The translations under genes and the position numbers were made by a program. The notes beneath the pieces were generated by a model that was not told the origin of the DNA, did not search any database, and saw nothing but the letters and a program-made list of their open reading frames with translations. Shown here piece after piece: positions 1 to 64,000 of a DNA stretch of 64,000 bases. Position 1 is the stretch's first letter, and each line of letters starts with the position of its first letter. Source of the DNA: Bacteroides sp. AN502(2024) (lineage in GTDB: Bacteria > Bacteroidota > Bacteroidia > Bacteroidales > Bacteroidaceae); assembly GCF_041227145.1 (NCBI RefSeq), contig NZ_JBGFSP010000004.1, positions 343,929-407,928 on the forward strand, read 5' to 3'.

Positions 1-22
1 TTATTATTCGGAGTACATATCC

Positions 23-136
23 TCAGTACTTCTCGTATACTAACATTGATGAAAATATAATTATCAGACGCCCCTTGGTGATGATGTACATCTCATTTCC
101 AACTTGTCCGTTAGCTCCTGTTATAAGAATATTCAT
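23..136 (-). pseudogene. rfbD: dTDP-4-dehydrorhamnose reductase, 5' remnant
   Basis: The minus-strand reading begins MNILITGANGQVGNEM, the Rossmann dinucleotide-binding start of RfbD/RmlD, the last enzyme of dTDP-L-rhamnose synthesis. After residue 16 the frame no longer matches the family and stops after 37 codons. A second frame of the same DNA gives RfbD-like residues (NYIFINV), so the gene is frameshifted as well as cut by the window edge. It lies just downstream of the broken rfbC, the normal rfbC-rfbD order. I infer it is non-functional; the part beyond the left edge cannot be seen. Confidence 0.7.
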
Positions 137-147
137 AGTTTAATATC

Positions 148-746
148 TTATGTCAAAATCGAAAGTTTATTGAACTCAGGATAAAGGTCCACATCAATAG
201 AAAAAGGAGAATCGAACTCCTTTAGAAGTTTATGTTTCATATCCTTTTCACTGAGGAAAATAGCATTTTCTGTTGGGATCTGCCAATCTATGCCCAAACT
301 ATCGTCCCTAATGCTGACATCACCATCTACCTGAGGCACATAAAAATTGTCACACTTATATAAAATACAGTCGTCTCGGAGAGAGCTGCAAAACCATGGG
401 TAAATCCCTTGGCACGAAGAACTGACGATGATCATCCTCTGAAAGTTCCACTGCAACGTGCCGTCCGTATGTAGGAATGCCTTTGCGAATATCAACTGCA
501 ACATCTAGTACCTTGCCTTTCACGCAACGAACGAGTTTGCTTTGAGTAAATGTTAGACGTTGGAAATGTAGACCTCTCATTACACCATAAGAGGCATACT
601 CTCGTTGTCCTGTAGAAAGTTGATTTTGTGTACTTTTTCTTCAAACTCTCTCTGTGAAAATGACTTAAAGAAATAACCACGAACATCCTTGAAAACCTTT
701 AGTTGAATGATGACATACCATCTATCGCTGTTTTAATTACACCCAT
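148..746 (-). pseudogene. rfbC: dTDP-4-dehydrorhamnose 3,5-epimerase, frameshifted
   Basis: RfbC/RmlC isomerises dTDP-4-keto-6-deoxyglucose in dTDP-rhamnose synthesis. Its parts appear in order but in different minus-strand frames: start MGVIKTAIDG at 746, then VFKDVRGYFF and INFLQDNES, then MRGLHFQ through LDVAVDIRKG and RQFFVPR (580-420), then KCDNFYVPQ through LGIDWQIPTE and DVDLYPE (about 360-165). Joining them needs at least four separate small indels, for example near 713, 587, 408 and 390. The conserved GFAHGF segment is lost by frameshift. So many independent lesions mean long-standing decay rather than one sequencing error. It follows ugd in the same orientation. Confidence 0.85.
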
Positions 747-969
747 AATATTCCAAATTTGCTCTCCCTCAAGCATCCTAGTACAATTGGACGCTTACGC
801 ATATTCCTGCAGGGGATAACATTTTCCGCTTTCAGCCGCTATCCCCTTCTATCAAGGCGTTTGCTGATAAAACTGAAACCGGATAACAGACATTTCATGG
901 GAGAACTTTAATTGGAGAGCTTACCACACATCACACAATGGCCTATTTTAATGCTCAGTCTTTTCATTT
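747..969. other. gap between ugd and rfbC remnant
   Basis: No coding region is recognisable here. An inverted repeat GGGGATA (812-818) / TATCCCC (840-846) encloses a GC-rich loop and could fold downstream of ugd, but no T-run follows it on the minus strand, so I do not call a terminator. An rfbA might be expected between ugd and rfbC, but I see no trace of one. Confidence 0.4.
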
Positions 970-2301
970 TCAGTCCCTTCGGAAAATATCCCGTGTATAA
1001 ACCTTGTTTTTTACATCATCAAGACAAGTGTCATAGCGATTGGCAATGATTGCACGGCTGCTTACTTTGAATTTTTCAAGATTGTTCACCACTCTACTTC
1101 CGAAGAAAAGAGTACCATCTTCAAGGGTCGGCTCGTAGATAATAACTTCTGCCCCTTTAGCCTTGATACGCTTCATGATTCCCTGAATGGCAGACTGGCG
1201 GAAATTATCCGAATTTGACTTCATCGTCAGACGGTACACACCAACAACCGGAGGTTGATTGGAGGAATCAGAATGACTGTATTCGTTATTTTCAGAATAA
1301 CCGTACCACCCAGCCATACGGAGCACTGCATCGGCTATATAATCCTTGCGGGTCTTATTTGATTCTACAATAGCAGACATCATGTTTTGGGGAACATCCT
1401 GATAGTTGGCAAGAAGCTGTTTGGTATCTTTCGGCAGGCAATAACCGCCATAACCGAATGAAGGGTTGTTGTAATGCGTCCCGATACGGGGATCAAGACC
1501 TACGCCCTCAATGATGGCTTTACTGTCCAGTCCCTTTATTTCCGCATAGGTGTCAAGTTCGTTGAAATAGCTGACACGGAGAGCCAGATAGGTGTTGGCA
1601 AAAAGCTTGACCGCTTCCGCCTCCTTCATGCCCATGAAAAGCGTGTCGATGTTCTCTTTGACAGCACCTTCCTGCAGGAGGGCTGCAAATGTCCTTGCTG
1701 CTTCCTGTAACATATCGACATCCGTGACGGATCGGATCGCATTGTTTTCTTCCGCAAACTCCGGGCGGTCGATGAGCTTCGGACAGCCTACGATGATACG
1801 GCTCGGATAGAGGTTGTCATAAAGAGCCTTGCTCTCACGGAGGAACTCCGGTGAGAACAGCAGATTGAACTTCTTTACTCCTTTCTGAGCATATTTTACA
1901 TAAAGGTTACGGGTATAGCCTACCGGAATCGTCGATTTGATAACCATTACGGCATCGGGATGCACCTCAAGCACAAGGTCGATAACCTCCTCCACATGGC
2001 TCGTATCGAAATAATTCCTCACAGGGTCATAGTTGGTAGGAGCGGCTATTACCACAAAGTCGGCATCAGAGTAGGCTGACTTCCCATCCAAAGTGGCTAC
2101 AAGGTCAAGCGGCTTTTCTGCCAGATACTTCTCGATATAATCATCCTGAATGGGAGAAATTCTATTATTTATTTTTTTTACCTTTTCAGGGATTACATCC
2201 ACAGCGGTTACATGATGATGTTGGGATAGCAGTGTCGCTATGCTCAGTCCCACATAGCCCGTTCCGGCTACCGCGACCCGAAGCTCTTTGAATTCACGCA
2301 T
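970..2301 (-). CDS. ugd: UDP-glucose 6-dehydrogenase
   Basis: A 443-residue cytosolic NAD-dependent dehydrogenase that oxidises UDP-glucose to UDP-glucuronate for polysaccharide assembly. The N-terminal Rossmann motif GTGYVGLS is at residues 13-20, and the central SPEFLRE and [18 protein letters not shown] segments are typical. The active-site [11 protein letters not shown] carries the catalytic Cys near residue 288. Length fits the family (400-450). It starts 40 nt after the Wzc-like gene and is probably cotranscribed from upxY. UDP-GlcA dehydrogenase is the best call; the related UDP-ManNAc dehydrogenase is possible but less likely from the motif set. Confidence 0.9.
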
Positions 2302-2341
2302 ATTATTTTGAGTTGGTTTTATTTTATTGACAGTAATCTAT

Positions 2342-4762
2342 TTACTCCCGTCCGGCATGCTTCTCTCCATGACCGTAGCCATAACCATAACGCTTGCCAT
2401 AGCCGTAATACTTACCGTATTTGCCATAACCGTAGTAATACCCGTATTTTCTGGTATTCAAATCCAGACCGTTTATGGCAATACCGGGATTAGGCAGCTT
2501 CTTGTTCTCGGAAAGTTCATTGATCAAAGTAAACTCTGCCTTGTGGGTATAATCGGCACGGCAGACGTAGACCGACAAATCTGCCACACGTGCGATCAGC
2601 AATGTATCGGTGACCATACCAACAGGGGCAGTATCCAATATGATATAATCAAAATTCCTCTTCAAGATCTCAATGGCTTTGTCCAGACCGTCACGGGCAA
2701 GCAGTTCAGTAGGATTGGGAGGGACTGTCCCACCCGGAAGGATAAACAGGTTCCTGTTTACATCAGACGGTTGGACCAGCTCCATCAGGTCCATACTCGG
2801 GTTGGTCAGGAACTGGGTGATGCCACGTTCCTTGGTGGATAGTTTGAAAACCTTATTCAACCCCGGTTTACGGATGTCAAGACCCACTATCACCACTTTT
2901 TTACCCAGCAGGGAAAGGCTGACTGCCAGATTCGACGACACGAAGGATTTGCCCTCACCACTGATGGTGGAGGTCACCAGAATCACATTCTTTCCGTTCT
3001 CAAGCATGAACTGGAGGTTCGTACGCACATTACGGAAGGTCTCGCTCATCAGGTTGTTCTGATTCTCGAATACGGCGATGGAACCGGACTTCTCATCCGC
3101 CAGCGGGATATCACCGATAACAGGAAGAGAAGTCAGCTTCTCGACATCCGAACGTCCCTCGATCTTGAAGCGGGTCAAGCCGATCAGATAGACGATACCG
3201 GCAGGAAGACCCACTCCTAACACCAAGGCGATGAGATAGATCATCAGTCCCTTGGGAGAAACCGGATCGTCATCCGCCAGCGCTTCATCAATCGTCTTGG
3301 CATTGTTCGCGGTAGCGGCCAGGGTGATGGCGTTCTCCTCACGTTTTTGAAGCAGCATCAGATAAAGGCCTGCCTTGATCTCCTGCTGGCGGGCGATGCT
3401 CACGAAACGGCGTTCCTGAGTAGGGGCGTCACTGATACGACGCGAATAGCGGTTAGCCTCACGGGCAAGGTCTTCCCGGGTGATCTGCAGTCCTTTCAAG
3501 GTGGCATCCAATGTAGCCTGAACATTGCTACGCATCGCACGGATACCCGTATCCAGATTGATGATCGTAGGGTTGCTCTCCGTAGAGGTGCGGAGCAGGC
3601 GCTTCCTCTCGACCAGCATCTCATTGTATCTGTCTATCGCTCCTGCCAATGCCGCATCCTGCAGTCCGATATTACTCGGCAGGATTTCGTATTCCGAACC
3701 TTTCATATAGCGTTGCAGATCCATCACCAGATTGATCTGGGTCTGGTTCTCCACACGCTTCTTCTCGTATTCGGCATTACCTGTCAAGGCGATCTGGGCC
3801 TCACTGCTCAGATCCGTAATCCCCGCGCTACGCTTGAAGTTCTCCAGGTCCTGTTCCGTACTGCCAAGTTCCCTGGAAATAATGCCGATACGCTCATCGA
3901 TGAACTCCGCTGTTCTCTGGGCGACCTCATTCTTGTCATTATTCGCATTCACATTATACATCTCGAGCAACTTGTTGATGAAGTCCTTACCGCGGCGAAC
4001 GTCTGAATCTTTTAACGATATCACCACTACAGAAGTCATCTTCGACGTGGGAGATATCGAGAGAGCAGTGGCATATCCTTTCGCTACGGAAGAAGGCCTG
4101 TGGATGAAAGCCGTAATACGACGTTCCTGTGTCACGCTGTCCGGACGGACCGATGACAGTGTATCGGTATTCGCAAAGAAAGCGACCGTACCCTCATCGG
4201 TAGGGAATACGGCAGGCAGTTTCTCAAACTGTTTCCGGTATTCCTTTTCCCCTACAGCAATCCGAACATCCATCGAACCGGCAGGCTGCAAGGTCATACT
4301 CACCTCCATCGGATGAGGAAGCTTATCCGCCTCCTGAGGAGTCAGGCTCACCACCACGGGTGAGGTGCGGTAAAGTTCCCTGACGGGAAACTCGTCTTCA
4401 TCCTTGTAAGTCACGAATAAACTCAGATTGTTGACCACTTCTCTTGCCAGTGACTTGGATTTCAGCACCTCGATCTCATTGTCCACGTTGCTTGAAGAAG
4501 AAACGAAACCGTCCAGTCCCATTTTCTCCAGTTCGGAGGACATGCTGGTACCGCCGCCTTTCTTGTCATCCTTGATCAGGACCGTGGCGGATATATTATA
4601 AACGGGCGTTGCCAGGCGCAGGTATCCCCATGCACAAGCGATACACACAATCACCGAAACCACGAACCAGGGCCAATGGACCAGGCAGCGGAAAAGGATT
4701 TCCTGAATATTCATCTGCTCTTCCGGTTGCTCAAAGCGGTTCTCTCCTTTTTCCTCAATCAT
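2342..4762 (-). CDS. wzc: polysaccharide co-polymerase / tyrosine autokinase (Wzc-like)
   Basis: An 806-residue inner-membrane protein that controls chain length and couples polymerisation to Wza export. The first membrane segment is at about residues 30-50. A Wzz-type periplasmic domain with a long coiled-coil stretch follows, and the second membrane segment is near 500-525. The cytoplasmic BY-kinase domain has Walker A SGEGKS (about 600), Walker A' VIVGLDIRKPGL (about 627) and Walker B YIILDTAP (about 707). The C-terminal tail is a tyrosine cluster with 12 Tyr in 29 residues, the autophosphorylation tail of this family. It lies 23 nt after wza. Confidence 0.93.
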   Translation of the reverse strand: MIEEKGENRFEQPEEQMNIQEILFRCLVHWPWFVVSVIVCIACAWGYLRLATPVYNISATVLIKDDKKGGGTSMSSELEKMGLDGFVSSSSNVDNEIEVLKSKSLAREVVNNLSLFVTYKDEDEFPVRELYRTSPVVVSLTPQEADKLPHPMEVSMTLQPAGSMDVRIAVGEKEYRKQFEKLPAVFPTDEGTVAFFANTDTLSSVRPDSVTQERRITAFIHRPSSVAKGYATALSISPTSKMTSVVVISLKDSDVRRGKDFINKLLEMYNVNANNDKNEVAQRTAEFIDERIGIISRELGSTEQDLENFKRSAGITDLSSEAQIALTGNAEYEKKRVENQTQINLVMDLQRYMKGSEYEILPSNIGLQDAALAGAIDRYNEMLVERKRLLRTSTESNPTIINLDTGIRAMRSNVQATLDATLKGLQITREDLAREANRYSRRISDAPTQERRFVSIARQQEIKAGLYLMLLQKREENAITLAATANNAKTIDEALADDDPVSPKGLMIYLIALVLGVGLPAGIVYLIGLTRFKIEGRSDVEKLTSLPVIGDIPLADEKSGSIAVFENQNNLMSETFRNVRTNLQFMLENGKNVILVTSTISGEGKSFVSSNLAVSLSLLGKKVVIVGLDIRKPGLNKVFKLSTKERGITQFLTNPSMDLMELVQPSDVNRNLFILPGGTVPPNPTELLARDGLDKAIEILKRNFDYIILDTAPVGMVTDTLLIARVADLSVYVCRADYTHKAEFTLINELSENKKLPNPGIAINGLDLNTRKYGYYYGYGKYGKYYGYGKRYGYGYGHGEKHAGRE

Positions 4763-4785
4763 ATCTATGTTACTATTCTATATTA

Positions 4786-5619
4786 CTATTTGAAAATGGT
4801 TACCAATAAACTTGCCAATGACACCAGGATAGAGGTGGCGGAGAACCAAAGACTGGTACTGTTACCGATATCGGAGTTACGTGCCTTCGCCTTGTTCGGG
4901 GTCACATAAACGATGTCATTCTGCTGTAACCAGTAGTACGGAGAAAGGATGGTTTCCGCCTTGTTCAGATCCAGTGTTATGATCTCCTGTTTACCGTCAG
5001 CACCCTCACGGATCAATTTGACATTCTCACGGACTCCCCAGACGGTCATGTCACCAGCCATGGCAAGGGCTTCCAGAAGGTTCACTTTCTCATTGCTGAT
5101 TGTAAACGTGCCGGGACGGGTGACCTCACCCAGTACGGAGATCTTATAGTTCACCATACGGACGGTCACGATCGGGGTCTCCTTGATATAGGGTTTCAGC
5201 TTGTCTATGATCAGTTGTTCGGCCTCTCTTTTGGTCAGTCCTCCGATTCTCAACTCACCCAGGACAGGAAAGTTGATCTTCCCTTCATTATCCACCAAAT
5301 AAGGCTGCAGGACAGGTTGGGTAGTCAGCTGGGTAGTACCGGCAGCCACACCCGCAGGGCTGGCCACTGTCAGATTGAAAGGGACAGCCAATTCCGGACT
5401 GGTACATGAGACCACAATGGTAAGCAGGTCCTTGGGCATGATCTTGGCATCATACAGACTCTCCTGTTGCACGGTCTGCTGCACAGCTTCCGCATCCTGA
5501 AGATAAGGTACTTTCTTATATGACTGGCAGGAAGCGAGCAATAATATCACAACCAGGCAGGCAAATACATGGCGTCCCACACTTTGCATATTCATATACA
5601 TGTAAAATGATTTATTCAT
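4786..5619 (-). CDS. wza: polysaccharide export outer-membrane lipoprotein (Wza-like)
   Basis: A 277-residue protein forming the outer-membrane export channel for capsule or exopolysaccharide. It has a hydrophobic signal with lipobox LLASC (Cys31). A Poly_export domain follows, with PKDLLTIVVSCTSPEL and LVDNEGKINFPVLGELRIGG, and then an SLBB domain (YKISVLGEVTRPGTFTISNE). A hydrophobic C-terminal helix ends the protein (SATSILVSLASLLVTIF). The length fits Bacteroidota members. It sits between the dehydratase and the Wzc-like kinase, its usual partner. Confidence 0.92.
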   Translation of the reverse strand: MNKSFYMYMNMQSVGRHVFACLVVILLLASCQSYKKVPYLQDAEAVQQTVQQESLYDAKIMPKDLLTIVVSCTSPELAVPFNLTVASPAGVAAGTTQLTTQPVLQPYLVDNEGKINFPVLGELRIGGLTKREAEQLIIDKLKPYIKETPIVTVRMVNYKISVLGEVTRPGTFTISNEKVNLLEALAMAGDMTVWGVRENVKLIREGADGKQEIITLDLNKAETILSPYYWLQQNDIVYVTPNKAKARNSDIGNSTSLWFSATSILVSLASLLVTIFK

Positions 5620-5637
5620 AAAAAAACATTTGGTTTA

Positions 5638-7566
5638 TTATTCTTTATCCAATACCTCAAATCTCGGTGAGTTCTTTGATTTGAACTCAGGAACCACTTT
5701 CTTCATGAGTCTGACAGTATCCATGATCCTTACCGCACGCGACAGCTTCTCGAACTCTTCATACGTGTCAAGGATATCGGCATATTCATATCTTCTCACC
5801 TTCGCTATCATGATCTTCTTGTTCCCGGTGGGAATCGTATTTTCCTTGTCGCTCAACACTTCCTCATAGAGTTTTTCTCCGGGACGCAAGCCGGTGAACT
5901 CGATCCTGATGTCCTCACCCGGACGGTAGCCCGCCAACTCGATCATGCGCGTAGCCAGGTCAACGATCTTCACCGCCTGCCCCATCTCAAAGACAAAGAT
6001 CTCATTGCCCTGGCCCATCGTGGCGGCCTCCATCACCAGACGGCAGGCTTCGGGGATGGTCATGAAGAAGCGGATGATATCGGGATGGGTGACCGTCACA
6101 GGCCCGCCGTTCTCGATCTGTTCCTTAAAGCGGGGAATGACCGAACCGTTACTGCCCAGCACATTACCGAAGCGGGTCGTGATGAAACGGGTACGACCCT
6201 TCACCTTTCCCTCACCGATGGCACAACCCAGGCTCTGCACGTAGATTTCAGCCAGTCGTTTGGAACAGCCCATCACGTTCGTGGGGTTCACAGCCTTATC
6301 CGTGGAGACCATGACCATTTTCTCCGCACCGTATTCCACCGCCATGTCGGCAACCTGTCGCGAACCTATCACATTGACAAGGACAGCCTCGCAGGGATTC
6401 TCCTCCATCAAAGGAACGTGTTTGTAGGCGGCCGCATGAAAGACGATCTGGGGATGGTAGAGCTCAAATACCATACGGACACGCTCCTTCACACGGACGT
6501 CACCGATCACAGGGACAAAATCCATCCCGGGATAGTTCTTCTCGAACTCCAGACGGACATTGTGAAGGGGAGTTTCCGCTGAGTCGAACATGACGAGTCT
6601 CTGAATCCCCATCTGTACCAGCTGGCGACAAAGCTCACTGCCGATACTGCCCGCGGCACCGGTCACCAGCACCACTTTGCCACGGAACTCTTCCGCAACC
6701 TGACGGAGGTTGATGTTGATTTCCGCACGGCCAAGTAGATCCTCGATCTTGATGGGGCGGACCCACTGGTGAAAGTTCCCGTCGGAATCGGCCTCGCTGA
6801 TGGTAGGGGCGATCAGTGTCTTGAGTCCATGGTCCTTGCAATATTCCAGAAGCCGTTTCTCTTCCTGACGGGTGTCCTCGTAACGGGCAAAAAGAATACC
6901 CTTAATTCCGCGCTTACGTATGATATAGTCCACATCAGACCCGCTCTCAAAGTAATAGACGGGAAGATCCGTCAGACGGCGGCGGCTGTTGGTTTTGCCA
7001 TAAACGTAAAAGCCTGCCACCTTATAATGGGCACTGTTACGGAGACGCAGTTTCAAGGCTACACTCTTTTCGTCGGTACCGTAGATTAGGATACGCGTGT
7101 TCTTCTTGTTCACCCAATCCAGCAGCAGGTCATAGACGATGATCAATGATACACGGAAGACTGTCAGAATCACCATGGTCAACAACCCGTCAAACAGAAG
7201 GCAGGATACTTTATATTGATCCGGCAGCCGGGTCTCACAGATAAGCCCAAAAGAGATGATAGCCAGACAGACAACTTTGAATAATACCGCACAGATGATA
7301 CGCCACAGTTCGCGGGCCTGGGAAAAACGGATCGTATTACGGTAAGTATGGAACAATAAGGAACCTGCGACACTTGCCGTCAAAGAGAAGACGACCAATT
7401 GACAGAGCAGGCGGTCGCTCATTGGAACATGACCCATATAATGAATCACGGCATAGGCAACGAACGAACATAATACAGATACCACCGTATCGGTACACAG
7501 AATAATCCAATAGTTCAAATAGTTCTTACGAGCGTATTGAACGATACCCCTTAACGTATTTTCCAT
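5638..7566 (-). CDS. membrane NDP-sugar 4,6-dehydratase (PglF/WbpM/CapD-type)
   Basis: A 642-residue protein with an N-terminal four-helix membrane region (residues 15-130), a CoA-binding-like middle part with IYGTDEKSVALKLRL, and a C-terminal SDR dehydratase domain. The NAD motif VTGAAGSIGSE is near residue 303. STDKAVNPTNVMGCSKR (about 422-439) is the active-site block in which this family has Met in place of the usual SDR Tyr. Members convert UDP-GlcNAc to the 4-keto-6-deoxy intermediate used for QuiNAc, FucNAc or bacillosamine. It is the first gene after upxY, so its product probably feeds the first sugar of this polysaccharide. The exact product sugar is not determinable here. Confidence 0.9.
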   Translation of the reverse strand: MENTLRGIVQYARKNYLNYWIILCTDTVVSVLCSFVAYAVIHYMGHVPMSDRLLCQLVVFSLTASVAGSLLFHTYRNTIRFSQARELWRIICAVLFKVVCLAIISFGLICETRLPDQYKVSCLLFDGLLTMVILTVFRVSLIIVYDLLLDWVNKKNTRILIYGTDEKSVALKLRLRNSAHYKVAGFYVYGKTNSRRRLTDLPVYYFESGSDVDYIIRKRGIKGILFARYEDTRQEEKRLLEYCKDHGLKTLIAPTISEADSDGNFHQWVRPIKIEDLLGRAEININLRQVAEEFRGKVVLVTGAAGSIGSELCRQLVQMGIQRLVMFDSAETPLHNVRLEFEKNYPGMDFVPVIGDVRVKERVRMVFELYHPQIVFHAAAYKHVPLMEENPCEAVLVNVIGSRQVADMAVEYGAEKMVMVSTDKAVNPTNVMGCSKRLAEIYVQSLGCAIGEGKVKGRTRFITTRFGNVLGSNGSVIPRFKEQIENGGPVTVTHPDIIRFFMTIPEACRLVMEAATMGQGNEIFVFEMGQAVKIVDLATRMIELAGYRPGEDIRIEFTGLRPGEKLYEEVLSDKENTIPTGNKKIMIAKVRRYEYADILDTYEEFEKLSRAVRIMDTVRLMKKVVPEFKSKNSPRFEVLDKE

Positions 7567-7648
7567 TATAGTACAAATGAATAAAATAATCTTTCGAAAT
7601 TTGCTTTATCTGATTGGTTACTATCAATAGAGCAAGGCAAGATATAAT

Positions 7649-8218
7649 TCATAACACCGGCTCTACACACCCAACCGGTATATCGACACATGCACACCCC
7701 AACATCATCAATCGAACAGCAACTTTCGATTTCCCATTCATATTTATCAATTCTCCTTCCAGTCCTGTCAATGGCCCCTTGATGACCCGTATTTTTTCTC
7801 CCGGAGCCAGTGGCGACGTACTCATGCTAATCGTCTCTTCCGAATAGTCGAGCATAAACTTAAATCGCAACATTTGTTGGTCGGGAATGACAGCCGGAGT
7901 ACTCTCCCCACGTAATACCATATAACGGCTGATAGATGATAAAGTCAAAACTTCTTTTTGTTCATGCAGATCAACGTGAACGAAAATCATCATCGGAAGT
8001 AATACCCGATCGACCACTTTACGACGGTCGCTCCATTGATGAACTTCTTGTTGAATTGGAAGAAAATTGTCAATCCCCATTTTCGTAAGCCTCTCACTTG
8101 TTTTTTTCTCGTGACAGATACGCACAATAGCCACTAACCAACGTTTTGAGCATGCTACGCTTCTGCCAATCACATCGGTTGGCAGAAGATCCCCATCGTC
8201 ATTTTTCTTAATGATCAT
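7649..8218 (-). CDS. upxY: UpxY-family transcription antiterminator (NusG paralogue)
   Basis: A 189-residue NusG-like protein. The NGN domain starts around RWLVAIVRICHEKK (about residue 26) and runs through LLPMMIFVHVDL. A C-terminal KOW-like segment GEKIRVIKGPLTGLEGEL is at about 143-160. UpxY proteins act on the leader of their own capsule operon and let polymerase read to the end of the locus. It is the first gene of the minus-strand locus, 82 nt before the dehydratase. The usual second gene, upxZ (an inhibitor of other UpxYs), is absent. The reading frame begins MIIKKNDDGDLL, about 50 nt after the predicted transcription start. Confidence 0.9.
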   Translation of the reverse strand: MIIKKNDDGDLLPTDVIGRSVACSKRWLVAIVRICHEKKTSERLTKMGIDNFLPIQQEVHQWSDRRKVVDRVLLPMMIFVHVDLHEQKEVLTLSSISRYMVLRGESTPAVIPDQQMLRFKFMLDYSEETISMSTSPLAPGEKIRVIKGPLTGLEGELINMNGKSKVAVRLMMLGCACVDIPVGCVEPVL

Positions 8219-8274
8219 GTATTTTTACCCCTCATTTCTCTGCTACTTTTTAAATAACAGATTGAATTCGGTAG

Positions 8275-8307
8275 CAAAGATAGATAAAATTATAAATAAT
8301 AAACAAG
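8275..8307 (-). promoter_or_regulatory. promoter of the upxY operon
   Basis: The minus strand has TATCTTTG (8275-8282), an exact match to the Bacteroidota -7 element TAnnTTTG, and CTTG (8304-8307) 21 nt upstream as a weak -33. Transcription would start near 8269, giving a leader of about 50 nt. A 12-bp direct repeat ACAGATTGAATT (8257-8268 and 8331-8342) flanks it. I see no flanking inverted repeats of the kind that invert many Bacteroides capsule promoters. Confidence 0.6.
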
Positions 8308-8382
8308 AAATGACTTTTCTTTTTTTACAGACAGATTGAATTATTTACTTTAACTCTCTCTGCTGCAACCATATCCTTTAAC

Positions 8383-8420
8383 TAAATCAGGCGCGGAAAA
8401 TTCATTCCGCGCCTGATTTA
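8383..8420 (-). terminator. hairpin terminator after the DUF3078 gene
   Basis: A perfect 16-bp inverted repeat (arms 8383-8398 and 8405-8420, 6-nt loop) begins TAAATCAGGCGCGGAA. It is 18 nt past the stop of the DUF3078 gene. It also separates that gene from the capsule promoter. Confidence 0.85.
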
Positions 8421-8437
8421 ATTACTTTGTCATTTAT

Positions 8438-9946
8438 TTACCACTTATAGTTAATGCCGAAACTCAGCAATTCTTTCAACTGGAAGAAGCTGTCTCCTTC
8501 AGTCGGCTTCGAACTGTCGTCAAAACGAGTATGTATATAGAGCTTAGTAGAAAGATAACGATTTAACACGAAATTGAATGTATTCTCCCACTCTATACGT
8601 GCCCAATGATAGTTGGTCAGACCATTGAGACGGGATTCTAAAGTCACTGCAGAGATAATGGTCCAGTTGAATGTCGATTGTAACTGAGAACCAAAGTCAT
8701 TTTTAGAACATTTCCCTTTCTCCAAACCAAATTTAGTTTCGTCCACTTCCGAGCTGCCTATATAACGTAAATTATAAGTCAACGGTGCCATAAACACGGA
8801 AAGGTTAAATTTCTTCTTAGTCAATTTGTAGTCCATACCGACGCTGACCGCCAAATCTGCCGGAGACATGAAAGTAGAAACCAGATCTTCACTATTAGCT
8901 TTATAACCATTAAAGAACTGCGTCTTGAACTCGGAAGAAATGGTATAATACCAATTCTTTAAAGCTCTCAAACCCAATTTATTATACAAACGGAGTTGGT
9001 CGGTATTAAAAAGATATTTATGATATTCATCCGACGGAGTGGAAGTCATCCCCACTTTAGCTTCCAGCTGATTCTCAAACAGGACTTTTTCATTGTCATT
9101 GTAGTTGGCATAAATCTGGAAAGTAGCTAATCCGGAGAAGTTACTCTCACCTCCCTTATACCAGTTGTCCGAAAGGTGGTTCTGACTGATCTGCAACGAT
9201 CCGTTACCTCCGGTAATCCACCAGTTAGGCCTGCTAATCTTCATATTGGCTTTTCCTACATTATCATCCATATTTTCCGGCTGAAACAGATGAAGAACGT
9301 TTGCTTTGGGAGATATTTTCGGCTTCACCTCATGACGGAACACATCCCGGCTCATGATACGCTCTTCTGTAGTGACAACCAAGTTCGGACATTCCAAATA
9401 AAGATCCATCAAGGCACTGTTCACTATTTTCTCGGCACGGCGGGTCTTGGTAAACGCCAATGTGTCATAAGGCAGAAGTTCCGCTGTCAGTGGAGGAATG
9501 GTGTCCCATTGCATAGGTTTCCATTCCAGTTTCGAATATTGTGCCATCGGAGCATAATAATATGCCAACGGCGTGAACAGACGGAAATAATCAGGGTCAG
9601 ACGGAATATAATGTGGCGGCACAGACAAGTCGTTCAAATAATCCAATTGCGCGACATACTTATTATATAAATAAGAAACGGTATCCAGTTTCGGAGTCGG
9701 ACCCGACATATTAAGTTTTAGCATCAAGTATTTCTGAAGTTCCGCCGAAAGCGTATCTGCTTTCAAAACACTGGCTTTTGCCACAACTGTTGAAGATTTA
9801 GCTGTTTTAACAGGTTTAATCACTTTAGGAGCAGGCTGCAGAGAGTCACCCGGTAACGAAGAGGATCCGACAGGCTCCTGCGCAAAAAGCGATAACGATA
9901 AGATGGATAGGATAAACGCTGAACATAAAGTAATAATTCTCATCAT
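8438..9946 (-). CDS. DUF3078 domain protein, secreted
   Basis: A 502-residue protein with a signal peptide (hydrophobic stretch ending LSLSLFAQE). A Pro/Lys/Ser-rich linker leads to a C-terminal DUF3078 region of about 280 residues starting near the [25 protein letters not shown] motif area. The C-terminal part is rich in alternating aromatic beta strands and ends GINYKW, as outer-membrane barrel proteins do. Function is unknown; outer-membrane location is inferred. It is divergent from pyrG, a neighbourhood I recall from other Bacteroides, and has its own -7 element. Confidence 0.8.
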
Positions 9947-9967
9947 ATTTGTCTATGGTTTAGGCTG

Positions 9968-9975
9968 CAAAGCTA
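9968..9975 (-). promoter_or_regulatory. -7 element of the DUF3078 gene
   Basis: TAGCTTTG on the minus strand matches TAnnTTTG and lies 22 nt upstream of the start codon. No clear -33 is seen. Confidence 0.5.
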
Positions 9976-10068
9976 CATTATTTTGTTTAAAAATCATAGG
10001 ATTCCTTCAAAATTGCATTTTTTAATAAATTTGTAGAGACGAAACTCTGCAATCTTCTTCTTTTTTTA

Positions 10069-10076
10069 TAATTTTG
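10069..10076 (+). promoter_or_regulatory. -7 element of pyrG
   Basis: TAATTTTG matches TAnnTTTG and is 58 nt upstream of the pyrG start. No good TTTG box occurs at the usual 19-21 nt spacing. Confidence 0.45.
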
Positions 10077-10110
10077 CGCTTTTTAAGTTCGTAAAATTAG
10101 TACTAAGTAA

Positions 10111-11745
<1,635 letters not shown>

Positions 11746-11817
11746 TGGAGAATTACGTCACGGATGTGGGGTTATCGTCCTATTTTAATCTTTAATCTTT
11801 AATTTTAATTTACTCGA

Positions 11818-13671
11818 ATGGATAAAAATACCATCACAGGTCTCGTTCTGATAGGCATATTACTGGTAGGATTCAGCTATTTGAGCCGTCCGAGCGAAGA
11901 ACAGATAGCGGCACAAAAAAGATACTATGATTCTATTGCCGTAGTGCAGCAGCAGGAGGAAGCGCTGAAGGCAAAAACGGAAGCTGCGCTGGCTAACAGC
12001 CAAAAGGAGGTTGCATCGGTTGCCGATTCTTCTTCTTTGTTTTTCAACGCCTTGCATGGAACCGATTCCAAAATCAGTATCCAGAATAATGTAGCGGAAA
12101 TTACCTTCGCAACAAAAGGGGGACGTGTCTATTCAGCCATGTTGAAGAATTATATGGCACAGGACAAAAAGACACCGATCCTGTTGTTCGACGGTGAAGA
12201 TGCTTGGATGAATTTTAACTTCTACAACAAAGAAGGAGCTATCCAGACCAAGAATTATTTCTTTGAAGCTGTAAACAAGACAGACAGTAGTGTTACAATG
12301 CGTCTGGCTGCGGATAGCGCAAGCTATATCGATTTCATCTATACGCTGAAACCGGATAGTTACCTGATGAACTTTGAAATCAAAGCGACAGGTATGGAAG
12401 GTAAGTTGGCAAGCACCCAATATGTGGACATCGACTGGTCACAACGCGCCCGCCAACTGGAAAAGGGATTCACCTATGAGAACCGTCTGTCGGAACTGAC
12501 TTATAAAGTAACGGGCGACGATGTGGACAATTTATCCGCCGCCAAAGATGACAGCCAGAATTTGCCGGGACATATTGACTGGATAGCTTTCAAAAACCAG
12601 TTCTTCTCTTCTGTATTTATCGCCGGACAGGATTTTGACAAGGTCTCCGTAAAGTCAAAAATGGAACAGCAAGGAAGCGGATATATCAAAGATTATTCTG
12701 CTGAAATGAATACTTTCTTTGACCCGTCAGGCAAGGAACCGACAGAAATGTATTTCTATTTCGGTCCGAACCACTTTAAAACGCTGAAAGCGTTGGATAA
12801 AGGTCGTGACGAGAAATGGGAACTTCACAGACTGGTTTACCTGGGCTGGCCGTTGATTCGCTGGATTAACCAGTTTATCACAATCAACGTATTCGACTGG
12901 CTATCTGGCTGGGGATTGAGCATGGGTATCGTACTGTTAGTCCTGACCATCATGGTAAAAGTGGTGGTCTATCCGGCTACCTGGAAAACCTATATGTCTT
13001 CTGCCAAGATGCGTGTGTTGAAACCGAAAATCGACGTAATCAATAAGAAATACCCGAAGCAGGAAGATGCCATGAAGAAACAGCAGGAAATGATGAGCCT
13101 TTACAGTCAGTACGGGGTAAGCCCGATGGGCGGCTGTCTGCCGATGTTATTGCAGTTCCCTATCCTGATGGCTTTGTTTATGTTCGTGCCGAGTGCTATT
13201 GAGCTGCGTCAACAGAGTTTCTTATGGGCGGACGACCTTTCTACTTATGATGCGTTCATCACGTTCCCATTCCATATTCCGTTTCTGGGCAGCCATCTTA
13301 GCCTGTTCTGCCTGCTGATGACGGTGACCAATATCTTGAACACGAAGTACACGATGTCGATGCAGGATAACGGAGCACAGCCACAAATGGCGGCAATGAA
13401 ATGGATGATGTATCTGATGCCGATTATGTTCTTGTTTGTCTTGAACGACTATCCGTCAGGTTTGAACTATTACTACTTCGTGTCAACACTGATTAGTGTG
13501 GGTACTATGATTCTGCTTCGCAAAACGACTGACGAAACTAAATTGTTGGCTGTCCTTGAAGCGAAAAAGAAAGACCCGAAACAAATGAGAAAGACCGGAT
13601 TTGCTGCACGACTGGAAGCAATGCAGAAACAGCAGGAACTCTTGCAGCAACAAAGACAGCATAAAAAATAA
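11818..13671 (+). CDS. yidC: membrane protein insertase YidC/OxaA
   Basis: A 617-residue inner-membrane insertase that helps place membrane proteins with or without Sec. An N-terminal membrane helix (about 6-22, [15 protein letters not shown]) is followed by the large periplasmic beta domain of Gram-negative YidC (to about 340). The conserved five-helix 60KD_IMP core follows, with the [19 protein letters not shown] region and [11 protein letters not shown] near the end. The tail is basic and Gln-rich ([15 protein letters not shown]). It follows pyrG in the same orientation and ends at a strong terminator. Confidence 0.96.
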
Positions 13672-13698
13672 GGAATGATTCCTGAATCATATTCTAAG

Positions 13699-13731
13699 AA
13701 AGCCGGACATCCTATTGGGATGTCCGGCTTT
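13699..13731 (+). terminator. terminator after yidC
   Basis: Inverted repeat AAAGCCGGACATCC / GGATGTCCGGCTTT (14 bp, 5-nt loop), with a short T-rich tail (TTCTTTC). It is 28 nt past the yidC stop. Confidence 0.85.
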
Positions 13732-13747
13732 CTTTCGCTAATAATGA

Positions 13748-13918
13748 ATGATGATGAAGACTAAATATACATATCAACAAATCTGGACCATTGCCTACCC
13801 TATCCTGATCAGTTTGGTCATGGAGCAGCTTATCGGCATGACGGACACGACCTTTTGGGGGCGTGTGGGTGAAATTGATGATGTGAAGAAAGGAAACTGG
13901 AGGAAAAAGAAGATTTAA
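13748..13918 (+). pseudogene. MATE efflux transporter, N-terminal stub
   Basis: The first 40 residues (YTYQQIWTIAYPILISLVME, then QLIGMTDTTFWGRVGEI) match the first helix and loop of the MATE multidrug/Na+ antiporter family, which normally has about 440 residues. After GRVGEI the frame switches to unrelated basic residues and stops at codon 57. Everything beyond is missing and the ATPase promoter begins 30 nt later. I infer the rest of the gene was lost by deletion or replaced by the next two genes. Confidence 0.75.
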
Positions 13919-13927
13919 AAAGGATTT

Positions 13928-13981
13928 CCCAAACAAGTAATCTCTTTTGTTTGGGGGATTGAAGGAAATAGTTTACTTTTG
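13928..13981 (+). promoter_or_regulatory. promoter and hairpin before the ATPase gene
   Basis: TTTG (13950-13953), a 20-nt spacer and TACTTTTG (13974-13981) form a good Bacteroidota promoter 32 nt upstream of the ATPase start. A 9-bp inverted repeat CCCAAACAA (13928-13936) / TTGTTTGGG (13947-13955) overlaps the -33 box. It could be an operator or the end of the MATE remnant transcript. Confidence 0.6.
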
Positions 13982-14012
13982 TGATAAGTATCATTTATAA
14001 CATACACCTATT

Positions 14013-15245
14013 ATGTTACAACTCACTATCAGACAAATCGGACCGATTAAAAATATAACTCTCAACCTGAACAGGTTTAATGTCTTGATCGGACCTCAAA
14101 GCAGTGGCAAAAGCACGGTTGCGAAAATCATCAGTTTTTGCCTTTGGCTGGAAAAAGATGTACTGATGCAGCGTACAACGGAGTATATAAACCGCACTTT
14201 CATTGAAAAACAATTATTGGAATTTCATAAGCTAAAAAACTATTTGAATGACGGATATTCTATTTCATTCCAAGGTGAAATTTTAAATTTCACCTTGGAT
14301 GAGAAGCACTGTGACGTTCAACTAAATAAAGGATTCGAGCAATGCAAAATTGGTAAGATAGCCTATATACCTGCTGAAAGGAATGCTGTTACATTATCCA
14401 ACATCGCTTCCTTAAAAATGCCGGAAAATAATACGCGAAGCTTTATCTTCGACTGGCTGGAAATACATCAAAAGTTTCAAAAGAAAAATGCTGTAGACTT
14501 ATTGAAGTTCAAATTGAAGTATTACTACGAAGAAACTTCACAGAAAGATATTATTATTCTTGAAAACGGAAAAGAAATAACGTTGGAAGAGGCGTCCAGC
14601 GGTCTGCAGTCAGTAGTGCCATTATATGTGTATATGTATTATCTGACACATTGGGTATATGAACATCAGGAAGATATATCCTTCAATAAGGAAGAAAGAA
14701 TCAAAAATATCGTAGCACAAGAACTTCAGAAAGTACTGGAGAGAACAGATATCACAATGCTGGGAGCGAATAAGTTTTTTGATTTAATCCGTGAACAGCA
14801 AAGTGCACTGAAAGAAAATCTTTCGCATACGCATTATTCCAATATTATCTTGGAAGAGCCGGAACTGAATTTATTTCCCGAGACACAGAAAGATCTGATA
14901 TATGACATGCTTGGCATGATTAATAACAGCCGCGACCGTATTGTGATGACAACGCATAGCCCTTATCTGCTTTATGCGCTCAATAACTGCATGTTATGTT
15001 ATTTGGCACAAGATAATATCCCCAAGGAAGATGAAGAACTTTATCTTCTTAAGAAATCGATGATTAATCCTGCGGATGTATCGGTATGGGAAATCAAAGA
15101 CGGAGCTTTTGCACCTTATAAAGAAAATCCCCATTTCACCATTCAAGACGAAAAAGGGTTGATACGTAATAACTATTTTGACAGAATCATGAAAAATATA
15201 ATGGCAGATTTTTCTTCACTAATGGATTATTGTGATGAAGATTGA
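14013..15245 (+). CDS. AAA/ABC-class ATPase of unknown role
   Basis: A 410-residue predicted cytosolic ATPase of the AAA15/AAA_21 (OLD/RecF-like) type. Walker A is GPQSSGKS (27-34), an ABC-signature-like EEASSGLQS is near 195, Walker B is ILEEPELNLFP (about 280-290) and the H-loop is TTHSPYLL (about 311-318). No TOPRIM or nuclease domain follows. The next gene overlaps it by 11 nt, so the two are likely translated together. The pair has its own promoter and sits beside a truncated MATE gene. Such ATPases often pair with a nuclease or effector in defence modules; that role is inference here. Confidence 0.75.
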   Translation: MLQLTIRQIGPIKNITLNLNRFNVLIGPQSSGKSTVAKIISFCLWLEKDVLMQRTTEYINRTFIEKQLLEFHKLKNYLNDGYSISFQGEILNFTLDEKHCDVQLNKGFEQCKIGKIAYIPAERNAVTLSNIASLKMPENNTRSFIFDWLEIHQKFQKKNAVDLLKFKLKYYYEETSQKDIIILENGKEITLEEASSGLQSVVPLYVYMYYLTHWVYEHQEDISFNKEERIKNIVAQELQKVLERTDITMLGANKFFDLIREQQSALKENLSHTHYSNIILEEPELNLFPETQKDLIYDMLGMINNSRDRIVMTTHSPYLLYALNNCMLCYLAQDNIPKEDEELYLLKKSMINPADVSVWEIKDGAFAPYKENPHFTIQDEKGLIRNNYFDRIMKNIMADFSSLMDYCDED

Positions 15246-15801
15246 ACTATTTGCTAACTACCAGGAGTTAAAAGAAGATGCTTATCTAATGGATTATACG
15301 CAAGCTACTAAAAGCCAGCAGAAAGTATGTATTGCCTGTACTCCTCCGGAGGACATTGCCTATTTCCATCTCTCCAACCCCAGAAAAGTGGCTTACTGGG
15401 CGGTAAATTTTGAAGAGAATGCAGCTGTCCTGAAAGGCTCCGACCAATGTGAATGCATGTTTGCAGCAAGCAGGGCAACCAGTAAAGGATGGGTCTGCCT
15501 GGTGGAACTTAAATATTGTCTGGAGAAGAATATCGAAAGAAATTCAGCACATGCTTTCCGGCAACTGCATGACACATTGGAGAAATTAGTGGAGAAAGAA
15601 ATCTTGGATTATCACTCACACCGCATCTATTTGAATATCTCCATTCCGGAGCATTCAAACAAAGCTCCTTTCATGGCATTCCTCAATTCTCAGGATGAAT
15701 TGCTGAGTATATTGGAAGAACATAAAGTGAAAGTATTAGGGTATAATAAGGCTTTAATCCTGAATGAAGGATTTATTAAAATACCTAAGGAGAAAATATA
15801 G
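15235..15801 (+). CDS. ATPase partner, possible PD-(D/E)xK-like protein
   Basis: A 188-residue protein I do not recognise by family. It starts with ATG at 15235 inside the end of the ATPase gene (a GTG lies one codon upstream). The region from Asp70 (GSDQCECMF) to a beta strand with WVCLVELKY contains E91-x-K93, which resembles the D...ExK layout of PD-(D/E)xK nucleases; Glu73 is another candidate acid. The rest is mixed alpha/beta with no signal peptide or membrane helix. Coupled translation suggests it forms a complex with the ATPase. Nuclease activity is a guess from one motif. Confidence 0.5.
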   Translation: MKIELFANYQELKEDAYLMDYTQATKSQQKVCIACTPPEDIAYFHLSNPRKVAYWAVNFEENAAVLKGSDQCECMFAASRATSKGWVCLVELKYCLEKNIERNSAHAFRQLHDTLEKLVEKEILDYHSHRIYLNISIPEHSNKAPFMAFLNSQDELLSILEEHKVKVLGYNKALILNEGFIKIPKEKI

Positions 15802-15820
15802 TAAACATAATCAATAAATC

Positions 15821-17923
15821 ATGAGACAAGCTAATTTAATTATGATGTCGACAGCAATGTTGTTAGCTGCCTGCGGAGGAACCAAAGAGGCGGGCAAGAC
15901 GGATCAAGTGCTTATCGGAAAATCGGATATCAAGATTGAAGGGAAGCGCATGACTCCCGAAGCGCTTTGGGCGATGGGACGTATCGGCGGATTCGCCGTA
16001 TCGCCCGATGGAAAGAAAATTGCGTATACGGTAGCGTATTACAGCGTACCGGAAAACAAGAGTAACCGGGAAGTTTTCGTGATGAACGCAGATGGGAGCG
16101 ATAACCAACAAATCACTCATACCCCCTATCAGGAGAATGAGGTGACCTGGATGAAGGGAGGCACCAAACTTGCATTCTTAAGTAATGACAACGGAAGCAG
16201 CCAGCTCTATGAAATGAATCCGGATGGTAGCGGACGCAAACAGCTGACCCACTACGACGGAGATATCGAGGGATATTCCATCTCACCGGATGGCAAAAAA
16301 CTGCTTTTTATTTCACAAGTAAAGACAAAAGAGAGTACTGCTGACAAGTATCCGGACCTGCCGAAAGCTACAGGTATCATCGTTACCGACCTGATGTACA
16401 AACATTGGGACGAATGGGTGACCACCGCTCCGCATCCTTTCATTGCCGATTTTGACGGTAACGGTATTTCCAATATCGTGGATATCCTGAACGGTGAACC
16501 GTATGAAAGTCCGATGAAGCCTTGGGGGGGCATTGAACAACTTGCCTGGAATACAACTTCGGACAAAGTGGCTTACACCTGTCGCAAAAAGACCGGACTG
16601 GAATATGCGATTTCCACTAACTCAGATATCTATGTCTACGACCTGAACACCCACAAAACGGAAAATATTACGGAAGAGAACAAAGGATACGATACCAATC
16701 CTCAATACTCACCGGACGGCAAATATATTGCTTGGCAGAGTATGGAACGTGACGGATATGAAGCCGATCTGAACCGTCTGTTCATCATGAATCTGGAAAC
16801 CGGCGAGAAGCGTTTTGTGAGCAAGGCATTCGAATCGAATGTAGATGCTTTTGTCTGGGGAGCAGATGCGAAAGTGATCTATTTCACAGGTGTATGGCAC
16901 GGAGAATCGCAGATTTATGCGCTTGACCTGGCCAATGATTCGGTAAAGGCAATCACTTCGGGAATACACGATTACGAAGGTGTAGCTCTTTTCGGGGATA
17001 AACTGATTGCGAAACGTCATTCAATGAGCATGGGTGATGAGATTTATGCCGTGGCACCGGATGGTTCTACCACCCAACTGACACAGGAGAATAAACCAAT
17101 CTATGACCAGCTGGAAATGGGTAAAGTGGAAGGTCGCTGGATGAAAACGACAGATGGCAAACAGATGTTGACATGGGTGATTTATCCTCCGCAGTTTGAT
17201 CCGAACAAGAAATACCCCACCCTCTTATTCTGTGAAGGAGGTCCACAGAGTCCGGTAAGTCAGTTCTGGTCTTATCGCTGGAACTTCCAGATAATGGCAG
17301 CCCATGATTATATCATTGTTGCTCCCAACCGTCGCGGCTTGCCAGGATTCGGTGTGGAATGGAACGAACAGATCAGTGGCGACTACGGTGGTCAGTGTAT
17401 GAAGGATTACCTCACTGCCATTGATGAAATGGCCAAAGAACCGTATGTAGACAAAGATCGTCTGGGATGTGTAGGTGCCAGCTTCGGAGGATTCTCCGTA
17501 TATTGGCTGGCTGGACATCATGACAAGCGATTCAAAGCGTTTATCGCCCACGATGGTATTTTCAATATGGAGATGCAATATCTGGAAACTGAAGAAAAAT
17601 GGTTTGCCAACTGGGATATGGGAGGCGCATATTGGGAAAAACAGAATCCGGTGGCACAGCGTACATTCGCCAACTCTCCTCACCTGTTCGTAGAGAAATG
17701 GGATACTCCTATTCTCTGTATTCATGGAGAGAAAGACTACCGTATCCTGGCTAATCAGGCAATGGCCGCTTTTGACGCTGCCGTAATGCGTGGTATTCCT
17801 GCAGAATTGCTGATTTATCCGGATGAAAACCACTGGGTATTGAAACCGCAGAATGGGGTTCTATGGCAACGCACATTCTTTGAATGGTTGGACAAATGGT
17901 TGAAGGAAGCTCCATCTAAGTAA
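15821..17923 (+). CDS. S9 family peptidase (DPP5-like), lipoprotein
   Basis: A 700-residue serine exopeptidase of the prolyl oligopeptidase family, anchored by a lipobox (LLAAC, Cys18) and so facing the periplasm or cell surface. The N-terminal half is a TolB-like beta-propeller with repeats such as ISPDGKKLLFIS and YSPDGKYIAWQS. The C-terminal alpha/beta hydrolase has the nucleophile in GASFGGF (Ser near 554), Asp in HGEKDYRI (near 639) and His in DENHW (near 671). Family members remove dipeptides from oligopeptides. Monocistronic, followed by a hairpin. Confidence 0.9.
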   Translation: MRQANLIMMSTAMLLAACGGTKEAGKTDQVLIGKSDIKIEGKRMTPEALWAMGRIGGFAVSPDGKKIAYTVAYYSVPENKSNREVFVMNADGSDNQQITHTPYQENEVTWMKGGTKLAFLSNDNGSSQLYEMNPDGSGRKQLTHYDGDIEGYSISPDGKKLLFISQVKTKESTADKYPDLPKATGIIVTDLMYKHWDEWVTTAPHPFIADFDGNGISNIVDILNGEPYESPMKPWGGIEQLAWNTTSDKVAYTCRKKTGLEYAISTNSDIYVYDLNTHKTENITEENKGYDTNPQYSPDGKYIAWQSMERDGYEADLNRLFIMNLETGEKRFVSKAFESNVDAFVWGADAKVIYFTGVWHGESQIYALDLANDSVKAITSGIHDYEGVALFGDKLIAKRHSMSMGDEIYAVAPDGSTTQLTQENKPIYDQLEMGKVEGRWMKTTDGKQMLTWVIYPPQFDPNKKYPTLLFCEGGPQSPVSQFWSYRWNFQIMAAHDYIIVAPNRRGLPGFGVEWNEQISGDYGGQCMKDYLTAIDEMAKEPYVDKDRLGCVGASFGGFSVYWLAGHHDKRFKAFIAHDGIFNMEMQYLETEEKWFANWDMGGAYWEKQNPVAQRTFANSPHLFVEKWDTPILCIHGEKDYRILANQAMAAFDAAVMRGIPAELLIYPDENHWVLKPQNGVLWQRTFFEWLDKWLKEAPSK

Positions 17924-17930
17924 AATGAAA

Positions 17931-17969
17931 GAAGGCTTTGTTCTCAATCTACTTGAGTTCAGAGCCTTC
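17931..17969 (+). terminator. hairpin after the S9 peptidase gene
   Basis: Imperfect inverted repeat (arms 17931-17947 and 17953-17969, starting GAAGGCT and ending AGCCTTC) just after the stop. Only a weak T-tract follows. Confidence 0.6.
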
Positions 17970-18046
17970 TCCATTACATCCATCATAAATCGGCTAAATC
18001 TTACTCCGAATAAATATGATTTTTTTTTCAATCGAATGAACCTTCG

Positions 18047-19144
18047 TTAAGAACAATGCAAGCCATACAAAGGCAGTTGCCAACCAATAGCTGAAAGATT
18101 AAGAATCATTATAACTGCCCCCAATATCCATAGAATCAGTAGCGACCATTTCAAACCTGCTCCCATTGGCGACCAATGGAATAGCTGCCGCAAGATAGTA
18201 TACAAGAAAACTCCTAATGGAATACCTATGAGGGCAACTCCGGCAATCGTACCCAGTAGCGTCATCATCGGTGATACAGAAGTAACCGGCATCCAGTCGA
18301 TGGTAGGCAGCATCTCGTAAAGCAGTGCTCCTCCGCCAACTGCCACGGCAATTGCCGCAAACACTAATGCTACCAGTACAATAGCCAGTACAAACAAGAG
18401 AGGGCAGCAGAGAATGACAAGAGCTACCAGAAATATTTTAAAGAAAACAGCAGCAATAGAAACAAATACATCGCCTATCTTTTGGAAAAAGGTACGCGGT
18501 TTGCCGGAGTTCATGTAGTTATTGACTCCATCCGCTACCCGTTCGAAGCCGTCTGTCACTGTTTTGCCAATATTCTCAATGGTTACCGCTTCTCCGCGCA
18601 TACTCAACTTTTCTGCAGCTGTACGGGCTTCCGGAATAACAATCCATCCGATAAAATAAAGGATAATCATCGGACAATAAGGCATAAACACCAGGACAAT
18701 CATCAGAATACGCACCAGTGTAATGTCCCAACCGAAGTAAGCAGCCAGTCCTGCTGCCACACCCCCCAACATTTTATTATCCGGATCACGAAACCAACGA
18801 CGCCGGGTAGAGGTTTGCGTATTACTTGGATTAGCGGACGATGCTTGTTCCGTTCTTTTCTGCGATTCCGTATCTTCGTCGGCAACTCCAAAATCTTCCG
18901 GTTTGCCTACGCGGGCGATGATTTCTTCCACATCCGAAACGGTGATGACCTGTTTTCCTTCAGTTACTTTCTCGGCAAACAATTCGGCAATACGCATCTC
19001 AATATCGTTTACGATCTCTTCCGCACCCTCCTGTTTACGAAAGTAATGTTTCAAATTAGACAGATAATTGTCTAACAGCCGGTAGGCATCGTCATCTATA
19101 TGATAAACGACTCCTCCTAAATTTACGGTCAATGTCTTTTTCAT
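18047..19144 (-). CDS. PspC domain membrane protein
   Basis: A 365-residue protein. The N-terminal 90 residues (MKKTLTVNLGGVVYHIDDDA) form a soluble helical region common in Bacteroidota PspC proteins. The PspC domain at about 113-175 has DPDNKMLGGVAAGLAAYFGWD followed by two membrane segments. More hydrophobic segments occur at about 225-275 and 295-355. PspC proteins sense or respond to envelope stress. It follows a PadR regulator with a 21-nt gap, which implies one operon in which PadR controls both genes. Confidence 0.85.
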   Translation of the reverse strand: MKKTLTVNLGGVVYHIDDDAYRLLDNYLSNLKHYFRKQEGAEEIVNDIEMRIAELFAEKVTEGKQVITVSDVEEIIARVGKPEDFGVADEDTESQKRTEQASSANPSNTQTSTRRRWFRDPDNKMLGGVAAGLAAYFGWDITLVRILMIVLVFMPYCPMIILYFIGWIVIPEARTAAEKLSMRGEAVTIENIGKTVTDGFERVADGVNNYMNSGKPRTFFQKIGDVFVSIAAVFFKIFLVALVILCCPLLFVLAIVLVALVFAAIAVAVGGGALLYEMLPTIDWMPVTSVSPMMTLLGTIAGVALIGIPLGVFLYTILRQLFHWSPMGAGLKWSLLILWILGAVIMILNLSAIGWQLPLYGLHCS

Positions 19145-19165
19145 TTTTATTTCTTCTTTTTCGGA

Positions 19166-19492
19166 TTATTTATTGGCTATATGATTCACTGTGTCGTTAA
19201 GCTCTTTCCAGGAAATTTCCAGTTCGCCCAAAAAGACTTCTCCTTGTTCAGTAAGTTTATAGTATTTGCGGGGAGGTCCCTGGGTAGATTCCACCCACTC
19301 ATAACTTAACAGGTCGTCATTTTTCAGACGGGTCAGCAACGGATACAGGGTACCTTCCACTACGATCAGTTGGGCTTCTTTCAATTTTTGAATAATATCA
19401 GAAGCATAAGAGGGTTCCTTGTGCAGTAAAAGCATGATGCAATATTCAAGCATGCCTTTCCTCATCTGTGATTTTACATTGTCCACTTTCAT
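19166..19492 (-). CDS. PadR family transcriptional regulator
   Basis: A 108-residue winged-helix repressor. The motif GMLEYCIMLLLHKEPSYASDI and the wing region GTLYPLLTRLKNDDLLSYEW are typical, followed by GPPRKYYKLTEQG. It is the short PadR form with only a brief C-terminal helix. It precedes the PspC gene in one operon. An inverted repeat in its promoter region suggests autoregulation. Confidence 0.9.
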   Translation of the reverse strand: MKVDNVKSQMRKGMLEYCIMLLLHKEPSYASDIIQKLKEAQLIVVEGTLYPLLTRLKNDDLLSYEWVESTQGPPRKYYKLTEQGEVFLGELEISWKELNDTVNHIANK

Positions 19493-19513
19493 GATTCACT
19501 TCTTTTAGATGCA

Positions 19514-19556
19514 CAAATATATGCATTACTTTAGTACCTTGCATTACAAAGTACTA
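19514..19556 (-). promoter_or_regulatory. padR-pspC promoter with possible operator
   Basis: TATATTTG on the minus strand (19514-19521) matches the -7 consensus. Upstream lies an inverted repeat TAGTAC (19532-19537) / GTACTA (19551-19556) with a 13-nt spacer, and GCATTAC is repeated directly in the same stretch. This could be the PadR binding site. Confidence 0.5.
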
Positions 19557-19617
19557 TAAATTAACAATAATTAAAACATCAGAGACTATCCACCTTATTA
19601 TAAAAAGAAATAATGGC

Positions 19618-19625
19618 TATATTTG
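19618..19625 (+). promoter_or_regulatory. -7 element of the GNAT gene
   Basis: TATATTTG matches TAnnTTTG exactly. It overlaps a TTG codon at 19623 that would open a longer frame, which rules that codon out as the translation start. Confidence 0.6.
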
Positions 19626-19655
19626 TGCCTATTAAACCAAGAACAGATAATAGAT

Positions 19656-20153
19656 ATGTTTACAATTCGAAAAGCAACGACAGCCGATTGCGAGCTTATT
19701 CATAAGATGGCAAAAGAAGTATTTCCTGCCACCTACAAGGAAATTTTATCTCCCGAACAACTGGATTATATGATGGAATGGATGTATGCTCCCTCCAATG
19801 TACGCAAGCAAATGGAGGAAGAAGGACACGTGTACTCCATTGCCTATAAAGAGGATGAACCATGCGGATACGTCTCTGTACAGCAACAGGAAAAGGATGT
19901 ATTCCATCTTCAGAAAATCTATGTCCTCCCCCGCTTTCAAGGTACGCACTGCGGAAGTTTTTTATTTAAGGAAGCAATCAAGTGTATCAAGGAAATGCAC
20001 CCGGGATCTTGCCTGATGGAGCTGAACGTGAATCGTAATAATAAAGCTTTGCATTTTTACGAGCACATGGGGATGAGAAAGTTACGGGAAGGTGATTTCC
20101 CGATCGGAAACGGGTATTATATGAATGATTATATTATGGGATTGGATATTTGA
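19656..20153 (+). CDS. GNAT family N-acetyltransferase
   Basis: A 165-residue acetyl-CoA-dependent acetyltransferase. It opens FTIRKATTADCELIHKMA and has strand 4 and motif A KIYVLPRFQGTHCGSFLF, where the usual Q/RxxGxG/A loop is Q-G-T-H-C-G, then LNVNRNNKALHFYEHMGM (motif B). I chose ATG at 19656 because the longer frame begins inside the promoter. The substrate is unknown. It stands alone between two terminator or promoter regions. Confidence 0.85.
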   Translation: MFTIRKATTADCELIHKMAKEVFPATYKEILSPEQLDYMMEWMYAPSNVRKQMEEEGHVYSIAYKEDEPCGYVSVQQQEKDVFHLQKIYVLPRFQGTHCGSFLFKEAIKCIKEMHPGSCLMELNVNRNNKALHFYEHMGMRKLREGDFPIGNGYYMNDYIMGLDI

Positions 20154-20159
20154 CAAACA

Positions 20160-20226
20160 AAAATGAAGATGTGTCAGAACTCCTCTTGATTTTTAGTTTA
20201 TGAGCGTTATGACACATCCTCATTTT
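20160..20226. terminator. shared terminator between convergent genes
   Basis: Arms GATGTGTCA (20168-20176) and TGACACATC (20210-20218) extend outward through AAAATGA / TCATTTT with one mismatch; the loop is 33 nt. It lies between the convergent GNAT and peptide-transporter genes and could serve both. Confidence 0.6.
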
Positions 20227-20246
20227 ATGTAGTTAATGGCAAGATC

Positions 20247-21806
20247 TTATTTCGCTACGCGTTCCAGCCATTTTACCATTGAAAGCATTACAATCATAGA
20301 GGCACCTGTTGCTCCTACAAATACTAGCCAGCAAGCCCAAATGGGAACATTTGTATAAAGAATACCACCGATAAACAGCAGTGAGTTACCCACAGCCGTG
20401 GCAGCCAACCAACAACCTTGCATCAGTCCCTGCAAATGAGGAGGAGCCACTTTAGATACGAATGATAATCCCAAAGGAGAAATAAACAGTTCGGCAACTG
20501 TAAGGATGAAATACAAACCGATCATAATCCACGGTGTCACACGAACAGCATTTATTTCAGCAGCGCTCATCGTACCCAATACCTCTTTCGAAGGCAATGT
20601 AAAGGAGAATACCATCAAGAACACATACGCTAATGCGGCAATACCCATACCGATAGCAATCTTCATCGGGGTAGAAGGTTCTTTCCCCTTCTTTTTCATT
20701 GAGCCGAACATCCACATGATAAATGGGGTCAGGAATACCACGAAGAACGGATTAACACTCTGGAATATTTCAGCTCCCTTGATCTGCGTAAAACCTAAGT
20801 CGATATTAATAACACTCAAATCCACATAGTCACGGGCAAAATAAGTCAGAGAATAACCATTCTGATGGAACGATAACCAGAAGAAAATAACAACACCAAA
20901 TACTGCAAACAAAGCATAGATACGTTGTTTAATTTCAGTAGCGCTCATTTTGATTTCCTCCTTATTCACAGTCGCAGTGTCTTTGCTTGTTTCCAATTTA
21001 GTCGCAGGATCCGGAAAACGTTTCTTATTTGCCACATAAATAACCAGCGAAATAAGCATAGCACCAATGGCAGCCATAAAAGCATACTGAAAACCACGGT
21101 TAAACACATCAAGGTAGCTATTAACAAACATCCCCATATCTGTCACAGGAGTTCCATCAAGAACCACGTTCTTGGCCAGGGTGGACAGATTCTCCATTGC
21201 TTGCGGAGCCATGTCATTTCCTTTTTCCAAATATTGATGGCACAATTCAGGCAGAGTAGCATCATAATCAAAGTTGTTCACCTTCAACCACCAGTTGCGC
21301 ACACCAATAGCAATAAACGGTGCAAAGACAGCTCCAATATTGATAAACATATAAAATATCTGGAAACCGGCATCACGAAGATTGGAATATTTAGGATCAT
21401 CGTACATCTGACCTACCAAAGCCTGAAGATTTCCTTTAAACAAACCGTTACCAAAAGCAATCACCAACAGTCCGAAACAGGTTAATCCCAGATAAAGAGC
21501 CATACTAGGAACAGGAGTCGGAGTGGGAATGGCAATAATCAAATAACCGACAGCCATTAATATCAGTCCCACTAAAATAGTGCCTTTAAAATTTTTCGTT
21601 TTATCAGCAATCACACCTCCTGCTAAAGCTAAAATATAAATGGAAGCATAAAATGCAGAATAAATGTACCCGGTAGTTGTCTCGGACAATCCAAATTTCG
21701 CTGAAATGAACAATGTCAAAATCGCCATCATAATATAGAAGCCGAAACGCTCTCCCATATTAGCTAAAGCAGCAGCAATCAGACCTTTAGGGTGTTTACT
21801 GAACAT
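20247..21806 (-). CDS. POT family proton-coupled peptide transporter
   Basis: A 519-residue inner-membrane MFS protein importing di- and tripeptides with protons. The N-terminal GLIAAALANMGERFGFYIMMAI contains the ExxER-like E-R of the family. Next comes GVIADK, and the PTR2 signature region FYMFINIGAVFAPF is present. About 14 hydrophobic segments are visible. Its start follows a -7 element (CAAATATA on the plus strand, 21859-21866). Monocistronic. Confidence 0.92.
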   Translation of the reverse strand: MFSKHPKGLIAAALANMGERFGFYIMMAILTLFISAKFGLSETTTGYIYSAFYASIYILALAGGVIADKTKNFKGTILVGLILMAVGYLIIAIPTPTPVPSMALYLGLTCFGLLVIAFGNGLFKGNLQALVGQMYDDPKYSNLRDAGFQIFYMFINIGAVFAPFIAIGVRNWWLKVNNFDYDATLPELCHQYLEKGNDMAPQAMENLSTLAKNVVLDGTPVTDMGMFVNSYLDVFNRGFQYAFMAAIGAMLISLVIYVANKKRFPDPATKLETSKDTATVNKEEIKMSATEIKQRIYALFAVFGVVIFFWLSFHQNGYSLTYFARDYVDLSVINIDLGFTQIKGAEIFQSVNPFFVVFLTPFIMWMFGSMKKKGKEPSTPMKIAIGMGIAALAYVFLMVFSFTLPSKEVLGTMSAAEINAVRVTPWIMIGLYFILTVAELFISPLGLSFVSKVAPPHLQGLMQGCWLAATAVGNSLLFIGGILYTNVPIWACWLVFVGATGASMIVMLSMVKWLERVAK

Positions 21807-21858
21807 AGATATAAGTTTTTAAAATTAATAAATGATTGATTTAAATAAATATTTCTTG

Positions 21859-21866
21859 CAAATATA
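21859..21866 (-). promoter_or_regulatory. -7 element of the POT gene
   Basis: TATATTTG on the minus strand, 52 nt upstream of the start codon; no clear -33. Confidence 0.5.
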
Positions 21867-21903
21867 TACTTTTTCTTGAGTTTTTGCACAATGATTTGTC
21901 AAA

Positions 21904-22383
21904 CTACTCCTCAAATAAACGACAAACTTCTGCCTTCGATTCACGAATCAGATCTTCCGGAGCTATTTTTATCTGAAGTCCCCGCACACCGGCACTTACA
22001 TAAATATATGGAAACTGCCGACTGGTTTCATGGATATAAGTAGGAAAATGTTTCTTCATACCGATAGGCGAACACCCTCCCCGGATATATCCGGTAAGTG
22101 GCAAAAGTTCTTTTACGGGAATCAAATCGCACTTCTTATTACCCGAAGCTTTAGCTGCCAGTTTCAAGTCAACTTCATGCTCTCCCGGGATGACACAGAC
22201 AAAATATCCACTTTTATCGCCGTGCAGCACAAGAGTCTTAAACACTTGCTCAATGTTTTCTCCCAAATCTGCTGCAACATGCACAGCACTCAAGTCGTTC
22301 TCATCTACTTCGTAGGGAATTAATTCATAAGTTATCTTATCCCTGTCTAACAACCGTGCGGCATTTGTTTTATTGATTTTCAT
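21904..22383 (-). CDS. ybaK: Cys-tRNA(Pro)/Cys-tRNA(Cys) deacylase YbaK
   Basis: A 159-residue editing enzyme that removes cysteine mischarged on tRNA(Pro). Family features are the N-terminal TNAARLLDRDKITYEL, the substrate-pocket KTLVLHGDKSGYFVCVIPGEHEVDLKLAAKA with its conserved Lys, and GYIRGGCSPIGMKK. The length fits YbaK/EbsC. It is between uvrA and the peptide transporter on the same strand. Confidence 0.93.
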   Translation of the reverse strand: MKINKTNAARLLDRDKITYELIPYEVDENDLSAVHVAADLGENIEQVFKTLVLHGDKSGYFVCVIPGEHEVDLKLAAKASGNKKCDLIPVKELLPLTGYIRGGCSPIGMKKHFPTYIHETSRQFPYIYVSAGVRGLQIKIAPEDLIRESKAEVCRLFEE

Positions 22384-22436
22384 TTCCGTTGTATTTATAA
22401 GTTCTGTATCTGATAAATAAAGAATATGATAAATAA

Positions 22437-25268
22437 TCAGACTCCCAACTCTTCGCGAAGAAACTTAGGTGTATATCCCTTGGCACTCTTCGCAACTTCT
22501 TCCGGTGTTCCGTAACTAAGGAGTTCTCCCCCGCCTTTACCACCTTCAGGACCCATATCGATAATATAATCCGCCATTTTAATCACATCCAGATTATGCT
22601 CGATGACGATAACAGTATTACCTTTATCCACAAGCTTATTCAATACCCCCATCAGTACGCGGATATCTTCAAAATGAAGTCCGGTAGTCGGTTCGTCAAG
22701 GATATAAAGAGTTTTGCCTGTATCTCTTTTCGATAGTTCCGCAGCCAGTTTCACACGCTGGCTTTCTCCACCGGAAAGAGTGGTCGAAGATTGTCCCAGC
22801 TTTATGTATCCGAGTCCGACATCCTGCAAGACTTTAATCTTATTCAAGATTTGCGGCACATTTTCAAAGAATTCCACAGCACGGTTGATCGTCATATCAA
22901 GCACATCGGCAATCGATTTTCCCTTGAAACGTACCTCCAGTGTTTCCCGGTTGTAACGCTTGCCATGACAAACCTCACAAGGCACATATACATCAGGAAG
23001 GAAATTCATTTCAATCGTCTTATAACCATTTCCCATACATGCTTCACAACGTCCGCCTGCAACGTTAAAGGAGAAACGTCCCGGTTTGTAACCGCGAATC
23101 TTAGCTTCCGGAAGGCCGACAAACAGGTTACGGATATCAGCAAACACACCGGTATAGGTAGCAGGATTGGAGCGTGGCGTACGTCCCAGAGGTGATTGAT
23201 CGACATTCACTGCCTTATCGATGTTTTCCAGTCCTTCGACCGAATCGTATTCCAAAGGATCCTGTAAGGAACGATAGAACTTCTGTGACAGAATCGGTTG
23301 CAGAGTTTCATTAATCAAAGTGGATTTTCCGCTTCCCGATACACCTGTCACACAAATTAGCTTACCTAACGGAAACTCTACATCGACATTCTTCAGGTTA
23401 TTCCCTTTCGCCCCTTTCAGCCGGATAGATTTTCCATTTCCTTTTCTACGCTCGGCGGGAATTTCTATCTTCATCTTCCCATTCAGGTATTGCGAAGTCA
23501 TCGTATCAGTTTTCAGCATCTCCTGGGGAGTTCCGGCAAAAACGACTTCTCCTCCGAGACGTCCGGCTTTCGGTCCCATATCAATGACATAGTCGGCAGC
23601 CAACATCATATCCTTATCATGTTCCACCACAATCACGGAGTTTCCCATGTCACGAAGCTCTTTCAAAGAATGGATAAGACGCAAATTATCACGCTGATGC
23701 AAACCGATACTCGGCTCATCGAGAATATAAAGCACATTCACCAATTGAGAACCGATCTGTGTCGCCAAACGGATACGCTGGCTCTCACCACCGGAAAGGC
23801 TGGCAGAACTGCGGTTCAATGCCAGATAATCCAAACCGACATCCAACAGGAATTTCAAACGTGTACGAATCTCTTTCAGAATCTCCACTGATATTTTCTT
23901 CTGCTTATCAGAAAGGAACTCATCTACCTTCATCAACCAGTCATACAACTCATTGATATCCATGTTCGCCAATTCGTTGATATTCTTATCGTGAATGCGA
24001 AAATGCAGAGCTTCCTTATTCAAACGGGCCCCTTTACATTCCGGACAAACCGTTGTTTTGGCAAATTGTTCCGCCCATTTCTGTGCTGTTGCAGAAGCAT
24101 CCTTTTCCTGCAACATCTGAATATACTTCACCACTCCTTCGTAAGTAACAAAGTAATCGGAGGAAGTACCGATCAGCGAACTCTTGATTTTAATCCGTTC
24201 ATCAGAACCGTGCAATACTTCATCAATCGCATCGTCCGGCAACTCCTTGATCGGAGTTTTCAATGTTGCATCGTACTTCTCAAGCAAAACACCGATTTGC
24301 CAGAAAATCATCGCATTCTTATATTTGCCCAAAGGTGCTATCGCCCCTTCATAGATGGAAAGTTCACGATCGGGAATCACTTTGTCCACATCAATCTGGT
24401 TGACTACTCCCAACCCCTTGCACTTCGGACATGCTCCTTGCGGTGAATTGAATGAGAAGTTATGTGGAGCCGGTTCACGATATGACAACCCGGTGACGGG
24501 ACACATGAGCTGCTTACTGTAATGACGGATGCTTTCGGACTGGACATCCAGAATCATCATCAACCCGTCTCCCTGACGCATAGCGGTTGCCACACTCTGT
24601 TTCAGACGCCGGTTATCTTTCTCCGCTACCACTAATTTGTCAATAACTACTTCCACATCGTGATTCTTATAGCGGTCGAGCTTCATGCCATGCGTTATTT
24701 CACACAGCTCACCATCGACCCGTGCATACAGGTATCCTTTTTTACGTATTTGTTCGAAAAGTTCCCTGTAATGTCCTTTGCGTGAACGAACCACTGGGGC
24801 CAGCAAATATATTTTCTTTCCCTTATAATCTTTCAAAATCAGGTCCAGAATCTGCTCTTCGGTATATTTCACCATCTCCTCCCCCGACAGATAGGAATAC
24901 GCCACTCCCGCACGGGCATACAACAAACGGAGATAATCATAGATCTCCGTAGTCGTTCCTACCGTGGAACGGGGATTTTTATTCGTTGTTTTCTGCTCGA
25001 TGGAGATCACCGGACTCAACCCTGTTATTTTATCGACATCCGGACGCTCCATATTACCCAGGAAATTACGGGCATACGCCGAAAAAGTCTCGATATAACG
25101 GCGCTGTCCTTCGGCAAAAATCGTATCGAAGGCTAAAGAAGATTTTCCACTACCGCTCAATCCGGTGATCACAGTCAAACTGTTACGGGGAATTTCAGCA
25201 TCAATATCTTTCAAATTGTGCACGCGTGCACCATACACATTAATATATTCTGTTTCCTGCATATTCAT
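22437..25268 (-). CDS. uvrA: excinuclease ABC subunit A
   Basis: UvrA is the damage-sensing ATPase of nucleotide excision repair. At about 943 residues it has two ABC modules, with Walker A GLSGSGKSS near residue 40 and GVSGSGKST near 650. The signature LSGGESQRI and the second LSGGESQRV are both present. The C-terminal zinc site CEACMGNG...CEVCHGK is intact. The first zinc module reads CPVTG...CPKCKG, so one of four Cys is replaced by Thr. I chose the start at 25268 or 25262 (MNMQETEYIN); a start at 25289 would fall inside the -7 element. Confidence 0.95.
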   Translation of the reverse strand: MNMQETEYINVYGARVHNLKDIDAEIPRNSLTVITGLSGSGKSSLAFDTIFAEGQRRYIETFSAYARNFLGNMERPDVDKITGLSPVISIEQKTTNKNPRSTVGTTTEIYDYLRLLYARAGVAYSYLSGEEMVKYTEEQILDLILKDYKGKKIYLLAPVVRSRKGHYRELFEQIRKKGYLYARVDGELCEITHGMKLDRYKNHDVEVVIDKLVVAEKDNRRLKQSVATAMRQGDGLMMILDVQSESIRHYSKQLMCPVTGLSYREPAPHNFSFNSPQGACPKCKGLGVVNQIDVDKVIPDRELSIYEGAIAPLGKYKNAMIFWQIGVLLEKYDATLKTPIKELPDDAIDEVLHGSDERIKIKSSLIGTSSDYFVTYEGVVKYIQMLQEKDASATAQKWAEQFAKTTVCPECKGARLNKEALHFRIHDKNINELANMDINELYDWLMKVDEFLSDKQKKISVEILKEIRTRLKFLLDVGLDYLALNRSSASLSGGESQRIRLATQIGSQLVNVLYILDEPSIGLHQRDNLRLIHSLKELRDMGNSVIVVEHDKDMMLAADYVIDMGPKAGRLGGEVVFAGTPQEMLKTDTMTSQYLNGKMKIEIPAERRKGNGKSIRLKGAKGNNLKNVDVEFPLGKLICVTGVSGSGKSTLINETLQPILSQKFYRSLQDPLEYDSVEGLENIDKAVNVDQSPLGRTPRSNPATYTGVFADIRNLFVGLPEAKIRGYKPGRFSFNVAGGRCEACMGNGYKTIEMNFLPDVYVPCEVCHGKRYNRETLEVRFKGKSIADVLDMTINRAVEFFENVPQILNKIKVLQDVGLGYIKLGQSSTTLSGGESQRVKLAAELSKRDTGKTLYILDEPTTGLHFEDIRVLMGVLNKLVDKGNTVIVIEHNLDVIKMADYIIDMGPEGGKGGGELLSYGTPEEVAKSAKGYTPKFLREELGV

Positions 25269-25286
25269 ATCCTTCCATAAATGTTG

Positions 25287-25294
25287 CAAAAATA
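25287..25294 (-). promoter_or_regulatory. -7 element of uvrA
   Basis: TATTTTTG on the minus strand, 18 nt upstream of the chosen uvrA start. Confidence 0.55.
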
Positions 25295-25378
25295 ATGTTT
25301 CCGACCGAAATATGCTCCTAAAAAAGCAGAATATTATTTTCTTAACTCAAATCTTATGAAGATATAGGGCATTATTTG

Positions 25379-25386
25379 TACCTTTG
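25379..25386 (+). promoter_or_regulatory. -7 element of the LysM gene
   Basis: TACCTTTG is the commonest form of the Bacteroidota -7 box. It lies 34 nt upstream of the ATG at 25421 and inside the longer open frame that begins at 25376, so that longer frame is not the gene start. Confidence 0.6.
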
Positions 25387-25420
25387 TTGCTTGATTTCAA
25401 GAACCAATAGTTATAATTTG

Positions 25421-27187
25421 ATGAAACCGATAAACCGAATATTCTTATTTCTGCTTTTTATAAGCGTTTCACATGCTATCAGTTATGCACAGGAAAACCA
25501 ATCCTATTTCTTGCATACCATCGAGAAAGGACAAAGCTTATACTCCATCTCCAAGATGTATAATGTCACAACGTCAGACATCATACGCCTGAATCCGGGT
25601 TGTGACGAAAAGATTTATGCCGGACAAACGATTAAAATTCCTACAGGGAAAGAGAGCCAAAAGGGGGAAACATTCCACACGATTCAAGCCGGAGAAACAC
25701 TATACAAACTAACCACCCTATATCATGTATCTGCGAAAGATATTTGTGAAGCAAACCCCGGATTGAGTGCCGAAAATTTCCGCATCGGGCAAGTTATCCT
25801 GATTCCTCAGAAAAAAGAACAGCAAACCGCTACTACCCCTCAAACGCCTGCTGGAGAGACTACCATTCAAGGCCCCGTTGTTCCGAGATGCAAGGATATG
25901 CATAAGGTAAAGCGCAAAGAGACTATTTTCAGTGTGAGCCGTAAATATGGAATCAGCGAGCAGGAGTTGGTTGCAGCCAATCCGGAACTGACAAAGGGGA
26001 TGAAAAAAGGCCAGTTCCTTTGCATCCCTTATCCGTCAGCAAAGACCGTACAGCCCACGCAGAAAGAAAATCCATACGCTATTCCTCCCAGCAATAGCGA
26101 ACTTTTCAGCAAAAGTAAAGAGGCTCCCCAAAAGCTGTCCACCATTAAGGCTGCATTATTGCTTCCCTTTCAGGAAGACAAACGCATGGTGGAATATTAC
26201 GAAGGTTTCCTGATAGCAGTAGATAGTCTGAAGCGTACAGGTACTTCTCTTGACTTATATGTATATGACTGTGGAAGAAATGTTTCTACATTAAATACGA
26301 TTCTTGCCAAGAACGAGATGAAAAAGATGAATATCATCTTCGGTCCGATGCATCAGAATCAAATAAAACCATTGTCTGACTTCGCAAAGAAAAACGACAT
26401 ACGTCTGGTGATTCCTTTCTCTCAAAAAGGAGAAGAAGTATTCAATAATCCGTCAGTATATCAGATCAACACACCTCAATCTTATTTATATTCGGAGGTT
26501 TACGAACACTTCACCCGTCAATTTCCCCATGCACATGTTATCTTCATAGAACCGGTGAATGTCGATAAGGAGAAAGCGGAATTTATCAACGGCTTGAAAC
26601 AAGAGTTGAGAAGCAAAGGAATCTCCATGAAAACAGTCAGCGAAAGCGCAACGAAAGAGACGTTGAAAGCATCGCTCCGCAGTGATAAAGAGAATATCTT
26701 CATTCCGACCTCAGGCGATGATGTCTTACTGATTAAGGTACTTCCCCAACTGACACTGCTAGTCAGAGAGAATCCTGCAGAGCGTATTCATCTGTTCGGC
26801 TATCCCGAATGGCAGACCCATACCAAAGATTATCTGGAAAACTTCTTTGAGCTGGATGTATATTTCTATTCTTCATTCTATACGAATACATTGTTTCCGG
26901 CAGCTGTGCAGTTTACCAACGCTTACCATAAATGGTATAGCAAAGACTTGGCAAGCAAATATCCCAATTACGCAATGCTTGGCTTCGACACCGGTTTCTT
27001 CTTCCTGAAAGGATTATCGCTCTATGGCTCGGAACTGGAAAACAATCTGTCTAAGATGAATCTGACTCCCATCCAGACCGGGTTCAAATTCCAACGGGTG
27101 AATAACTGGGGAGGATTTATTAATAAAAAAGTGTTCTTCATACGTTTCACTAAGAATTTTGAATTAGTAAAACTTGACTTCGAATAA
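25421..27187 (+). CDS. LysM protein with periplasmic-binding-like domain
   Basis: A 588-residue secreted protein. The signal peptide is MKPINRIFLFLLFISVSHA and onward. Three LysM repeats bind peptidoglycan glycan: HTIEKGQSLYSISKMYNV, HTIQAGETLYKLTTLYHV and HKVKRKETIFSVSRKYGI, within about residues 30-205. The C-terminal 350 residues (KAALLLPFQEDKRMVEYYEG onward) resemble type I periplasmic-binding folds like those of LppC/LpoA. I infer a cell-wall-associated envelope factor; ligand or partner unknown. Seven nt before the next gene, so probably cotranscribed with it. Confidence 0.82.
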   Translation: MKPINRIFLFLLFISVSHAISYAQENQSYFLHTIEKGQSLYSISKMYNVTTSDIIRLNPGCDEKIYAGQTIKIPTGKESQKGETFHTIQAGETLYKLTTLYHVSAKDICEANPGLSAENFRIGQVILIPQKKEQQTATTPQTPAGETTIQGPVVPRCKDMHKVKRKETIFSVSRKYGISEQELVAANPELTKGMKKGQFLCIPYPSAKTVQPTQKENPYAIPPSNSELFSKSKEAPQKLSTIKAALLLPFQEDKRMVEYYEGFLIAVDSLKRTGTSLDLYVYDCGRNVSTLNTILAKNEMKKMNIIFGPMHQNQIKPLSDFAKKNDIRLVIPFSQKGEEVFNNPSVYQINTPQSYLYSEVYEHFTRQFPHAHVIFIEPVNVDKEKAEFINGLKQELRSKGISMKTVSESATKETLKASLRSDKENIFIPTSGDDVLLIKVLPQLTLLVRENPAERIHLFGYPEWQTHTKDYLENFFELDVYFYSSFYTNTLFPAAVQFTNAYHKWYSKDLASKYPNYAMLGFDTGFFFLKGLSLYGSELENNLSKMNLTPIQTGFKFQRVNNWGGFINKKVFFIRFTKNFELVKLDFE

Positions 27188-27194
27188 TACGAGA

Positions 27195-27917
27195 ATGATA
27201 AAGATAAAACCATTTTTGATCGCAACGCTCCTATTGACAGGATTGGCCCTTCCCGCCACGGCTCAAATCGGGGAAGCACGAAGCAATTTATCAGTCGGCA
27301 TCAATGGAGGTGTCAATTTAAACAGTGCTTCTTTTACCCCCACCATCAAACAAAATAGCTTGATGGGAATTACCGGAGGGTTGACCGCACGTTATATATC
27401 CGAAAAGTATTTTGCCATGATTTGTGGTGCACAGGTCGAATTAAATTTCTCGCAACGAGGCTGGGACCAATTGTTTGAGATGCCGGGAGAGAATGGAGAG
27501 ATGGTGAAAGACCCTACTCAAACATACACCCGCAAAATGACATATATCGATATCCCTTTCCTCGCACACCTCGCTTTCGGACGAGATCGAGGATTACAAT
27601 TTTTTGTTCATGCAGGGCCACAAATCAGCTTTCTCATCGGAGAGTCTGAAACGATTTCAGGTGTAAACATGGACCAGCTTTCCAACACACAAAAAGCCGT
27701 GTACGGAGTCAAGATCCAAAATAAATTCGACTATGGTATTGCCGGTGGCGGTGGTATAGAACTCAGAACAAAGAAAGCCGGTAGCTTCATCGTTGAAGGG
27801 CGCTACTACTTTGCCCTGTCTGATTTTTACAGTACTACAAAGAAAGATTATTTCGCCCGTGCAGCACATGGTACCATTACCATAAAGCTCACATACTTAT
27901 TTGACTTGAAGAAATAA
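27195..27917 (+). CDS. outer-membrane beta-barrel protein (PorT-like)
   Basis: A 240-residue protein with a signal peptide (FLIATLLLTGLALPATAQ). A small beta-barrel follows: GVNGGVNL-like turns, IDIPFLAHLAFG, FVHAGPQISFLIGES and a final aromatic strand ITIKLTYLFDL. It matches the outer membrane beta-barrel_2 / PorT type common in Bacteroidota. The ATG at 27195 is preferred because the earlier in-frame start overlaps the LysM gene. Role unknown, probably linked to the LysM protein. Confidence 0.8.
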   Translation: MIKIKPFLIATLLLTGLALPATAQIGEARSNLSVGINGGVNLNSASFTPTIKQNSLMGITGGLTARYISEKYFAMICGAQVELNFSQRGWDQLFEMPGENGEMVKDPTQTYTRKMTYIDIPFLAHLAFGRDRGLQFFVHAGPQISFLIGESETISGVNMDQLSNTQKAVYGVKIQNKFDYGIAGGGGIELRTKKAGSFIVEGRYYFALSDFYSTTKKDYFARAAHGTITIKLTYLFDLKK

Positions 27918-27922
27918 AATTG

Positions 27923-27953
27923 CCCCTCCCCTTCTTCATCCTCCGGGGAGGGG
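27923..27953. terminator. GC-rich hairpin
   Basis: Inverted repeat CCCCTCCCC / GGGGAGGGG (9 bp, 13-nt loop), 5 nt past the barrel gene stop. No T-run follows, but it lies between convergent genes. Confidence 0.55.
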
Positions 27954-27993
27954 ATATCAAACCATATTCAGTCATAGTCAAAAAGGGGAAATA

Positions 27994-28437
27994 TCATCTC
28001 AATCTATCCGCAGCCTTTACCATTACCTCATCCCGTCCGATAGCACGAACAGCCAATATATTCAAGATGATAGAAACAAGTGGCAGACACAACGCCCAGC
28101 CTATGCGGAACATATTTTCATCATTCTTCAATGCAAAATAAAAAGCGAGAAAAGCAACGTAATAACCTACCAATAATAAGCTGTTGAAAATTGTCATGCG
28201 AATCTGTAACATACGGTTCTTATACAAAAAGATGGTAGCCACAGCCACGATGGTGCTAAGCATCAGAATTCCGAATAAGCCCCATGTAGACTGAACAGCA
28301 CCGCTTAGTTCCACCCCTAACGCCTTAAAAGGATGCTCCCCCATGGCATCAATAAAGTATCCCATCGGCAAACACATGGCTGTAATCAGCAATCCTGTGA
28401 CAATCAATAAATAAACAGTCTGAATTCGTTGAATCAT
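27994..28437 (-). CDS. DUF4293 membrane protein
   Basis: A 147-residue inner-membrane protein with four hydrophobic helices, starting MIQRIQTVYLLIVTGLL, the usual DUF4293 N-terminus. I chose that Met over an earlier one. The family is limited to Bacteroidota and has no known role. It follows rpoZ in the bamD-rpoZ cluster, with a 109-nt gap. Confidence 0.85.
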   Translation of the reverse strand: MIQRIQTVYLLIVTGLLITAMCLPMGYFIDAMGEHPFKALGVELSGAVQSTWGLFGILMLSTIVAVATIFLYKNRMLQIRMTIFNSLLLVGYYVAFLAFYFALKNDENMFRIGWALCLPLVSIILNILAVRAIGRDEVMVKAADRLR

Positions 28438-28546
28438 AAGTATTCTAAATAGTAGTTGAGTTAAACAATAATAGCCAAGCAATAAGAAGCAGGGACCATC
28501 ATCCCACTTACTACTTGACTATCAAAATCTTCGTCAGAGAAACAAC

Positions 28547-28882
28547 TTACAGAAGTTTTTCTTTCTCCTTAGCCGGATTCTTATAATATATCTTCCCTTC
28601 GATGTATTCTTGCGTAGCAATCAAGTCCGGCTTCGGTAATTTCTCATAATAACGAGAAATTTCGATTTGCTCTCTATTTTCAAACACTTCTTCCAAATTG
28701 TCATTGTAAGAAGCAAACTCTGCCAATTTCTTAGAAAGATCGTTTTTGATTTCTACACTGATCTGATTAGCACGCTTACCGATAATGGCAACTGTTTCAT
28801 AAATATTACCTGTATCAGCACAGAGATCCATCATGTCACGGGTTACTGTTGTAGCAGGAGCATTCGTTTTTTTGTAGTCCAT
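28547..28882 (-). CDS. rpoZ: RNA polymerase omega subunit
   Basis: A 111-residue Bacteroidota form of RNA polymerase omega, which helps assemble the beta' subunit. The region NIYETVAIIGKRANQISVEI is the RpoZ core helix region, followed by a longer C-terminal extension (LIATQEYIEGKIYYKNPAK). It lies 14 nt after bamD, the conserved neighbour in this phylum. Confidence 0.85.
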   Translation of the reverse strand: MDYKKTNAPATTVTRDMMDLCADTGNIYETVAIIGKRANQISVEIKNDLSKKLAEFASYNDNLEEVFENREQIEISRYYEKLPKPDLIATQEYIEGKIYYKNPAKEKEKLL

Positions 28883-28896
28883 AAATCTATTTAAAT

Positions 28897-29700
28897 TTAG
28901 TCTTTAATTACTTTTTGTGATTCATTGAATATCTTCTCGGCTTCTTTCAAATATTTACTTTCCGGAAACTCATTCTTAAAAGCATAATACTCATCAATCG
29001 TTTCGCGGTAACGATCCATTTTCTTGTCTTCCACGCTATAGATAGCCATTTCATGTTTGGCACGCAGAACCAAAATGGAAAGTTCTTCACGATAATCAGT
29101 ATAAGGATAATCCTTCAATGCATTCTGAGCAGTGATTACACAAGATTCATAGTTATTCCCCAAATAATTACCCAGATTATAATATAGCTTTGCTGAATAA
29201 AGCTCCTTCAAAACCAGTTTATCCTGTAAAGCAAAAATCATATCCTGTGCTTCCTGTTTCCTGATGCTGTTCGGGAAATATTCCATGAACATCTGCAACT
29301 GCTGGATAGCCTGATAAGTGCTTGACTGGTCCAAACGTGGTTCCGGAGTGTCCTGAAATAAAGCTTTACCAGCATGGAAACGTGCCAGTTCAGTAAAAGA
29401 GCCACGAGGATAGGTGTTGAAGTAGGTGGTAAATGTCTGGGCAGCTGTCTGATAATCTTTCTGATTATAGTAGCTCATTCCCAACATATACAAAGATTCT
29501 TCCGCTTTATCGGTTCCTTTCATAATGGTTATCAACTCATTCAACAACGTAGCCGAACGGTTGTACTGTCCCTTCGCGAAATAGTTTTTGGCGGCTTCGT
29601 ACTTGTATTCATAATTGGTGCTTTTCAGCAATTTGTTATACTCCCCACATGATGTAAGGGTAGCCGCCGCAAGCAAAGATATAATGATATTTTTCTTCAT
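28897..29700 (-). CDS. bamD: outer membrane assembly lipoprotein BamD
   Basis: A 267-residue lipoprotein of the BAM complex that inserts outer-membrane beta-barrels. Signal and lipobox MKKNIIISLLAAATLTSC (Cys18) are followed by TPR-like repeats: AKNYFAKGQYNRSATLLNEL, YYNQKDYQTAAQTFTTYF and KYLKEAEKIFNES near the end. The ATG at 29700 is chosen; an upstream one (29721) falls in the -7 element CAAAGTTA. First gene of the bamD-rpoZ-DUF4293 cluster. Confidence 0.92.
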   Translation of the reverse strand: MKKNIIISLLAAATLTSCGEYNKLLKSTNYEYKYEAAKNYFAKGQYNRSATLLNELITIMKGTDKAEESLYMLGMSYYNQKDYQTAAQTFTTYFNTYPRGSFTELARFHAGKALFQDTPEPRLDQSSTYQAIQQLQMFMEYFPNSIRKQEAQDMIFALQDKLVLKELYSAKLYYNLGNYLGNNYESCVITAQNALKDYPYTDYREELSILVLRAKHEMAIYSVEDKKMDRYRETIDEYYAFKNEFPESKYLKEAEKIFNESQKVIKD

Positions 29701-29718
29701 CCTATTAAAAATAATGCG

Positions 29719-29726
29719 CAAAGTTA
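29719..29726 (-). promoter_or_regulatory. -7 element of bamD
   Basis: TAACTTTG on the minus strand, 18 nt before the chosen bamD start. Confidence 0.55.
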
Positions 29727-29973
29727 CTTATTCGTTGGGAATTTAGCAATTAATCTGTGTTTTTTAATACATAAAAGGCGTTAAACATCGACAAAAGGAG
29801 AAAAAATGAGGTCGAATTGCCATAGTAACGGTATGTATTGTTTCCGGTATTACTAATAGTATGAACCTGTTTCTTGATATTGATATGTTGCAAACGTAAA
29901 GGATTTATTTGGAAAAATGATTTGTTATCTCGATTATTTTAGCGAATATTGCTCCACTTTTTAGGATTTAACT

Positions 29974-32007
29974 ATGAATTATGAACTAACATCAGCTTAC
30001 AAACCTACCGGAGATCAGCCGGAAGCTATCGCACAGCTTACCGAAGGGGTACTCCGGGGAGTTCCCGCACAGACTTTATTGGGAGTGACCGGGTCGGGGA
30101 AAACATTTACCATAGCCAATGTGATTGCCAATATCAATAAACCTACCTTGATTTTGAGCCATAACAAAACACTGGCCGCCCAGCTCTACAGTGAGTTTAA
30201 AGGATTTTTCCCCAACAATGCGGTAGAATATTATGTTTCTTATTATGATTATTACCAGCCGGAAGCTTATCTACCGAGCAGTGATACATATATAGAAAAA
30301 GATCTCGCCATCAATGACGAAATAGACAAACTCCGGCTCGCCGCCACTTCCGCCCTGCTCTCCGGGCGAAAAGACGTGATAGTGGTTTCTTCCGTATCTT
30401 GCATTTACGGTATGGGAAATCCTTCAGACTTCTACAAAAATGTCATCGAAATAGAGCGGGGACGGACGATGGACCGCAATGTGTTTTTACGTCGCCTGGT
30501 AGACAGCTTGTATGTCCGCAATGATATTGACTTGAACCGTGGGAATTTCCGGGTCAAGGGGGATACGGTGGATATTTGTCTGGCTTATACCGACAACCTG
30601 CTGCGTGTCACCTTTTGGGGGGATGAGATTGACGGCATCGAAGAGGTAAACCCTATCACCGGAGTTACTATAGCCCCATTTGATGCCTACAAGATTTACC
30701 CGGCCAACCTGTTCATGACTACCAAAGAGGCTACTCTCCGTGCTATTCATGAAATAGAGGACGATCTGACCAAGCAAGTAGCTTTCTTCGAGTCTATCGG
30801 CAAAGAATACGAGGCCAAACGACTATATGAGCGAGTAACTTATGATATGGAGATGATCCGGGAATTGGGACATTGTTCCGGAATTGAAAACTACTCCCGT
30901 TATTTCGACGGTCGTGCTGCCGGTACTCGTCCTTATTGTTTGCTCGACTTCTTTCCGGATGATTTCCTGATCGTTATCGATGAAAGCCACGTAAGCGTAC
31001 CTCAAATCCGTGCGATGTACGGAGGAGACCGTGCACGTAAAGTCAATCTGGTGGAATATGGGTTCCGATTGCCTGCGGCTATGGACAACCGTCCGTTGAA
31101 ATTTGAAGAGTTTCAGGAGATGGCGAAACAGGTAATCTACGTCAGCGCCACACCGGCAGATTATGAATTGATTCAGTCAGAAGGTATCGTCGTAGAGCAG
31201 GTGATTCGTCCTACGGGTCTGCTCGATCCTGTCATCGAAGTGCGTCCGAGTCTTAATCAGATTGACGATTTAATGGAAGAGATCCAGCTCCGCATTGAAG
31301 AGGAAGAGCGCGTGCTCGTCACTACACTGACCAAACGAATGGCAGAAGAACTGGCAGAATATCTTCTTAATAATCAGGTAAGATGCAATTATATCCATAG
31401 CGATATCGATACATTGGAACGCGTGAAAATTATGGACGATCTCCGGCAAGGAGTCTATGACGTACTTATCGGAGTCAACCTGCTCCGCGAGGGACTCGAC
31501 CTTCCGGAAGTGTCTCTCGTCGCTATCCTCGATGCAGACAAAGAAGGATTCCTCCGCTCCCACCGTTCGCTGACGCAAACGGCAGGACGTGCGGCCCGTA
31601 ATGTGAACGGCAAAGTTATCATGTACGCCGACAAAATGACGGACAGCATGAAGTTGACCATCGACGAGACTAACCGCCGCCGTGAAAAACAGTTGGCATA
31701 CAACGAAGCAAACGGCATTACTCCGCAACAAATCAAGAAGGCTAGAAATCTGGACGTATTCGGTAATGCAAACTCCGAAGCAAATGAATGGCAGAAAGAG
31801 AAACATGCTTATATTGAACCTGACACGCCCAATATCGCTGCCGATCCGGTGGTACAATATATGAGTAAACCGCAAATGGAAAAGAGTATCGAACGCACCC
31901 GTAAACTGATGCAGGAAGCAGCCAAGAAACTGGATTTTATTGAAGCCGCACAGTATCGTGACGAATTGCTGAAACTGGAGGATTTGATGAAAGAGAAATG
32001 GGGATAA
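29974..32007 (+). CDS. uvrB: excinuclease ABC subunit B
   Basis: A 677-residue helicase-like UvrB that takes over from UvrA at a lesion and recruits UvrC. Walker A GVTGSGKTF is at about 38-46. The beta-hairpin region YYDYYQPEAY that grips DNA follows. Helicase motifs VIDESH and VNLLREGLDLPEV are present, with TQTAGRAARN (motif VI). The C-terminal UVR motif lies in the last 40 residues (LMQEAAKKLDFIEAAQYRDE). Monocistronic. uvrA is 5 kb away on the other strand. Confidence 0.97.
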   Translation: MNYELTSAYKPTGDQPEAIAQLTEGVLRGVPAQTLLGVTGSGKTFTIANVIANINKPTLILSHNKTLAAQLYSEFKGFFPNNAVEYYVSYYDYYQPEAYLPSSDTYIEKDLAINDEIDKLRLAATSALLSGRKDVIVVSSVSCIYGMGNPSDFYKNVIEIERGRTMDRNVFLRRLVDSLYVRNDIDLNRGNFRVKGDTVDICLAYTDNLLRVTFWGDEIDGIEEVNPITGVTIAPFDAYKIYPANLFMTTKEATLRAIHEIEDDLTKQVAFFESIGKEYEAKRLYERVTYDMEMIRELGHCSGIENYSRYFDGRAAGTRPYCLLDFFPDDFLIVIDESHVSVPQIRAMYGGDRARKVNLVEYGFRLPAAMDNRPLKFEEFQEMAKQVIYVSATPADYELIQSEGIVVEQVIRPTGLLDPVIEVRPSLNQIDDLMEEIQLRIEEEERVLVTTLTKRMAEELAEYLLNNQVRCNYIHSDIDTLERVKIMDDLRQGVYDVLIGVNLLREGLDLPEVSLVAILDADKEGFLRSHRSLTQTAGRAARNVNGKVIMYADKMTDSMKLTIDETNRRREKQLAYNEANGITPQQIKKARNLDVFGNANSEANEWQKEKHAYIEPDTPNIAADPVVQYMSKPQMEKSIERTRKLMQEAAKKLDFIEAAQYRDELLKLEDLMKEKWG

Positions 32008-32061
32008 GACCTTCCACATTTCAAGACATTCGGACATAGACACTGAAAGCAGCACACTCCA

Positions 32062-32181
32062 ATGGCTAAGTATCGTTTAACGCACAAAGCTGTCGAAGAC
32101 CTTGCCGATATCTGGAACCATACCCTCGATGAATGGTCGGAACGACAGGCAGAAGACTATTACAATATGCTGAATGAATAA
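32062..32181 (+). pseudogene. ParE/RelE-type toxin fragment
   Basis: A 39-codon frame MAKYRLTHKAVEDLADIWNH followed by TLDEWSERQAEDYYNML matches the first third of ParE toxins, which normally have about 95-100 residues. It stops abruptly and no antitoxin gene is adjacent. It lies 54 nt past uvrB. I read it as a decayed toxin-antitoxin module. Confidence 0.7.
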
Positions 32182-32294
32182 GTAAACTCTTATATTACAC
32201 AATGATTATCAAAGAATAGAACTCTTAACAAACCTGTATTTTAGCGCTCAATTTATTAATTAATATTATAAAATCATCAATTAAGGATTGATAA

Positions 32295-32325
32295 TTTGCA
32301 AAGTTACCGAAATCCCGTACCTTTG
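32295..32325 (+). promoter_or_regulatory. promoter of small RNA unit, copy 1
   Basis: TTTG (32295-32298), 19-nt spacer, TACCTTTG (32318-32325): a full match to the Bacteroidota sigma-ABfr promoter. Confidence 0.75.
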
Positions 32326-32329
32326 CAAT

Positions 32330-32393
32330 GTGTTTTTCATAGTATTAGATTTAAGGTTAACAAAGGTTGGAGCAAGGCGTTGCTCCTTTTTTT
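32330..32393 (+). ncRNA. candidate small RNA, copy 1
   Basis: The predicted transcript of about 64 nt starts a few bases after the -7 box and ends in an intrinsic terminator: stem GGAGCAA (32369-32375) / TTGCTCC (32380-32386), loop GGCG and seven T. There is no open reading frame of note. The block 32315-32395 is identical over 81 nt to 33425-33505. I have seen similar promoter-to-terminator blocks in Bacteroides intergenic DNA but cannot assign a named family. Confidence 0.6.
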
Positions 32394-32450
32394 ATGTCTA
32401 TACGTCATCAGCTGGAAAAGATATAACGGAAACTCTCTAAAGAATAAATA

Positions 32451-32518
32451 GGAGGATTTCAGATATAGACTGATCGTTCATTACGACTGAATCTATTCAT
32501 GCAATCCTCCCCTTTTTT
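32451..32518 (-). terminator. long hairpin between small RNA and SGNH gene
   Basis: GGAGGATT (32451-32458) pairs with AATCCTCC (32503-32510), with partial pairing inside, and a T-run follows on the plus strand (CCTTTTTTTA). It lies just after the SGNH hydrolase stop on the minus side. The T-run fits plus-strand transcripts better, so direction is uncertain. Confidence 0.5.
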
Positions 32519-32554
32519 TATAGTCGGATTACTCCTACTTCAAGTGATGATAAA

Positions 32555-33259
32555 TCAAAGCGCCTTCTCTATGGCATTTTTAATCAACGGTTCCATGATA
32601 TCATATCCCTCGCTCGTCGGATGAACTCCATCTTTTGTATATTGAGGATCCAAGGCTTGATGATCGCCGGCCACCATTGCCTTATAATAATTAACGAACG
32701 GAATTTTATTAGCTTTAGCATAAGCCTCTATACGAGCATTCAAAGCTTGAATCTTCTGTGGAGCATCTTTTATTTCCATTCTCCACTTAAATGCGGCAGC
32801 AGGCAATACGGAAGTCAAAATTACTTTTATTTTATTCGCTTTCGCCAGTTCCGCCATAGAAACGATGTTTCCGAATGTATAATCTTCATTATAAGCTTGT
32901 GTATTTTCAGCGACATCATTTGTTCCGGCATTAATCACCACTAAAGCAGGAGAAAGATTAATCACATCTTCCCGAAAACGTAACAAGAATTGATAGGAAG
33001 TCTGCCCACTGATTCCACGGCCAATATAACCGTTTGATTTGAAAAAATCGGGATGAGTCCTTACCCATCCTTCCGTAATGGAATTTCCCATGAAAATAAC
33101 CCGCTTGCCTTTCTTGGTCGCTTGTGGAAGTGCAGCATTTTCTTTTGAATAACGACGTAGATTAGCAAAATCATTTTTCTGTGCATAGCTTTCTCCTACC
33201 GAGAAACTCAAGCAAACAACAGCCAATAATATCCATTGACCCCATCTTCTTTTATCCAT
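32555..33259 (-). CDS. SGNH/GDSL-family hydrolase, secreted
   Basis: A 234-residue hydrolase with a signal peptide (WILLAVVCLSFSVGESYA). Conserved blocks are block I GNSITEG (nucleophile Ser near 60), block II RGISGQTS, block III INAGTNDV and block V DGVHPTSEGY with the catalytic Asp-His. Family members are often carbohydrate acetylesterases or lipases; an acetylxylan-type esterase is plausible. Its own -7 element lies at 33295-33302. It is flanked by two identical small RNA units on the opposite strand. Confidence 0.88.
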   Translation of the reverse strand: MDKRRWGQWILLAVVCLSFSVGESYAQKNDFANLRRYSKENAALPQATKKGKRVIFMGNSITEGWVRTHPDFFKSNGYIGRGISGQTSYQFLLRFREDVINLSPALVVINAGTNDVAENTQAYNEDYTFGNIVSMAELAKANKIKVILTSVLPAAAFKWRMEIKDAPQKIQALNARIEAYAKANKIPFVNYYKAMVAGDHQALDPQYTKDGVHPTSEGYDIMEPLIKNAIEKAL

Positions 33260-33294
33260 GTTTATATTAAGTATTAGTAATATGATATTTTATG

Positions 33295-33302
33295 CAAAGA
33301 TA
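33295..33302 (-). promoter_or_regulatory. -7 element of the SGNH gene
   Basis: TATCTTTG on the minus strand, 36 nt before the start codon. Confidence 0.5.
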
Positions 33303-33404
33303 AAAAAAACTCCATATATAGGCATCCAAAACAACAAATAACCGTTAAGTCGAAGGAGTTTTTTCTTAATCTATGTTATATAACATATTGTTTTTCTTGA
33401 ATTA

Positions 33405-33435
33405 TTTGCTATTGTCGCAAAAGTCCGTACCTTTG
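33405..33435 (+). promoter_or_regulatory. promoter of small RNA unit, copy 2
   Basis: TTTG (33405-33408), 19-nt spacer, TACCTTTG (33428-33435). Spacing and -7 are identical to copy 1, although the spacer sequence differs. Confidence 0.75.
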
Positions 33436-33439
33436 CAAT

Positions 33440-33503
33440 GTGTTTTTCATAGTATTAGATTTAAGGTTAACAAAGGTTGGAGCAAGGCGTTGCTCCTTTT
33501 TTT
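33440..33503 (+). ncRNA. candidate small RNA, copy 2
   Basis: Identical to copy 1 through the terminator hairpin (GGAGCAA / TTGCTCC plus T7). The identity runs from just before the -7 box to just past the T-run, so the repeat is the transcription unit itself rather than a random duplication. It ends about 12 nt before the promoter of the next gene. Confidence 0.6.
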
Positions 33504-33514
33504 ATATCTATATG

Positions 33515-33545
33515 CTTGTTTTCCCTCCAAAAAATAGTATTTTTG
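33515..33545 (+). promoter_or_regulatory. promoter of the small secreted protein and alaX
   Basis: CTTG (33515-33518), 19-nt spacer, TATTTTTG (33538-33545). Transcription would begin near 33552, about 19 nt before the first ATG. Confidence 0.6.
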
Positions 33546-33570
33546 TAAAGTCATAATTATTATCAGGAAC

Positions 33571-33855
33571 ATGAAACGCAAACTATTTTATATCGCTCTA
33601 ATAATACAAAATGCCATGAACAAATTATACTTATTATTCATCTGCTTATTCAGTATCACAGACCTATATTCACAAGATCTAATAACCGAAGCCAATTATC
33701 TAAAAGAAGATAGTATTATTTGGATGAATTATGAAAAACGACAAGCACAAGCTACTCCGACCTGCTTTTTAACGGATAAGCAACACATAGTAAAAGTAAA
33801 ATGTACAGGTCTTCATATAGAATTATTCAATAAATATATTAATCACAGTAAATAG
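33571..33855 (+). CDS. small secreted protein of unknown function
   Basis: A 94-residue frame, or 79 residues if translation starts at the second Met (33616, MNKLYLLFICLFSI), which gives a cleaner signal peptide ending near YSQD. The mature part is about 60 residues, polar, with two Cys (TCFLTD and KCTGLH). I do not recognise the family. It ends 2 nt before the AlaX-like gene and shares its promoter. Confidence 0.5.
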   Translation: MKRKLFYIALIIQNAMNKLYLLFICLFSITDLYSQDLITEANYLKEDSIIWMNYEKRQAQATPTCFLTDKQHIVKVKCTGLHIELFNKYINHSK

Positions 33856-33857
33856 TA

Positions 33858-34334
33858 ATGGAACAACCAATTCAACTCAACGATCACAACAAGCAGGAGT
33901 ATCCTCCCATGCATACAGCAGAGCATCTACTCAATGCAACCATGGTAAAAACCTTCGGTTGCCCACGTTCTCGCAATGCCCACATCGAAAGAAAAAAGAG
34001 CAAATGTGACTATACACTTCCGTCATGTCCGACAGCGGAACAAATCCAGTCCGTTGAAGATAAAGTAAATGAAATAATCGGTCGGAACCTGCCTGTGACT
34101 GTTGAGTTTATGACTCATGAACAAGCCAAAGATATCGTAGATTTAAGTAAGCTGCCCGCCGATGCAAGTGAAACTCTTCGCATTGTCCGCATTGGAGATT
34201 ATGATACTTGTGCCTGCATCGGATTACATGTATCCAATACTTCTGAAGTGGGTACCTTTAAAATCATTAGTCATGATTATGACGATGAAAGGCAAACACT
34301 AAGAATAAGATTCAAACTGATCGAGAAGAAATAA
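33858..34334 (+). CDS. AlaX-like alanyl-tRNA editing protein
   Basis: A 158-residue free-standing editing domain (tRNA_SAD type) that would remove serine mischarged on tRNA(Ala) or a similar error. The zinc-binding motifs are HTAEH (19-23) and CACIGLH (about 117-123), the HxxxH and CxxxH of the family. It is downstream of a small secreted protein and upstream of hsp20. Confidence 0.85.
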   Translation: MEQPIQLNDHNKQEYPPMHTAEHLLNATMVKTFGCPRSRNAHIERKKSKCDYTLPSCPTAEQIQSVEDKVNEIIGRNLPVTVEFMTHEQAKDIVDLSKLPADASETLRIVRIGDYDTCACIGLHVSNTSEVGTFKIISHDYDDERQTLRIRFKLIEKK

Positions 34335-34339
34335 TACAT

Positions 34340-34382
34340 TTTGTCACCTATATGGTAAATTTGGCATTATTACAATGACAAA
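34340..34382. promoter_or_regulatory. inverted repeat upstream of the sigma-54-like promoter
   Basis: TTTGTCA (34340-34346) and TGACAAA (34376-34382) form an inverted repeat about 30 nt upstream of the -24/-12 box. It is a candidate enhancer site for a sigma-54 activator; no protein is assigned. Confidence 0.35.
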
Positions 34383-34408
34383 TAGACAATTTTAGCCTTT
34401 AAAGTCTC

Positions 34409-34425
34409 TTGGCATAAGGTTTGCA
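34409..34425 (+). promoter_or_regulatory. sigma-54-type promoter of hsp20
   Basis: TTGGCATAAGGTTTGCA matches the -24/-12 form (GG, 10 nt, GC) of RpoN promoters, with TTGGCA and TTGCA both intact. It is about 130 nt upstream of the hsp20 start. No TAnnTTTG box is obvious in this gap. Confidence 0.55.
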
Positions 34426-34553
34426 TTTATAAAAGCGAACAACGGTTCGAAAGCGGATGACGAAAACCGGAACAACCGGTACATCGGAAGTGCAAATACC
34501 GAGTTCAAGATTTATGAATTGAATGTTTAACTTAAAGATAGGAGACTAAAATT

Positions 34554-34982
34554 ATGACACCTGTTAGAAGAACTCAAAATTGGTTACCAAGTATCTTTAA
34601 TGATTTCTTTGATAACGATTGGATGGTAAAAGCAAATGCTACTGCACCTGCAATTAATGTTTTGGAAACAGAAAAAGAATACAAAGTGGAATTGGCTGCT
34701 CCTGGTATGACGAAGGAGGATTTCAATGTTCGCATTGATGAAGACAATAACCTCGTTATCAGCATGGAGAAGAAGAGTGAAAACAAGGAGGAAAAGAAAG
34801 AAGGTCGCTATCTGCGTCGCGAATTCTCATACTCTAAGTTCCAGCAAACAATGATTCTACCGGATAATGTAGACAAAGAAAAGATTGCTGCATCTGTAGA
34901 AAATGGTGTTTTAAACATCGACCTTCCGAAACTTTCTGAAGAAGAAATTAAGAAGCCAAATAAACAAATCGAAATTAAGTAA
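34554..34982 (+). CDS. Hsp20/alpha-crystallin small heat shock protein
   Basis: A 142-residue holdase chaperone. The alpha-crystallin domain spans about residues 34-125, with NVLETEKEYKVELAAPGM and the strand block GRYLRREFSYSKFQQTMILPD. The typical VENGVLNIDLPK motif precedes the C-terminal tail. Monocistronic between its sigma-54-like promoter and a strong terminator. Confidence 0.95.
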   Translation: MTPVRRTQNWLPSIFNDFFDNDWMVKANATAPAINVLETEKEYKVELAAPGMTKEDFNVRIDEDNNLVISMEKKSENKEEKKEGRYLRREFSYSKFQQTMILPDNVDKEKIAASVENGVLNIDLPKLSEEEIKKPNKQIEIK

Positions 34983-35029
34983 TACAGTAACCACTTACCA
35001 TTCACCGGAGACGGTAATGTGAAAGATTA

Positions 35030-35069
35030 AAAACAGCTCATTTCCCCTTAAAAGGAAATGAGCTGTTTT
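35030..35069 (+). terminator. terminator after hsp20
   Basis: A 16-bp perfect inverted repeat (AAAACAGCTCATTTCC and its complement, 8-nt loop) ends in a T-run. Beyond it, CCGATAG occurs three times (35095, 35148, 35169) with no role I can assign. Confidence 0.85.
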
Positions 35070-35241
35070 TATAGTATTATCTTTAATTATTCTTCCGATA
35101 GCTAATCACTGCCCAATTATTAAACACGACTACCAAAAGCAACAATTCCGATAGTTAATAAAAATACCCCGATAGTTCGATAAAGAGAAAGAATAAATGA
35201 CGAGAAAAATTAAAGAAAAAGTAGTCTAAAATTGCTTTTAT

Positions 35242-35262
35242 GTAATTTATAAATTACCTTTG
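35242..35262 (+). promoter_or_regulatory. higBA promoter and overlapping palindrome
   Basis: A perfect 16-bp palindrome GTAATTTATAAATTAC (35242-35257) overlaps the -7 element TACCTTTG (35255-35262). The toxin ATG is only 4 nt past the -7 box. The palindrome is a probable operator for the HigA antitoxin. Confidence 0.6.
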
Positions 35263-35266
35263 TAAA

Positions 35267-35620
35267 ATGAAAGTAAGAGAAGTCATAACATATAAAGAAT
35301 ATTTTGACGATTTTTTCAAAAAACAACCACAGAAGATTCGCGATAAAATCATCAAAGTGCTAGATATTATTGAGCAGATAGACCGAATCCCAACAACATA
35401 TCTAAAATACATAGAAGGTACTAATGGACTATTTGAGGTTCGCGTGCAACTAGGCAATAATATCTTCCGCATTTTTTGTTTCTTTGACGGTAATAAATTG
35501 ATTGTTTTGTTAAGTGGCTTTCAGAAAAAGACACAAAAAACACCACCAGAAGAAATAAAAAGAGCAGAACGGCTTATGACCGACTATTATAAAGAAAAAG
35601 AAAAGGAGAGCTTAGAATGA
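35267..35620 (+). CDS. higB: HigB/RelE-type toxin (Gp49-like)
   Basis: A 117-residue basic protein of the RelE/HigB ribosome-dependent mRNase superfamily (phage-derived Gp49-like). Visible features are LKYIEGTNGLFEVRVQLGNN and FRIFCFFDGNKLIVLLSGFQKK, ending in a basic helix. It overlaps the antitoxin start by 4 nt. Toxin-first order is typical of HigBA. The ATG sits almost at the predicted transcription start, so the mRNA may be leaderless. Confidence 0.88.
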   Translation: MKVREVITYKEYFDDFFKKQPQKIRDKIIKVLDIIEQIDRIPTTYLKYIEGTNGLFEVRVQLGNNIFRIFCFFDGNKLIVLLSGFQKKTQKTPPEEIKRAERLMTDYYKEKEKESLE

Positions 35621-35907
35621 ATACAAAGACATTAGACCAAATCAAAAATGAGTATTACGGTGAAGTTGGAGCACCGAAACGAGACAGACTTGAGCGAGAA
35701 CTTGAGGCTTTGCGCATTGGCTTTAAGATACGAAGTGCCAGAGAAAAATTAGATATGACACAAGCAGAGCTTGCAAGTCGCATTGACAAGAAACGTACAT
35801 TCATATCAAAAGTTGAAAACAATGGAGAAAATATTACTCTCAAAACATTATTTGATATCGTAGAACGTGGACTTGGTGGAAAATTAAATATCGAAGTGCA
35901 AATATAA
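35617..35907 (+). CDS. higA: HigA-type antitoxin, XRE family
   Basis: A 96-residue DNA-binding antitoxin with an HTH_3 domain at about 38-92: IRSAREKLDMTQAELASRI then KRTFISKVENNGENITLKTL. The N-terminal 35 residues are a charged helix (YYGEVGAPKRDRLERELEAL). It neutralises the preceding toxin and probably represses the pair through the palindrome at 35242-35257. Confidence 0.9.
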   Translation: MNTKTLDQIKNEYYGEVGAPKRDRLERELEALRIGFKIRSAREKLDMTQAELASRIDKKRTFISKVENNGENITLKTLFDIVERGLGGKLNIEVQI

Positions 35908-35914
35908 CAATAAT

Positions 35915-35949
35915 GAGGGTGTATCAAAATAAGCTTTTGGTACGCCCTC
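35915..35949 (+). terminator. terminator after higBA
   Basis: Stem GAGGGTGTATCAAAA / TTTTGGTACGCCCTC with two G-T pairs and a 5-nt loop, followed by TTTTA. Confidence 0.8.
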
Positions 35950-36015
35950 TTTTAATTGAATATCAGCTGAATGAAAGGAATGACACCACACAAATAGTAG
36001 CAAACGAAACAATCT

Positions 36016-37062
36016 TTATTTCGAGAACTCTTTAATCCGTTGTTCCTCTTCCAGCTTACAAATCAATAACGTATTGTCTTTCTCTGCGATGATATATCCA
36101 TCCAGTCCTTGAATGACGACCCGTTTTTCTTCGCTGGCATGGACTATGCAATTTTTGCTCTCATACAAGCGGACATCGGCTCCTACCGATGCATTTCCGG
36201 ATTTATCCTGTGGGAGCAAGCCGCGAAGTGCTCCCCATGTACCCAAATCCGACCACCCGAAAGAAGCCGGCAGTACATAAATTTCCTGCACTTTCTCCAT
36301 CACTGCATAGTCGATCGAAATACTTTCGCAAGTCGGGAATAATTTTTTGATTGTCTCATTTTCTTTTTCCGTATAGAAATCCGGGAAAATGCGATCAAAA
36401 ATCTGTGCGATACCCGGAGCATACACACGCATTACAGAAGTGATAGTACGCACATTCCACACAAAAATTCCCGCATTCCAGAAGAAATTGCCCTCTGCCA
36501 AGTACTTTTCGGCAGTTTCTTTATCCGGTTTTTCCTTGAATGCGTCTACTGTAAAAATTTCCTTATCCGTTTGAAGTGGGCTGGCAGCAGCAATATATCC
36601 ATATCCGGTCTCCGGACGAGACGGTTGAATACCTATTGTCACAATAGCACTGCCATCATCCGTGAAACGAAGGGCCTTCTCCACCACTCTACGGAATTCT
36701 CCCGTATCGATGACCAATGCATCCGAAGGGGTTACTACCATGTTGGCATTCGGATGTTTTTTCTTGATCTTCCAGCAAGCATACGCAATACAGGGTGCCG
36801 TATTTCGTGCACAAGGCTCCGCTAAAATATTACTTTCCGGAATCTCCGGCAATTGCTTCCGAACCATATCGATGTATTTCTCAGAGGTTACCACCCACAT
36901 ATTTTCTCTGGGGCAAACACCGTCGAAGCGATCTGCCGTCAACTGAATCAGTGACCGTCCGCATCCCATTACATCAATAAATTGTTTAGGACATTCCGGG
37001 GTGCTCATCGGCCAAAAACGACTCCCTACCCCTCCGGCCATTATTACAACATGATTTTCCAT
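36016..37062 (-). CDS. manC: mannose-1-phosphate guanylyltransferase
   Basis: A 348-residue enzyme making GDP-mannose from mannose-1-phosphate and GTP, used for mannose and fucose-containing glycans. The nucleotidyl signature GGVGSRFWPMS and the CPKQFI motif are near the N-terminus. PCARNTAPCIAYA follows, and EKPDKETAEKYL with NAGIFVW sits in the middle. It lacks the C-terminal phosphomannose isomerase domain of bifunctional forms. The ATG at 37062 (MENHVVIMAGG) is preferred over 37071. Confidence 0.93.
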   Translation of the reverse strand: MENHVVIMAGGVGSRFWPMSTPECPKQFIDVMGCGRSLIQLTADRFDGVCPRENMWVVTSEKYIDMVRKQLPEIPESNILAEPCARNTAPCIAYACWKIKKKHPNANMVVTPSDALVIDTGEFRRVVEKALRFTDDGSAIVTIGIQPSRPETGYGYIAAASPLQTDKEIFTVDAFKEKPDKETAEKYLAEGNFFWNAGIFVWNVRTITSVMRVYAPGIAQIFDRIFPDFYTEKENETIKKLFPTCESISIDYAVMEKVQEIYVLPASFGWSDLGTWGALRGLLPQDKSGNASVGADVRLYESKNCIVHASEEKRVVIQGLDGYIIAEKDNTLLICKLEEEQRIKEFSK

Positions 37063-37130
37063 ACCTATCATTCTCCTGTTTTAAAAATAATTGCGCAATT
37101 TACTCCAAAATATTCTAAATTACAAAAAAA

Positions 37131-37286
37131 TTATACCAACGATCTTCACAGACAGTTGGTATAATAGAAATCACATCGGATTTACACCGACATGAGGGCG
37201 TTGATCAGGAATACACCGCTGTATATTTCCTGACCTGCAAAATGTAGGGATCTTCATGTGTGTAGCATGAAGTTAGGGACCTACAT
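37131..37286 (-). other. hairpin-rich region downstream of a hypothetical gene
   Basis: Three or four stems are stacked here. TTATACCAAC (37131-37140) / GTTGGTATAA (37155-37164) is followed by a T-run on the minus strand and can act as a terminator for the gene at 37295. Others are TCAGGAA (37205-37211) / TTCCTGA (37227-37233), and a nested pair of ATGTAGG / CCTACAT (37242-37248, 37280-37286) with CTTCATG / CATGAAG inside. No coding region is seen. Confidence 0.55.
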
Positions 37287-37294
37287 ATTTCGTA

Positions 37295-37654
37295 TCACAC
37301 TCTCACCCCATCCCACTGTATGACCCTCACCCACTCTTGCGGCTGACAACTCCCGTGAGAACAACGAGGAACCGTAGCAACCACCAGCTCACGATTGGAA
37401 GACAATACGGTTCTTAATTCCTTCAGCAACACATCCGGCTGAATCATTAAATGAAGAGACTCCGTCATACACCGGATCACCCGTACATACTGATAAATGC
37501 GCATATCCTCTCCCCGTCTGATCCCGCTCAATGTTCTGGAAGAAATGGCTAGTTCATTGATGAAAAAAGCATTAACAAAGACACTGTCCGTATCCATTAA
37601 AGCCAATACCAAATTGCTTAGAAACTCATAAGACTCCCGTTTTTCTCTAGTCAT
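37295..37654 (-). CDS. hypothetical protein
   Basis: A 119-residue frame, cytosolic by appearance, mostly helical (YEFLSNLVLALMDTDSVFVN) with LAISSRTLSGIRRGEDMRIY resembling a helix-turn-helix recognition segment, and LHLMIQPDVLLKEL. I do not recognise the family. It is divergent from the VirE-like gene, and genes of this sort are often found beside the capsule-associated VirE/HU/amidase set. Function unknown. Confidence 0.55.
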   Translation of the reverse strand: MTREKRESYEFLSNLVLALMDTDSVFVNAFFINELAISSRTLSGIRRGEDMRIYQYVRVIRCMTESLHLMIQPDVLLKELRTVLSSNRELVVATVPRCSHGSCQPQEWVRVIQWDGVRV

Positions 37655-37690
37655 ACTGTTTTATGATTAATGGTTAATAATTCTCCGGTT

Positions 37691-37698
37691 TATATTTG
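37691..37698 (+). promoter_or_regulatory. -7 element upstream of the VirE-like gene
   Basis: TATATTTG, about 105 nt before the start codon. A weaker AACCTTTG box occurs nearer the gene (about 37750-37757). Confidence 0.4.
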
Positions 37699-37802
37699 CT
37701 TTATCAAGTGCTTTTCACATAGAAAAGCATCCCTATTTTTAATATCCCAACCTTTGCCCCTGTTATCTGATAGTCAGATGGCGCAATCCTACAAAAAAGA
37801 TT

Positions 37803-40082
37803 ATGAAAGTTTTAGAAGAAATCAAAGTCTCGGTTTACGAAAACGTGTATTCCAAAAAGCCCAAAGTCATGTCTTTCCTTGAAGTCATCACCGGGTGTAT
37901 CCGTCCTGTTCATGCAACGATTATCAACGCCATCCGCCGATATCATGCGGAAGGAGACCATGCCGCCGCACAGAAATTGAAAAGCCGGCTCCCCTGCTTC
38001 ACTCCGGCAGGCACCTTTGACGGAGCGCACGCCATCAGGCACTTTCTTCTTCCCAGTCGTATTGTCGGGCTTGATTACGACCATGTAGCCAATCGCCAGG
38101 AAGTCATCCGACGATGTGCGGCAGATCCCCATACAGTGGCAGCGATAGAGAGCCCGACCGATGGTGTGAAAGTCTTCGCCTATGTGGAAGGTATCGAAGG
38201 CCGCCATCGTGAGGGACAACAACTGGTAAGCCGTTATTACAATCGATTGCTCGGATTGGAAAGCGATCCGGCGTGCAAAGATGAAAGCCGCCTCTGTTAT
38301 TTCAGCTATTCCCCCAACGGTTATGTTGCTGGTATCTATCAGGCATTTGTCTTGGAAACGTTCGTGAAAGAGGAAAACAGTCCTCCGGAAAAGGCATCCG
38401 AAAAAGAGATCGCCCGATTCATTTCGTCCTATATTTTCTTTCATCCGCTGACAGCCGGACAACGCCATTCCAACGTCTTCAAACTCGCCTGCGAGGCCTG
38501 TCGCCGACACTATCCCCAAGAAGACATATTACGTGAACTTACCGCATTTTTCGAGCACACGGATTTCAGTTCCGAAGAGCTGAAAAGCGTATTATCATCT
38601 GGATATAAGCAAGTTAACGAACAAACACCTGCTTCCTCCCCGACCACCGGCCCTTCCTTTCAAAAGGACAAAAGGACAAAAAGGACATATAGCACTATGG
38701 AAAATTCCACTTCCGATGACGAAACCTATTGGTGCGGAGAAGAATTCCGGAAAGAAACGCCTTTATTTCCCCGGGATTTGTACAATAATCTTCCCGATCT
38801 GTTGAATGACTGTATCATTGAGGATGGAAGCGAACGGGAGCAAGACGTCTCTCTCCTTTCCGATCTCACAGCCTTGAGCGCGGCACTTCCGCAGACTTTC
38901 GGAATCTATAATCACAAGAAATACTCTCCACACCTATTCACCGTCATACTCTCGCCTGCCGCCAGCGGTAAAAGCATCGCACAAACCGGACGGTACCTGC
39001 TGGAGGAGATACATGCGGAAATCCTGACTGCCAGTGAATCCGGGATGAAAAACTACCGGACCGCACATACCGACTGGCAATCGGAATGTCAAAAACGGAA
39101 GAAGAAGGGAGACGCATGCTCCGAAGAACCGCAACGGCCTCCTTTCAAAATGCTGTTCATACCTGCCACCACCAGCTATACCCGTATGCAGATACAGATG
39201 CAGGACAACGGTTCGCAGGGGAGCATCATTTTCGACACGGAAGCACAAACGCTATCCACAGCCAACCGCCTGGACTGTGGAAATTTCGACGATATGCTCC
39301 GCAAAGCATTCGAGCACGAAAATATAGATTCCTCCTACAAAGCCAACGGTCTCATCCCGATCTATATACGCCATCCCAAACTGGCTTTGCTGCTGACGGG
39401 CACTCCCGGACAAATAGACGGTCTGTTGAGCAGCTACGAAAACGGATTACCCAGCCGCACCCTGATTTACACTTTCCGGGAGGCTCCGCGCTGGAAAGAA
39501 ATGGGCGATGACAGTATCTCACTGGAAGATTCCTTCAAGCCGATTGCGCATCGTGTCTCCCAATTATATCACTTCTGCCTGGCACATCCGGCTCTTTTTC
39601 ATTTCAGCCGCCCGCAATGGAACCGCCTGAATTCTATTTTCTCACGCATGCTCTCCGAGGTGGCATTGGAAGGCAATGATGATCTTCAAGCCGTAGTGAA
39701 ACGGTACGCTTTCCTGGTGATGCGTATCAGCATGATCCAGACCCGTATCCGACAATTCGAAGCAAACGATCTCTCTCCCGAGATTTATTGTACGGACGCT
39801 GATTTCGAGCGTTCCCTTCAAATCGTCCTATGTTGTTACGAACACAGCCGGCTGCTGCACTCCTCCATACCGCCCCCTTCTGTCCGTCCATTAAAGAATC
39901 CTGACACCATCCGTCATTTCGTCCAAGAGTTGCCCGACAATTTCACGACGGATGAAGCGATTCTTATTGGCGCAAAATACGATTTCAGCCACCGCAAGGT
40001 AACACGCCTGCTAAAATCACTCAACGGATTAAAAATCAATAAGATATCACATGGATCCTATACCAAGATAAATGATCAATAG
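37803..40082 (+). CDS. VirE-N / DUF3987 primase-helicase-like protein
   Basis: A 759-residue two-domain protein. The N-terminal VirE_N-type domain (about 30-200) has IVGLDYDHVAN and AAIESPTDGVKVFAYVEG, which resemble the acidic residues of a primase-like fold. A linker near 286-298 (FQKDKRTKRTYST) leads to the DUF3987 domain (about 315-740) with a P-loop-like SPAASGKS near 384-391. The combination occurs widely in Bacteroides beside capsule loci and mobile DNA; a DNA-processing role is inferred. The linker and the stop codon lie within a 40-bp inverted repeat pair. Confidence 0.85.
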   Translation: MKVLEEIKVSVYENVYSKKPKVMSFLEVITGCIRPVHATIINAIRRYHAEGDHAAAQKLKSRLPCFTPAGTFDGAHAIRHFLLPSRIVGLDYDHVANRQEVIRRCAADPHTVAAIESPTDGVKVFAYVEGIEGRHREGQQLVSRYYNRLLGLESDPACKDESRLCYFSYSPNGYVAGIYQAFVLETFVKEENSPPEKASEKEIARFISSYIFFHPLTAGQRHSNVFKLACEACRRHYPQEDILRELTAFFEHTDFSSEELKSVLSSGYKQVNEQTPASSPTTGPSFQKDKRTKRTYSTMENSTSDDETYWCGEEFRKETPLFPRDLYNNLPDLLNDCIIEDGSEREQDVSLLSDLTALSAALPQTFGIYNHKKYSPHLFTVILSPAASGKSIAQTGRYLLEEIHAEILTASESGMKNYRTAHTDWQSECQKRKKKGDACSEEPQRPPFKMLFIPATTSYTRMQIQMQDNGSQGSIIFDTEAQTLSTANRLDCGNFDDMLRKAFEHENIDSSYKANGLIPIYIRHPKLALLLTGTPGQIDGLLSSYENGLPSRTLIYTFREAPRWKEMGDDSISLEDSFKPIAHRVSQLYHFCLAHPALFHFSRPQWNRLNSIFSRMLSEVALEGNDDLQAVVKRYAFLVMRISMIQTRIRQFEANDLSPEIYCTDADFERSLQIVLCCYEHSRLLHSSIPPPSVRPLKNPDTIRHFVQELPDNFTTDEAILIGAKYDFSHRKVTRLLKSLNGLKINKISHGSYTKINDQ
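38659..38698 (+). repeat. inverted repeat, left arm
   Basis: A 40-bp arm that matches the reverse complement of 40079-40118 at 39 of 40 positions, 34 of them contiguous. It is built from three tandem units of the form AAAAGGAC. It encodes the linker between the VirE_N and DUF3987 domains. Confidence 0.9.
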
Positions 40083-40118
40083 TACTATATGTCCTTTTTG
40101 TCCTTTTGTCCTTTTGAA
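40079..40118 (-). repeat. inverted repeat, right arm
   Basis: Reverse-complement partner of 38659-38698. It overlaps the stop codon of the VirE/DUF3987 gene. Read on the minus strand it encodes the same KDKRTKRTYST in the same phase as the left arm. Confidence 0.9.
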
Positions 40119-40171
40119 GCCTCCGGAAAAACATGGGGAGATTTGAAAAAAACATCCCGATGATCGAACTC

Positions 40172-40213
40172 AAACATTGGGAAATTCCAAGACAAATCTC
40201 CCAATGTTTTTTT
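40172..40213 (+). terminator. terminator after the VirE-like gene
   Basis: AAACATTGGGA (40172-40182) pairs with TCCCAATGTTT (40199-40209), followed by a T-run. An alternative pairing GGAGATTTG (40137-40145) / CAAATCTCC (40194-40202) overlaps it, so two structures compete. Confidence 0.75.
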
Positions 40214-40269
40214 CTTTTTTCTGTGCGTCTGTGTGCGTCACTAAGCGTCATGCAGCTTGCACGATGTAG

Positions 40270-40277
40270 TACTTTTG
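40270..40277 (+). promoter_or_regulatory. -7 element of the HU-like gene
   Basis: TACTTTTG, 55 nt before the ATG at 40333. No matching -33. Confidence 0.5.
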
Positions 40278-40332
40278 TCAGGTAATCGATTACAAGGCAA
40301 TTTAAAAATTAACCATTTAAAGTTTGAAAGTT

Positions 40333-40821
40333 ATGGCACAGAATTACACTATCATGGCTCGCAAGAACCTGTTGAAACCTGATGAAGCTCCGAAGTTCTA
40401 CGCGGTGGCGCGTAGCAGTCGTAAAGTGACGGTCAAGGAGGTCTGTAAACGTATCACCGAACGGTCCTCATACTCCAAAGGGGAGCTGGAAGGATGTATC
40501 GGAGAGTTTCTGCTCGAAATCGTCAATGTACTGAACGAAGGGAATATCGTCCAGATGGGCGACCTGGGTAACTTCCGCATGAGTATCAGGACCGGTACTC
40601 CTACCGATACGGCAAAGGAATTCAAGGCATCGTGCATCGACAAGGGCAAAGTGCTCTTCTATCCGGGAAGCGATCTCCGCAAGTTGTGCAAGACATTGGA
40701 TTATACATTGTATAAGAGTGATGCTTCCACGGATTCGGATAAAGAACCGCTTCCCGACACCGGTGAAGATGATAATCCGGGAGGTTCCGCCGGTGAGGAA
40801 GCTCCGGACCCGACAACTTAA
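40333..40821 (+). CDS. HU-like DNA-binding protein
   Basis: A 162-residue DNABII-related protein of the HU-HIG type seen in Bacteroidota. It begins MAQNYTIMARKNLLKPDEAP. The fold is visible as VTVKEVCKRITERSSYSKGE (helices) then GNIVQMGDLGNFRMSIRTG, the beta-arm base. The acidic C-terminal tail of about 35 residues (DSDKEPLPDTGEDDNPGG) is unstructured. Start at ATG 40333; an upstream TTG would add three residues. Part of the VirE-HU-smalltalk-amidase set. Confidence 0.88.
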   Translation: MAQNYTIMARKNLLKPDEAPKFYAVARSSRKVTVKEVCKRITERSSYSKGELEGCIGEFLLEIVNVLNEGNIVQMGDLGNFRMSIRTGTPTDTAKEFKASCIDKGKVLFYPGSDLRKLCKTLDYTLYKSDASTDSDKEPLPDTGEDDNPGGSAGEEAPDPTT

Positions 40822-40891
40822 TCCGTCAATTACGGATGGGGTCTTGAGTTCATGAGGTATCAGTAGTATTTATTCTCTAATTTGATTTTAT

Positions 40892-40990
40892 ATGAAAAAG
40901 CAACTTTGGAAAAACATTCTCCATTTTATCGTGACCATCGCGACTTCGATCATTTCCGCTATCGGGGCAACCTCCTGTATGGGACATTAA
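40892..40990 (+). CDS. smalltalk family microprotein
   Basis: A 32-codon gene, MKKQLWKNILHFIVTIATSI then ISAIGATSCMGH, preceded by a TTTTATATG context. It has one hydrophobic helix and a C-terminal TSCMGH. It matches the smalltalk microprotein I know from Bacteroides, nearly always between an HU-like gene and an amidase, as here. Probably membrane-associated; function unknown. The stop is 16 nt before the amidase start. Confidence 0.85.
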   Translation: MKKQLWKNILHFIVTIATSIISAIGATSCMGH

Positions 40991-41006
40991 TCTCCTGCTG
41001 ACCGAT

Positions 41007-41450
41007 ATGGAAAATTCAGAAAAAAGCTATCTCCCGCGTGAGATTAAATTGTTGGTGATTCATTGCAGCGCAACGCGCTGCAATGTTCCCTTCACTGTAG
41101 AGCAGCTTCGACAATGTCATCTGCAACGAGGCTTCAAGGATATTGGGTATCATTTTTACATCACCCGCAACGGGGAGCTGCATCATTGCCGATCCGTATC
41201 GGAACCCGGTGCGCATGTGCGAGGTTTCAACCGGCATAGCATTGGGATTTGTTATGAAGGCGGATTGGATGAAAAAGGCAGTCCGGCAGACACCAGGACA
41301 CAGGCACAGCGCTTCGCCCTGATCGACCTGTTGACGATTCTCAGGCATCAGTATCCCGATGCGCAAATCCTGGGGCACTATCAGCTCAGCGCTTCGATTC
41401 ATAAGGCTTGTCCCTGTTTTGACAGTCGCAAGGAGTATATGAATATATAA
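41007..41450 (+). CDS. N-acetylmuramoyl-L-alanine amidase
   Basis: A 147-residue amidase_2 (T7-lysozyme-like) enzyme that cuts the MurNAc-L-Ala bond in peptidoglycan. Zinc ligands appear in VIHCSATR (His), RGFNRHSIGICYEGG and the HKACPCFDSR end (His and Cys). GYHFYITRNGELHHCR is the typical substrate loop. There is no obvious signal peptide, as in phage-type amidases. It sits right after smalltalk and ends at a strong terminator. Confidence 0.92.
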   Translation: MENSEKSYLPREIKLLVIHCSATRCNVPFTVEQLRQCHLQRGFKDIGYHFYITRNGELHHCRSVSEPGAHVRGFNRHSIGICYEGGLDEKGSPADTRTQAQRFALIDLLTILRHQYPDAQILGHYQLSASIHKACPCFDSRKEYMNI

Positions 41451-41501
41451 AAAAAGAACTACGGGAGTCAACGAAAGTGCAGACTTCCGTAGTTCTTTTT
41501 T
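41450..41501 (+). terminator. terminator after the amidase gene
   Basis: A 20-bp stem with one G-T pair (41450-41469 with 41482-41501), 12-nt loop and T-rich 3' side. It lies between the convergent amidase and DUF4248 genes and can stop either transcript. Confidence 0.85.
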
Positions 41502-41524
41502 ATGTTTATATCATTTCATATCAT

Positions 41525-41761
41525 CTATAGCTCTCCCGGCTTTCCCAAGTAGTAGGTTATCAACCGCACTTCCCTCACGGAAAACGCCTTGGTCTTCGGA
41601 TGAAAGTCCGTGGACAGTATCTCATCCATCAACGGCTTGCACCTCCGCATCCACCTCCGGAGCTTATTGACCGAAGCGCGGATTGTCAAATCCGGGAAAT
41701 ACATCTGCGCCAACTCCTGTTTATTATAACATTTCACTACAAATTCTGATTGTTCCATCAT
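41525..41761 (-). CDS. DUF4248 protein
   Basis: A 78-residue basic protein (YNKQELAQMYFPDLTIRASV and NKLRRWMRRCKPLMDEIL). The layout resembles a small winged helix or Xis-like DNA-binding protein. DUF4248 genes are typical members of the VirE/HU/amidase set in Bacteroides. Function unknown. It is on the capsule strand, downstream of the cupin gene. Confidence 0.8.
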   Translation of the reverse strand: MMEQSEFVVKCYNKQELAQMYFPDLTIRASVNKLRRWMRRCKPLMDEILSTDFHPKTKAFSVREVRLITYYLGKPGEL

Positions 41762-41834
41762 TTCTTCATTACTGTTTTATACGCTATAAAGTTACAAATA
41801 TTTCAACAGATAAACAAAGAAATCGGCTATTATT

Positions 41835-42272
41835 TTATGGTTGATACGCTCCGTCCTTGGCCTCGAATATCACCGAAGGCTCAATCACTTCTACTGTATG
41901 CCATGCACCTTGGGGGATTTGACAGCCATATCGGGCTTCCGCAGGATTAAGACGAATGCGTTCCACTTCTCGATAAGATACCTTACGAGATACATCCTGC
42001 ACATCCATACCCCGTGGAAGTCCGGGTGTACTATTCTCATACAAAATAACTTCTTCGTAAATAACTTCATCCAACTTGCCACACAGACAGATTACAGTTT
42101 CTGTGGTATCTTCATGCCGATGGATAGGCACTTTAGTTCCCGGAATCAATGCATTGAGCATACGTTGACTGGTATCAGCGGATGAAGTGCGCAGGTCGAA
42201 ATTCTGACGCAAACGTGGATTCTCCTTAGCTTGTTTAAATAGCTTGCCTAATAAATCTTTATCAAATTCCAT
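41835..42272 (-). CDS. wbuC: WbuC family cupin
   Basis: A 145-residue metal-binding cupin often found at the end of O-antigen or capsule loci. The N-terminal helix region (DKDLLGKLFKQAKENPRLRQ) leads to the cupin core with PIHRHEDTTETVICLCGKLD (His ligands) and IPQGAWHTVEVIEPSVIFEAKDG. The reaction is not known. It is the last recognisable gene of the right-hand capsule locus. Confidence 0.88.
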   Translation of the reverse strand: MEFDKDLLGKLFKQAKENPRLRQNFDLRTSSADTSQRMLNALIPGTKVPIHRHEDTTETVICLCGKLDEVIYEEVILYENSTPGLPRGMDVQDVSRKVSYREVERIRLNPAEARYGCQIPQGAWHTVEVIEPSVIFEAKDGAYQP

Positions 42273-42409
42273 AATCGTTATTGTTTCAATGATGCGAGAT
42301 ACGCTATTAGATTCAGAATATTATCCACCATATTGACCAATGCAATATGCCGAGCTGATAGAATGCCATTACATCAGCTGCAATTTTAAACATATTTCAT
42401 GTCTAATTT

Positions 42410-43153
42410 CTAATCTTGCGACTTGGCTTTGTTTTTTAGGCATTTCTTCACTTTTTGAATGCGACACTCACATTTTATTTTCAGAGCTTTCACTATTATA
42501 CGAGAAATTATTATATACCCTACCAATAGAATAAGAGGAAAGAGTAGCACTATTAGGCTCATAACAATAAACGGAAGTTCAAATTCCGGAAAACACTTAT
42601 AAGTCCAATCTAAAAATGAAACTCCAACAGCCAATAGTATGATGAATATAATAAGTTTTATATTTGCCCATGTATTTCTACTGTATTCCTTACAATCCCC
42701 TTGGGTAAAATTATACACAGATATCAACAGTTCTAAAAATAAAAATACCTGAGAACTAACGAGAATATAAGTTTTAATGATTGTATCATACTGGCAGCCC
42801 AATATTCCTATGCAAAATAAACACAAAAATCCATACAATCCGGCATACAGACCGGTAAAGCCACATCCTTCTAAATTGAGTTGATTTTCATCAGTCAGAT
42901 ATTTTAAACGGCGATAAGCCTTATCCAAATAGGCACTTTTTAAAATACATTCCTCATTCTCACTTTTTAGACTCTCTTTTATAGTTTCATTGGCACGTTC
43001 CAATATCGCTTGTACCGATGTTCTTAAATCCATCTGATATTTGCGATATATTTTAGTCAGTGCGTGTTTATCATCAAGATAGTATAGTCCAAAATCAAAA
43101 GCGATTATAAATTGTATGAATGCAAGTAGATTGACACATTCTATTTCCGACAT
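42410..43153 (-). CDS. membrane protein of unknown function
   Basis: A 247-residue protein with no family I can name. A charged, probably helical cytoplasmic stretch (about 28-95) is followed by four membrane helices at about 99-119, 126-147, 163-182 and 193-217, and a basic C-terminal tail with CECRIQKVKKCLKNK. The start overlaps the promoter-proximal end of a two-gene unit: it begins 2 nt after the S24-like gene stops. Low GC compared with flanking genes suggests transfer. An effector role for the pair is inference only. Confidence 0.6.
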   Translation of the reverse strand: MSEIECVNLLAFIQFIIAFDFGLYYLDDKHALTKIYRKYQMDLRTSVQAILERANETIKESLKSENEECILKSAYLDKAYRRLKYLTDENQLNLEGCGFTGLYAGLYGFLCLFCIGILGCQYDTIIKTYILVSSQVFLFLELLISVYNFTQGDCKEYSRNTWANIKLIIFIILLAVGVSFLDWTYKCFPEFELPFIVMSLIVLLFPLILLVGYIIISRIIVKALKIKCECRIQKVKKCLKNKAKSQD

Positions 43154-43155
43154 TT

Positions 43156-43833
43156 CTATTCAAGTTTTTTAGCTCTCCATTCTTCTCCATTATGCTTTAA
43201 TACATACTCTGCAACGTACTTTATTAAATCAATCGGATGGAAAGAATAACGCAATTTTCCTTTTCGATAGGTGACTGACAGCATAAGTTCTCTTTCATTG
43301 CCATAAAACCCAATAGCCTCATTATATTTGGTCTTTAAGTTTTCTTGGTTCTCTACCAAGAAGATACTATTAGTTATCTTTTTCAAAAAGTCAATCAACT
43401 TCTCGATAGAGATTCCTACCGGAACATTAAATAAGGTATGACGCAACTTATAATCAAACTTCAACTCTTTGTTTTTAGATTTATAATATTCCCGATCAAC
43501 AGCAATTACCGCAAGTTTTCCTTGTTCAATCGACTTTATTGCATCGACTTCTATACATAATAATTTATCGCCATTAGAAATGTCCTCCGGTGACATGGAT
43601 GAGCCTTCAACAGTAAATATTCTGGGTTCTTCAGGATGTCTATACCCGGAGATGTCCAACATTGAGTTTTCACACGGAACCCTATCTGGTAACAACTCAA
43701 GACCTTTCAATGGAGTTACACTCAACGTCGGATCTCCAGCCGCCACACGAATAGTACCATCGGCATCCATACCGTTGGTACGCACTTCTTCTCCAAAGAC
43801 AAAGTGATAAAGATTGGACACTAATTGTTTCAT
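43156..43833 (-). CDS. S24/LexA-like peptidase-fold protein
   Basis: A 225-residue protein. FTVEGSSMSPEDISNGDKLLC (Ser78 or Ser79) is the LexA/UmuD-type Ser-x-Met block with the following NGD turn. A later GKLAVIAVDREYYKSK strand pair fits the fold, but the catalytic Lys is not clear. The N-terminal 60 residues lack an HTH. The C-terminal 100 residues (ISIEKLIDFLKKITNSIFLV onward) are new to me. Start at 43833 is favoured because a promoter lies between it and an earlier Met. It is probably cotranscribed with the next membrane-protein gene. Confidence 0.6.
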   Translation of the reverse strand: MKQLVSNLYHFVFGEEVRTNGMDADGTIRVAAGDPTLSVTPLKGLELLPDRVPCENSMLDISGYRHPEEPRIFTVEGSSMSPEDISNGDKLLCIEVDAIKSIEQGKLAVIAVDREYYKSKNKELKFDYKLRHTLFNVPVGISIEKLIDFLKKITNSIFLVENQENLKTKYNEAIGFYGNERELMLSVTYRKGKLRYSFHPIDLIKYVAEYVLKHNGEEWRAKKLE

Positions 43834-43872
43834 ATTCAATATATTAATTAGAAAATTGCGTCTAAGCGCACA

Positions 43873-43914
43873 TTTGTAATGTACAAAGTTAGTGTTTTTC
43901 TCATAACTCACAAG
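43873..43914 (-). promoter_or_regulatory. promoter and operator-like repeat of the S24 gene
   Basis: On the minus strand TAACTTTG (43884-43891) with CTTG (43911-43914) at 19-nt spacing makes a good promoter inside the capsule locus. An inverted repeat TTTGTA-N3-TACAAA (43873-43887) overlaps the -7 box and transcription start, as a repressor site would. Confidence 0.6.
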
Positions 43915-44043
43915 TTTATAGGGATTAAACATCAATAATTCCATCACATAATTATTTCAGCAACTCTCAAATGGTCCAAAAGTACTTCGGTCAATGTGTT
44001 CCACAATTTTTGAACAGTTTCCAAATATTTCATAAGTAAAATA

Positions 44044-44721
44044 TTAATAGCGCCTTAACACCACTTGAAACGCCTCTGCATAACGGCATCCCCACTGACT
44101 GCCCCGCATTGCAGCCAAACCTGAAATATATTCATTGCTGCGGGGATGAGGATATGGACGCATTACGCCACGGTACATAGCCAATGCCCTGCATTTGGCA
44201 TCCACGCCTTCCTTGCCCACCTCAACATAACAGTTAGGACGGAACAAATTCATGGCGTCATTGATTGCCCATTCACTGCATGAAGGAACTTCCATATACC
44301 AGAACTCCTTCACAGGCTTCACACTTGGCTGGCGCTGGAACAAGCGAATTGCCTCCTGACAGGCCATTGATGTCTGAAGATGGTCGTTATTTGTATCTGC
44401 AGGATGATGAGTGATAATAATATCAGGCTCACTTTCTCTTATGGCACTTTCTATGAACTGCACCAGTTTCAGGTGAGGTACTGTGTTCATCTCGATATTC
44501 GGGAATGTCGCCTCATACTTTTTCTTCACACCAAGGAAAGAAACGGCAGTATCCGTATCACCCTCCAATTCCTCATCAGAAGGACGGAATGCACGAGCTT
44601 TGGCCTCCGTACACATGATTGCCACATCAACCTCATCACCTTCATGTGTCCATTTCCACATAGATGCACCTGCTCCGAGGACTTCATCATCGGGATGTGC
44701 TACTACTAATAAGTATTTCAT
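44044..44721 (-). CDS. PIG-L family deacetylase
   Basis: A 225-residue zinc-dependent N-deacetylase of the PIG-L/LmbE family. AHPDDEVLG (residues 8-16) and THHPADTNNDHLQ (about 107-119) carry the metal ligands. It would remove an acetyl group from a GlcNAc-like sugar during capsule assembly. A broken, clearly related copy lies 3 kb away at 47551-47918. It follows the epimerase gene with a 122-nt gap holding a small hairpin (44759-44783). Confidence 0.9.
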   Translation of the reverse strand: MKYLLVVAHPDDEVLGAGASMWKWTHEGDEVDVAIMCTEAKARAFRPSDEELEGDTDTAVSFLGVKKKYEATFPNIEMNTVPHLKLVQFIESAIRESEPDIIITHHPADTNNDHLQTSMACQEAIRLFQRQPSVKPVKEFWYMEVPSCSEWAINDAMNLFRPNCYVEVGKEGVDAKCRALAMYRGVMRPYPHPRSNEYISGLAAMRGSQWGCRYAEAFQVVLRRY

Positions 44722-44843
44722 TTTTTATACGATATAATTATAAAAGAATTACAGATTGAAGCTATAGCCTTTATTTATAGCTTTCGCTACGAGTTGCAGT
44801 ATTATTTTTCCAGTTTTCGTCATCCAATAAAATGGAGACAGAT

Positions 44844-45740
44844 TCATATCTTATAATTCTCCAATACGTCCATAGGTTTCCAACCTAACTCACGCTTTGC
44901 CTTCTCGTTACTGAACAAGTCGGATGTAACGATATTATTCAGACGTTTAGAGTTGATTGGGAAAAACGACAGTTTATCACCTATTAGAGCCAAACATTTT
45001 GCCATCCAGTATGGTATGCTTATAGGCACACGCTTGCCTAACTGCCTAGCAATTGTCTTCTCCAGTTCCCGAAACGAAGGGTAATGATCGTCACACACAT
45101 TGTACGTACCACCCTTTTCAACCAACAACGGAACAAGGTATGCAATATCATCCACCATGAGCATGCTCTTTTTTGCTTTACCACCAGCAATACTCAGATA
45201 TATACCTGTACGGATACCGTTAACCATAGCACCCAGATTACCTGGGGCTCCCTTACCTGCCAAAAGCGAAGGACGCAGAATACCCAACTTAATGCCCTTC
45301 TTCTTACACCACGTGGTTAGGTATTCCTCTGCCTTAATCTTACTATCCGCATACGGACTGTCACCACTCAACGGGCGGCTATCCTCTGTGTCCATCTTTC
45401 CAGGCTCATCACCATATACATTCATACTTGAGATAAATACGAATGCTTTGGGCAGACCGACCTTCTCCAATGCATCACACAGATGGATGGTACCGGTCAG
45501 ATTCACGTCATAGAATGACTTACGCTCAGCCTCAGTCTTGGGATAGATATGCGCCTTGCCTGCAGCATGCAATACTACATCATAACGTTCAGGTAATACA
45601 GGTGTATCTGTCACAAAATTTGCCTTAATCATATCCGCATCCATAATGCCGATTGTCGTCACCTCATACGTCTTGTCAAGTATAGGCTTAATATTTCGTC
45701 CGAGAAATCCTGTTCCTCCGGTAAACAACAGTTTCTCCAT
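44844..45740 (-). CDS. NAD-dependent sugar epimerase/dehydratase
   Basis: A 298-residue extended SDR. FTGGTGFLGRNI is the nucleotide motif, HAAGKAH and VFISSMNVYG carry the catalytic Ser, and PYADSKIKAE the YxxxK. Probably a 4-epimerase or reductase acting on a nucleotide sugar or on an undecaprenyl-linked sugar, as with WbpV-type enzymes that follow a sugar transferase. It overlaps the ATP-grasp gene by 1 nt. Confidence 0.85.
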   Translation of the reverse strand: MEKLLFTGGTGFLGRNIKPILDKTYEVTTIGIMDADMIKANFVTDTPVLPERYDVVLHAAGKAHIYPKTEAERKSFYDVNLTGTIHLCDALEKVGLPKAFVFISSMNVYGDEPGKMDTEDSRPLSGDSPYADSKIKAEEYLTTWCKKKGIKLGILRPSLLAGKGAPGNLGAMVNGIRTGIYLSIAGGKAKKSMLMVDDIAYLVPLLVEKGGTYNVCDDHYPSFRELEKTIARQLGKRVPISIPYWMAKCLALIGDKLSFFPINSKRLNNIVTSDLFSNEKAKRELGWKPMDVLENYKI

Positions 45741-46885
45741 TACTTGAATTTATCAAAATTCTTAATCACTTCATCCCAAGGACCCCTGTCTTCCTTGTCA
45801 TAGATATACACACACTTTGCATCCTTGAAATCTCGTAACCATTCTGCCAAAGAACACATACCACCCTCCACTCGCTTGCCGTAGTCAATCACCTCACTCA
45901 TACTGGTGAACGGCTCAAACTCCTTACGGTCAGCCGAGTCAATGTAGCCGTTTTCCATACCCTTAATCCACAGGTATGGCAGAGGCATGCCGGCAAACTT
46001 GCAAGTGGGATTCCATGCAGAGGCACGGAAGTTGGTCTCCATAAAGTAGTAGGTGCCGTCCTTGTCAATCAGGAACTCCACCTCAAACACGCCCTCGAAA
46101 CCAATCTCCTCGAACATGGCCTGTAGCTTCTTTTCCATCTCCTTGTTCTCAAACATCTTCACATCGTGATAAGGACTGTAGTAACCCTGAATAAGGTACT
46201 TCCACTTCATTTCAGTCACAATCTGCATCTCCTTACCCTTGTTGATAGTATAACCCTCCAGCGCCATTTCGTTCTCTTTATCTACGAAATGCTGAATCAT
46301 AATCAGCGGACTCTCAATCTTCTGGATAGCTTCCTTCAGTTCCTGCTCGTTCTGACAGATGTAAACATCAAACTTCCAGCTTCCAGAGTTAGGCGAAATG
46401 TCCTTCGTGATGATCGGGTACCACAGATTCTCAGGCAGTTCGTCATCCTTGCTGATCACATACGAGTCCAGCACATTGAAACCATGACGCTTGGCACACT
46501 GCTGAATCTCGTACTTGTCCATGAACTCGTTGATTCTGCCTGTCTTGCCTGCATTGTAAGTGATGAACTTATCTTTCCACTCGTCATAGTGCTCATCGAA
46601 GTAGCCCACCGACTTATCGTCCGAAAACACAATATATGGCTTCTTGCCTGTCTCCTCAGACAGATTGCCATATACCGCCATCAGCAACTTGAAACCATCC
46701 TCCACCGAATCGACGCGATGCAGTTCCGAGATATACTTACTCTTCGTAGCCACCTCATATCGTCTCTTCACCGAAATATACACAGGGTTAATGCCATTCT
46801 CGCCCAAAGCACGAATCATGTTCAGTGGATTGTAATGCTCCAGTGCAAACACAATGCACAAGTGTCCGTTATACTGATTGTTCAT
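45740..46885 (-). CDS. ATP-grasp family protein
   Basis: A 381-residue enzyme with ATP-grasp features: the ATP-binding lysine region WYPIITKDISPNSGSWKFD, EMALEGYTINKG, and the metal site EVEFLIDKDGTYYFMETNFR (E...N). It probably ligates an amino or carboxyl group to a sugar or peptide precursor. ATP-grasp genes of this kind are common in Bacteroides capsule loci next to the initiating transferase. Substrate not predictable. Confidence 0.82.
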   Translation of the reverse strand: MNNQYNGHLCIVFALEHYNPLNMIRALGENGINPVYISVKRRYEVATKSKYISELHRVDSVEDGFKLLMAVYGNLSEETGKKPYIVFSDDKSVGYFDEHYDEWKDKFITYNAGKTGRINEFMDKYEIQQCAKRHGFNVLDSYVISKDDELPENLWYPIITKDISPNSGSWKFDVYICQNEQELKEAIQKIESPLIMIQHFVDKENEMALEGYTINKGKEMQIVTEMKWKYLIQGYYSPYHDVKMFENKEMEKKLQAMFEEIGFEGVFEVEFLIDKDGTYYFMETNFRASAWNPTCKFAGMPLPYLWIKGMENGYIDSADRKEFEPFTSMSEVIDYGKRVEGGMCSLAEWLRDFKDAKCVYIYDKEDRGPWDEVIKNFDKFK

Positions 46886-46932
46886 ATCTTTAAAATTATA
46901 TATTGTTCAAAAAATGTTTCTCGTTGCAAAGT

Positions 46933-47517
46933 TTAATCCTCTTTATACACACCCTTGCCCGTTAGCACCGGTGCAAAGATGGCAAAGAACGTATGGATAT
47001 CCTTGCCCAAGCTAATGTTCTCGGCATACTCCGCATCCATCGTGAACTGCAAATCTCTGTCAGCCGAAGCTCTGTACTCAATATCCACTGTGCAGAACAT
47101 ACCTGCCTTCACATCATAACGCTTGCAGTACTGAGCATTCTCCTTATATGGTTCAAACTCCCAATCCAAAATAGGACGAGGTCCAATAATCGCCATCGTT
47201 CCATTGATGATGTTAAACATCTGAGGCAACTCATCCAGCGAAGTTCTGCGCAAGAAAGCACCCACCTTCGTGATACGGCTATCGCTCGCACTCGTTGCAA
47301 TACCTCCCATCTCGTAAGCATGGTTACACATCGTGCGGAACTTAAACACAGTAATAAGTTTCATCCCCTTTCCGAGCCTCACCTGTTTAAAGAAAACCGG
47401 CCCCTTCGAGTCAAACTTAATGCAGATAGCAATAATACACATAGGTATGCAGAACACTATCAAACCACATACCGCCAGAGAGGCATCAATCACTTGCTTA
47501 AAGAAATATTTATACAT
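46933..47517 (-). CDS. initiating sugar-phosphate transferase (PglC-like)
   Basis: A 194-residue monotopic phosphoglycosyl transferase that transfers the first sugar-1-phosphate to undecaprenyl phosphate. One re-entrant N-terminal helix (VIDASLAVCGLIVFCIPMCI) is followed by the cytosolic core: FFKQVRLGKG, VFKFRTMCNHA and LRRTSLDELPQMFNIINGTM with IIGPRP. The small single-domain form resembles PglC. It probably starts the repeat unit of the right-hand capsule. Confidence 0.92.
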   Translation of the reverse strand: MYKYFFKQVIDASLAVCGLIVFCIPMCIIAICIKFDSKGPVFFKQVRLGKGMKLITVFKFRTMCNHAYEMGGIATSASDSRITKVGAFLRRTSLDELPQMFNIINGTMAIIGPRPILDWEFEPYKENAQYCKRYDVKAGMFCTVDIEYRASADRDLQFTMDAEYAENISLGKDIHTFFAIFAPVLTGKGVYKED

Positions 47518-47550
47518 ATAACGGATCTTAATAATCTATAACTTATTATA

Positions 47551-47918
47551 CTACTCAATGTCCTTCTCCAGTATCATCAATGCGTTATTGGTATCGGCAG
47601 GATGATGTGTAATCATTACGTCCGGCTCACTGTCTTTTATTGTAGATTCTATAAATTGCACAAGTTTAAAAGATGTGGAACCGTATTCATTTCGATATTA
47701 GGGAATGTCGCCTCATATTTTCTGCTGACACCAAGAAACTTTGAAGAAGCATTTAAATCCTCATCAAGCTCAATATCTTCAGGACGAAAAGCGCGAGCTT
47801 TCGCTTCGGTACACATTATGGCAACATCAACGGTTTCTCTTGAATGCGTCCATTTATATATCGAAGCATCTGCTCCGAGAACTTCATCATCAGGATGCGC
47901 CACTACTAAAAATTTCAT
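47551..47918 (-). pseudogene. broken duplicate of the PIG-L deacetylase
   Basis: The first 80 residues (KFLVVAHPDDEVLGADASIY, then KATFPNIEM-like sequence) closely follow the intact copy at 44044-44721. At VPHL a 2-nt insertion (CATCTTTTAAA) shifts the frame and gives a stop. The shifted frame continues FKLVQFIESTIKDSEPDVMI and THHPADTNN, then ends ALMILEKDIE, so the last 110 residues are missing. It has the metal motifs but cannot make the full enzyme. Confidence 0.85.
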
Positions 47919-47954
47919 TATGTTAGCTTAATAACGTTGTGAAATAGTTGTTAT

Positions 47955-49307
47955 TTAATCATCTACAACTACTTTCCCACTGTTTTTATCTATTGTTAAT
48001 TTAGAGTAATTCGTCCAATCAAGATAATCCCATTTATCAATCTTGCCGGTTTCTTTATTCGGAATTGTCTGTGGACGTCCATAATTATAGGACATCATTG
48101 TCATTTTATCTTTGTCGGTATATGCAATCTCGAATTCCGCATCATATCCAGGTAATGCCGGACACCCTCCCATGAACATTCTCAACATTAGCATTTTTGC
48201 GAACGACTCTTCTGTTTGATAAGGCATTTCACCATTCTCTTTATCAATAATTTTTCGCACAACTAATTTGTCTGTGAATTCTTGTTTCGACTTCTCAATA
48301 AAAGTTTTGCGTAGCGAATAAATATCACTGTCGGTGAGAGTCCATGGTAGAATATTGTCAGTGAAATGGTATTCCAACTCGTTTAGACGTTTTTGACAAA
48401 AATGAGATGACTTTCTTTTGCCGTAACATTCAATACTATACCGCTTGGCTGCAAGTCTCAAAGCTGAGATAGAATAAGTTTTTGAATTTCGTAATAGGTC
48501 AACCTTTTTAGAAAATTCGTCTTCAAAGAATAGGGGACGATTATCTGTAAACCAATTGAATATATATTCTGAATCCTGTTTGGTAAATGAGAAAGAATAG
48601 ATTGTTGTTTTGAAAGATTGATCCTTTTGCATTTTGATTGAGAATCCTTTCTGCTCGCCAGGGCGTTTAAAAGGTTGTAATCCTATCGGTTTGACACGAT
48701 GAGTCAAACTTAAATCCGGAATATTTAATTCTGCAGCAAAAGGATATGAGTAAATATAGGCAATGTATTCTTGCTCTTCCGTTTTAGGGTGATAGTTGTG
48801 TCCATCGAAATCGCACATCGCAAAAAACATGGCAACATCCAAATCTGTTGTAAGGTCCAATATTTCGGTATCAATCAGATAATGTTGAGCTAACCCAAGA
48901 TAATCGACTTCGATATTGTGAAGATTAAAAAATTCTACGGCTGGATATTGGGAGATCAACAACTCAAACTCCACAAGTTTTAACCGTTCAAGGAATATTT
49001 CGTCTTGGGTCTTGTCACCACGATATAATGTTGGGTAGCATTGCGGATAAAACTTACGTTGACCACGAAAAAGAAAAACGTAATCCATAGCTACAGGCCA
49101 GAGACTGAATTTGCCATAATTATTCAGTATCACTTCAAATTTTCCAGGTGTGAGAAGAAATTTGGAATCGTTCCTTTCCCATTCCAGCAATCTTGACAAC
49201 TGATATTCAAATATAGCATTTTTCAAAATTCCGGGATTTGGAAAATGCTGCTCTGGTGGCATAAAATCCCAAGGTGTCAATGGTAAGTCCATTAATTGAT
49301 TATCCAT
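47955..49307 (-). CDS. FRG domain protein
   Basis: A 450-residue cytosolic protein. The FRG domain shows VFLFRGQRKFYPQCYPTLYR (about 77-96) and HYLIDTEILDLTTDLDVAMF (about 139-158), the Phe-Arg-Gly motif and the second conserved block. The rest is not recognised. FRG proteins occur in varied contexts, including toxin- and defence-like loci, and have no established activity. It overlaps the SDR gene by 1 nt, so it is translated with the capsule operon, which is odd for this family. Confidence 0.75.
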   Translation of the reverse strand: MDNQLMDLPLTPWDFMPPEQHFPNPGILKNAIFEYQLSRLLEWERNDSKFLLTPGKFEVILNNYGKFSLWPVAMDYVFLFRGQRKFYPQCYPTLYRGDKTQDEIFLERLKLVEFELLISQYPAVEFFNLHNIEVDYLGLAQHYLIDTEILDLTTDLDVAMFFAMCDFDGHNYHPKTEEQEYIAYIYSYPFAAELNIPDLSLTHRVKPIGLQPFKRPGEQKGFSIKMQKDQSFKTTIYSFSFTKQDSEYIFNWFTDNRPLFFEDEFSKKVDLLRNSKTYSISALRLAAKRYSIECYGKRKSSHFCQKRLNELEYHFTDNILPWTLTDSDIYSLRKTFIEKSKQEFTDKLVVRKIIDKENGEMPYQTEESFAKMLMLRMFMGGCPALPGYDAEFEIAYTDKDKMTMMSYNYGRPQTIPNKETGKIDKWDYLDWTNYSKLTIDKNSGKVVVDD

Positions 49308-50002
49308 TATTTAAAAGAATATCCTCCGTTGATTTCAATCAAACTGCCATTTACGAATGAATTGTCAATGCAGAAACGATATGCATCAACAATCTCGTCC
49401 ACTGATGCAAATCTGTGGATAGCGGTTTTTCGATATATGTTCTGCTTAATTTCTTCCGGCTTTTGTTTCTGCCATGGAGTTTCCACAAATCCTGGAACTA
49501 TAACATTGACGGTTGTTCCTGTACCTTCAAACTCTTTCACAAGATTTTTTGCAAGTGCATGTATAGCTGCTTTGGTGACACCATAAGCAAGAACCGTGGC
49601 ATGAGGCATAAGTCCCATTAGTGATCCTGTGAATAGGATTCTACTTCTATTCGGAATTATAGGAAAAAATTCGCGAACCATGATGTAGTGGGAGTTAACA
49701 GCGACTTCCATCATTTTATCCCAGTCATCATCGCGTGTTTCTGTAAAACTTTTGCGTATTGTTATACCGGCATTGCACACCAAACAGTCACAATGACACG
49801 TTCTTGATTTTACATAGTTTATGAATCGATATACTTCTTCGCGTGAAGTGTGGTCAGTTTCTATAGCTTCAAAGTTCTGCAAGTCTTCATTTTGGCAAAC
49901 TCCGACATAAGTGGCAAATACGTGATAACCTTTGCCAATAAGCATTTTTGCAACACCAAGGCCGATACCTGATGTGCCGCCTGTTACAACAGCGTATTTC
50001 AT
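49307..50002 (-). CDS. SDR family oxidoreductase
   Basis: A 231-residue classical short-chain dehydrogenase. TGGTSGIGLGV is the NAD(P) motif, NAGITIRKS the NNAG-type motif, ILFTGSLMGLMPH has the catalytic Ser and YGVTKAAIHA the YxxxK. It overlaps the cytidylyltransferase/oxidoreductase fusion by 4 nt. That pairing suggests it makes or reduces the polyol-phosphate or keto precursor activated by the fusion protein. Confidence 0.88.
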   Translation of the reverse strand: MKYAVVTGGTSGIGLGVAKMLIGKGYHVFATYVGVCQNEDLQNFEAIETDHTSREEVYRFINYVKSRTCHCDCLVCNAGITIRKSFTETRDDDWDKMMEVAVNSHYIMVREFFPIIPNRSRILFTGSLMGLMPHATVLAYGVTKAAIHALAKNLVKEFEGTGTTVNVIVPGFVETPWQKQKPEEIKQNIYRKTAIHRFASVDEIVDAYRFCIDNSFVNGSLIEINGGYSFK

Positions 50003-51348
50003 AATTCCATAAAGTTTTTACGTTCGGTAAATCTTCTCATTACGTCTGCCATGGCAATTGATTCCCTGCGTCTCAGACGAGTTGTTGAAAAGCGCTTATT
50101 GAGTATGCAAGATATAAATTCCTGTATCTCATATCTCAATCCTGCACCATCCCACTGATAGAAAAACTTTTTATTTCTGTTTTGGTCCTCGTAACGTAGT
50201 TCAAAATAATCAGTTTTCCACCATGGCGCAGGCACATAGGCATATCCCTTAGTGCCGGATATAACAAGATTGCCTTCCGTTTTTACGCCCAAGCCGACCT
50301 TGAATGAACATACGGCATGAGAATAGCGGAATACTCCCTTTGTGTACATATCCACACCGTCTTTCATACGTGAGTAGATGTTCAGATTTTTAAAGTCAGT
50401 ACCTAAAAGTTTGAATATAGGCAACAATGGATAGCTACCAAGCTCATACATAGAGCCTCCGGCCTGAGCCGGGTCAAACTCTCTTAGGGTCATGTCGTCA
50501 TCCCACAATTTTGACAACGATGCTTCAACATCCACCACATCACCGATAACGCCACTCTTAATCATTACCATAAGATGATTGAAAGCTGGACAGTGGGCGG
50601 TCTTATTTGCCTCCATAAGAATCAGACCTTTGGACTCAGACAATGAAAACAATTCCTTTGCCTCACTCTCTTTAAGCACCATCGGTGTTTCACAAAGCAC
50701 ATGTTTTCCGCGTTCTAAGGATTCCTTAATGAGCGAATAGTGCGAAAGGTGTGGTGTCGCGATGTAGACTGCATCAACAGAGCTGTATAATTCATCTAAA
50801 CTTTGACTGAAGAAAGGCATATTGTGCCGAACCGAAAATTCTGCATTTCGTTTTATATCTGTATCGTATGCGGTGCGAATTACAATGCCATTTACAACAG
50901 ATGCTTCATAGGGGAAGCGATTGGCAACACGTCCACAACCTATTATCCCGACATTTACATCTATGGTTGACTTTGCACGAAGCTGCGTCGAACTTATCCC
51001 TTGCGTTCGTGGTAAGTAAACTACTTTGCAATACTCATTGAGGTAGTCAAACTTACCTTCCCAGTCGCTACCGATAGCAAATATATCGACATTATACCTT
51101 TGTATATCATCGATTTTTTGCCCGATGTAATCTTCTATAATTACCGCATCAGCATAACCTGTAGCTTTAACAGCCTCAACTCTTTCGAGAACATTGTTTC
51201 GAACATTTAGCTTGCCTCTAGCACGGTCATAACTATCGCTCGTCACGCCGACAATAAGATAGTCACCCAATTCCTTAGCTCGTCGCAAAAGATTGAGATG
51301 TCCTTGATGAAGTAAATCGTATGTACCGTATGTAATAACTTTTTTCAT
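49999..51348 (-). CDS. TagD-type cytidylyltransferase fused to Gfo/Idh oxidoreductase
   Basis: A 449-residue two-domain protein. Residues 1-128 are a glycerol-3-phosphate cytidylyltransferase-like nucleotidyltransferase with HQGH (14-17), an RYNVDIFAIGSDWEGKFD segment and ISSTQLR (118-124). Residues 131-449 are a Gfo/Idh/MocA oxidoreductase with NVGIIGCGRVAN (132-143) and GGSMYELGSYPLL. The usual EKP motif reads ETP (Thr221), so the catalytic Lys is replaced. I infer that it makes a CDP-activated polyol for the adjacent CDP-glycerol-type transferase. The two-in-one layout echoes Bcs1/TarIJ but with different folds. Confidence 0.88.
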   Translation of the reverse strand: MKKVITYGTYDLLHQGHLNLLRRAKELGDYLIVGVTSDSYDRARGKLNVRNNVLERVEAVKATGYADAVIIEDYIGQKIDDIQRYNVDIFAIGSDWEGKFDYLNEYCKVVYLPRTQGISSTQLRAKSTIDVNVGIIGCGRVANRFPYEASVVNGIVIRTAYDTDIKRNAEFSVRHNMPFFSQSLDELYSSVDAVYIATPHLSHYSLIKESLERGKHVLCETPMVLKESEAKELFSLSESKGLILMEANKTAHCPAFNHLMVMIKSGVIGDVVDVEASLSKLWDDDMTLREFDPAQAGGSMYELGSYPLLPIFKLLGTDFKNLNIYSRMKDGVDMYTKGVFRYSHAVCSFKVGLGVKTEGNLVISGTKGYAYVPAPWWKTDYFELRYEDQNRNKKFFYQWDGAGLRYEIQEFISCILNKRFSTTRLRRRESIAMADVMRRFTERKNFMEL

Positions 51349-52529
51349 TATACTTCTTTCCCAAATAGTTTTTCAATACATATATTAGTGGCATTACCAC
51401 CAATCCCGGTATATTTCATTTTGAACTTTCTACTATTTAAGGATTCTTTAGAATAATCCATATTCAGTAGATGATTTATCACCTGGTCTTCAGACCTCAT
51501 TACCCCTGAGGGCATCTCTTTCTCAAAATCTAAATTAACACCTCTAGTATTGCAATAGTGTTCATAATCATATGCAAAGCATATGATAGGCCGTTCAAGT
51601 ATTGAATAATCTGCGATACAAGCAGAATAATCAGAAATTAATATATCACTAATCTTGAACAATTTATTTATAGATGGATATTCTGAAACATCACGAACAA
51701 AATCATTAAACTGTATGCCTAACAATCTATTTGTGTAAGCATGTATCCTAATAAGTAGGATATATCTGTCACTTAGAGTGTTCTCCCACTTCTTAATATC
51801 GATAGGAGGTGCAATGGCATAAGAATTACCTCCATCGTCACTGTCACGCCACGTTGGAGCGTATAGAATGATTTGTTTATCATTTGTTACACCAAGTTCT
51901 TTTTTGATGTCATCTACTTCATCAGCCGAAATATTGTACAATTCATCGTTACGTGGTAAACCAGATGGAACTAAATGATTTTCACGTACATTGAATGAGT
52001 TCATTAAAACGTTCTTTTGGTAGTCACTTTCATAACACATGAAATCAACATGACTAAAATCATCATTTCCACGAGCATCAACCGTATCAATACTTTTCAA
52101 TGCCACCCCATGCCAAGTATTAAGATAAGTACATTCTTTCTTTTTGTACTTCAGACCTCTTTCGATATTTACACAAGTTATCCAATATCGAGCTTTAAGA
52201 GTATATTTAAAGTAGCTTAGAGTATCAGTTTTTATAACCTTAGCCGACCCTGGGATGATAGTGTTAATCGGGTCATCAACAGCCCATACAAATGTATAAT
52301 CTTTGAATCTGTCTTGCTGAATCAATTTCTCATATATAGCTCTCGGACTATCGTTATATCTTCTTGAGTGTCCCGAAAATACAATTAACATAGGATTTAT
52401 AGGAATGAATACCCCCCATATTTTAAACACATTGCTCATAACAACCTTATAGCATTGATAAGCAATTTTATTATGCTTGAGAATATAATCAATTCTCGCA
52501 CGTATTCCACTTATTTTTTTCTCTGCCAT
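51348..52529 (-). CDS. CDP-glycerol glycerophosphotransferase family protein
   Basis: A 393-residue TagB/TagF-type polyol-phosphate transferase. NTWHGV (137-142), YAPTWRD (223-229) and SDYSACIADY (299-308) are the family's conserved blocks; the His of the first and the last motif bind substrate and CDP. It would move a polyol phosphate from a CDP donor onto a capsule sugar. Start and stop overlap neighbours by one base or less, so it is translationally coupled with the fusion gene. Confidence 0.9.
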   Translation of the reverse strand: MAEKKISGIRARIDYILKHNKIAYQCYKVVMSNVFKIWGVFIPINPMLIVFSGHSRRYNDSPRAIYEKLIQQDRFKDYTFVWAVDDPINTIIPGSAKVIKTDTLSYFKYTLKARYWITCVNIERGLKYKKKECTYLNTWHGVALKSIDTVDARGNDDFSHVDFMCYESDYQKNVLMNSFNVRENHLVPSGLPRNDELYNISADEVDDIKKELGVTNDKQIILYAPTWRDSDDGGNSYAIAPPIDIKKWENTLSDRYILLIRIHAYTNRLLGIQFNDFVRDVSEYPSINKLFKISDILISDYSACIADYSILERPIICFAYDYEHYCNTRGVNLDFEKEMPSGVMRSEDQVINHLLNMDYSKESLNSRKFKMKYTGIGGNATNICIEKLFGKEV

Positions 52530-52530
52530 T

Positions 52531-53730
52531 TTATTGTAATATCTTGTTTATTGCATTTATCACAATGTCCAAATTAGACTTACGACTTAAATATTTATTT
52601 GCAAACTTTTTACTATTAATTCCCCAATTGTAGATTTCATTTCTATCCATTTGGGCTATACGTTTAAACGCATTAGCCAAAGAATTAACATCATCCGGTT
52701 CTACAACTATACCACATTTTGCCTCATGTATGTACCGAGAAGATGCACTCGGAGAATCGATACTCGCCAAGATCGCCTTTCCTGAAAGCATATACGACGT
52801 AATTTTGGATGGGAGACATAATCCTGCATACCCTTTAGGCAATGCAACTAGCAAGACATCAGCTTCCGCCTGTACATTGGGAACCTGTGATCGAGGAACA
52901 GAAGAGAATGTAACATTGTCAAGTCCTAATTCTTTTGTAAGTATCTGACAATGTTTTTTATTTGTTCCACTTCCATAAATCCTTAACTCTGCATTTTGTA
53001 GATCTGCATTGGCAAATGCTGATATCATTAGTTCTACATTGGCATGTGCATTGACACTACCAACAAATTGAAAAATTATTTTATCATTATTTAGATGAGC
53101 GATATTGTTGACATAAACATCATCATTCTGCCAATTATTAACAATTAAATAATGGTCTTTGGGAATATTCCTTGTGTTTGACAGATAGTTTGCCATTTCT
53201 TCAGAAATGGTACGAACCAAATATGATTTTTTCTGGTAGAACTTATCCATATTCATTAGGATATGTGATAATGCCCTTTTGAAAATATTTTTTGTAGAAA
53301 TGCCCAAAACGCTCTCCGGATAAATATCTTGAATTGGAACAATATATGGGATGCCATATTTTACCGCTGATTTAGCAACTAAATAGCATCCAAATAGTTG
53401 CCAACTTGCATTATATATGAAATCTATATAATTTCTGTGTCGTTTTATATAAGAGGCACATACTTTCCCAAAGCTTATGCTCTCACGTAGCCGCCCTAAC
53501 ATTTTTGATTGAGGATAAATATAGGATTTAAGTGTTATGCATGTAAAAGGAAGATCATCTGGTAACAATGGCTCTGGATAGCGCACTCCGATTGGACGAG
53601 AAGGCATCGGACGAAGAACAGTAACGTCATAGTCGTTGCTTAAAGCACAGGCTAAATCATAATTAAGATAAGCCGATGTTAATGGCTCAGGAGGGAATAC
53701 TCCCGAAATAATAATTATTTTCTTTCTCAT
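52531..53730 (-). CDS. glycosyltransferase family 4
   Basis: A 399-residue GT-B glycosyltransferase. The N-terminal domain begins [20 protein letters not shown]. The C-terminal donor-binding domain has [20 protein letters not shown] and the region [20 protein letters not shown] with the retained E/K contacts of GT4 enzymes. It adds one sugar of the repeat. Acceptor and donor are not predictable. Confidence 0.87.
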
Positions 53731-54362
53731 CGCTGTATAATCCTTTTTAGCGCTTCAATATCAATATTATCTTGAAACAGATGAATGTTTTTACGTAATA
53801 CACAATCCGTTCTTGACCACCACTGAATATGTTCCAATTCTTCAATAACATCCCTATCAAACCTATAGCGAATAATTCGTGCTGGAACACCTCCAACTAT
53901 CGCGAATGGTGGAACATCTTTAGTAACTACTGCTCCGGCACCAATAATAGCTCCATTTCCTATTTTTACGCCTCCAAGGATTAAGGAGCGGCAACCAATC
54001 CAAACATCATTCCCAATCTTAACTCTGTGAAAAGGATATACCGTTGTTTTATTAGCCCAGCTATGCCCTGTACCATTTTTCTTCTCCGTAAAAATAGGAG
54101 ATGTCGAAAGCTTGTTAAGAGTGTGTGTACCCATACCAATATGACATTCATTTGCTACAGAACAAAAGTTACCAATACTTACATGGACAAGTGTTGTGTG
54201 ATTCCCAATATATGTGTATTTGCCAATTTTAGAATTAACAATCTTTGCATGCGCATATACTTTGGCCTCCTTACATATGTCGGAAACATCATCTACAAAT
54301 GACATAACCGAAACAGCAGGGTTGAATAGATTTTTAATTAACCCTTTAAGATATTGAATCAT
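53727..54362 (-). CDS. CatB-related hexapeptide O-acetyltransferase
   Basis: A 211-residue left-handed beta-helix acetyltransferase. Hexapeptide repeats are visible ([20 protein letters not shown] and [20 protein letters not shown]), with catalytic-site HTLNK and the [15 protein letters not shown] loop. It probably O-acetylates a capsule sugar. It overlaps both neighbours (4 and 17 nt). Confidence 0.88.
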
Positions 54363-55479
54363 ATATTACTTTTTTGAAAGTCTCAAGTTGAAAATGTGGA
54401 GTCCAATAATTATCTATCTCGGACATACAGTCTTTTCTTACCTGATGACGAATATTCTTCTTTCCTTCAATCCACCTTATAATACAATTCGACAACGACG
54501 TAATATCATTATAATCAAAAAAACTTCCGGTAATTCCTTGTTTAATCGACTCAAATTCAGGCATTTGATATGAAAAATTATTGTGAGTTATAACCGGACA
54601 TCCAAACACCATGGCATGTATTGCAGTTAATCCTACATTCCCTGGCGATACACATAAATCTGCGTTATAGATTAGATTTCCTAATATACATTCATCATAG
54701 CATGCTCCATAAAACCAAACATTTTTTTCAAGGCCTAATTCCTTTGAAAGCTGCTTGAGTTCTTCAATCATTTCGCCTGAGCCTATAAAAGTCAAATTGA
54801 AGTTGTAACCTTTTTTACTGCAACCTTTTAGAGCTTTTAATATTTGGTCCAGTTTCTTTATTTTGGTTAGCCTGCCAACAAAGATCAGATTATGATTTTC
54901 ATTGTTAAAATGATTTTTAAAAATCGGATTAATTGTCAACAAGTTTCTGATAGAGATTTGTTCATCGTATGCCAATGAATTATGAATTGTATATTGTTTA
55001 GAATCATCTATACCCTCTTTAATCGCCAATTGTCTTCCATAATTTCCGTAGAAGAAGTTTCCCCCATTCGGCAACTTAAGAATCAGCTTGTTAAAAAAGC
55101 GTTTAACACCTTTTTCCTTACCATACCATCCATGAGTCCACGCATATACTTTCTTCCTTGGACATAATCTGGATAAAAAAAGGAAAAGCCATGTGCTTGC
55201 CACTCTAGACTCGCCCAAGATTATATAAGCGTCATAATCCTTATTGAGTAGTCCTATAATTTGTTTACGATATATTATCGGGCCGAACTTAATTGTATCA
55301 ACCTCATGAATATCTCCCTTCAACAGAGAGTAGTCCATTTTCTTTATGTCTAAATAATTCTTGCCGAAATAAAAGCTGCAATCAAACTCCTGATCTAATA
55401 GTTTGAATATACTTTCTCTATAATGCTGAGCAAAATTATATATAATACATATTCTTTTTTTACGATTATTATCTGGCAT
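54346..55479 (-). CDS. glycosyltransferase family 4
   Basis: A 377-residue GT-B enzyme. The N-terminal part begins [20 protein letters not shown]. The donor site shows [20 protein letters not shown] and [18 protein letters not shown], then [20 protein letters not shown] (the E-x7-E-like region). Start at 55479 (MPDNNRKKR) gives an 11-nt overlap with the polymerase gene; the longer frame would overlap by 59 nt. Confidence 0.87.
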
Positions 55480-56671
55480 TTCTAAGACTATTAATTGATG
55501 GTAAAGCAAAAACAAACCCGACAGCAAACCATAATTGGTATGTATTTAACCAATATCCACTAAATAAGCAAAGGATGAATCCTTTAAAAAAAATCAATAA
55601 AATCAACATACAGCCAATATTCTCTTTACTCAATCTCAGCAGTTTCTTTACTATTTTATATATACTCAATGACACAACGATACATCCCAAAATCCCAATC
55701 TCTGCCAATAAATCGAGAAAAATATTATGAGAATATATGCCTAAATTCATCCAAATTGAACCTAAACCACCTCCAACATAATCAGTATCATAGAATATCT
55801 GTAAACTTTTACGCCTTAATCCTGCTCTAGCATCGTCAACGTTGATACTAGAAAGCACTCTACTAAAGCCATCTGATTTCCACAAATTTAAATTATTCGC
55901 GATAATAAAAAAAATGGCTATGATTATTCCTATAATTATAAATGATTTTAAAATTCCTATTCCTCTAAGATTTCGCAATTTATACAAGAAAAATAATAAA
56001 TAAAACAACAATAAAACAGCACCGCCCCTTCCCCCTGATATCAAACAAACAATGGCGCAAACAAAACAAGTTATTAATACAGGAATTTTAAACAAATTAA
56101 AACTTTTTAAGCCCTTTGCGGTCGAAAAAACAATGTAATAACCCCCAAATGCTACCATCTCCGCGCAAATATAAGCAACATTTTGATAATCAAGGCTTGT
56201 TTCTGTTTGAACGAGACCATTCTTAAGAGCACTCATGTAACCAAAAGTACTTATCGTTAAACCTATTGGTAATATAAAGAATGGTAGTATTTCATCAATT
56301 TTATTAAAGTTTGGATATGTTGCCAGATGACACCCTGAGATTGATGATGCAATACATATACAACCAAAATATAATATCGCTGAAGAATACAAATCTGGAA
56401 CATCAGGATAAAAGAAACCTGTTATAATAAACATTGAGAGAATACATGCAAGTATGGCAATCACGTGAAAATTTCCCTTTATATTCTTACCTCTAAATAG
56501 ATCTCTCATCAAAATTATATAAGAAATCACACCTATGACCGCAAACCAATTCTGTAACATCCCAGATTTCACAGAAATATCCTTTGCAGACATATAGCTT
56601 CCAAAAATTTCTCCAGCGAACAAATTCACTAAGAAAAAAAAGGGAAATATATAATGTCTTACACTATTCAT
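55469..56671 (-). CDS. wzy: O-antigen/capsule polymerase (Wzy-like)
   Basis: A 400-residue inner-membrane protein with about 10-12 hydrophobic helices and a longer periplasmic loop around SINVDDARAGLRRKSLQIFY, which is where the conserved Arg-rich polymerase region lies. NLGIYSHNIFLDLLAEIGIL matches the O-antigen ligase/polymerase (Wzy_C-like) signature. It joins repeat units on the periplasmic side. Wzy sequences are highly variable, so identity rests on topology, motif and position among Wzx and transferases. Confidence 0.85.
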   Translation of the reverse strand: MNSVRHYIFPFFFLVNLFAGEIFGSYMSAKDISVKSGMLQNWFAVIGVISYIILMRDLFRGKNIKGNFHVIAILACILSMFIITGFFYPDVPDLYSSAILYFGCICIASSISGCHLATYPNFNKIDEILPFFILPIGLTISTFGYMSALKNGLVQTETSLDYQNVAYICAEMVAFGGYYIVFSTAKGLKSFNLFKIPVLITCFVCAIVCLISGGRGGAVLLLFYLLFFLYKLRNLRGIGILKSFIIIGIIIAIFFIIANNLNLWKSDGFSRVLSSINVDDARAGLRRKSLQIFYDTDYVGGGLGSIWMNLGIYSHNIFLDLLAEIGILGCIVVSLSIYKIVKKLLRLSKENIGCMLILLIFFKGFILCLFSGYWLNTYQLWFAVGFVFALPSINSLRNAR

Positions 56672-56673
56672 CT

Positions 56674-57939
56674 TTATATTTTACGTTTAATCCGTTTGAT
56701 GAAATATTCGATGTCGACAATTGAAGGGAGAAATCTTAAACCAATAGAGAATCTAAAAAATCTATTTAGAATAACAAGAGGTTTAAATCCGCAAAGTAAT
56801 GGGGACGTATAATGATCATACTCTATGTCAAGAGAGTCATTATAGACATCATCAATTAATTTCTGCCAATGTGGCATTATATTAAAAGGGGAAAATTTTG
56901 TTATATACCGTTTTGCATTATGTCCTAGTTTTACGTTCAAGTCGTAATTCCTTAATAATTTTACAATATCTCTTTGTATATCATATAAACTATGAGACAA
57001 CAATGCCGTAACACCAGGAATAGTGGTATCATAATAGCCGTTTTTTGCTCTAGATACAACTGGTAATTGTGCGGCGGCCATTTCAACAATACCCATACCA
57101 AATGTTTCTCGAAGATTTGATGGATTTATAATTCCAACGCTTGCATTTCTAAAATAGTTCTCTTTATCAGAACCTACTATACCTAAAAATTGAATCGAAT
57201 CAACTATATCTCCATTTTTATCAGTTATAAATGGCATACATTGTCTTTCGAATTCGGCTTTAGCAATTCCATATTTACCCAATTCCCCTTTTCCATATAA
57301 ATTACCTGATCCCATTACTAATAATATAGCATTGGGAACTTGTTTTACAACACCCTTCCAAATACGACATACTTCTAGGAATCCTTTTTTGCTCGTGATG
57401 GAACCTAAGAACACAACAGTTTTAGAATCATTAATTCTATTTTCGGAGCACTTATCATTAAAAATATTATATATACAAACACTTTTTTTAATTATATCAT
57501 TATCAGCATATGAATCATATTGTTGTTTTCCCACAAATACATTGCATTTTACTTGAGGCGTCGAAGCTATAAATTTACATAAACTATCATCAATATAGTT
57601 ATGACTCCAATAAATAACTTTAATATTCGTGTTTCTTATTTGATATGCAATTTCATTGGAATATTCGCGTAGAATTAAAATATCTACGTTTAATATATCC
57701 ATAGCATCGAACAAATCATCTATACTACTGACAAACAATGATTTATCAATGGGGGGGGGTAAAATATATTCTCTTGATGATAGAATAGTAATTTTGTATC
57801 GATCCTTCATTGAAAGATAATGTGCAACCAATAGCATTACATATTGCGTACCTCCAACTCCAGGATTTCCATTCTCTATATTGATTGCATTAACTGTAGA
57901 ACCCGTGTTGTTACCCAAATAAAAAGCTACATTTATCAT
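56674..57939 (-). CDS. glycosyltransferase family 4 with a C9 tract
   Basis: A 421-residue GT-B protein. The start INVAFYLGNNTGSTVNAINI leads to GGTQYVMLLVAHYL. The donor-binding part has FLGSITSKKGFLEVCRIWKG, LLVMGSGNLYGKGELGKYG and RETFGMGIVEMAAAQLPVVS, a clear E-x7-E motif. Codons 61-63 are CCC CCC CCC (plus-strand G9 at 57751-57759), so replication slippage would switch the gene off. The gene is in frame as it stands. Confidence 0.87.
   Translation of the reverse strand: MINVAFYLGNNTGSTVNAINIENGNPGVGGTQYVMLLVAHYLSMKDRYKITILSSREYILPPPIDKSLFVSSIDDLFDAMDILNVDILILREYSNEIAYQIRNTNIKVIYWSHNYIDDSLCKFIASTPQVKCNVFVGKQQYDSYADNDIIKKSVCIYNIFNDKCSENRINDSKTVVFLGSITSKKGFLEVCRIWKGVVKQVPNAILLVMGSGNLYGKGELGKYGIAKAEFERQCMPFITDKNGDIVDSIQFLGIVGSDKENYFRNASVGIINPSNLRETFGMGIVEMAAAQLPVVSRAKNGYYDTTIPGVTALLSHSLYDIQRDIVKLLRNYDLNVKLGHNAKRYITKFSPFNIMPHWQKLIDDVYNDSLDIEYDHYTSPLLCGFKPLVILNRFFRFSIGLRFLPSIVDIEYFIKRIKRKI
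57751..57759 (-). repeat. C9 homopolymer inside a glycosyltransferase gene
   Basis: Nine C on the coding (minus) strand, 180 nt into the gene. The surrounding DNA is AT-rich, so a run of this length is unlikely by chance. Confidence 0.95.
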
Positions 57940-57940
57940 A

Positions 57941-59215
57941 TTAATGACAATTATGTTTTTTTACTACCAATCTGTATGCAAATATCATTGCTATAAAGAA
58001 TGTCATAGTTCCTATCAAGACACTCATAGAATAATAAAATGCGCCATTATTACCATGACGAGACGTAAGTAGAAACCATGCAAAGATAACCAACAAGATA
58101 TCTTTCATCATTCTAAAAGAAAAAAGAAGCCACGTTTTCCCTATTGCGATAAGTTCTGCTTTAAATACTTCTGAGCAACATGCTGGAATTGTTATTAAAA
58201 TGTTTAATCTTAGAACTGTTTTCATCGCAGAAAAATCACTCCCGTAAAAAGAAATAATAAAGTCAGACAGCATATACACTATTATAAATGGAATAATTGT
58301 ACATATAAAATACACCAATAAGACTCTATAGATCATTTTTTGCTGTTGTTTCCCTTCTGTACCGGATAAATGCGATAAAACAACATTAGCAAGCATACCG
58401 GGTATAATCATTATAACTGCATTCCATTGCGCAGTAGCAGTATATAAGCCAACTTGAGTTAACGATGAAAATTTTGTCAGAAGCAATATCCCCGCCCAAT
58501 TGCACAAAGCATACGAAATCTCTTGTAATGCAATCGGGAATGAGAATTTAAGTAGGTCTTTAGCTTTATCTTCTCTTATATAATATATCGGCAATCTTTT
58601 ACATGCCTTATATATGTAAAAATAATTAATACTAAGATTCATAAGCTGCGATATGGAGAGAGCGGCTAATGCACCATACAGTCCAAAGAAATATGTGAAT
58701 GGGATACAAGTTATAAACATTGCAATGCCTGATACAATTGAGCTATAAGCCAAATGTTTAAACTCACACAAGCCTGCTAATATCCCATTGCCGGTACTTG
58801 CCAAAGCTTTCAATATAATAATAATAGAGAGAGCTCTAAAAACAGATGAAATGCCAGAAGCATCAAGAATTTTCTCCAACCAATTAGCTGACATTAATAA
58901 ACATAATGCCATTAATGAACTGAACACAAAAGTTATTTTGGTTGCAGTCTTAATTATACCTATTACTCTAGTATCATCTTTTCTTATATATTTTGCAATA
59001 TACCGTGTAGAAGTATATACAAGACCGAAAGTCGCAAAACCAGCCATGTAGAACATGTTTGTTTTTACAACTCCATATTCTCCGTAGAGATTAGCACCTA
59101 ATAATCGAGCAATTAATATTCCTGATATTAGCAATAATGCATTACCAATTCCATTTCCGACAATTGCCCAAAAAGAATCTTTAAACAGTTTGCTGTTAAA
59201 AAATCTACTTTGCAT
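57941..59215 (-). CDS. wzx: capsule repeat-unit flippase (Wzx-like)
   Basis: A 424-residue MOP/MATE-superfamily membrane protein with about 12 hydrophobic helices. The N-terminal FKDSFWAIVGNGIGNALLLI and GVLIARLLGANLYGEYGVVK-type region matches polysaccharide flippases. It moves lipid-linked repeat units across the inner membrane. The start at 59215 follows the IS66/Rpn remnants and an AT-rich gap, so how it is transcribed is not clear. Confidence 0.88.
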   Translation of the reverse strand: MQSRFFNSKLFKDSFWAIVGNGIGNALLLISGILIARLLGANLYGEYGVVKTNMFYMAGFATFGLVYTSTRYIAKYIRKDDTRVIGIIKTATKITFVFSSLMALCLLMSANWLEKILDASGISSVFRALSIIIILKALASTGNGILAGLCEFKHLAYSSIVSGIAMFITCIPFTYFFGLYGALAALSISQLMNLSINYFYIYKACKRLPIYYIREDKAKDLLKFSFPIALQEISYALCNWAGILLLTKFSSLTQVGLYTATAQWNAVIMIIPGMLANVVLSHLSGTEGKQQQKMIYRVLLVYFICTIIPFIIVYMLSDFIISFYGSDFSAMKTVLRLNILITIPACCSEVFKAELIAIGKTWLLFSFRMMKDILLVIFAWFLLTSRHGNNGAFYYSMSVLIGTMTFFIAMIFAYRLVVKKHNCH

Positions 59216-59301
59216 AAATTTCTGCTACGTTCTAATGTATATTTTTTACTTTTTTTAAACAGCACCCACCATTAGGTAAGCACTCAATTTAAGGCATCCT
59301 C

Positions 59302-59323
59302 TTTTTTTTTTTTGGGGGGGGGG
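59302..59323. repeat. T12-G10 homopolymer tract
   Basis: Twelve T then ten G on the plus strand (C10 then A12 on the coding strand), about 87-108 nt upstream of the wzx start. No promoter elements are clear around it. The remaining gap, 59216-59376, holds nothing else I can identify. Confidence 0.95.
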
Positions 59324-59376
59324 AGGGCACATAAGTATGCCCTAAACTGAATTTTGTTAATTAATTAGTTTTGAAT

Positions 59377-59577
59377 TTAACATTGGCTTGTAGCCAAAGT
59401 GATTTTGTCAGGAGCCATGTTAACATAATCCCTGCACCCGTTAAAGATATTTTTGAAAAAAGTTCCGATGAAGTTCCAGACAGAACTGCCATGAAGCTTT
59501 ACTATTCCAATCACACTGTGATAAGTGGCAGCCATTCCAGCACCGGCATCACTACCGTAGTAAGCACTCAACAGCAT
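59377..59577 (-). mobile_element. IS66-family transposase, 3' remnant
   Basis: A 66-residue frame with YYGSDAGAGMAATYHSVIGI then VKLHGSSVWNFIGTFFKNIF resembles the C-terminal end of IS66 transposases (the FxGSDxGA...YSLIxxxKLNG pattern). The rest of the element is absent. GTAAGCACTC occurs at 59276 and at 59557; GTAA is the start of typical IS66 ends, but I cannot define the insertion ends. Confidence 0.6.
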
Positions 59578-59641
59578 CCACCCTCTTAAAAATCAAGAAG
59601 ATGAACTTTTGAGTGTTTTAAAATTTAACGATTTATAATGT

Positions 59642-60383
59642 TTATACAGCCATTGACATAGGAACGAGATCTTCATAATTCTCGTTTCCGTCCATCAGCG
59701 GCCTAATTGTAGTTGCAATATAGTCACGGACATTGAGACCCATTTTACTGTGACGGTTATTAAGATCACGTAAATCAGTGATCAGAGTCTGATACTTCCG
59801 TGCCTTGAAAGGCATTCTTTTCAATGTTTCCATGTTCTTCAATACATAAATCCAACGTTCAAAATCCGTATCACATTCCGACTCCTCCTTGTTGAAAGAC
59901 GGGAGTTCGATAAAGATAAAGCGCAACTTGTCTGAGAATGTCTCATGCGTGTCCCGGTCGGCCAATACCACATCCGTACGCAGTTTGTGGGAACCGTTGG
60001 GCAGACTGAAGTTCAAGAAAAACACGCCGTACACCGCTTTCAAGTCAAACTTCCAGAAAATACCCCGCTCTCCCTGACGGGCAATGGTATGGGACAGGTA
60101 AAAAAGGGCACGCTCCTTGAAGTTCGTCTGCTGCTTGTTCTGCATCTCGACAACCAGTTGTTCACCGTTTTCCGTCGTACAATAAATGTCATAGATAACC
60201 CCTCTGTCTCCCATGTATTCCGGAAGCAATTCCTTGTCCAGAAAGGTTATGTCGGTGATACACTTCTCGTTCACAAGCAATCCGTTTAAGAAATCGATCA
60301 ACAAGTCTTTCGTTATCTCCTGCCCGAATATCTTTTTATATGTTCATCCGCAATATTTCAAATAAGTCATATATTGCACTCAT
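59642..60383 (-). pseudogene. Rpn-family PD-(D/E)xK nuclease/transposase, disrupted start
   Basis: The 220-residue intact frame (from 60304) matches the Rpn (recombination-promoting nuclease) family: ITFLDKELLPEYMGDRGVIY then DIYCTTENGEQLVVEMQNKQ, which has the D...ExQ active-site block, and KAVYGVFFLNFSLPNGSHKL. The missing N-terminus lies upstream in another frame: KKIFGQEITKDLL reads into the frame but is cut off by a TGA before it, and no good start remains. Family length is about 300. I call it a pseudogene; a shortened protein is possible. Confidence 0.7.
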
Positions 60384-60421
60384 ATTCAATTATTAACGGA
60401 TTTAATTACTACTATTAATTC

Positions 60422-60509
60422 GTTCTACAACTGTTGACTTTCAGTTCCACAGTTGTTTCCCTTTAGTTCCACATCTGTTATTGTTTCGTTCCACATATGT
60501 GGAACGTAC
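60422..60509 (-). repeat. four 22-bp tandem repeats at the 3' end of capG
   Basis: GTTCCACA (first copy GTTCTACA) recurs exactly every 22 nt at 60422, 60444, 60466 and 60488, with a partly conserved remainder (TG at +10 and T-rich after). The last unit includes a 20-bp perfect palindrome CGTTCCACATATGTGGAACG (60487-60506). Three units lie in the capG coding end, where 22 nt shifts the codon phase each time. The capG stop falls in the first unit. Confidence 0.9.
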
Positions 60510-61699
60510 CGGCCTTCCTTACGCCACACCATCTTATTAACGACTCCCACGTAACTCTGAATAATCTTCACGACCTTATTCGATACATCATCAGTATAGT
60601 CCGGAACAGGGATGCCATGATTGCCATCCTTTGTCATCTGAACGGCAAGGTCTACGGATTGCAGAAGCCCCTTGGTATCGATGCCGCTCAGAATAAAGCA
60701 AGCTTTGTCGAGAGCCTCCGGACGCTCTGTCGATGTACGGATACAGACAGCAGGGATCGGTTTGCCGATAGATGCATAGAAACTCGATTCCTCCGGAAGC
60801 GTGCCACTGTCGCTGACGACACAGAAGGCATTCATCTGGAGACAGTTGTAGTCATGGAAGCCGAGGGGCTGCTGAACCTTTACCCGAGGATCGAGTTGGA
60901 AGCCCGATGCGGCAAGACGGTTACGTGAGCGTGGGTGACAGCTATAGAGAACCGGCATATCATACTTCTCTGCCATTTTGTTGATGGCGGTGAAAAGGGA
61001 CAGGAAGTTCTTTTCCGTATCGATGTTCTCTTCGCGATGGGCTGAGAGAAGAATATATTTTCCTTTTTCCAGCCCCAGACGCCGGTGGACATCACTTGCC
61101 TCGATCGCTGCGAGGTTGTTGTGAAGGACTTCTGCCATGGGGGAGCCGGTGACATAAGTCCGTTCTTTGGGCAGACCGCAATCGGCAAGGTATCTTCTGG
61201 CATGTTCCGAGTATGCCATGTTTACATCACTGATGATATCTACAATACGGCGGTTGGTTTCTTCCGGAAGACACTCATCCTTGCAGCGGTTGCCTGCCTC
61301 CATGTGGAAGATAGGAATGTGTAAACGCTTGGCACCGATAACACTCAGACATGAGTTGGTATCACCTAAGACTAATACTCCGTCCGGCTTGGTTTGATTG
61401 AACAGTTTGTAACTGCAATTGATGATGTTACCGCAGGTGGCACCAAGGTCATCCCCCACGGCATCCATATAGACCTCCGGTTCCGCCAGTTTCAAGTCCT
61501 TGAAGAAAATGCCGTTAAGGTTATAATCGTAATTCTGACCGGTATGGGCAAGAATCACATCGAAATACTTGCGACACTTGTCGATGACCGTCGACAAACG
61601 GATAATCTCGGGACGGGTACCGACAACGATAATGAGTTTCAACTTGCCATTATCCTTGAATTTGATACCTGAATAATCGAATCTGGGTTGCTTTTCCAT
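60425..61699 (-). CDS. capG: UDP-N-acetylglucosamine 2-epimerase-type enzyme (CapG/FnlC)
   Basis: A 424-residue non-hydrolysing 2-epimerase. VVGTRPEIIRLSTVID, AHTGQNYDYNLNGIFFKDL, HMEAGNRC and ILLSAHREENID are the family motifs. Next to CapE and CapF it is the third enzyme of UDP-N-acetyl-L-fucosamine synthesis, epimerising UDP-L-PneNAc. The C-terminus (MWNETITDVELKGNNCGTES) is unusual because it is encoded by the 22-bp repeats. It starts 1 nt from the capF stop. Confidence 0.9.
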   Translation of the reverse strand: MEKQPRFDYSGIKFKDNGKLKLIIVVGTRPEIIRLSTVIDKCRKYFDVILAHTGQNYDYNLNGIFFKDLKLAEPEVYMDAVGDDLGATCGNIINCSYKLFNQTKPDGVLVLGDTNSCLSVIGAKRLHIPIFHMEAGNRCKDECLPEETNRRIVDIISDVNMAYSEHARRYLADCGLPKERTYVTGSPMAEVLHNNLAAIEASDVHRRLGLEKGKYILLSAHREENIDTEKNFLSLFTAINKMAEKYDMPVLYSCHPRSRNRLAASGFQLDPRVKVQQPLGFHDYNCLQMNAFCVVSDSGTLPEESSFYASIGKPIPAVCIRTSTERPEALDKACFILSGIDTKGLLQSVDLAVQMTKDGNHGIPVPDYTDDVSNKVVKIIQSYVGVVNKMVWRKEGRYVPHMWNETITDVELKGNNCGTESQQL

Positions 61700-61700
61700 A

Positions 61701-62906
61701 TTATTTCTCTACCTTATCAAAGTATGTATCCGGTTTATCCGGGTCAAATATCTCGTTGCAGTACATCACCGTTATCAGGTCTTCCGTATCGGAGAGGTTG
61801 ATGAGGTTGTGCGTATAGCCGGGAAGCATGATGACGGATTGGATTCTGTCACCGCTCACCTCGTAGTTAAGCACTTCATCTGTCCCTTCCTTGCGGAGTT
61901 GGATAAGGCCGTGCCCGCTGACGACAATGAACTGTTCCCACTTGGTGTTGTGCCAGTGTTCGCCTTTGGTTATGCCCGGTTTGGAGATATTCACACTTAC
62001 CTGTCCGCAGTTCAATGTGTGCAGGAGTTCTGTGAAACTGCCACGCCGGTCTACATTCATCCTCAAATCGAAGATGGCTTTGTCTTGGGGCAGGTAACTC
62101 AGGAATGTACTGTACAGACGTTTGGCAAACGAATCTGCCGGGATTTCGGGAATCATCAGCGTCTTTGGCATTTCTGCGAATCGATGCAACCGATCGACGA
62201 TCTCACCAAGTGTCACCTTATGGGTGACCGGACAATAGCAATATCTGCCGTCACTCTTCGGATATACATCAAGACCCTCGAACTCACAACGATGCTCCTC
62301 TCCCTGCAGGGCATGAATCATCTCGTCCACAAGGTCATCGATATAGAGCAGCTCAAGCTCTACACCCGGATCGTTGACCTGTATGGGCAGATCATTAGCT
62401 ATGTTGTTGCAGAATGTGGCTACCGCACTGTTATAATTGGGACGACACCACTTACCGTAAAGGTTCGGGAAACGGTAGACCAAAACCCTGGAGCCGGTTT
62501 CTCTGCCGTATTGTAGAAAAAGGTCCTCACCCGCCTTTTTGCTACGGCCGTATTCGCTGTTGCCGAAACGACCGGTCAGTGAGGCTTGCGCACTGGAGGA
62601 AAGCATGACGGGACAAGTGTTATGGTGCTTTCTCAAGGTATCAAGCAATGTACTTGCAAAACCGAAGTTGCCTTCCATGAACTCGTCATTGTCTTTGGGA
62701 CGGTTCACCCCGGCAAGGTTGAATACGAAATCGGCTTTCTGACACCAGACATCCAATTGTTCGGAAGTGGAATCGATATCGTATTCAAATACTTCATCGA
62801 TCTTCAGATCGCCATAACAAAGAGCCTTACCGTCTTTTATGTTGTTAAGTTGGGCGCAAAGATTCTTACCGACAAAACCCTTGGCTCCGGTAACCAGTAT
62901 TTTCAT
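61701..62906 (-). CDS. capF: UDP-2-acetamido-2,6-dideoxy-hexulose reductase (CapF/FnlB)
   Basis: A 401-residue bifunctional protein. An SDR domain (MKILVTGAKGFVGKNLCAQL, ending YGRSKKAGED with YxxxK) is joined to a C-terminal cupin (about 290-400) with KGEHWHNTKWEQFIVVSGHG. CapF epimerises and reduces the CapE product in UDP-L-FucNAc synthesis. Start at 62906 is chosen over an earlier Met at 62939 that would overlap capE; it leaves a 10-nt gap. Confidence 0.92.
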   Translation of the reverse strand: MKILVTGAKGFVGKNLCAQLNNIKDGKALCYGDLKIDEVFEYDIDSTSEQLDVWCQKADFVFNLAGVNRPKDNDEFMEGNFGFASTLLDTLRKHHNTCPVMLSSSAQASLTGRFGNSEYGRSKKAGEDLFLQYGRETGSRVLVYRFPNLYGKWCRPNYNSAVATFCNNIANDLPIQVNDPGVELELLYIDDLVDEMIHALQGEEHRCEFEGLDVYPKSDGRYCYCPVTHKVTLGEIVDRLHRFAEMPKTLMIPEIPADSFAKRLYSTFLSYLPQDKAIFDLRMNVDRRGSFTELLHTLNCGQVSVNISKPGITKGEHWHNTKWEQFIVVSGHGLIQLRKEGTDEVLNYEVSGDRIQSVIMLPGYTHNLINLSDTEDLITVMYCNEIFDPDKPDTYFDKVEK

Positions 62907-62916
62907 CTTTCCGTTA

Positions 62917-63966
62917 TTACTGCACAAAGTTGCCCTCACCGCTCAATTCTTTCTTTATATAGTCCAAAGCTGCAATCTTGGCTTTGGTTTCCTCCACAGT
63001 AAGGATCCGCGTATTGTTTGAATTGAACTCCGTGAGCGTGTTACGTTCAGTCTCTCCCTCTTTGAAATATTTGTCGTAGTTCAAACCCCGGTTATCTGCC
63101 GGTACGCGATAGAAGTTGCCCATATCCTCAGCCTTGGCACATTCCTCATTGGTGAGCAATGTCTCATACATCTTCTCACCGTGACGGATACCGATCACTT
63201 TAATGTCTTCCTTCTTGCCGCCGAAGAGTTCGCAGACAGCCTCTGCCTGAGTACGGATGGTACAGGCAGGAGCTTTCTGAACAAGGATGTCACCGTTACG
63301 ACCGTGTTCGAAAGCAAAGAGGACGAGATCCACCGCCTCTTCCAACGACATGATGAACCGGGTCATCTTAGGCTCTGTCAATGTAATAGGATTACCATTA
63401 CGTATCTGCTCTATCCAGAGAGGAATCACCGAACCACGGGAACACATCACGTTGCCATAACGTGTGCAGCAAATCTTTGTCTTGCCGGAGTAGCGGCTCT
63501 TTGCCACCGCTATCTTCTCCTCAATGGCCTTGGTGATACCCATCGCATTGATTGGATAGGCTGCCTTGTCCGTTGAAAGACATATCACAGCGTCCACCCC
63601 GACTTCGATTGCGGCAGTCAGTACATTGTCCGTACCGATCACATTCGTCTTTACAGCTTCCATCGGAAAGAACTCGCAACTCGGTACCTGTTTCAATGCT
63701 GCTGCATGGAAAATATAATCAACTCCGAGCATTGCGTTCCTGCAAGACTGGAGATTACGCACATCGCCAATGAAGAACTTGATCTTGTGAGCCACATCAG
63801 GATATTTTGACTGATACTCGTGACGCATATCGTCCTGCTTCTTCTCGTCGCGGGAGAATATACGGATCTCACCGATATCGGCACGGAGAAAACGGTTTAA
63901 CACTGCATTACCGAAGGAGCCTGTCCCACCGGTAATCATTAGAGTTTTGCCTGCAAAAATGCTCAT
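62917..63966 (-). CDS. capE: UDP-GlcNAc 4,6-dehydratase/5-epimerase (CapE/FnlA)
   Basis: A 349-residue SDR that converts UDP-GlcNAc to the 2,6-dideoxy-L-arabino-hexulose, the first step to UDP-L-FucNAc. TGGTGSFGNAVLNRFL is the NAD motif. STDKAAYPINAMGITKA is the active-site block with Met in place of the SDR Tyr, as in CapE. RYGNVMCSRGSVIPLW and a GEKMYETLLTNEE region follow. It is the first capsule gene in the window; anything before it lies beyond 64000. Confidence 0.94.
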   Translation of the reverse strand: MSIFAGKTLMITGGTGSFGNAVLNRFLRADIGEIRIFSRDEKKQDDMRHEYQSKYPDVAHKIKFFIGDVRNLQSCRNAMLGVDYIFHAAALKQVPSCEFFPMEAVKTNVIGTDNVLTAAIEVGVDAVICLSTDKAAYPINAMGITKAIEEKIAVAKSRYSGKTKICCTRYGNVMCSRGSVIPLWIEQIRNGNPITLTEPKMTRFIMSLEEAVDLVLFAFEHGRNGDILVQKAPACTIRTQAEAVCELFGGKKEDIKVIGIRHGEKMYETLLTNEECAKAEDMGNFYRVPADNRGLNYDKYFKEGETERNTLTEFNSNNTRILTVEETKAKIAALDYIKKELSGEGNFVQ

Positions 63967-64000
63967 AGTCGTATATATATTGTTAGTTCAATCTTTTCCA

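Follow-up and report, generated by a model that had tools for sequence, protein, structure and literature searches.

Among the CDP-ribitol enzymes Bcs1/Acs1 and TarI-TarJ, the cytidylyltransferases TarI and Bcs1 are of the IspD type. The CDP-ribitol route is also mentioned in PMC10918830, according to which the order of steps in which a ketose is cytidylylated first and reduced afterwards is established for the formation of CDP-glucitol from CDP-6-fructose. In the account given there, HS5.18/HS5.17 of C. jejuni and Mnp1/Mnp2 of S. pneumoniae make CDP-6-fructose and then CDP-glucitol or CDP-mannitol for capsules, using a PF01128 cytidylyltransferase and a PF01370 reductase.

Here, we analysed a window of 64,000 nucleotides from Bacteroides sp. 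AN502(2024), in which a preliminary description had pointed out three coupled genes. Gene calls and Pfam searches bore out their positions, all on the minus strand, and their overlaps of 1 and 4 nt. The first gene of the module (51348..52529) encodes a predicted polyol-phosphate transferase of 393 aa (Glyphos_transf, PF04464, 2e-80), which is the predicted user of the CDP donor. Its nearest solved structure by sequence is TagF (3l7i, E 3.8e-47), and it scores below the NCBIfam equivalog cut-offs for TarF (191/550 bits), TarL (108.6/1000) and TarB (65.7/500). It overlaps by 1 nt the gene of a 449-aa fusion protein (49999..51348), in which a TagD-like cytidylyltransferase (residues 1-125; 50974..51348) precedes a Gfo/Idh/MocA oxidoreductase (residues 130-449; 49999..50961). 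The corresponding Pfam matches are CTP_transf_like (2.1e-19, residues 5-125), GFO_IDH_MocA (1.7e-19, residues 131-246) and, in addition, GFO_IDH_MocA_C3 (3.7e-10). The fusion gene shares 4 nt with that of a classical SDR of type A (49307..50002; 231 aa; adh_short 1e-38; N77, S127, Y140xxxK144), the predicted finishing reductase. The run of overlaps extends by a further 1 nt to its last gene, which encodes an FRG-domain protein of 450 aa (47955..49307, minus strand; Pfam FRG 2.5e-12; PADLOC PDC-S15 1.1e-11) and is not regarded as a member of the pathway.

The cluster is likely a capsule locus. We prefer the reading, to which we give slightly less than an even chance, that the fusion is the entry enzyme of a pathway in which a CDP-linked carbonyl is reduced in trans by the SDR and the product is transferred to the capsule. 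The earlier proposal of a single pathway, leading from a small polyol-like unit through a CDP donor to a transferase, is supported by a LicD or Glyphos_transf match within 6 kb of the fusion in 96/134 relatives; the other 38, which have no such match within that distance, count against our preferred reading.

The fusion is not rare. Searching other genomes for the two-domain architecture, as had been suggested, recovered both domains in all of the best 120 homologues listed (the window's own included), and all 8000 scored homology candidates passed E 1e-3. In random draws, the fusion occurred in 1/395 genomes at the phylum level, this being the window's own, in 7/393 at the order level and in 64/399 at the family level, both of the latter counts including the window's genome. 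Proteins of this family currently bear the names 'Gfo/Idh/MocA family oxidoreductase' or 'glycerol-3-phosphate cytidylyltransferase'. Neither the fusion nor the aminotransferase branch reported below is described in the titles and abstract openings that we searched in the open-licence literature. Our comparisons use 135 rows, namely 82 of set 1 and 53 of a held-out set 2 less than 97% identical to set 1; one pair that is more than 97% identical (L137/L138) remains among them. The 80 loci taken first were the best-ranking ones among 583 confirmed relatives. For set 2, 62 loci were taken and 9 dropped as at least 97% identical to set 1; from the family draw, 56 of the 66 places besides the window's own were taken, plus G777, and 9, two of them partial, were left out.

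The cytidylyltransferase half carries both CTP-binding motifs, H14-x-G-H17 (HQGH at 14-17 in the window) and an RTxGISTT-like R114-T-x-G-I/V-S-S (RTQGISST at 114-121), in which S120 replaces the first of the two Thr. Residues H14, G16, H17, R44, G45, K46, S94, R114, T115, G117, S119 and S120 are invariant in 135/135 rows and G64 is found in 133/135; the window protein has Y74. By Pfam, the cytidylyltransferase match of the window fusion is to PF01467 only, the IspD-type PF01128 being unmatched. RYVDEVI, presented in PMC8262930 as the dimer-interface motif of TagD-type cytidylyltransferases, is absent, the window having TGYADAVI. A plain TagD assignment, with CDP-glycerol as product, is weakened by this loss, by the change of Trp74 to Tyr and by a score of 123.1 bits on the NCBIfam glycerol-3-phosphate cytidylyltransferase model, below the cut-off of 165.4. 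Unfused relatives of the TagD half, when searched for, were short proteins, many of them on short contigs.

In the oxidoreductase half, the NAD-binding and C-terminal domains were confirmed by PF01408 and PF22725 matches above cut-off, by the GxGxxA motif (GCGRVA at 137-142) and by a fold-match search, which barely covered residues 1-127. The EKP signature is replaced by ETP at residues 220-222, as noticed before. This change is real and conserved: the active-site alignment has T221 in 179/201 aligned family members and Lys in 1/201, so that it cannot be put down to chance, and the lysine is absent from 133 of the 135 rows and present in two. K249 is found in 131/135 rows and is Arg in the other four. 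The 75 SDR-type rows all have the GxG NAD motif and E302, and they also keep K249 and a basic residue 280 (K280 in the window), which indicates that the half is constrained and may still be catalytic, a point against our preferred reading. By contrast, 19 distant aminotransferase-type rows have a disrupted NAD glycine motif and all 19 are also without E302; the fused half thus seems able to do without redox activity when a partner is present. The Lys-less half may serve to hold substrate or retain a residual redox role. Residue 162, inspected for a preference between NAD and NADP, is D or N in SDR rows and mixed in aminotransferase rows.

The partner itself was searched for with tblastn (E 1e-6, within 2.5 kb of the fusion), using set-1 representatives as queries, so that finishing enzymes of other families would be missed; SDR matches under 40% identity were dropped and no identity limit was set for aminotransferases. 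Among the 135 rows, 75 have an SDR, 50 an aminotransferase, 10 neither and none both. The genes are close: for 56 of the 74 SDR-type loci, the SDR match starts no farther than 10 nt past the fusion, and the aminotransferase, which is either PhnW/BhcA-like or HisC-like, lies within 65 nt in 44/50. In C. jejuni, Cj1437 transaminates DHAP according to PMC12096443. The aminotransferase branch was absent from the preliminary description and would imply that many relatives make an amino-polyol; the choice of partner would likely decide between polyol and amino-polyol on the capsule. A GNAT gene is only suggestive as a mark of aminotransferase loci, and the SDR-type fusion L029 has a GNAT-like match too, at a distance of 5.7 kb. 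In four of the 10 rows without partner (L032, L033, L077 and L096), one is found farther away, at 2.6-4.6 kb, and L082 has a weak SDR match only; the eight Lys-less rows for which our search gave no partner count against the preferred reading. Type A, the nearest partner in 26/135 rows, and types B and C of the SDR often swap on the tree, type A with 13 changes against a shuffled mean of 13.1. The SDR types may therefore not all catalyse the same step, which also counts against it.

One residue of the Gfo/Idh half tracks the partner class. Over the whole sample, position 280, selected in set 1, carries a basic residue in all 75 rows with an SDR and a non-basic one in 49 of the 50 with an aminotransferase. 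When checked on the held-out set 2, it was basic in 28/28 and non-basic in 22/22, respectively, that is, in agreement with the partner in all 50 partnered rows. The sole exception, L086, has an aminotransferase match of 26% identity 1.9 kb away. Eight later loci, each with an adjacent aminotransferase, are non-basic at 280, two of them (L191 and L223) being copies of set-1 rows. No position of the cytidylyltransferase half separates the two classes (0/125), which fits a single first substrate common to both.

A Lys-bearing sister group, also absent from the earlier reading, surrounds the relative L097: 108 of the 120 listed proteins nearest to it have Lys at 221. In a tree, twelve of its rows, 11 with Lys and P0279 with Asn, group as a single clade that has full SH-aLRT support. 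The clade recurs in a tree of the Gfo/Idh half alone that includes viral rows (support 82/89) and is unrooted, a genome paralogue used as outgroup having given far too long a branch. Five Lys-bearing loci (L084, L097 and L192-L194), of which three are on viral contigs and L084 is truncated, have no partner, whereas 125/133 Lys-less rows have one; as the Lys-bearing rows are one group, this link may reflect a single event. A search of genomes for further Lys-bearing loci recovered only that of L097; the other matches that were read lack the lysine. At L194, a glycerophosphodiesterase gene overlaps the fusion by 4 nt, which points to glycerol-3-phosphate and counts against our preferred reading.

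The analysis shows the order of the genes and their domains, the mutual exclusion of the partners within 2.5 kb, the link at residue 280 and the absence of the lysine; the substrate, redox direction and product of the pathway are inferred. The TagD-like half would couple CTP to a small keto-phosphate, for which dihydroxyacetone phosphate is the best guess. Reduction of the CDP-bound carbonyl would fall to the SDR from its own gene, the likely reason being that the fused half has no EKP lysine, and the phosphotransferase would transfer the resulting polyol phosphate to the capsule repeat. Some relatives have, where the SDR would be, an aminotransferase of one or the other class, which would yield a CDP-amino-polyol, and in the Lys-bearing group the built-in oxidoreductase would perform the reduction in cis.

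Part of the same evidence could be read in the opposite redox direction. The TagD-like half would make CDP-glycerol or another CDP-polyol, which the Gfo/Idh half would oxidise with NAD+ to the ketone without the EKP lysine; this ketone would then be aminated by the aminotransferase or, in SDR-type loci, reduced again to give the opposite stereoisomer. The NAD motif, K249, basic 280 and E302 kept in SDR-type rows agree with this, as do GenD2 and KanD2 among the fold matches, Gfo/Idh dehydrogenases acting ahead of an aminotransferase being known from aminoglycoside pathways, and the glycerophosphodiesterase gene overlapping a Lys-bearing fusion. We consider it somewhat unlikely: the 19 distant rows without NAD motif or E302 keep an aminotransferase that would need a ketone, and the Lys-bearing fusions, the best dehydrogenases by sequence, have no finishing partner. 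It is quite improbable that the Lys-less half is still a TarJ-like polyol reductase making CDP-glycerol or CDP-ribitol, with the SDR serving another capsule step. A Lys-less Gfo/Idh enzyme may be active, as the KijD10 mutants K102A and K102E were crystallised with ligands, judging from structure entry titles, and reportedly keep activity; the near-constant K249, always Lys or Arg, also favours such a role. However, an SDR or aminotransferase beside the fusion in 125/135 rows, and a residue 280 that tracks it, are unexpected of a bystander. The TarJ-like role assigned to this half by the preliminary description is thus not supported, given the absent lysine and the partners within 2.5 kb; its CDP-polyol pathway stands in outline, but not as a plain glycerol- or ribitol-teichoic one.

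A phosphonate unit, for which phosphonoacetaldehyde would be cytidylylated before amination gave CMP-aminoethylphosphonate or reduction gave CMP-hydroxyethylphosphonate, seems hardly credible. The class V partner does resemble 2-aminoethylphosphonate transaminase (TIGR03301, 154 bits, below the cut-off of 360.8), and fusions of PEP mutase with a PF01467 cytidylyltransferase exist according to PMC6697681. We rejected this pathway because PEP mutase is unmatched in the window's 98%-complete genome (6/14 control genomes match, none passing the cut-off) and the EDKx5NS motif is found in 0/137 fusion loci.

The preferred reading can be extended to a modular route to CDP-linked three-carbon units, a proposal that we regard as unlikely in its full form. 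CDP-dihydroxyacetone would be finished by the reductase half of the EKP group itself, by an SDR or by an aminotransferase, giving CDP-glycerol of chosen stereochemistry or CDP-serinol, while the partnered Gfo/Idh half would be turning into a docking platform tuned at residue 280. Sequence would then suffice to predict which of many gut-bacterial capsules bear amino-polyol decorations. If the preferred reading holds, a large protein family would open a capsule pathway that is common, with a neighbouring gene or one residue telling polyol phosphate from amino-polyol phosphate. The family would also offer a natural graded series in which an oxidoreductase domain is found without its lysine, then without residue 280 and then without its NAD motif, beside a partner enzyme.

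The proposed module resembles HS5.18/HS5.17 and Mnp1/Mnp2 in that a ketose phosphate would be cytidylylated before the CDP-linked ketone is reduced, although its cytidylyltransferase is a TagD-type PF01467 domain joined to a Gfo/Idh half, and a classical SDR accompanies the fusion. With TagD/TarD the fusion shares the HxGH and RTxGIS motifs, Lys46 and a whole-domain match to 2b7l and 1coz, and it departs from them by Tyr for Trp74, Arg for Lys44, TGYADAV for RYVDEV and the attached oxidoreductase. This attached cytidylyltransferase, together with ETP in place of EKP, also sets it apart from dimeric dihydrodiol dehydrogenase and KijD10 within the Gfo/Idh/MocA family. As in Bcs1/Acs1 and TarI-TarJ, a cytidylyltransferase is joined to or paired with an oxidoreductase, but the fusion differs from those systems in the folds of both halves, in its exchangeable finishing enzyme and in its aminotransferase branch.

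The choice of neighbour gene is the main finding for the fusion of a TagD-like cytidylyltransferase half with a Gfo/Idh half (449 aa; 49999-51348, minus strand). The two-domain architecture singled out in the preliminary description recurs elsewhere, both domains being present in all 120 homologues listed. We scored as partner any SDR (three types) or aminotransferase (class V or class I/II) within 2.5 kb of the fusion. In set 1, comprising 82 rows (80 genome loci, the best 80 of 583 relatives, plus locus L007 and the window), the partner was an SDR in 47 and an aminotransferase in 28, with neither in seven and both in none; the 53 held-out loci of set 2 gave 28, 22, 3 and 0. SDR types swap often on the tree (type A, that of the window SDR at 49307-50002, requires 13 changes, not below shuffled labels); SDR versus aminotransferase requires only three. 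The class V aminotransferases are akin to PhnW/BhcA (nearest solved relative 3f0h, E 2e-148, deposited as 'Aminotransferase') and those of class I/II to HisC. Some aminotransferase loci also have a GNAT acetyltransferase nearby: one neighbour cluster has five members, all at such loci (one was tested by Pfam), and another GNAT is found near the Ruminococcus albus aminotransferase locus. However, one SDR-type fusion (L029) also has a GNAT-like match, at a distance of 5.7 kb. These genes would fit a free amine, without proving it. At one locus an alanine dehydrogenase/PNT-type gene (L096:9051-10010) lies directly 3' of the fusion, with the aminotransferase 4.6 kb away; a further modification of the amine is possible.

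Comparison of SDR and aminotransferase rows in set 1 brought out positions 280, 303 and 288. Each belongs to the Gfo/Idh half, where class overlap fell below 0.5 at 5 of 314 positions, versus none of 125 in the cytidylyltransferase half. Position 280 is basic in every SDR row (47/47 in set 1, 28/28 in set 2) and non-basic in 27 of 28 and 22 of 22 aminotransferase rows, as it is at eight later aminotransferase loci, six of them new (L191 and L223 duplicate rows already in set 1). In set 2 no letter at position 303 is common to both classes (L, M, S, H versus W, N, Q, E); the separation seen at 288 in set 1 failed in set 2. Where aminotransferase-type fusions fall within the SDR clade, residue 280 is Gln (except in L086), and in the deep ones it is Thr or Ser, so this change seems to have arisen more than once.

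At position 221, that of the EKP lysine (Thr in the window), the 135 rows have T 81, I 30, S 18, L 2, K 2, V 1 and P 1, and the 120 proteins nearest the Lys-bearing fusion L097 have Lys 108, Asn 10, Ser 1 and Ile 1. From this Lys group, 12 rows (11 Lys, one Asn) fall into one clade, with support 82/89 on the Gfo/Idh half alone with viral rows added. No SDR or aminotransferase partner was seen at the five Lys-bearing loci whose neighbourhoods were read (L084, which is truncated, L097, L192, L193 and L194), and 125 of 133 Lys-less rows have one (Fisher 3.3e-6, or 3.5e-5 without L084; the rows are related and the Lys rows one group, so these are no true probabilities). The link between Lys and partner rests on few loci. 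LicD lies upstream of the fusion at L097 and downstream at L192 and L193; at L194 a downstream glycerophosphodiesterase gene overlaps it by 4 nt. L192, L193 and L194 are IMG/VR contigs classed as viral, and in L193 the fusion is immediately preceded by another TagD-like ORF. In 19 distant aminotransferase-type rows, R. albus included, the second NAD-motif glycine is gone (mostly GxSxxL), and E302 is absent from all 19.

The simplest account is a single substrate and a shared first step, followed by three finishing routes. The TagD-like half would make a CDP-linked carbonyl compound, which a Lys-bearing fusion would reduce in cis and which, for a Lys-less fusion, would be finished by an SDR, as in the window, or by an aminotransferase. 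HisC- and PhnW-type enzymes act on substrates whose carbonyl adjoins a carbon bearing phosphate or phosphonate. In the fusion, the TagD pocket differs at its substrate end (Trp74 to Tyr, Lys44 to Arg), and we take Trp74 to be the counterpart of W692 in PfCCT. W692 is described as contacting choline (PMC6060094) and Lys44 of TagD as binding phosphate (PMC8262930). DHAP is our best guess for the substrate, by analogy with HisC- and PhnW-type substrates and with Campylobacter jejuni Cj1437, described as transaminating DHAP (PMC12096443).

Cytidylylation before reduction is established for CDP-6-fructose (PMC10918830). Alternatively, an oxidation may come first and the finishing step follow it. 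All 75 SDR-type fusions retain the NAD motif, K249, the basic residue at 280 and E302; their Gfo/Idh half therefore probably keeps some role, which speaks against the account above. The L194 glycerophosphodiesterase points to glycerol-3-phosphate, also against that account.

The surroundings of the module look like a complete capsule locus, with a flippase, a polymerase-like protein (Wzy_C match under the cut-off), three glycosyltransferases, a hexapeptide acyltransferase-type protein, a bacterial sugar transferase and nucleotide-sugar genes. Three genes (60425-63966, minus strand) look like those of a UDP-L-FucNAc pathway. Two of the three match NCBIfam models (UDP-GlcNAc 2-epimerase-like and WbcJ-like reductase), both under the curated cut-offs; the other presumably belongs to the same pathway. 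Sandwiched by the flippase and epimerase genes is a 220-aa ORF (59642-60304, minus strand), presumably resembling an Rpn/PD-(D/E)XK-type nuclease-transposase. A decayed, frame-broken deacetylase remnant (about 47520-47930, minus strand) adjoins the sugar transferase, and a similar intact gene (44044-44721, minus strand) lies 3 kb beyond; the NCBIfam matches are weak (BshB1/MshB), and we take the type to be PIG-L. An FRG-domain gene (47955-49307, minus strand), with weak matches to the candidate defence family PDC-S15 (PADLOC), overlaps the SDR gene by 1 nt; it may act in defence or stress, with its translation coupled to that of the capsule genes. The window's genome has a second transferase and cytidylyltransferase pair (L002, G000:C3 about 2273731), namely a Glyphos_transf-like ORF matched by the window phosphotransferase and a stand-alone cytidylyltransferase that retains RYVDEVV.

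The distribution of the fusion is wide yet patchy: among genomes other than the window's, 6 of 392 in the order and 63 of 398 in the family carry it (E 1e-60). Within the window's genus, the family draw contained one other listed genome with the fusion (G1104, 51% identity) and at least 20 without it; R. albus has it on a mobilizable plasmid. Capsule loci move between strains, and this patchy spread and the plasmid-borne copy fit such movement. The module is a real, conserved capsule module, of which we found no earlier description in open-licence titles and abstract beginnings. It is a variant of the known CDP-polyol kind, and its aminotransferase branch, together with the residue that is coupled to the partner, opens it to testing.
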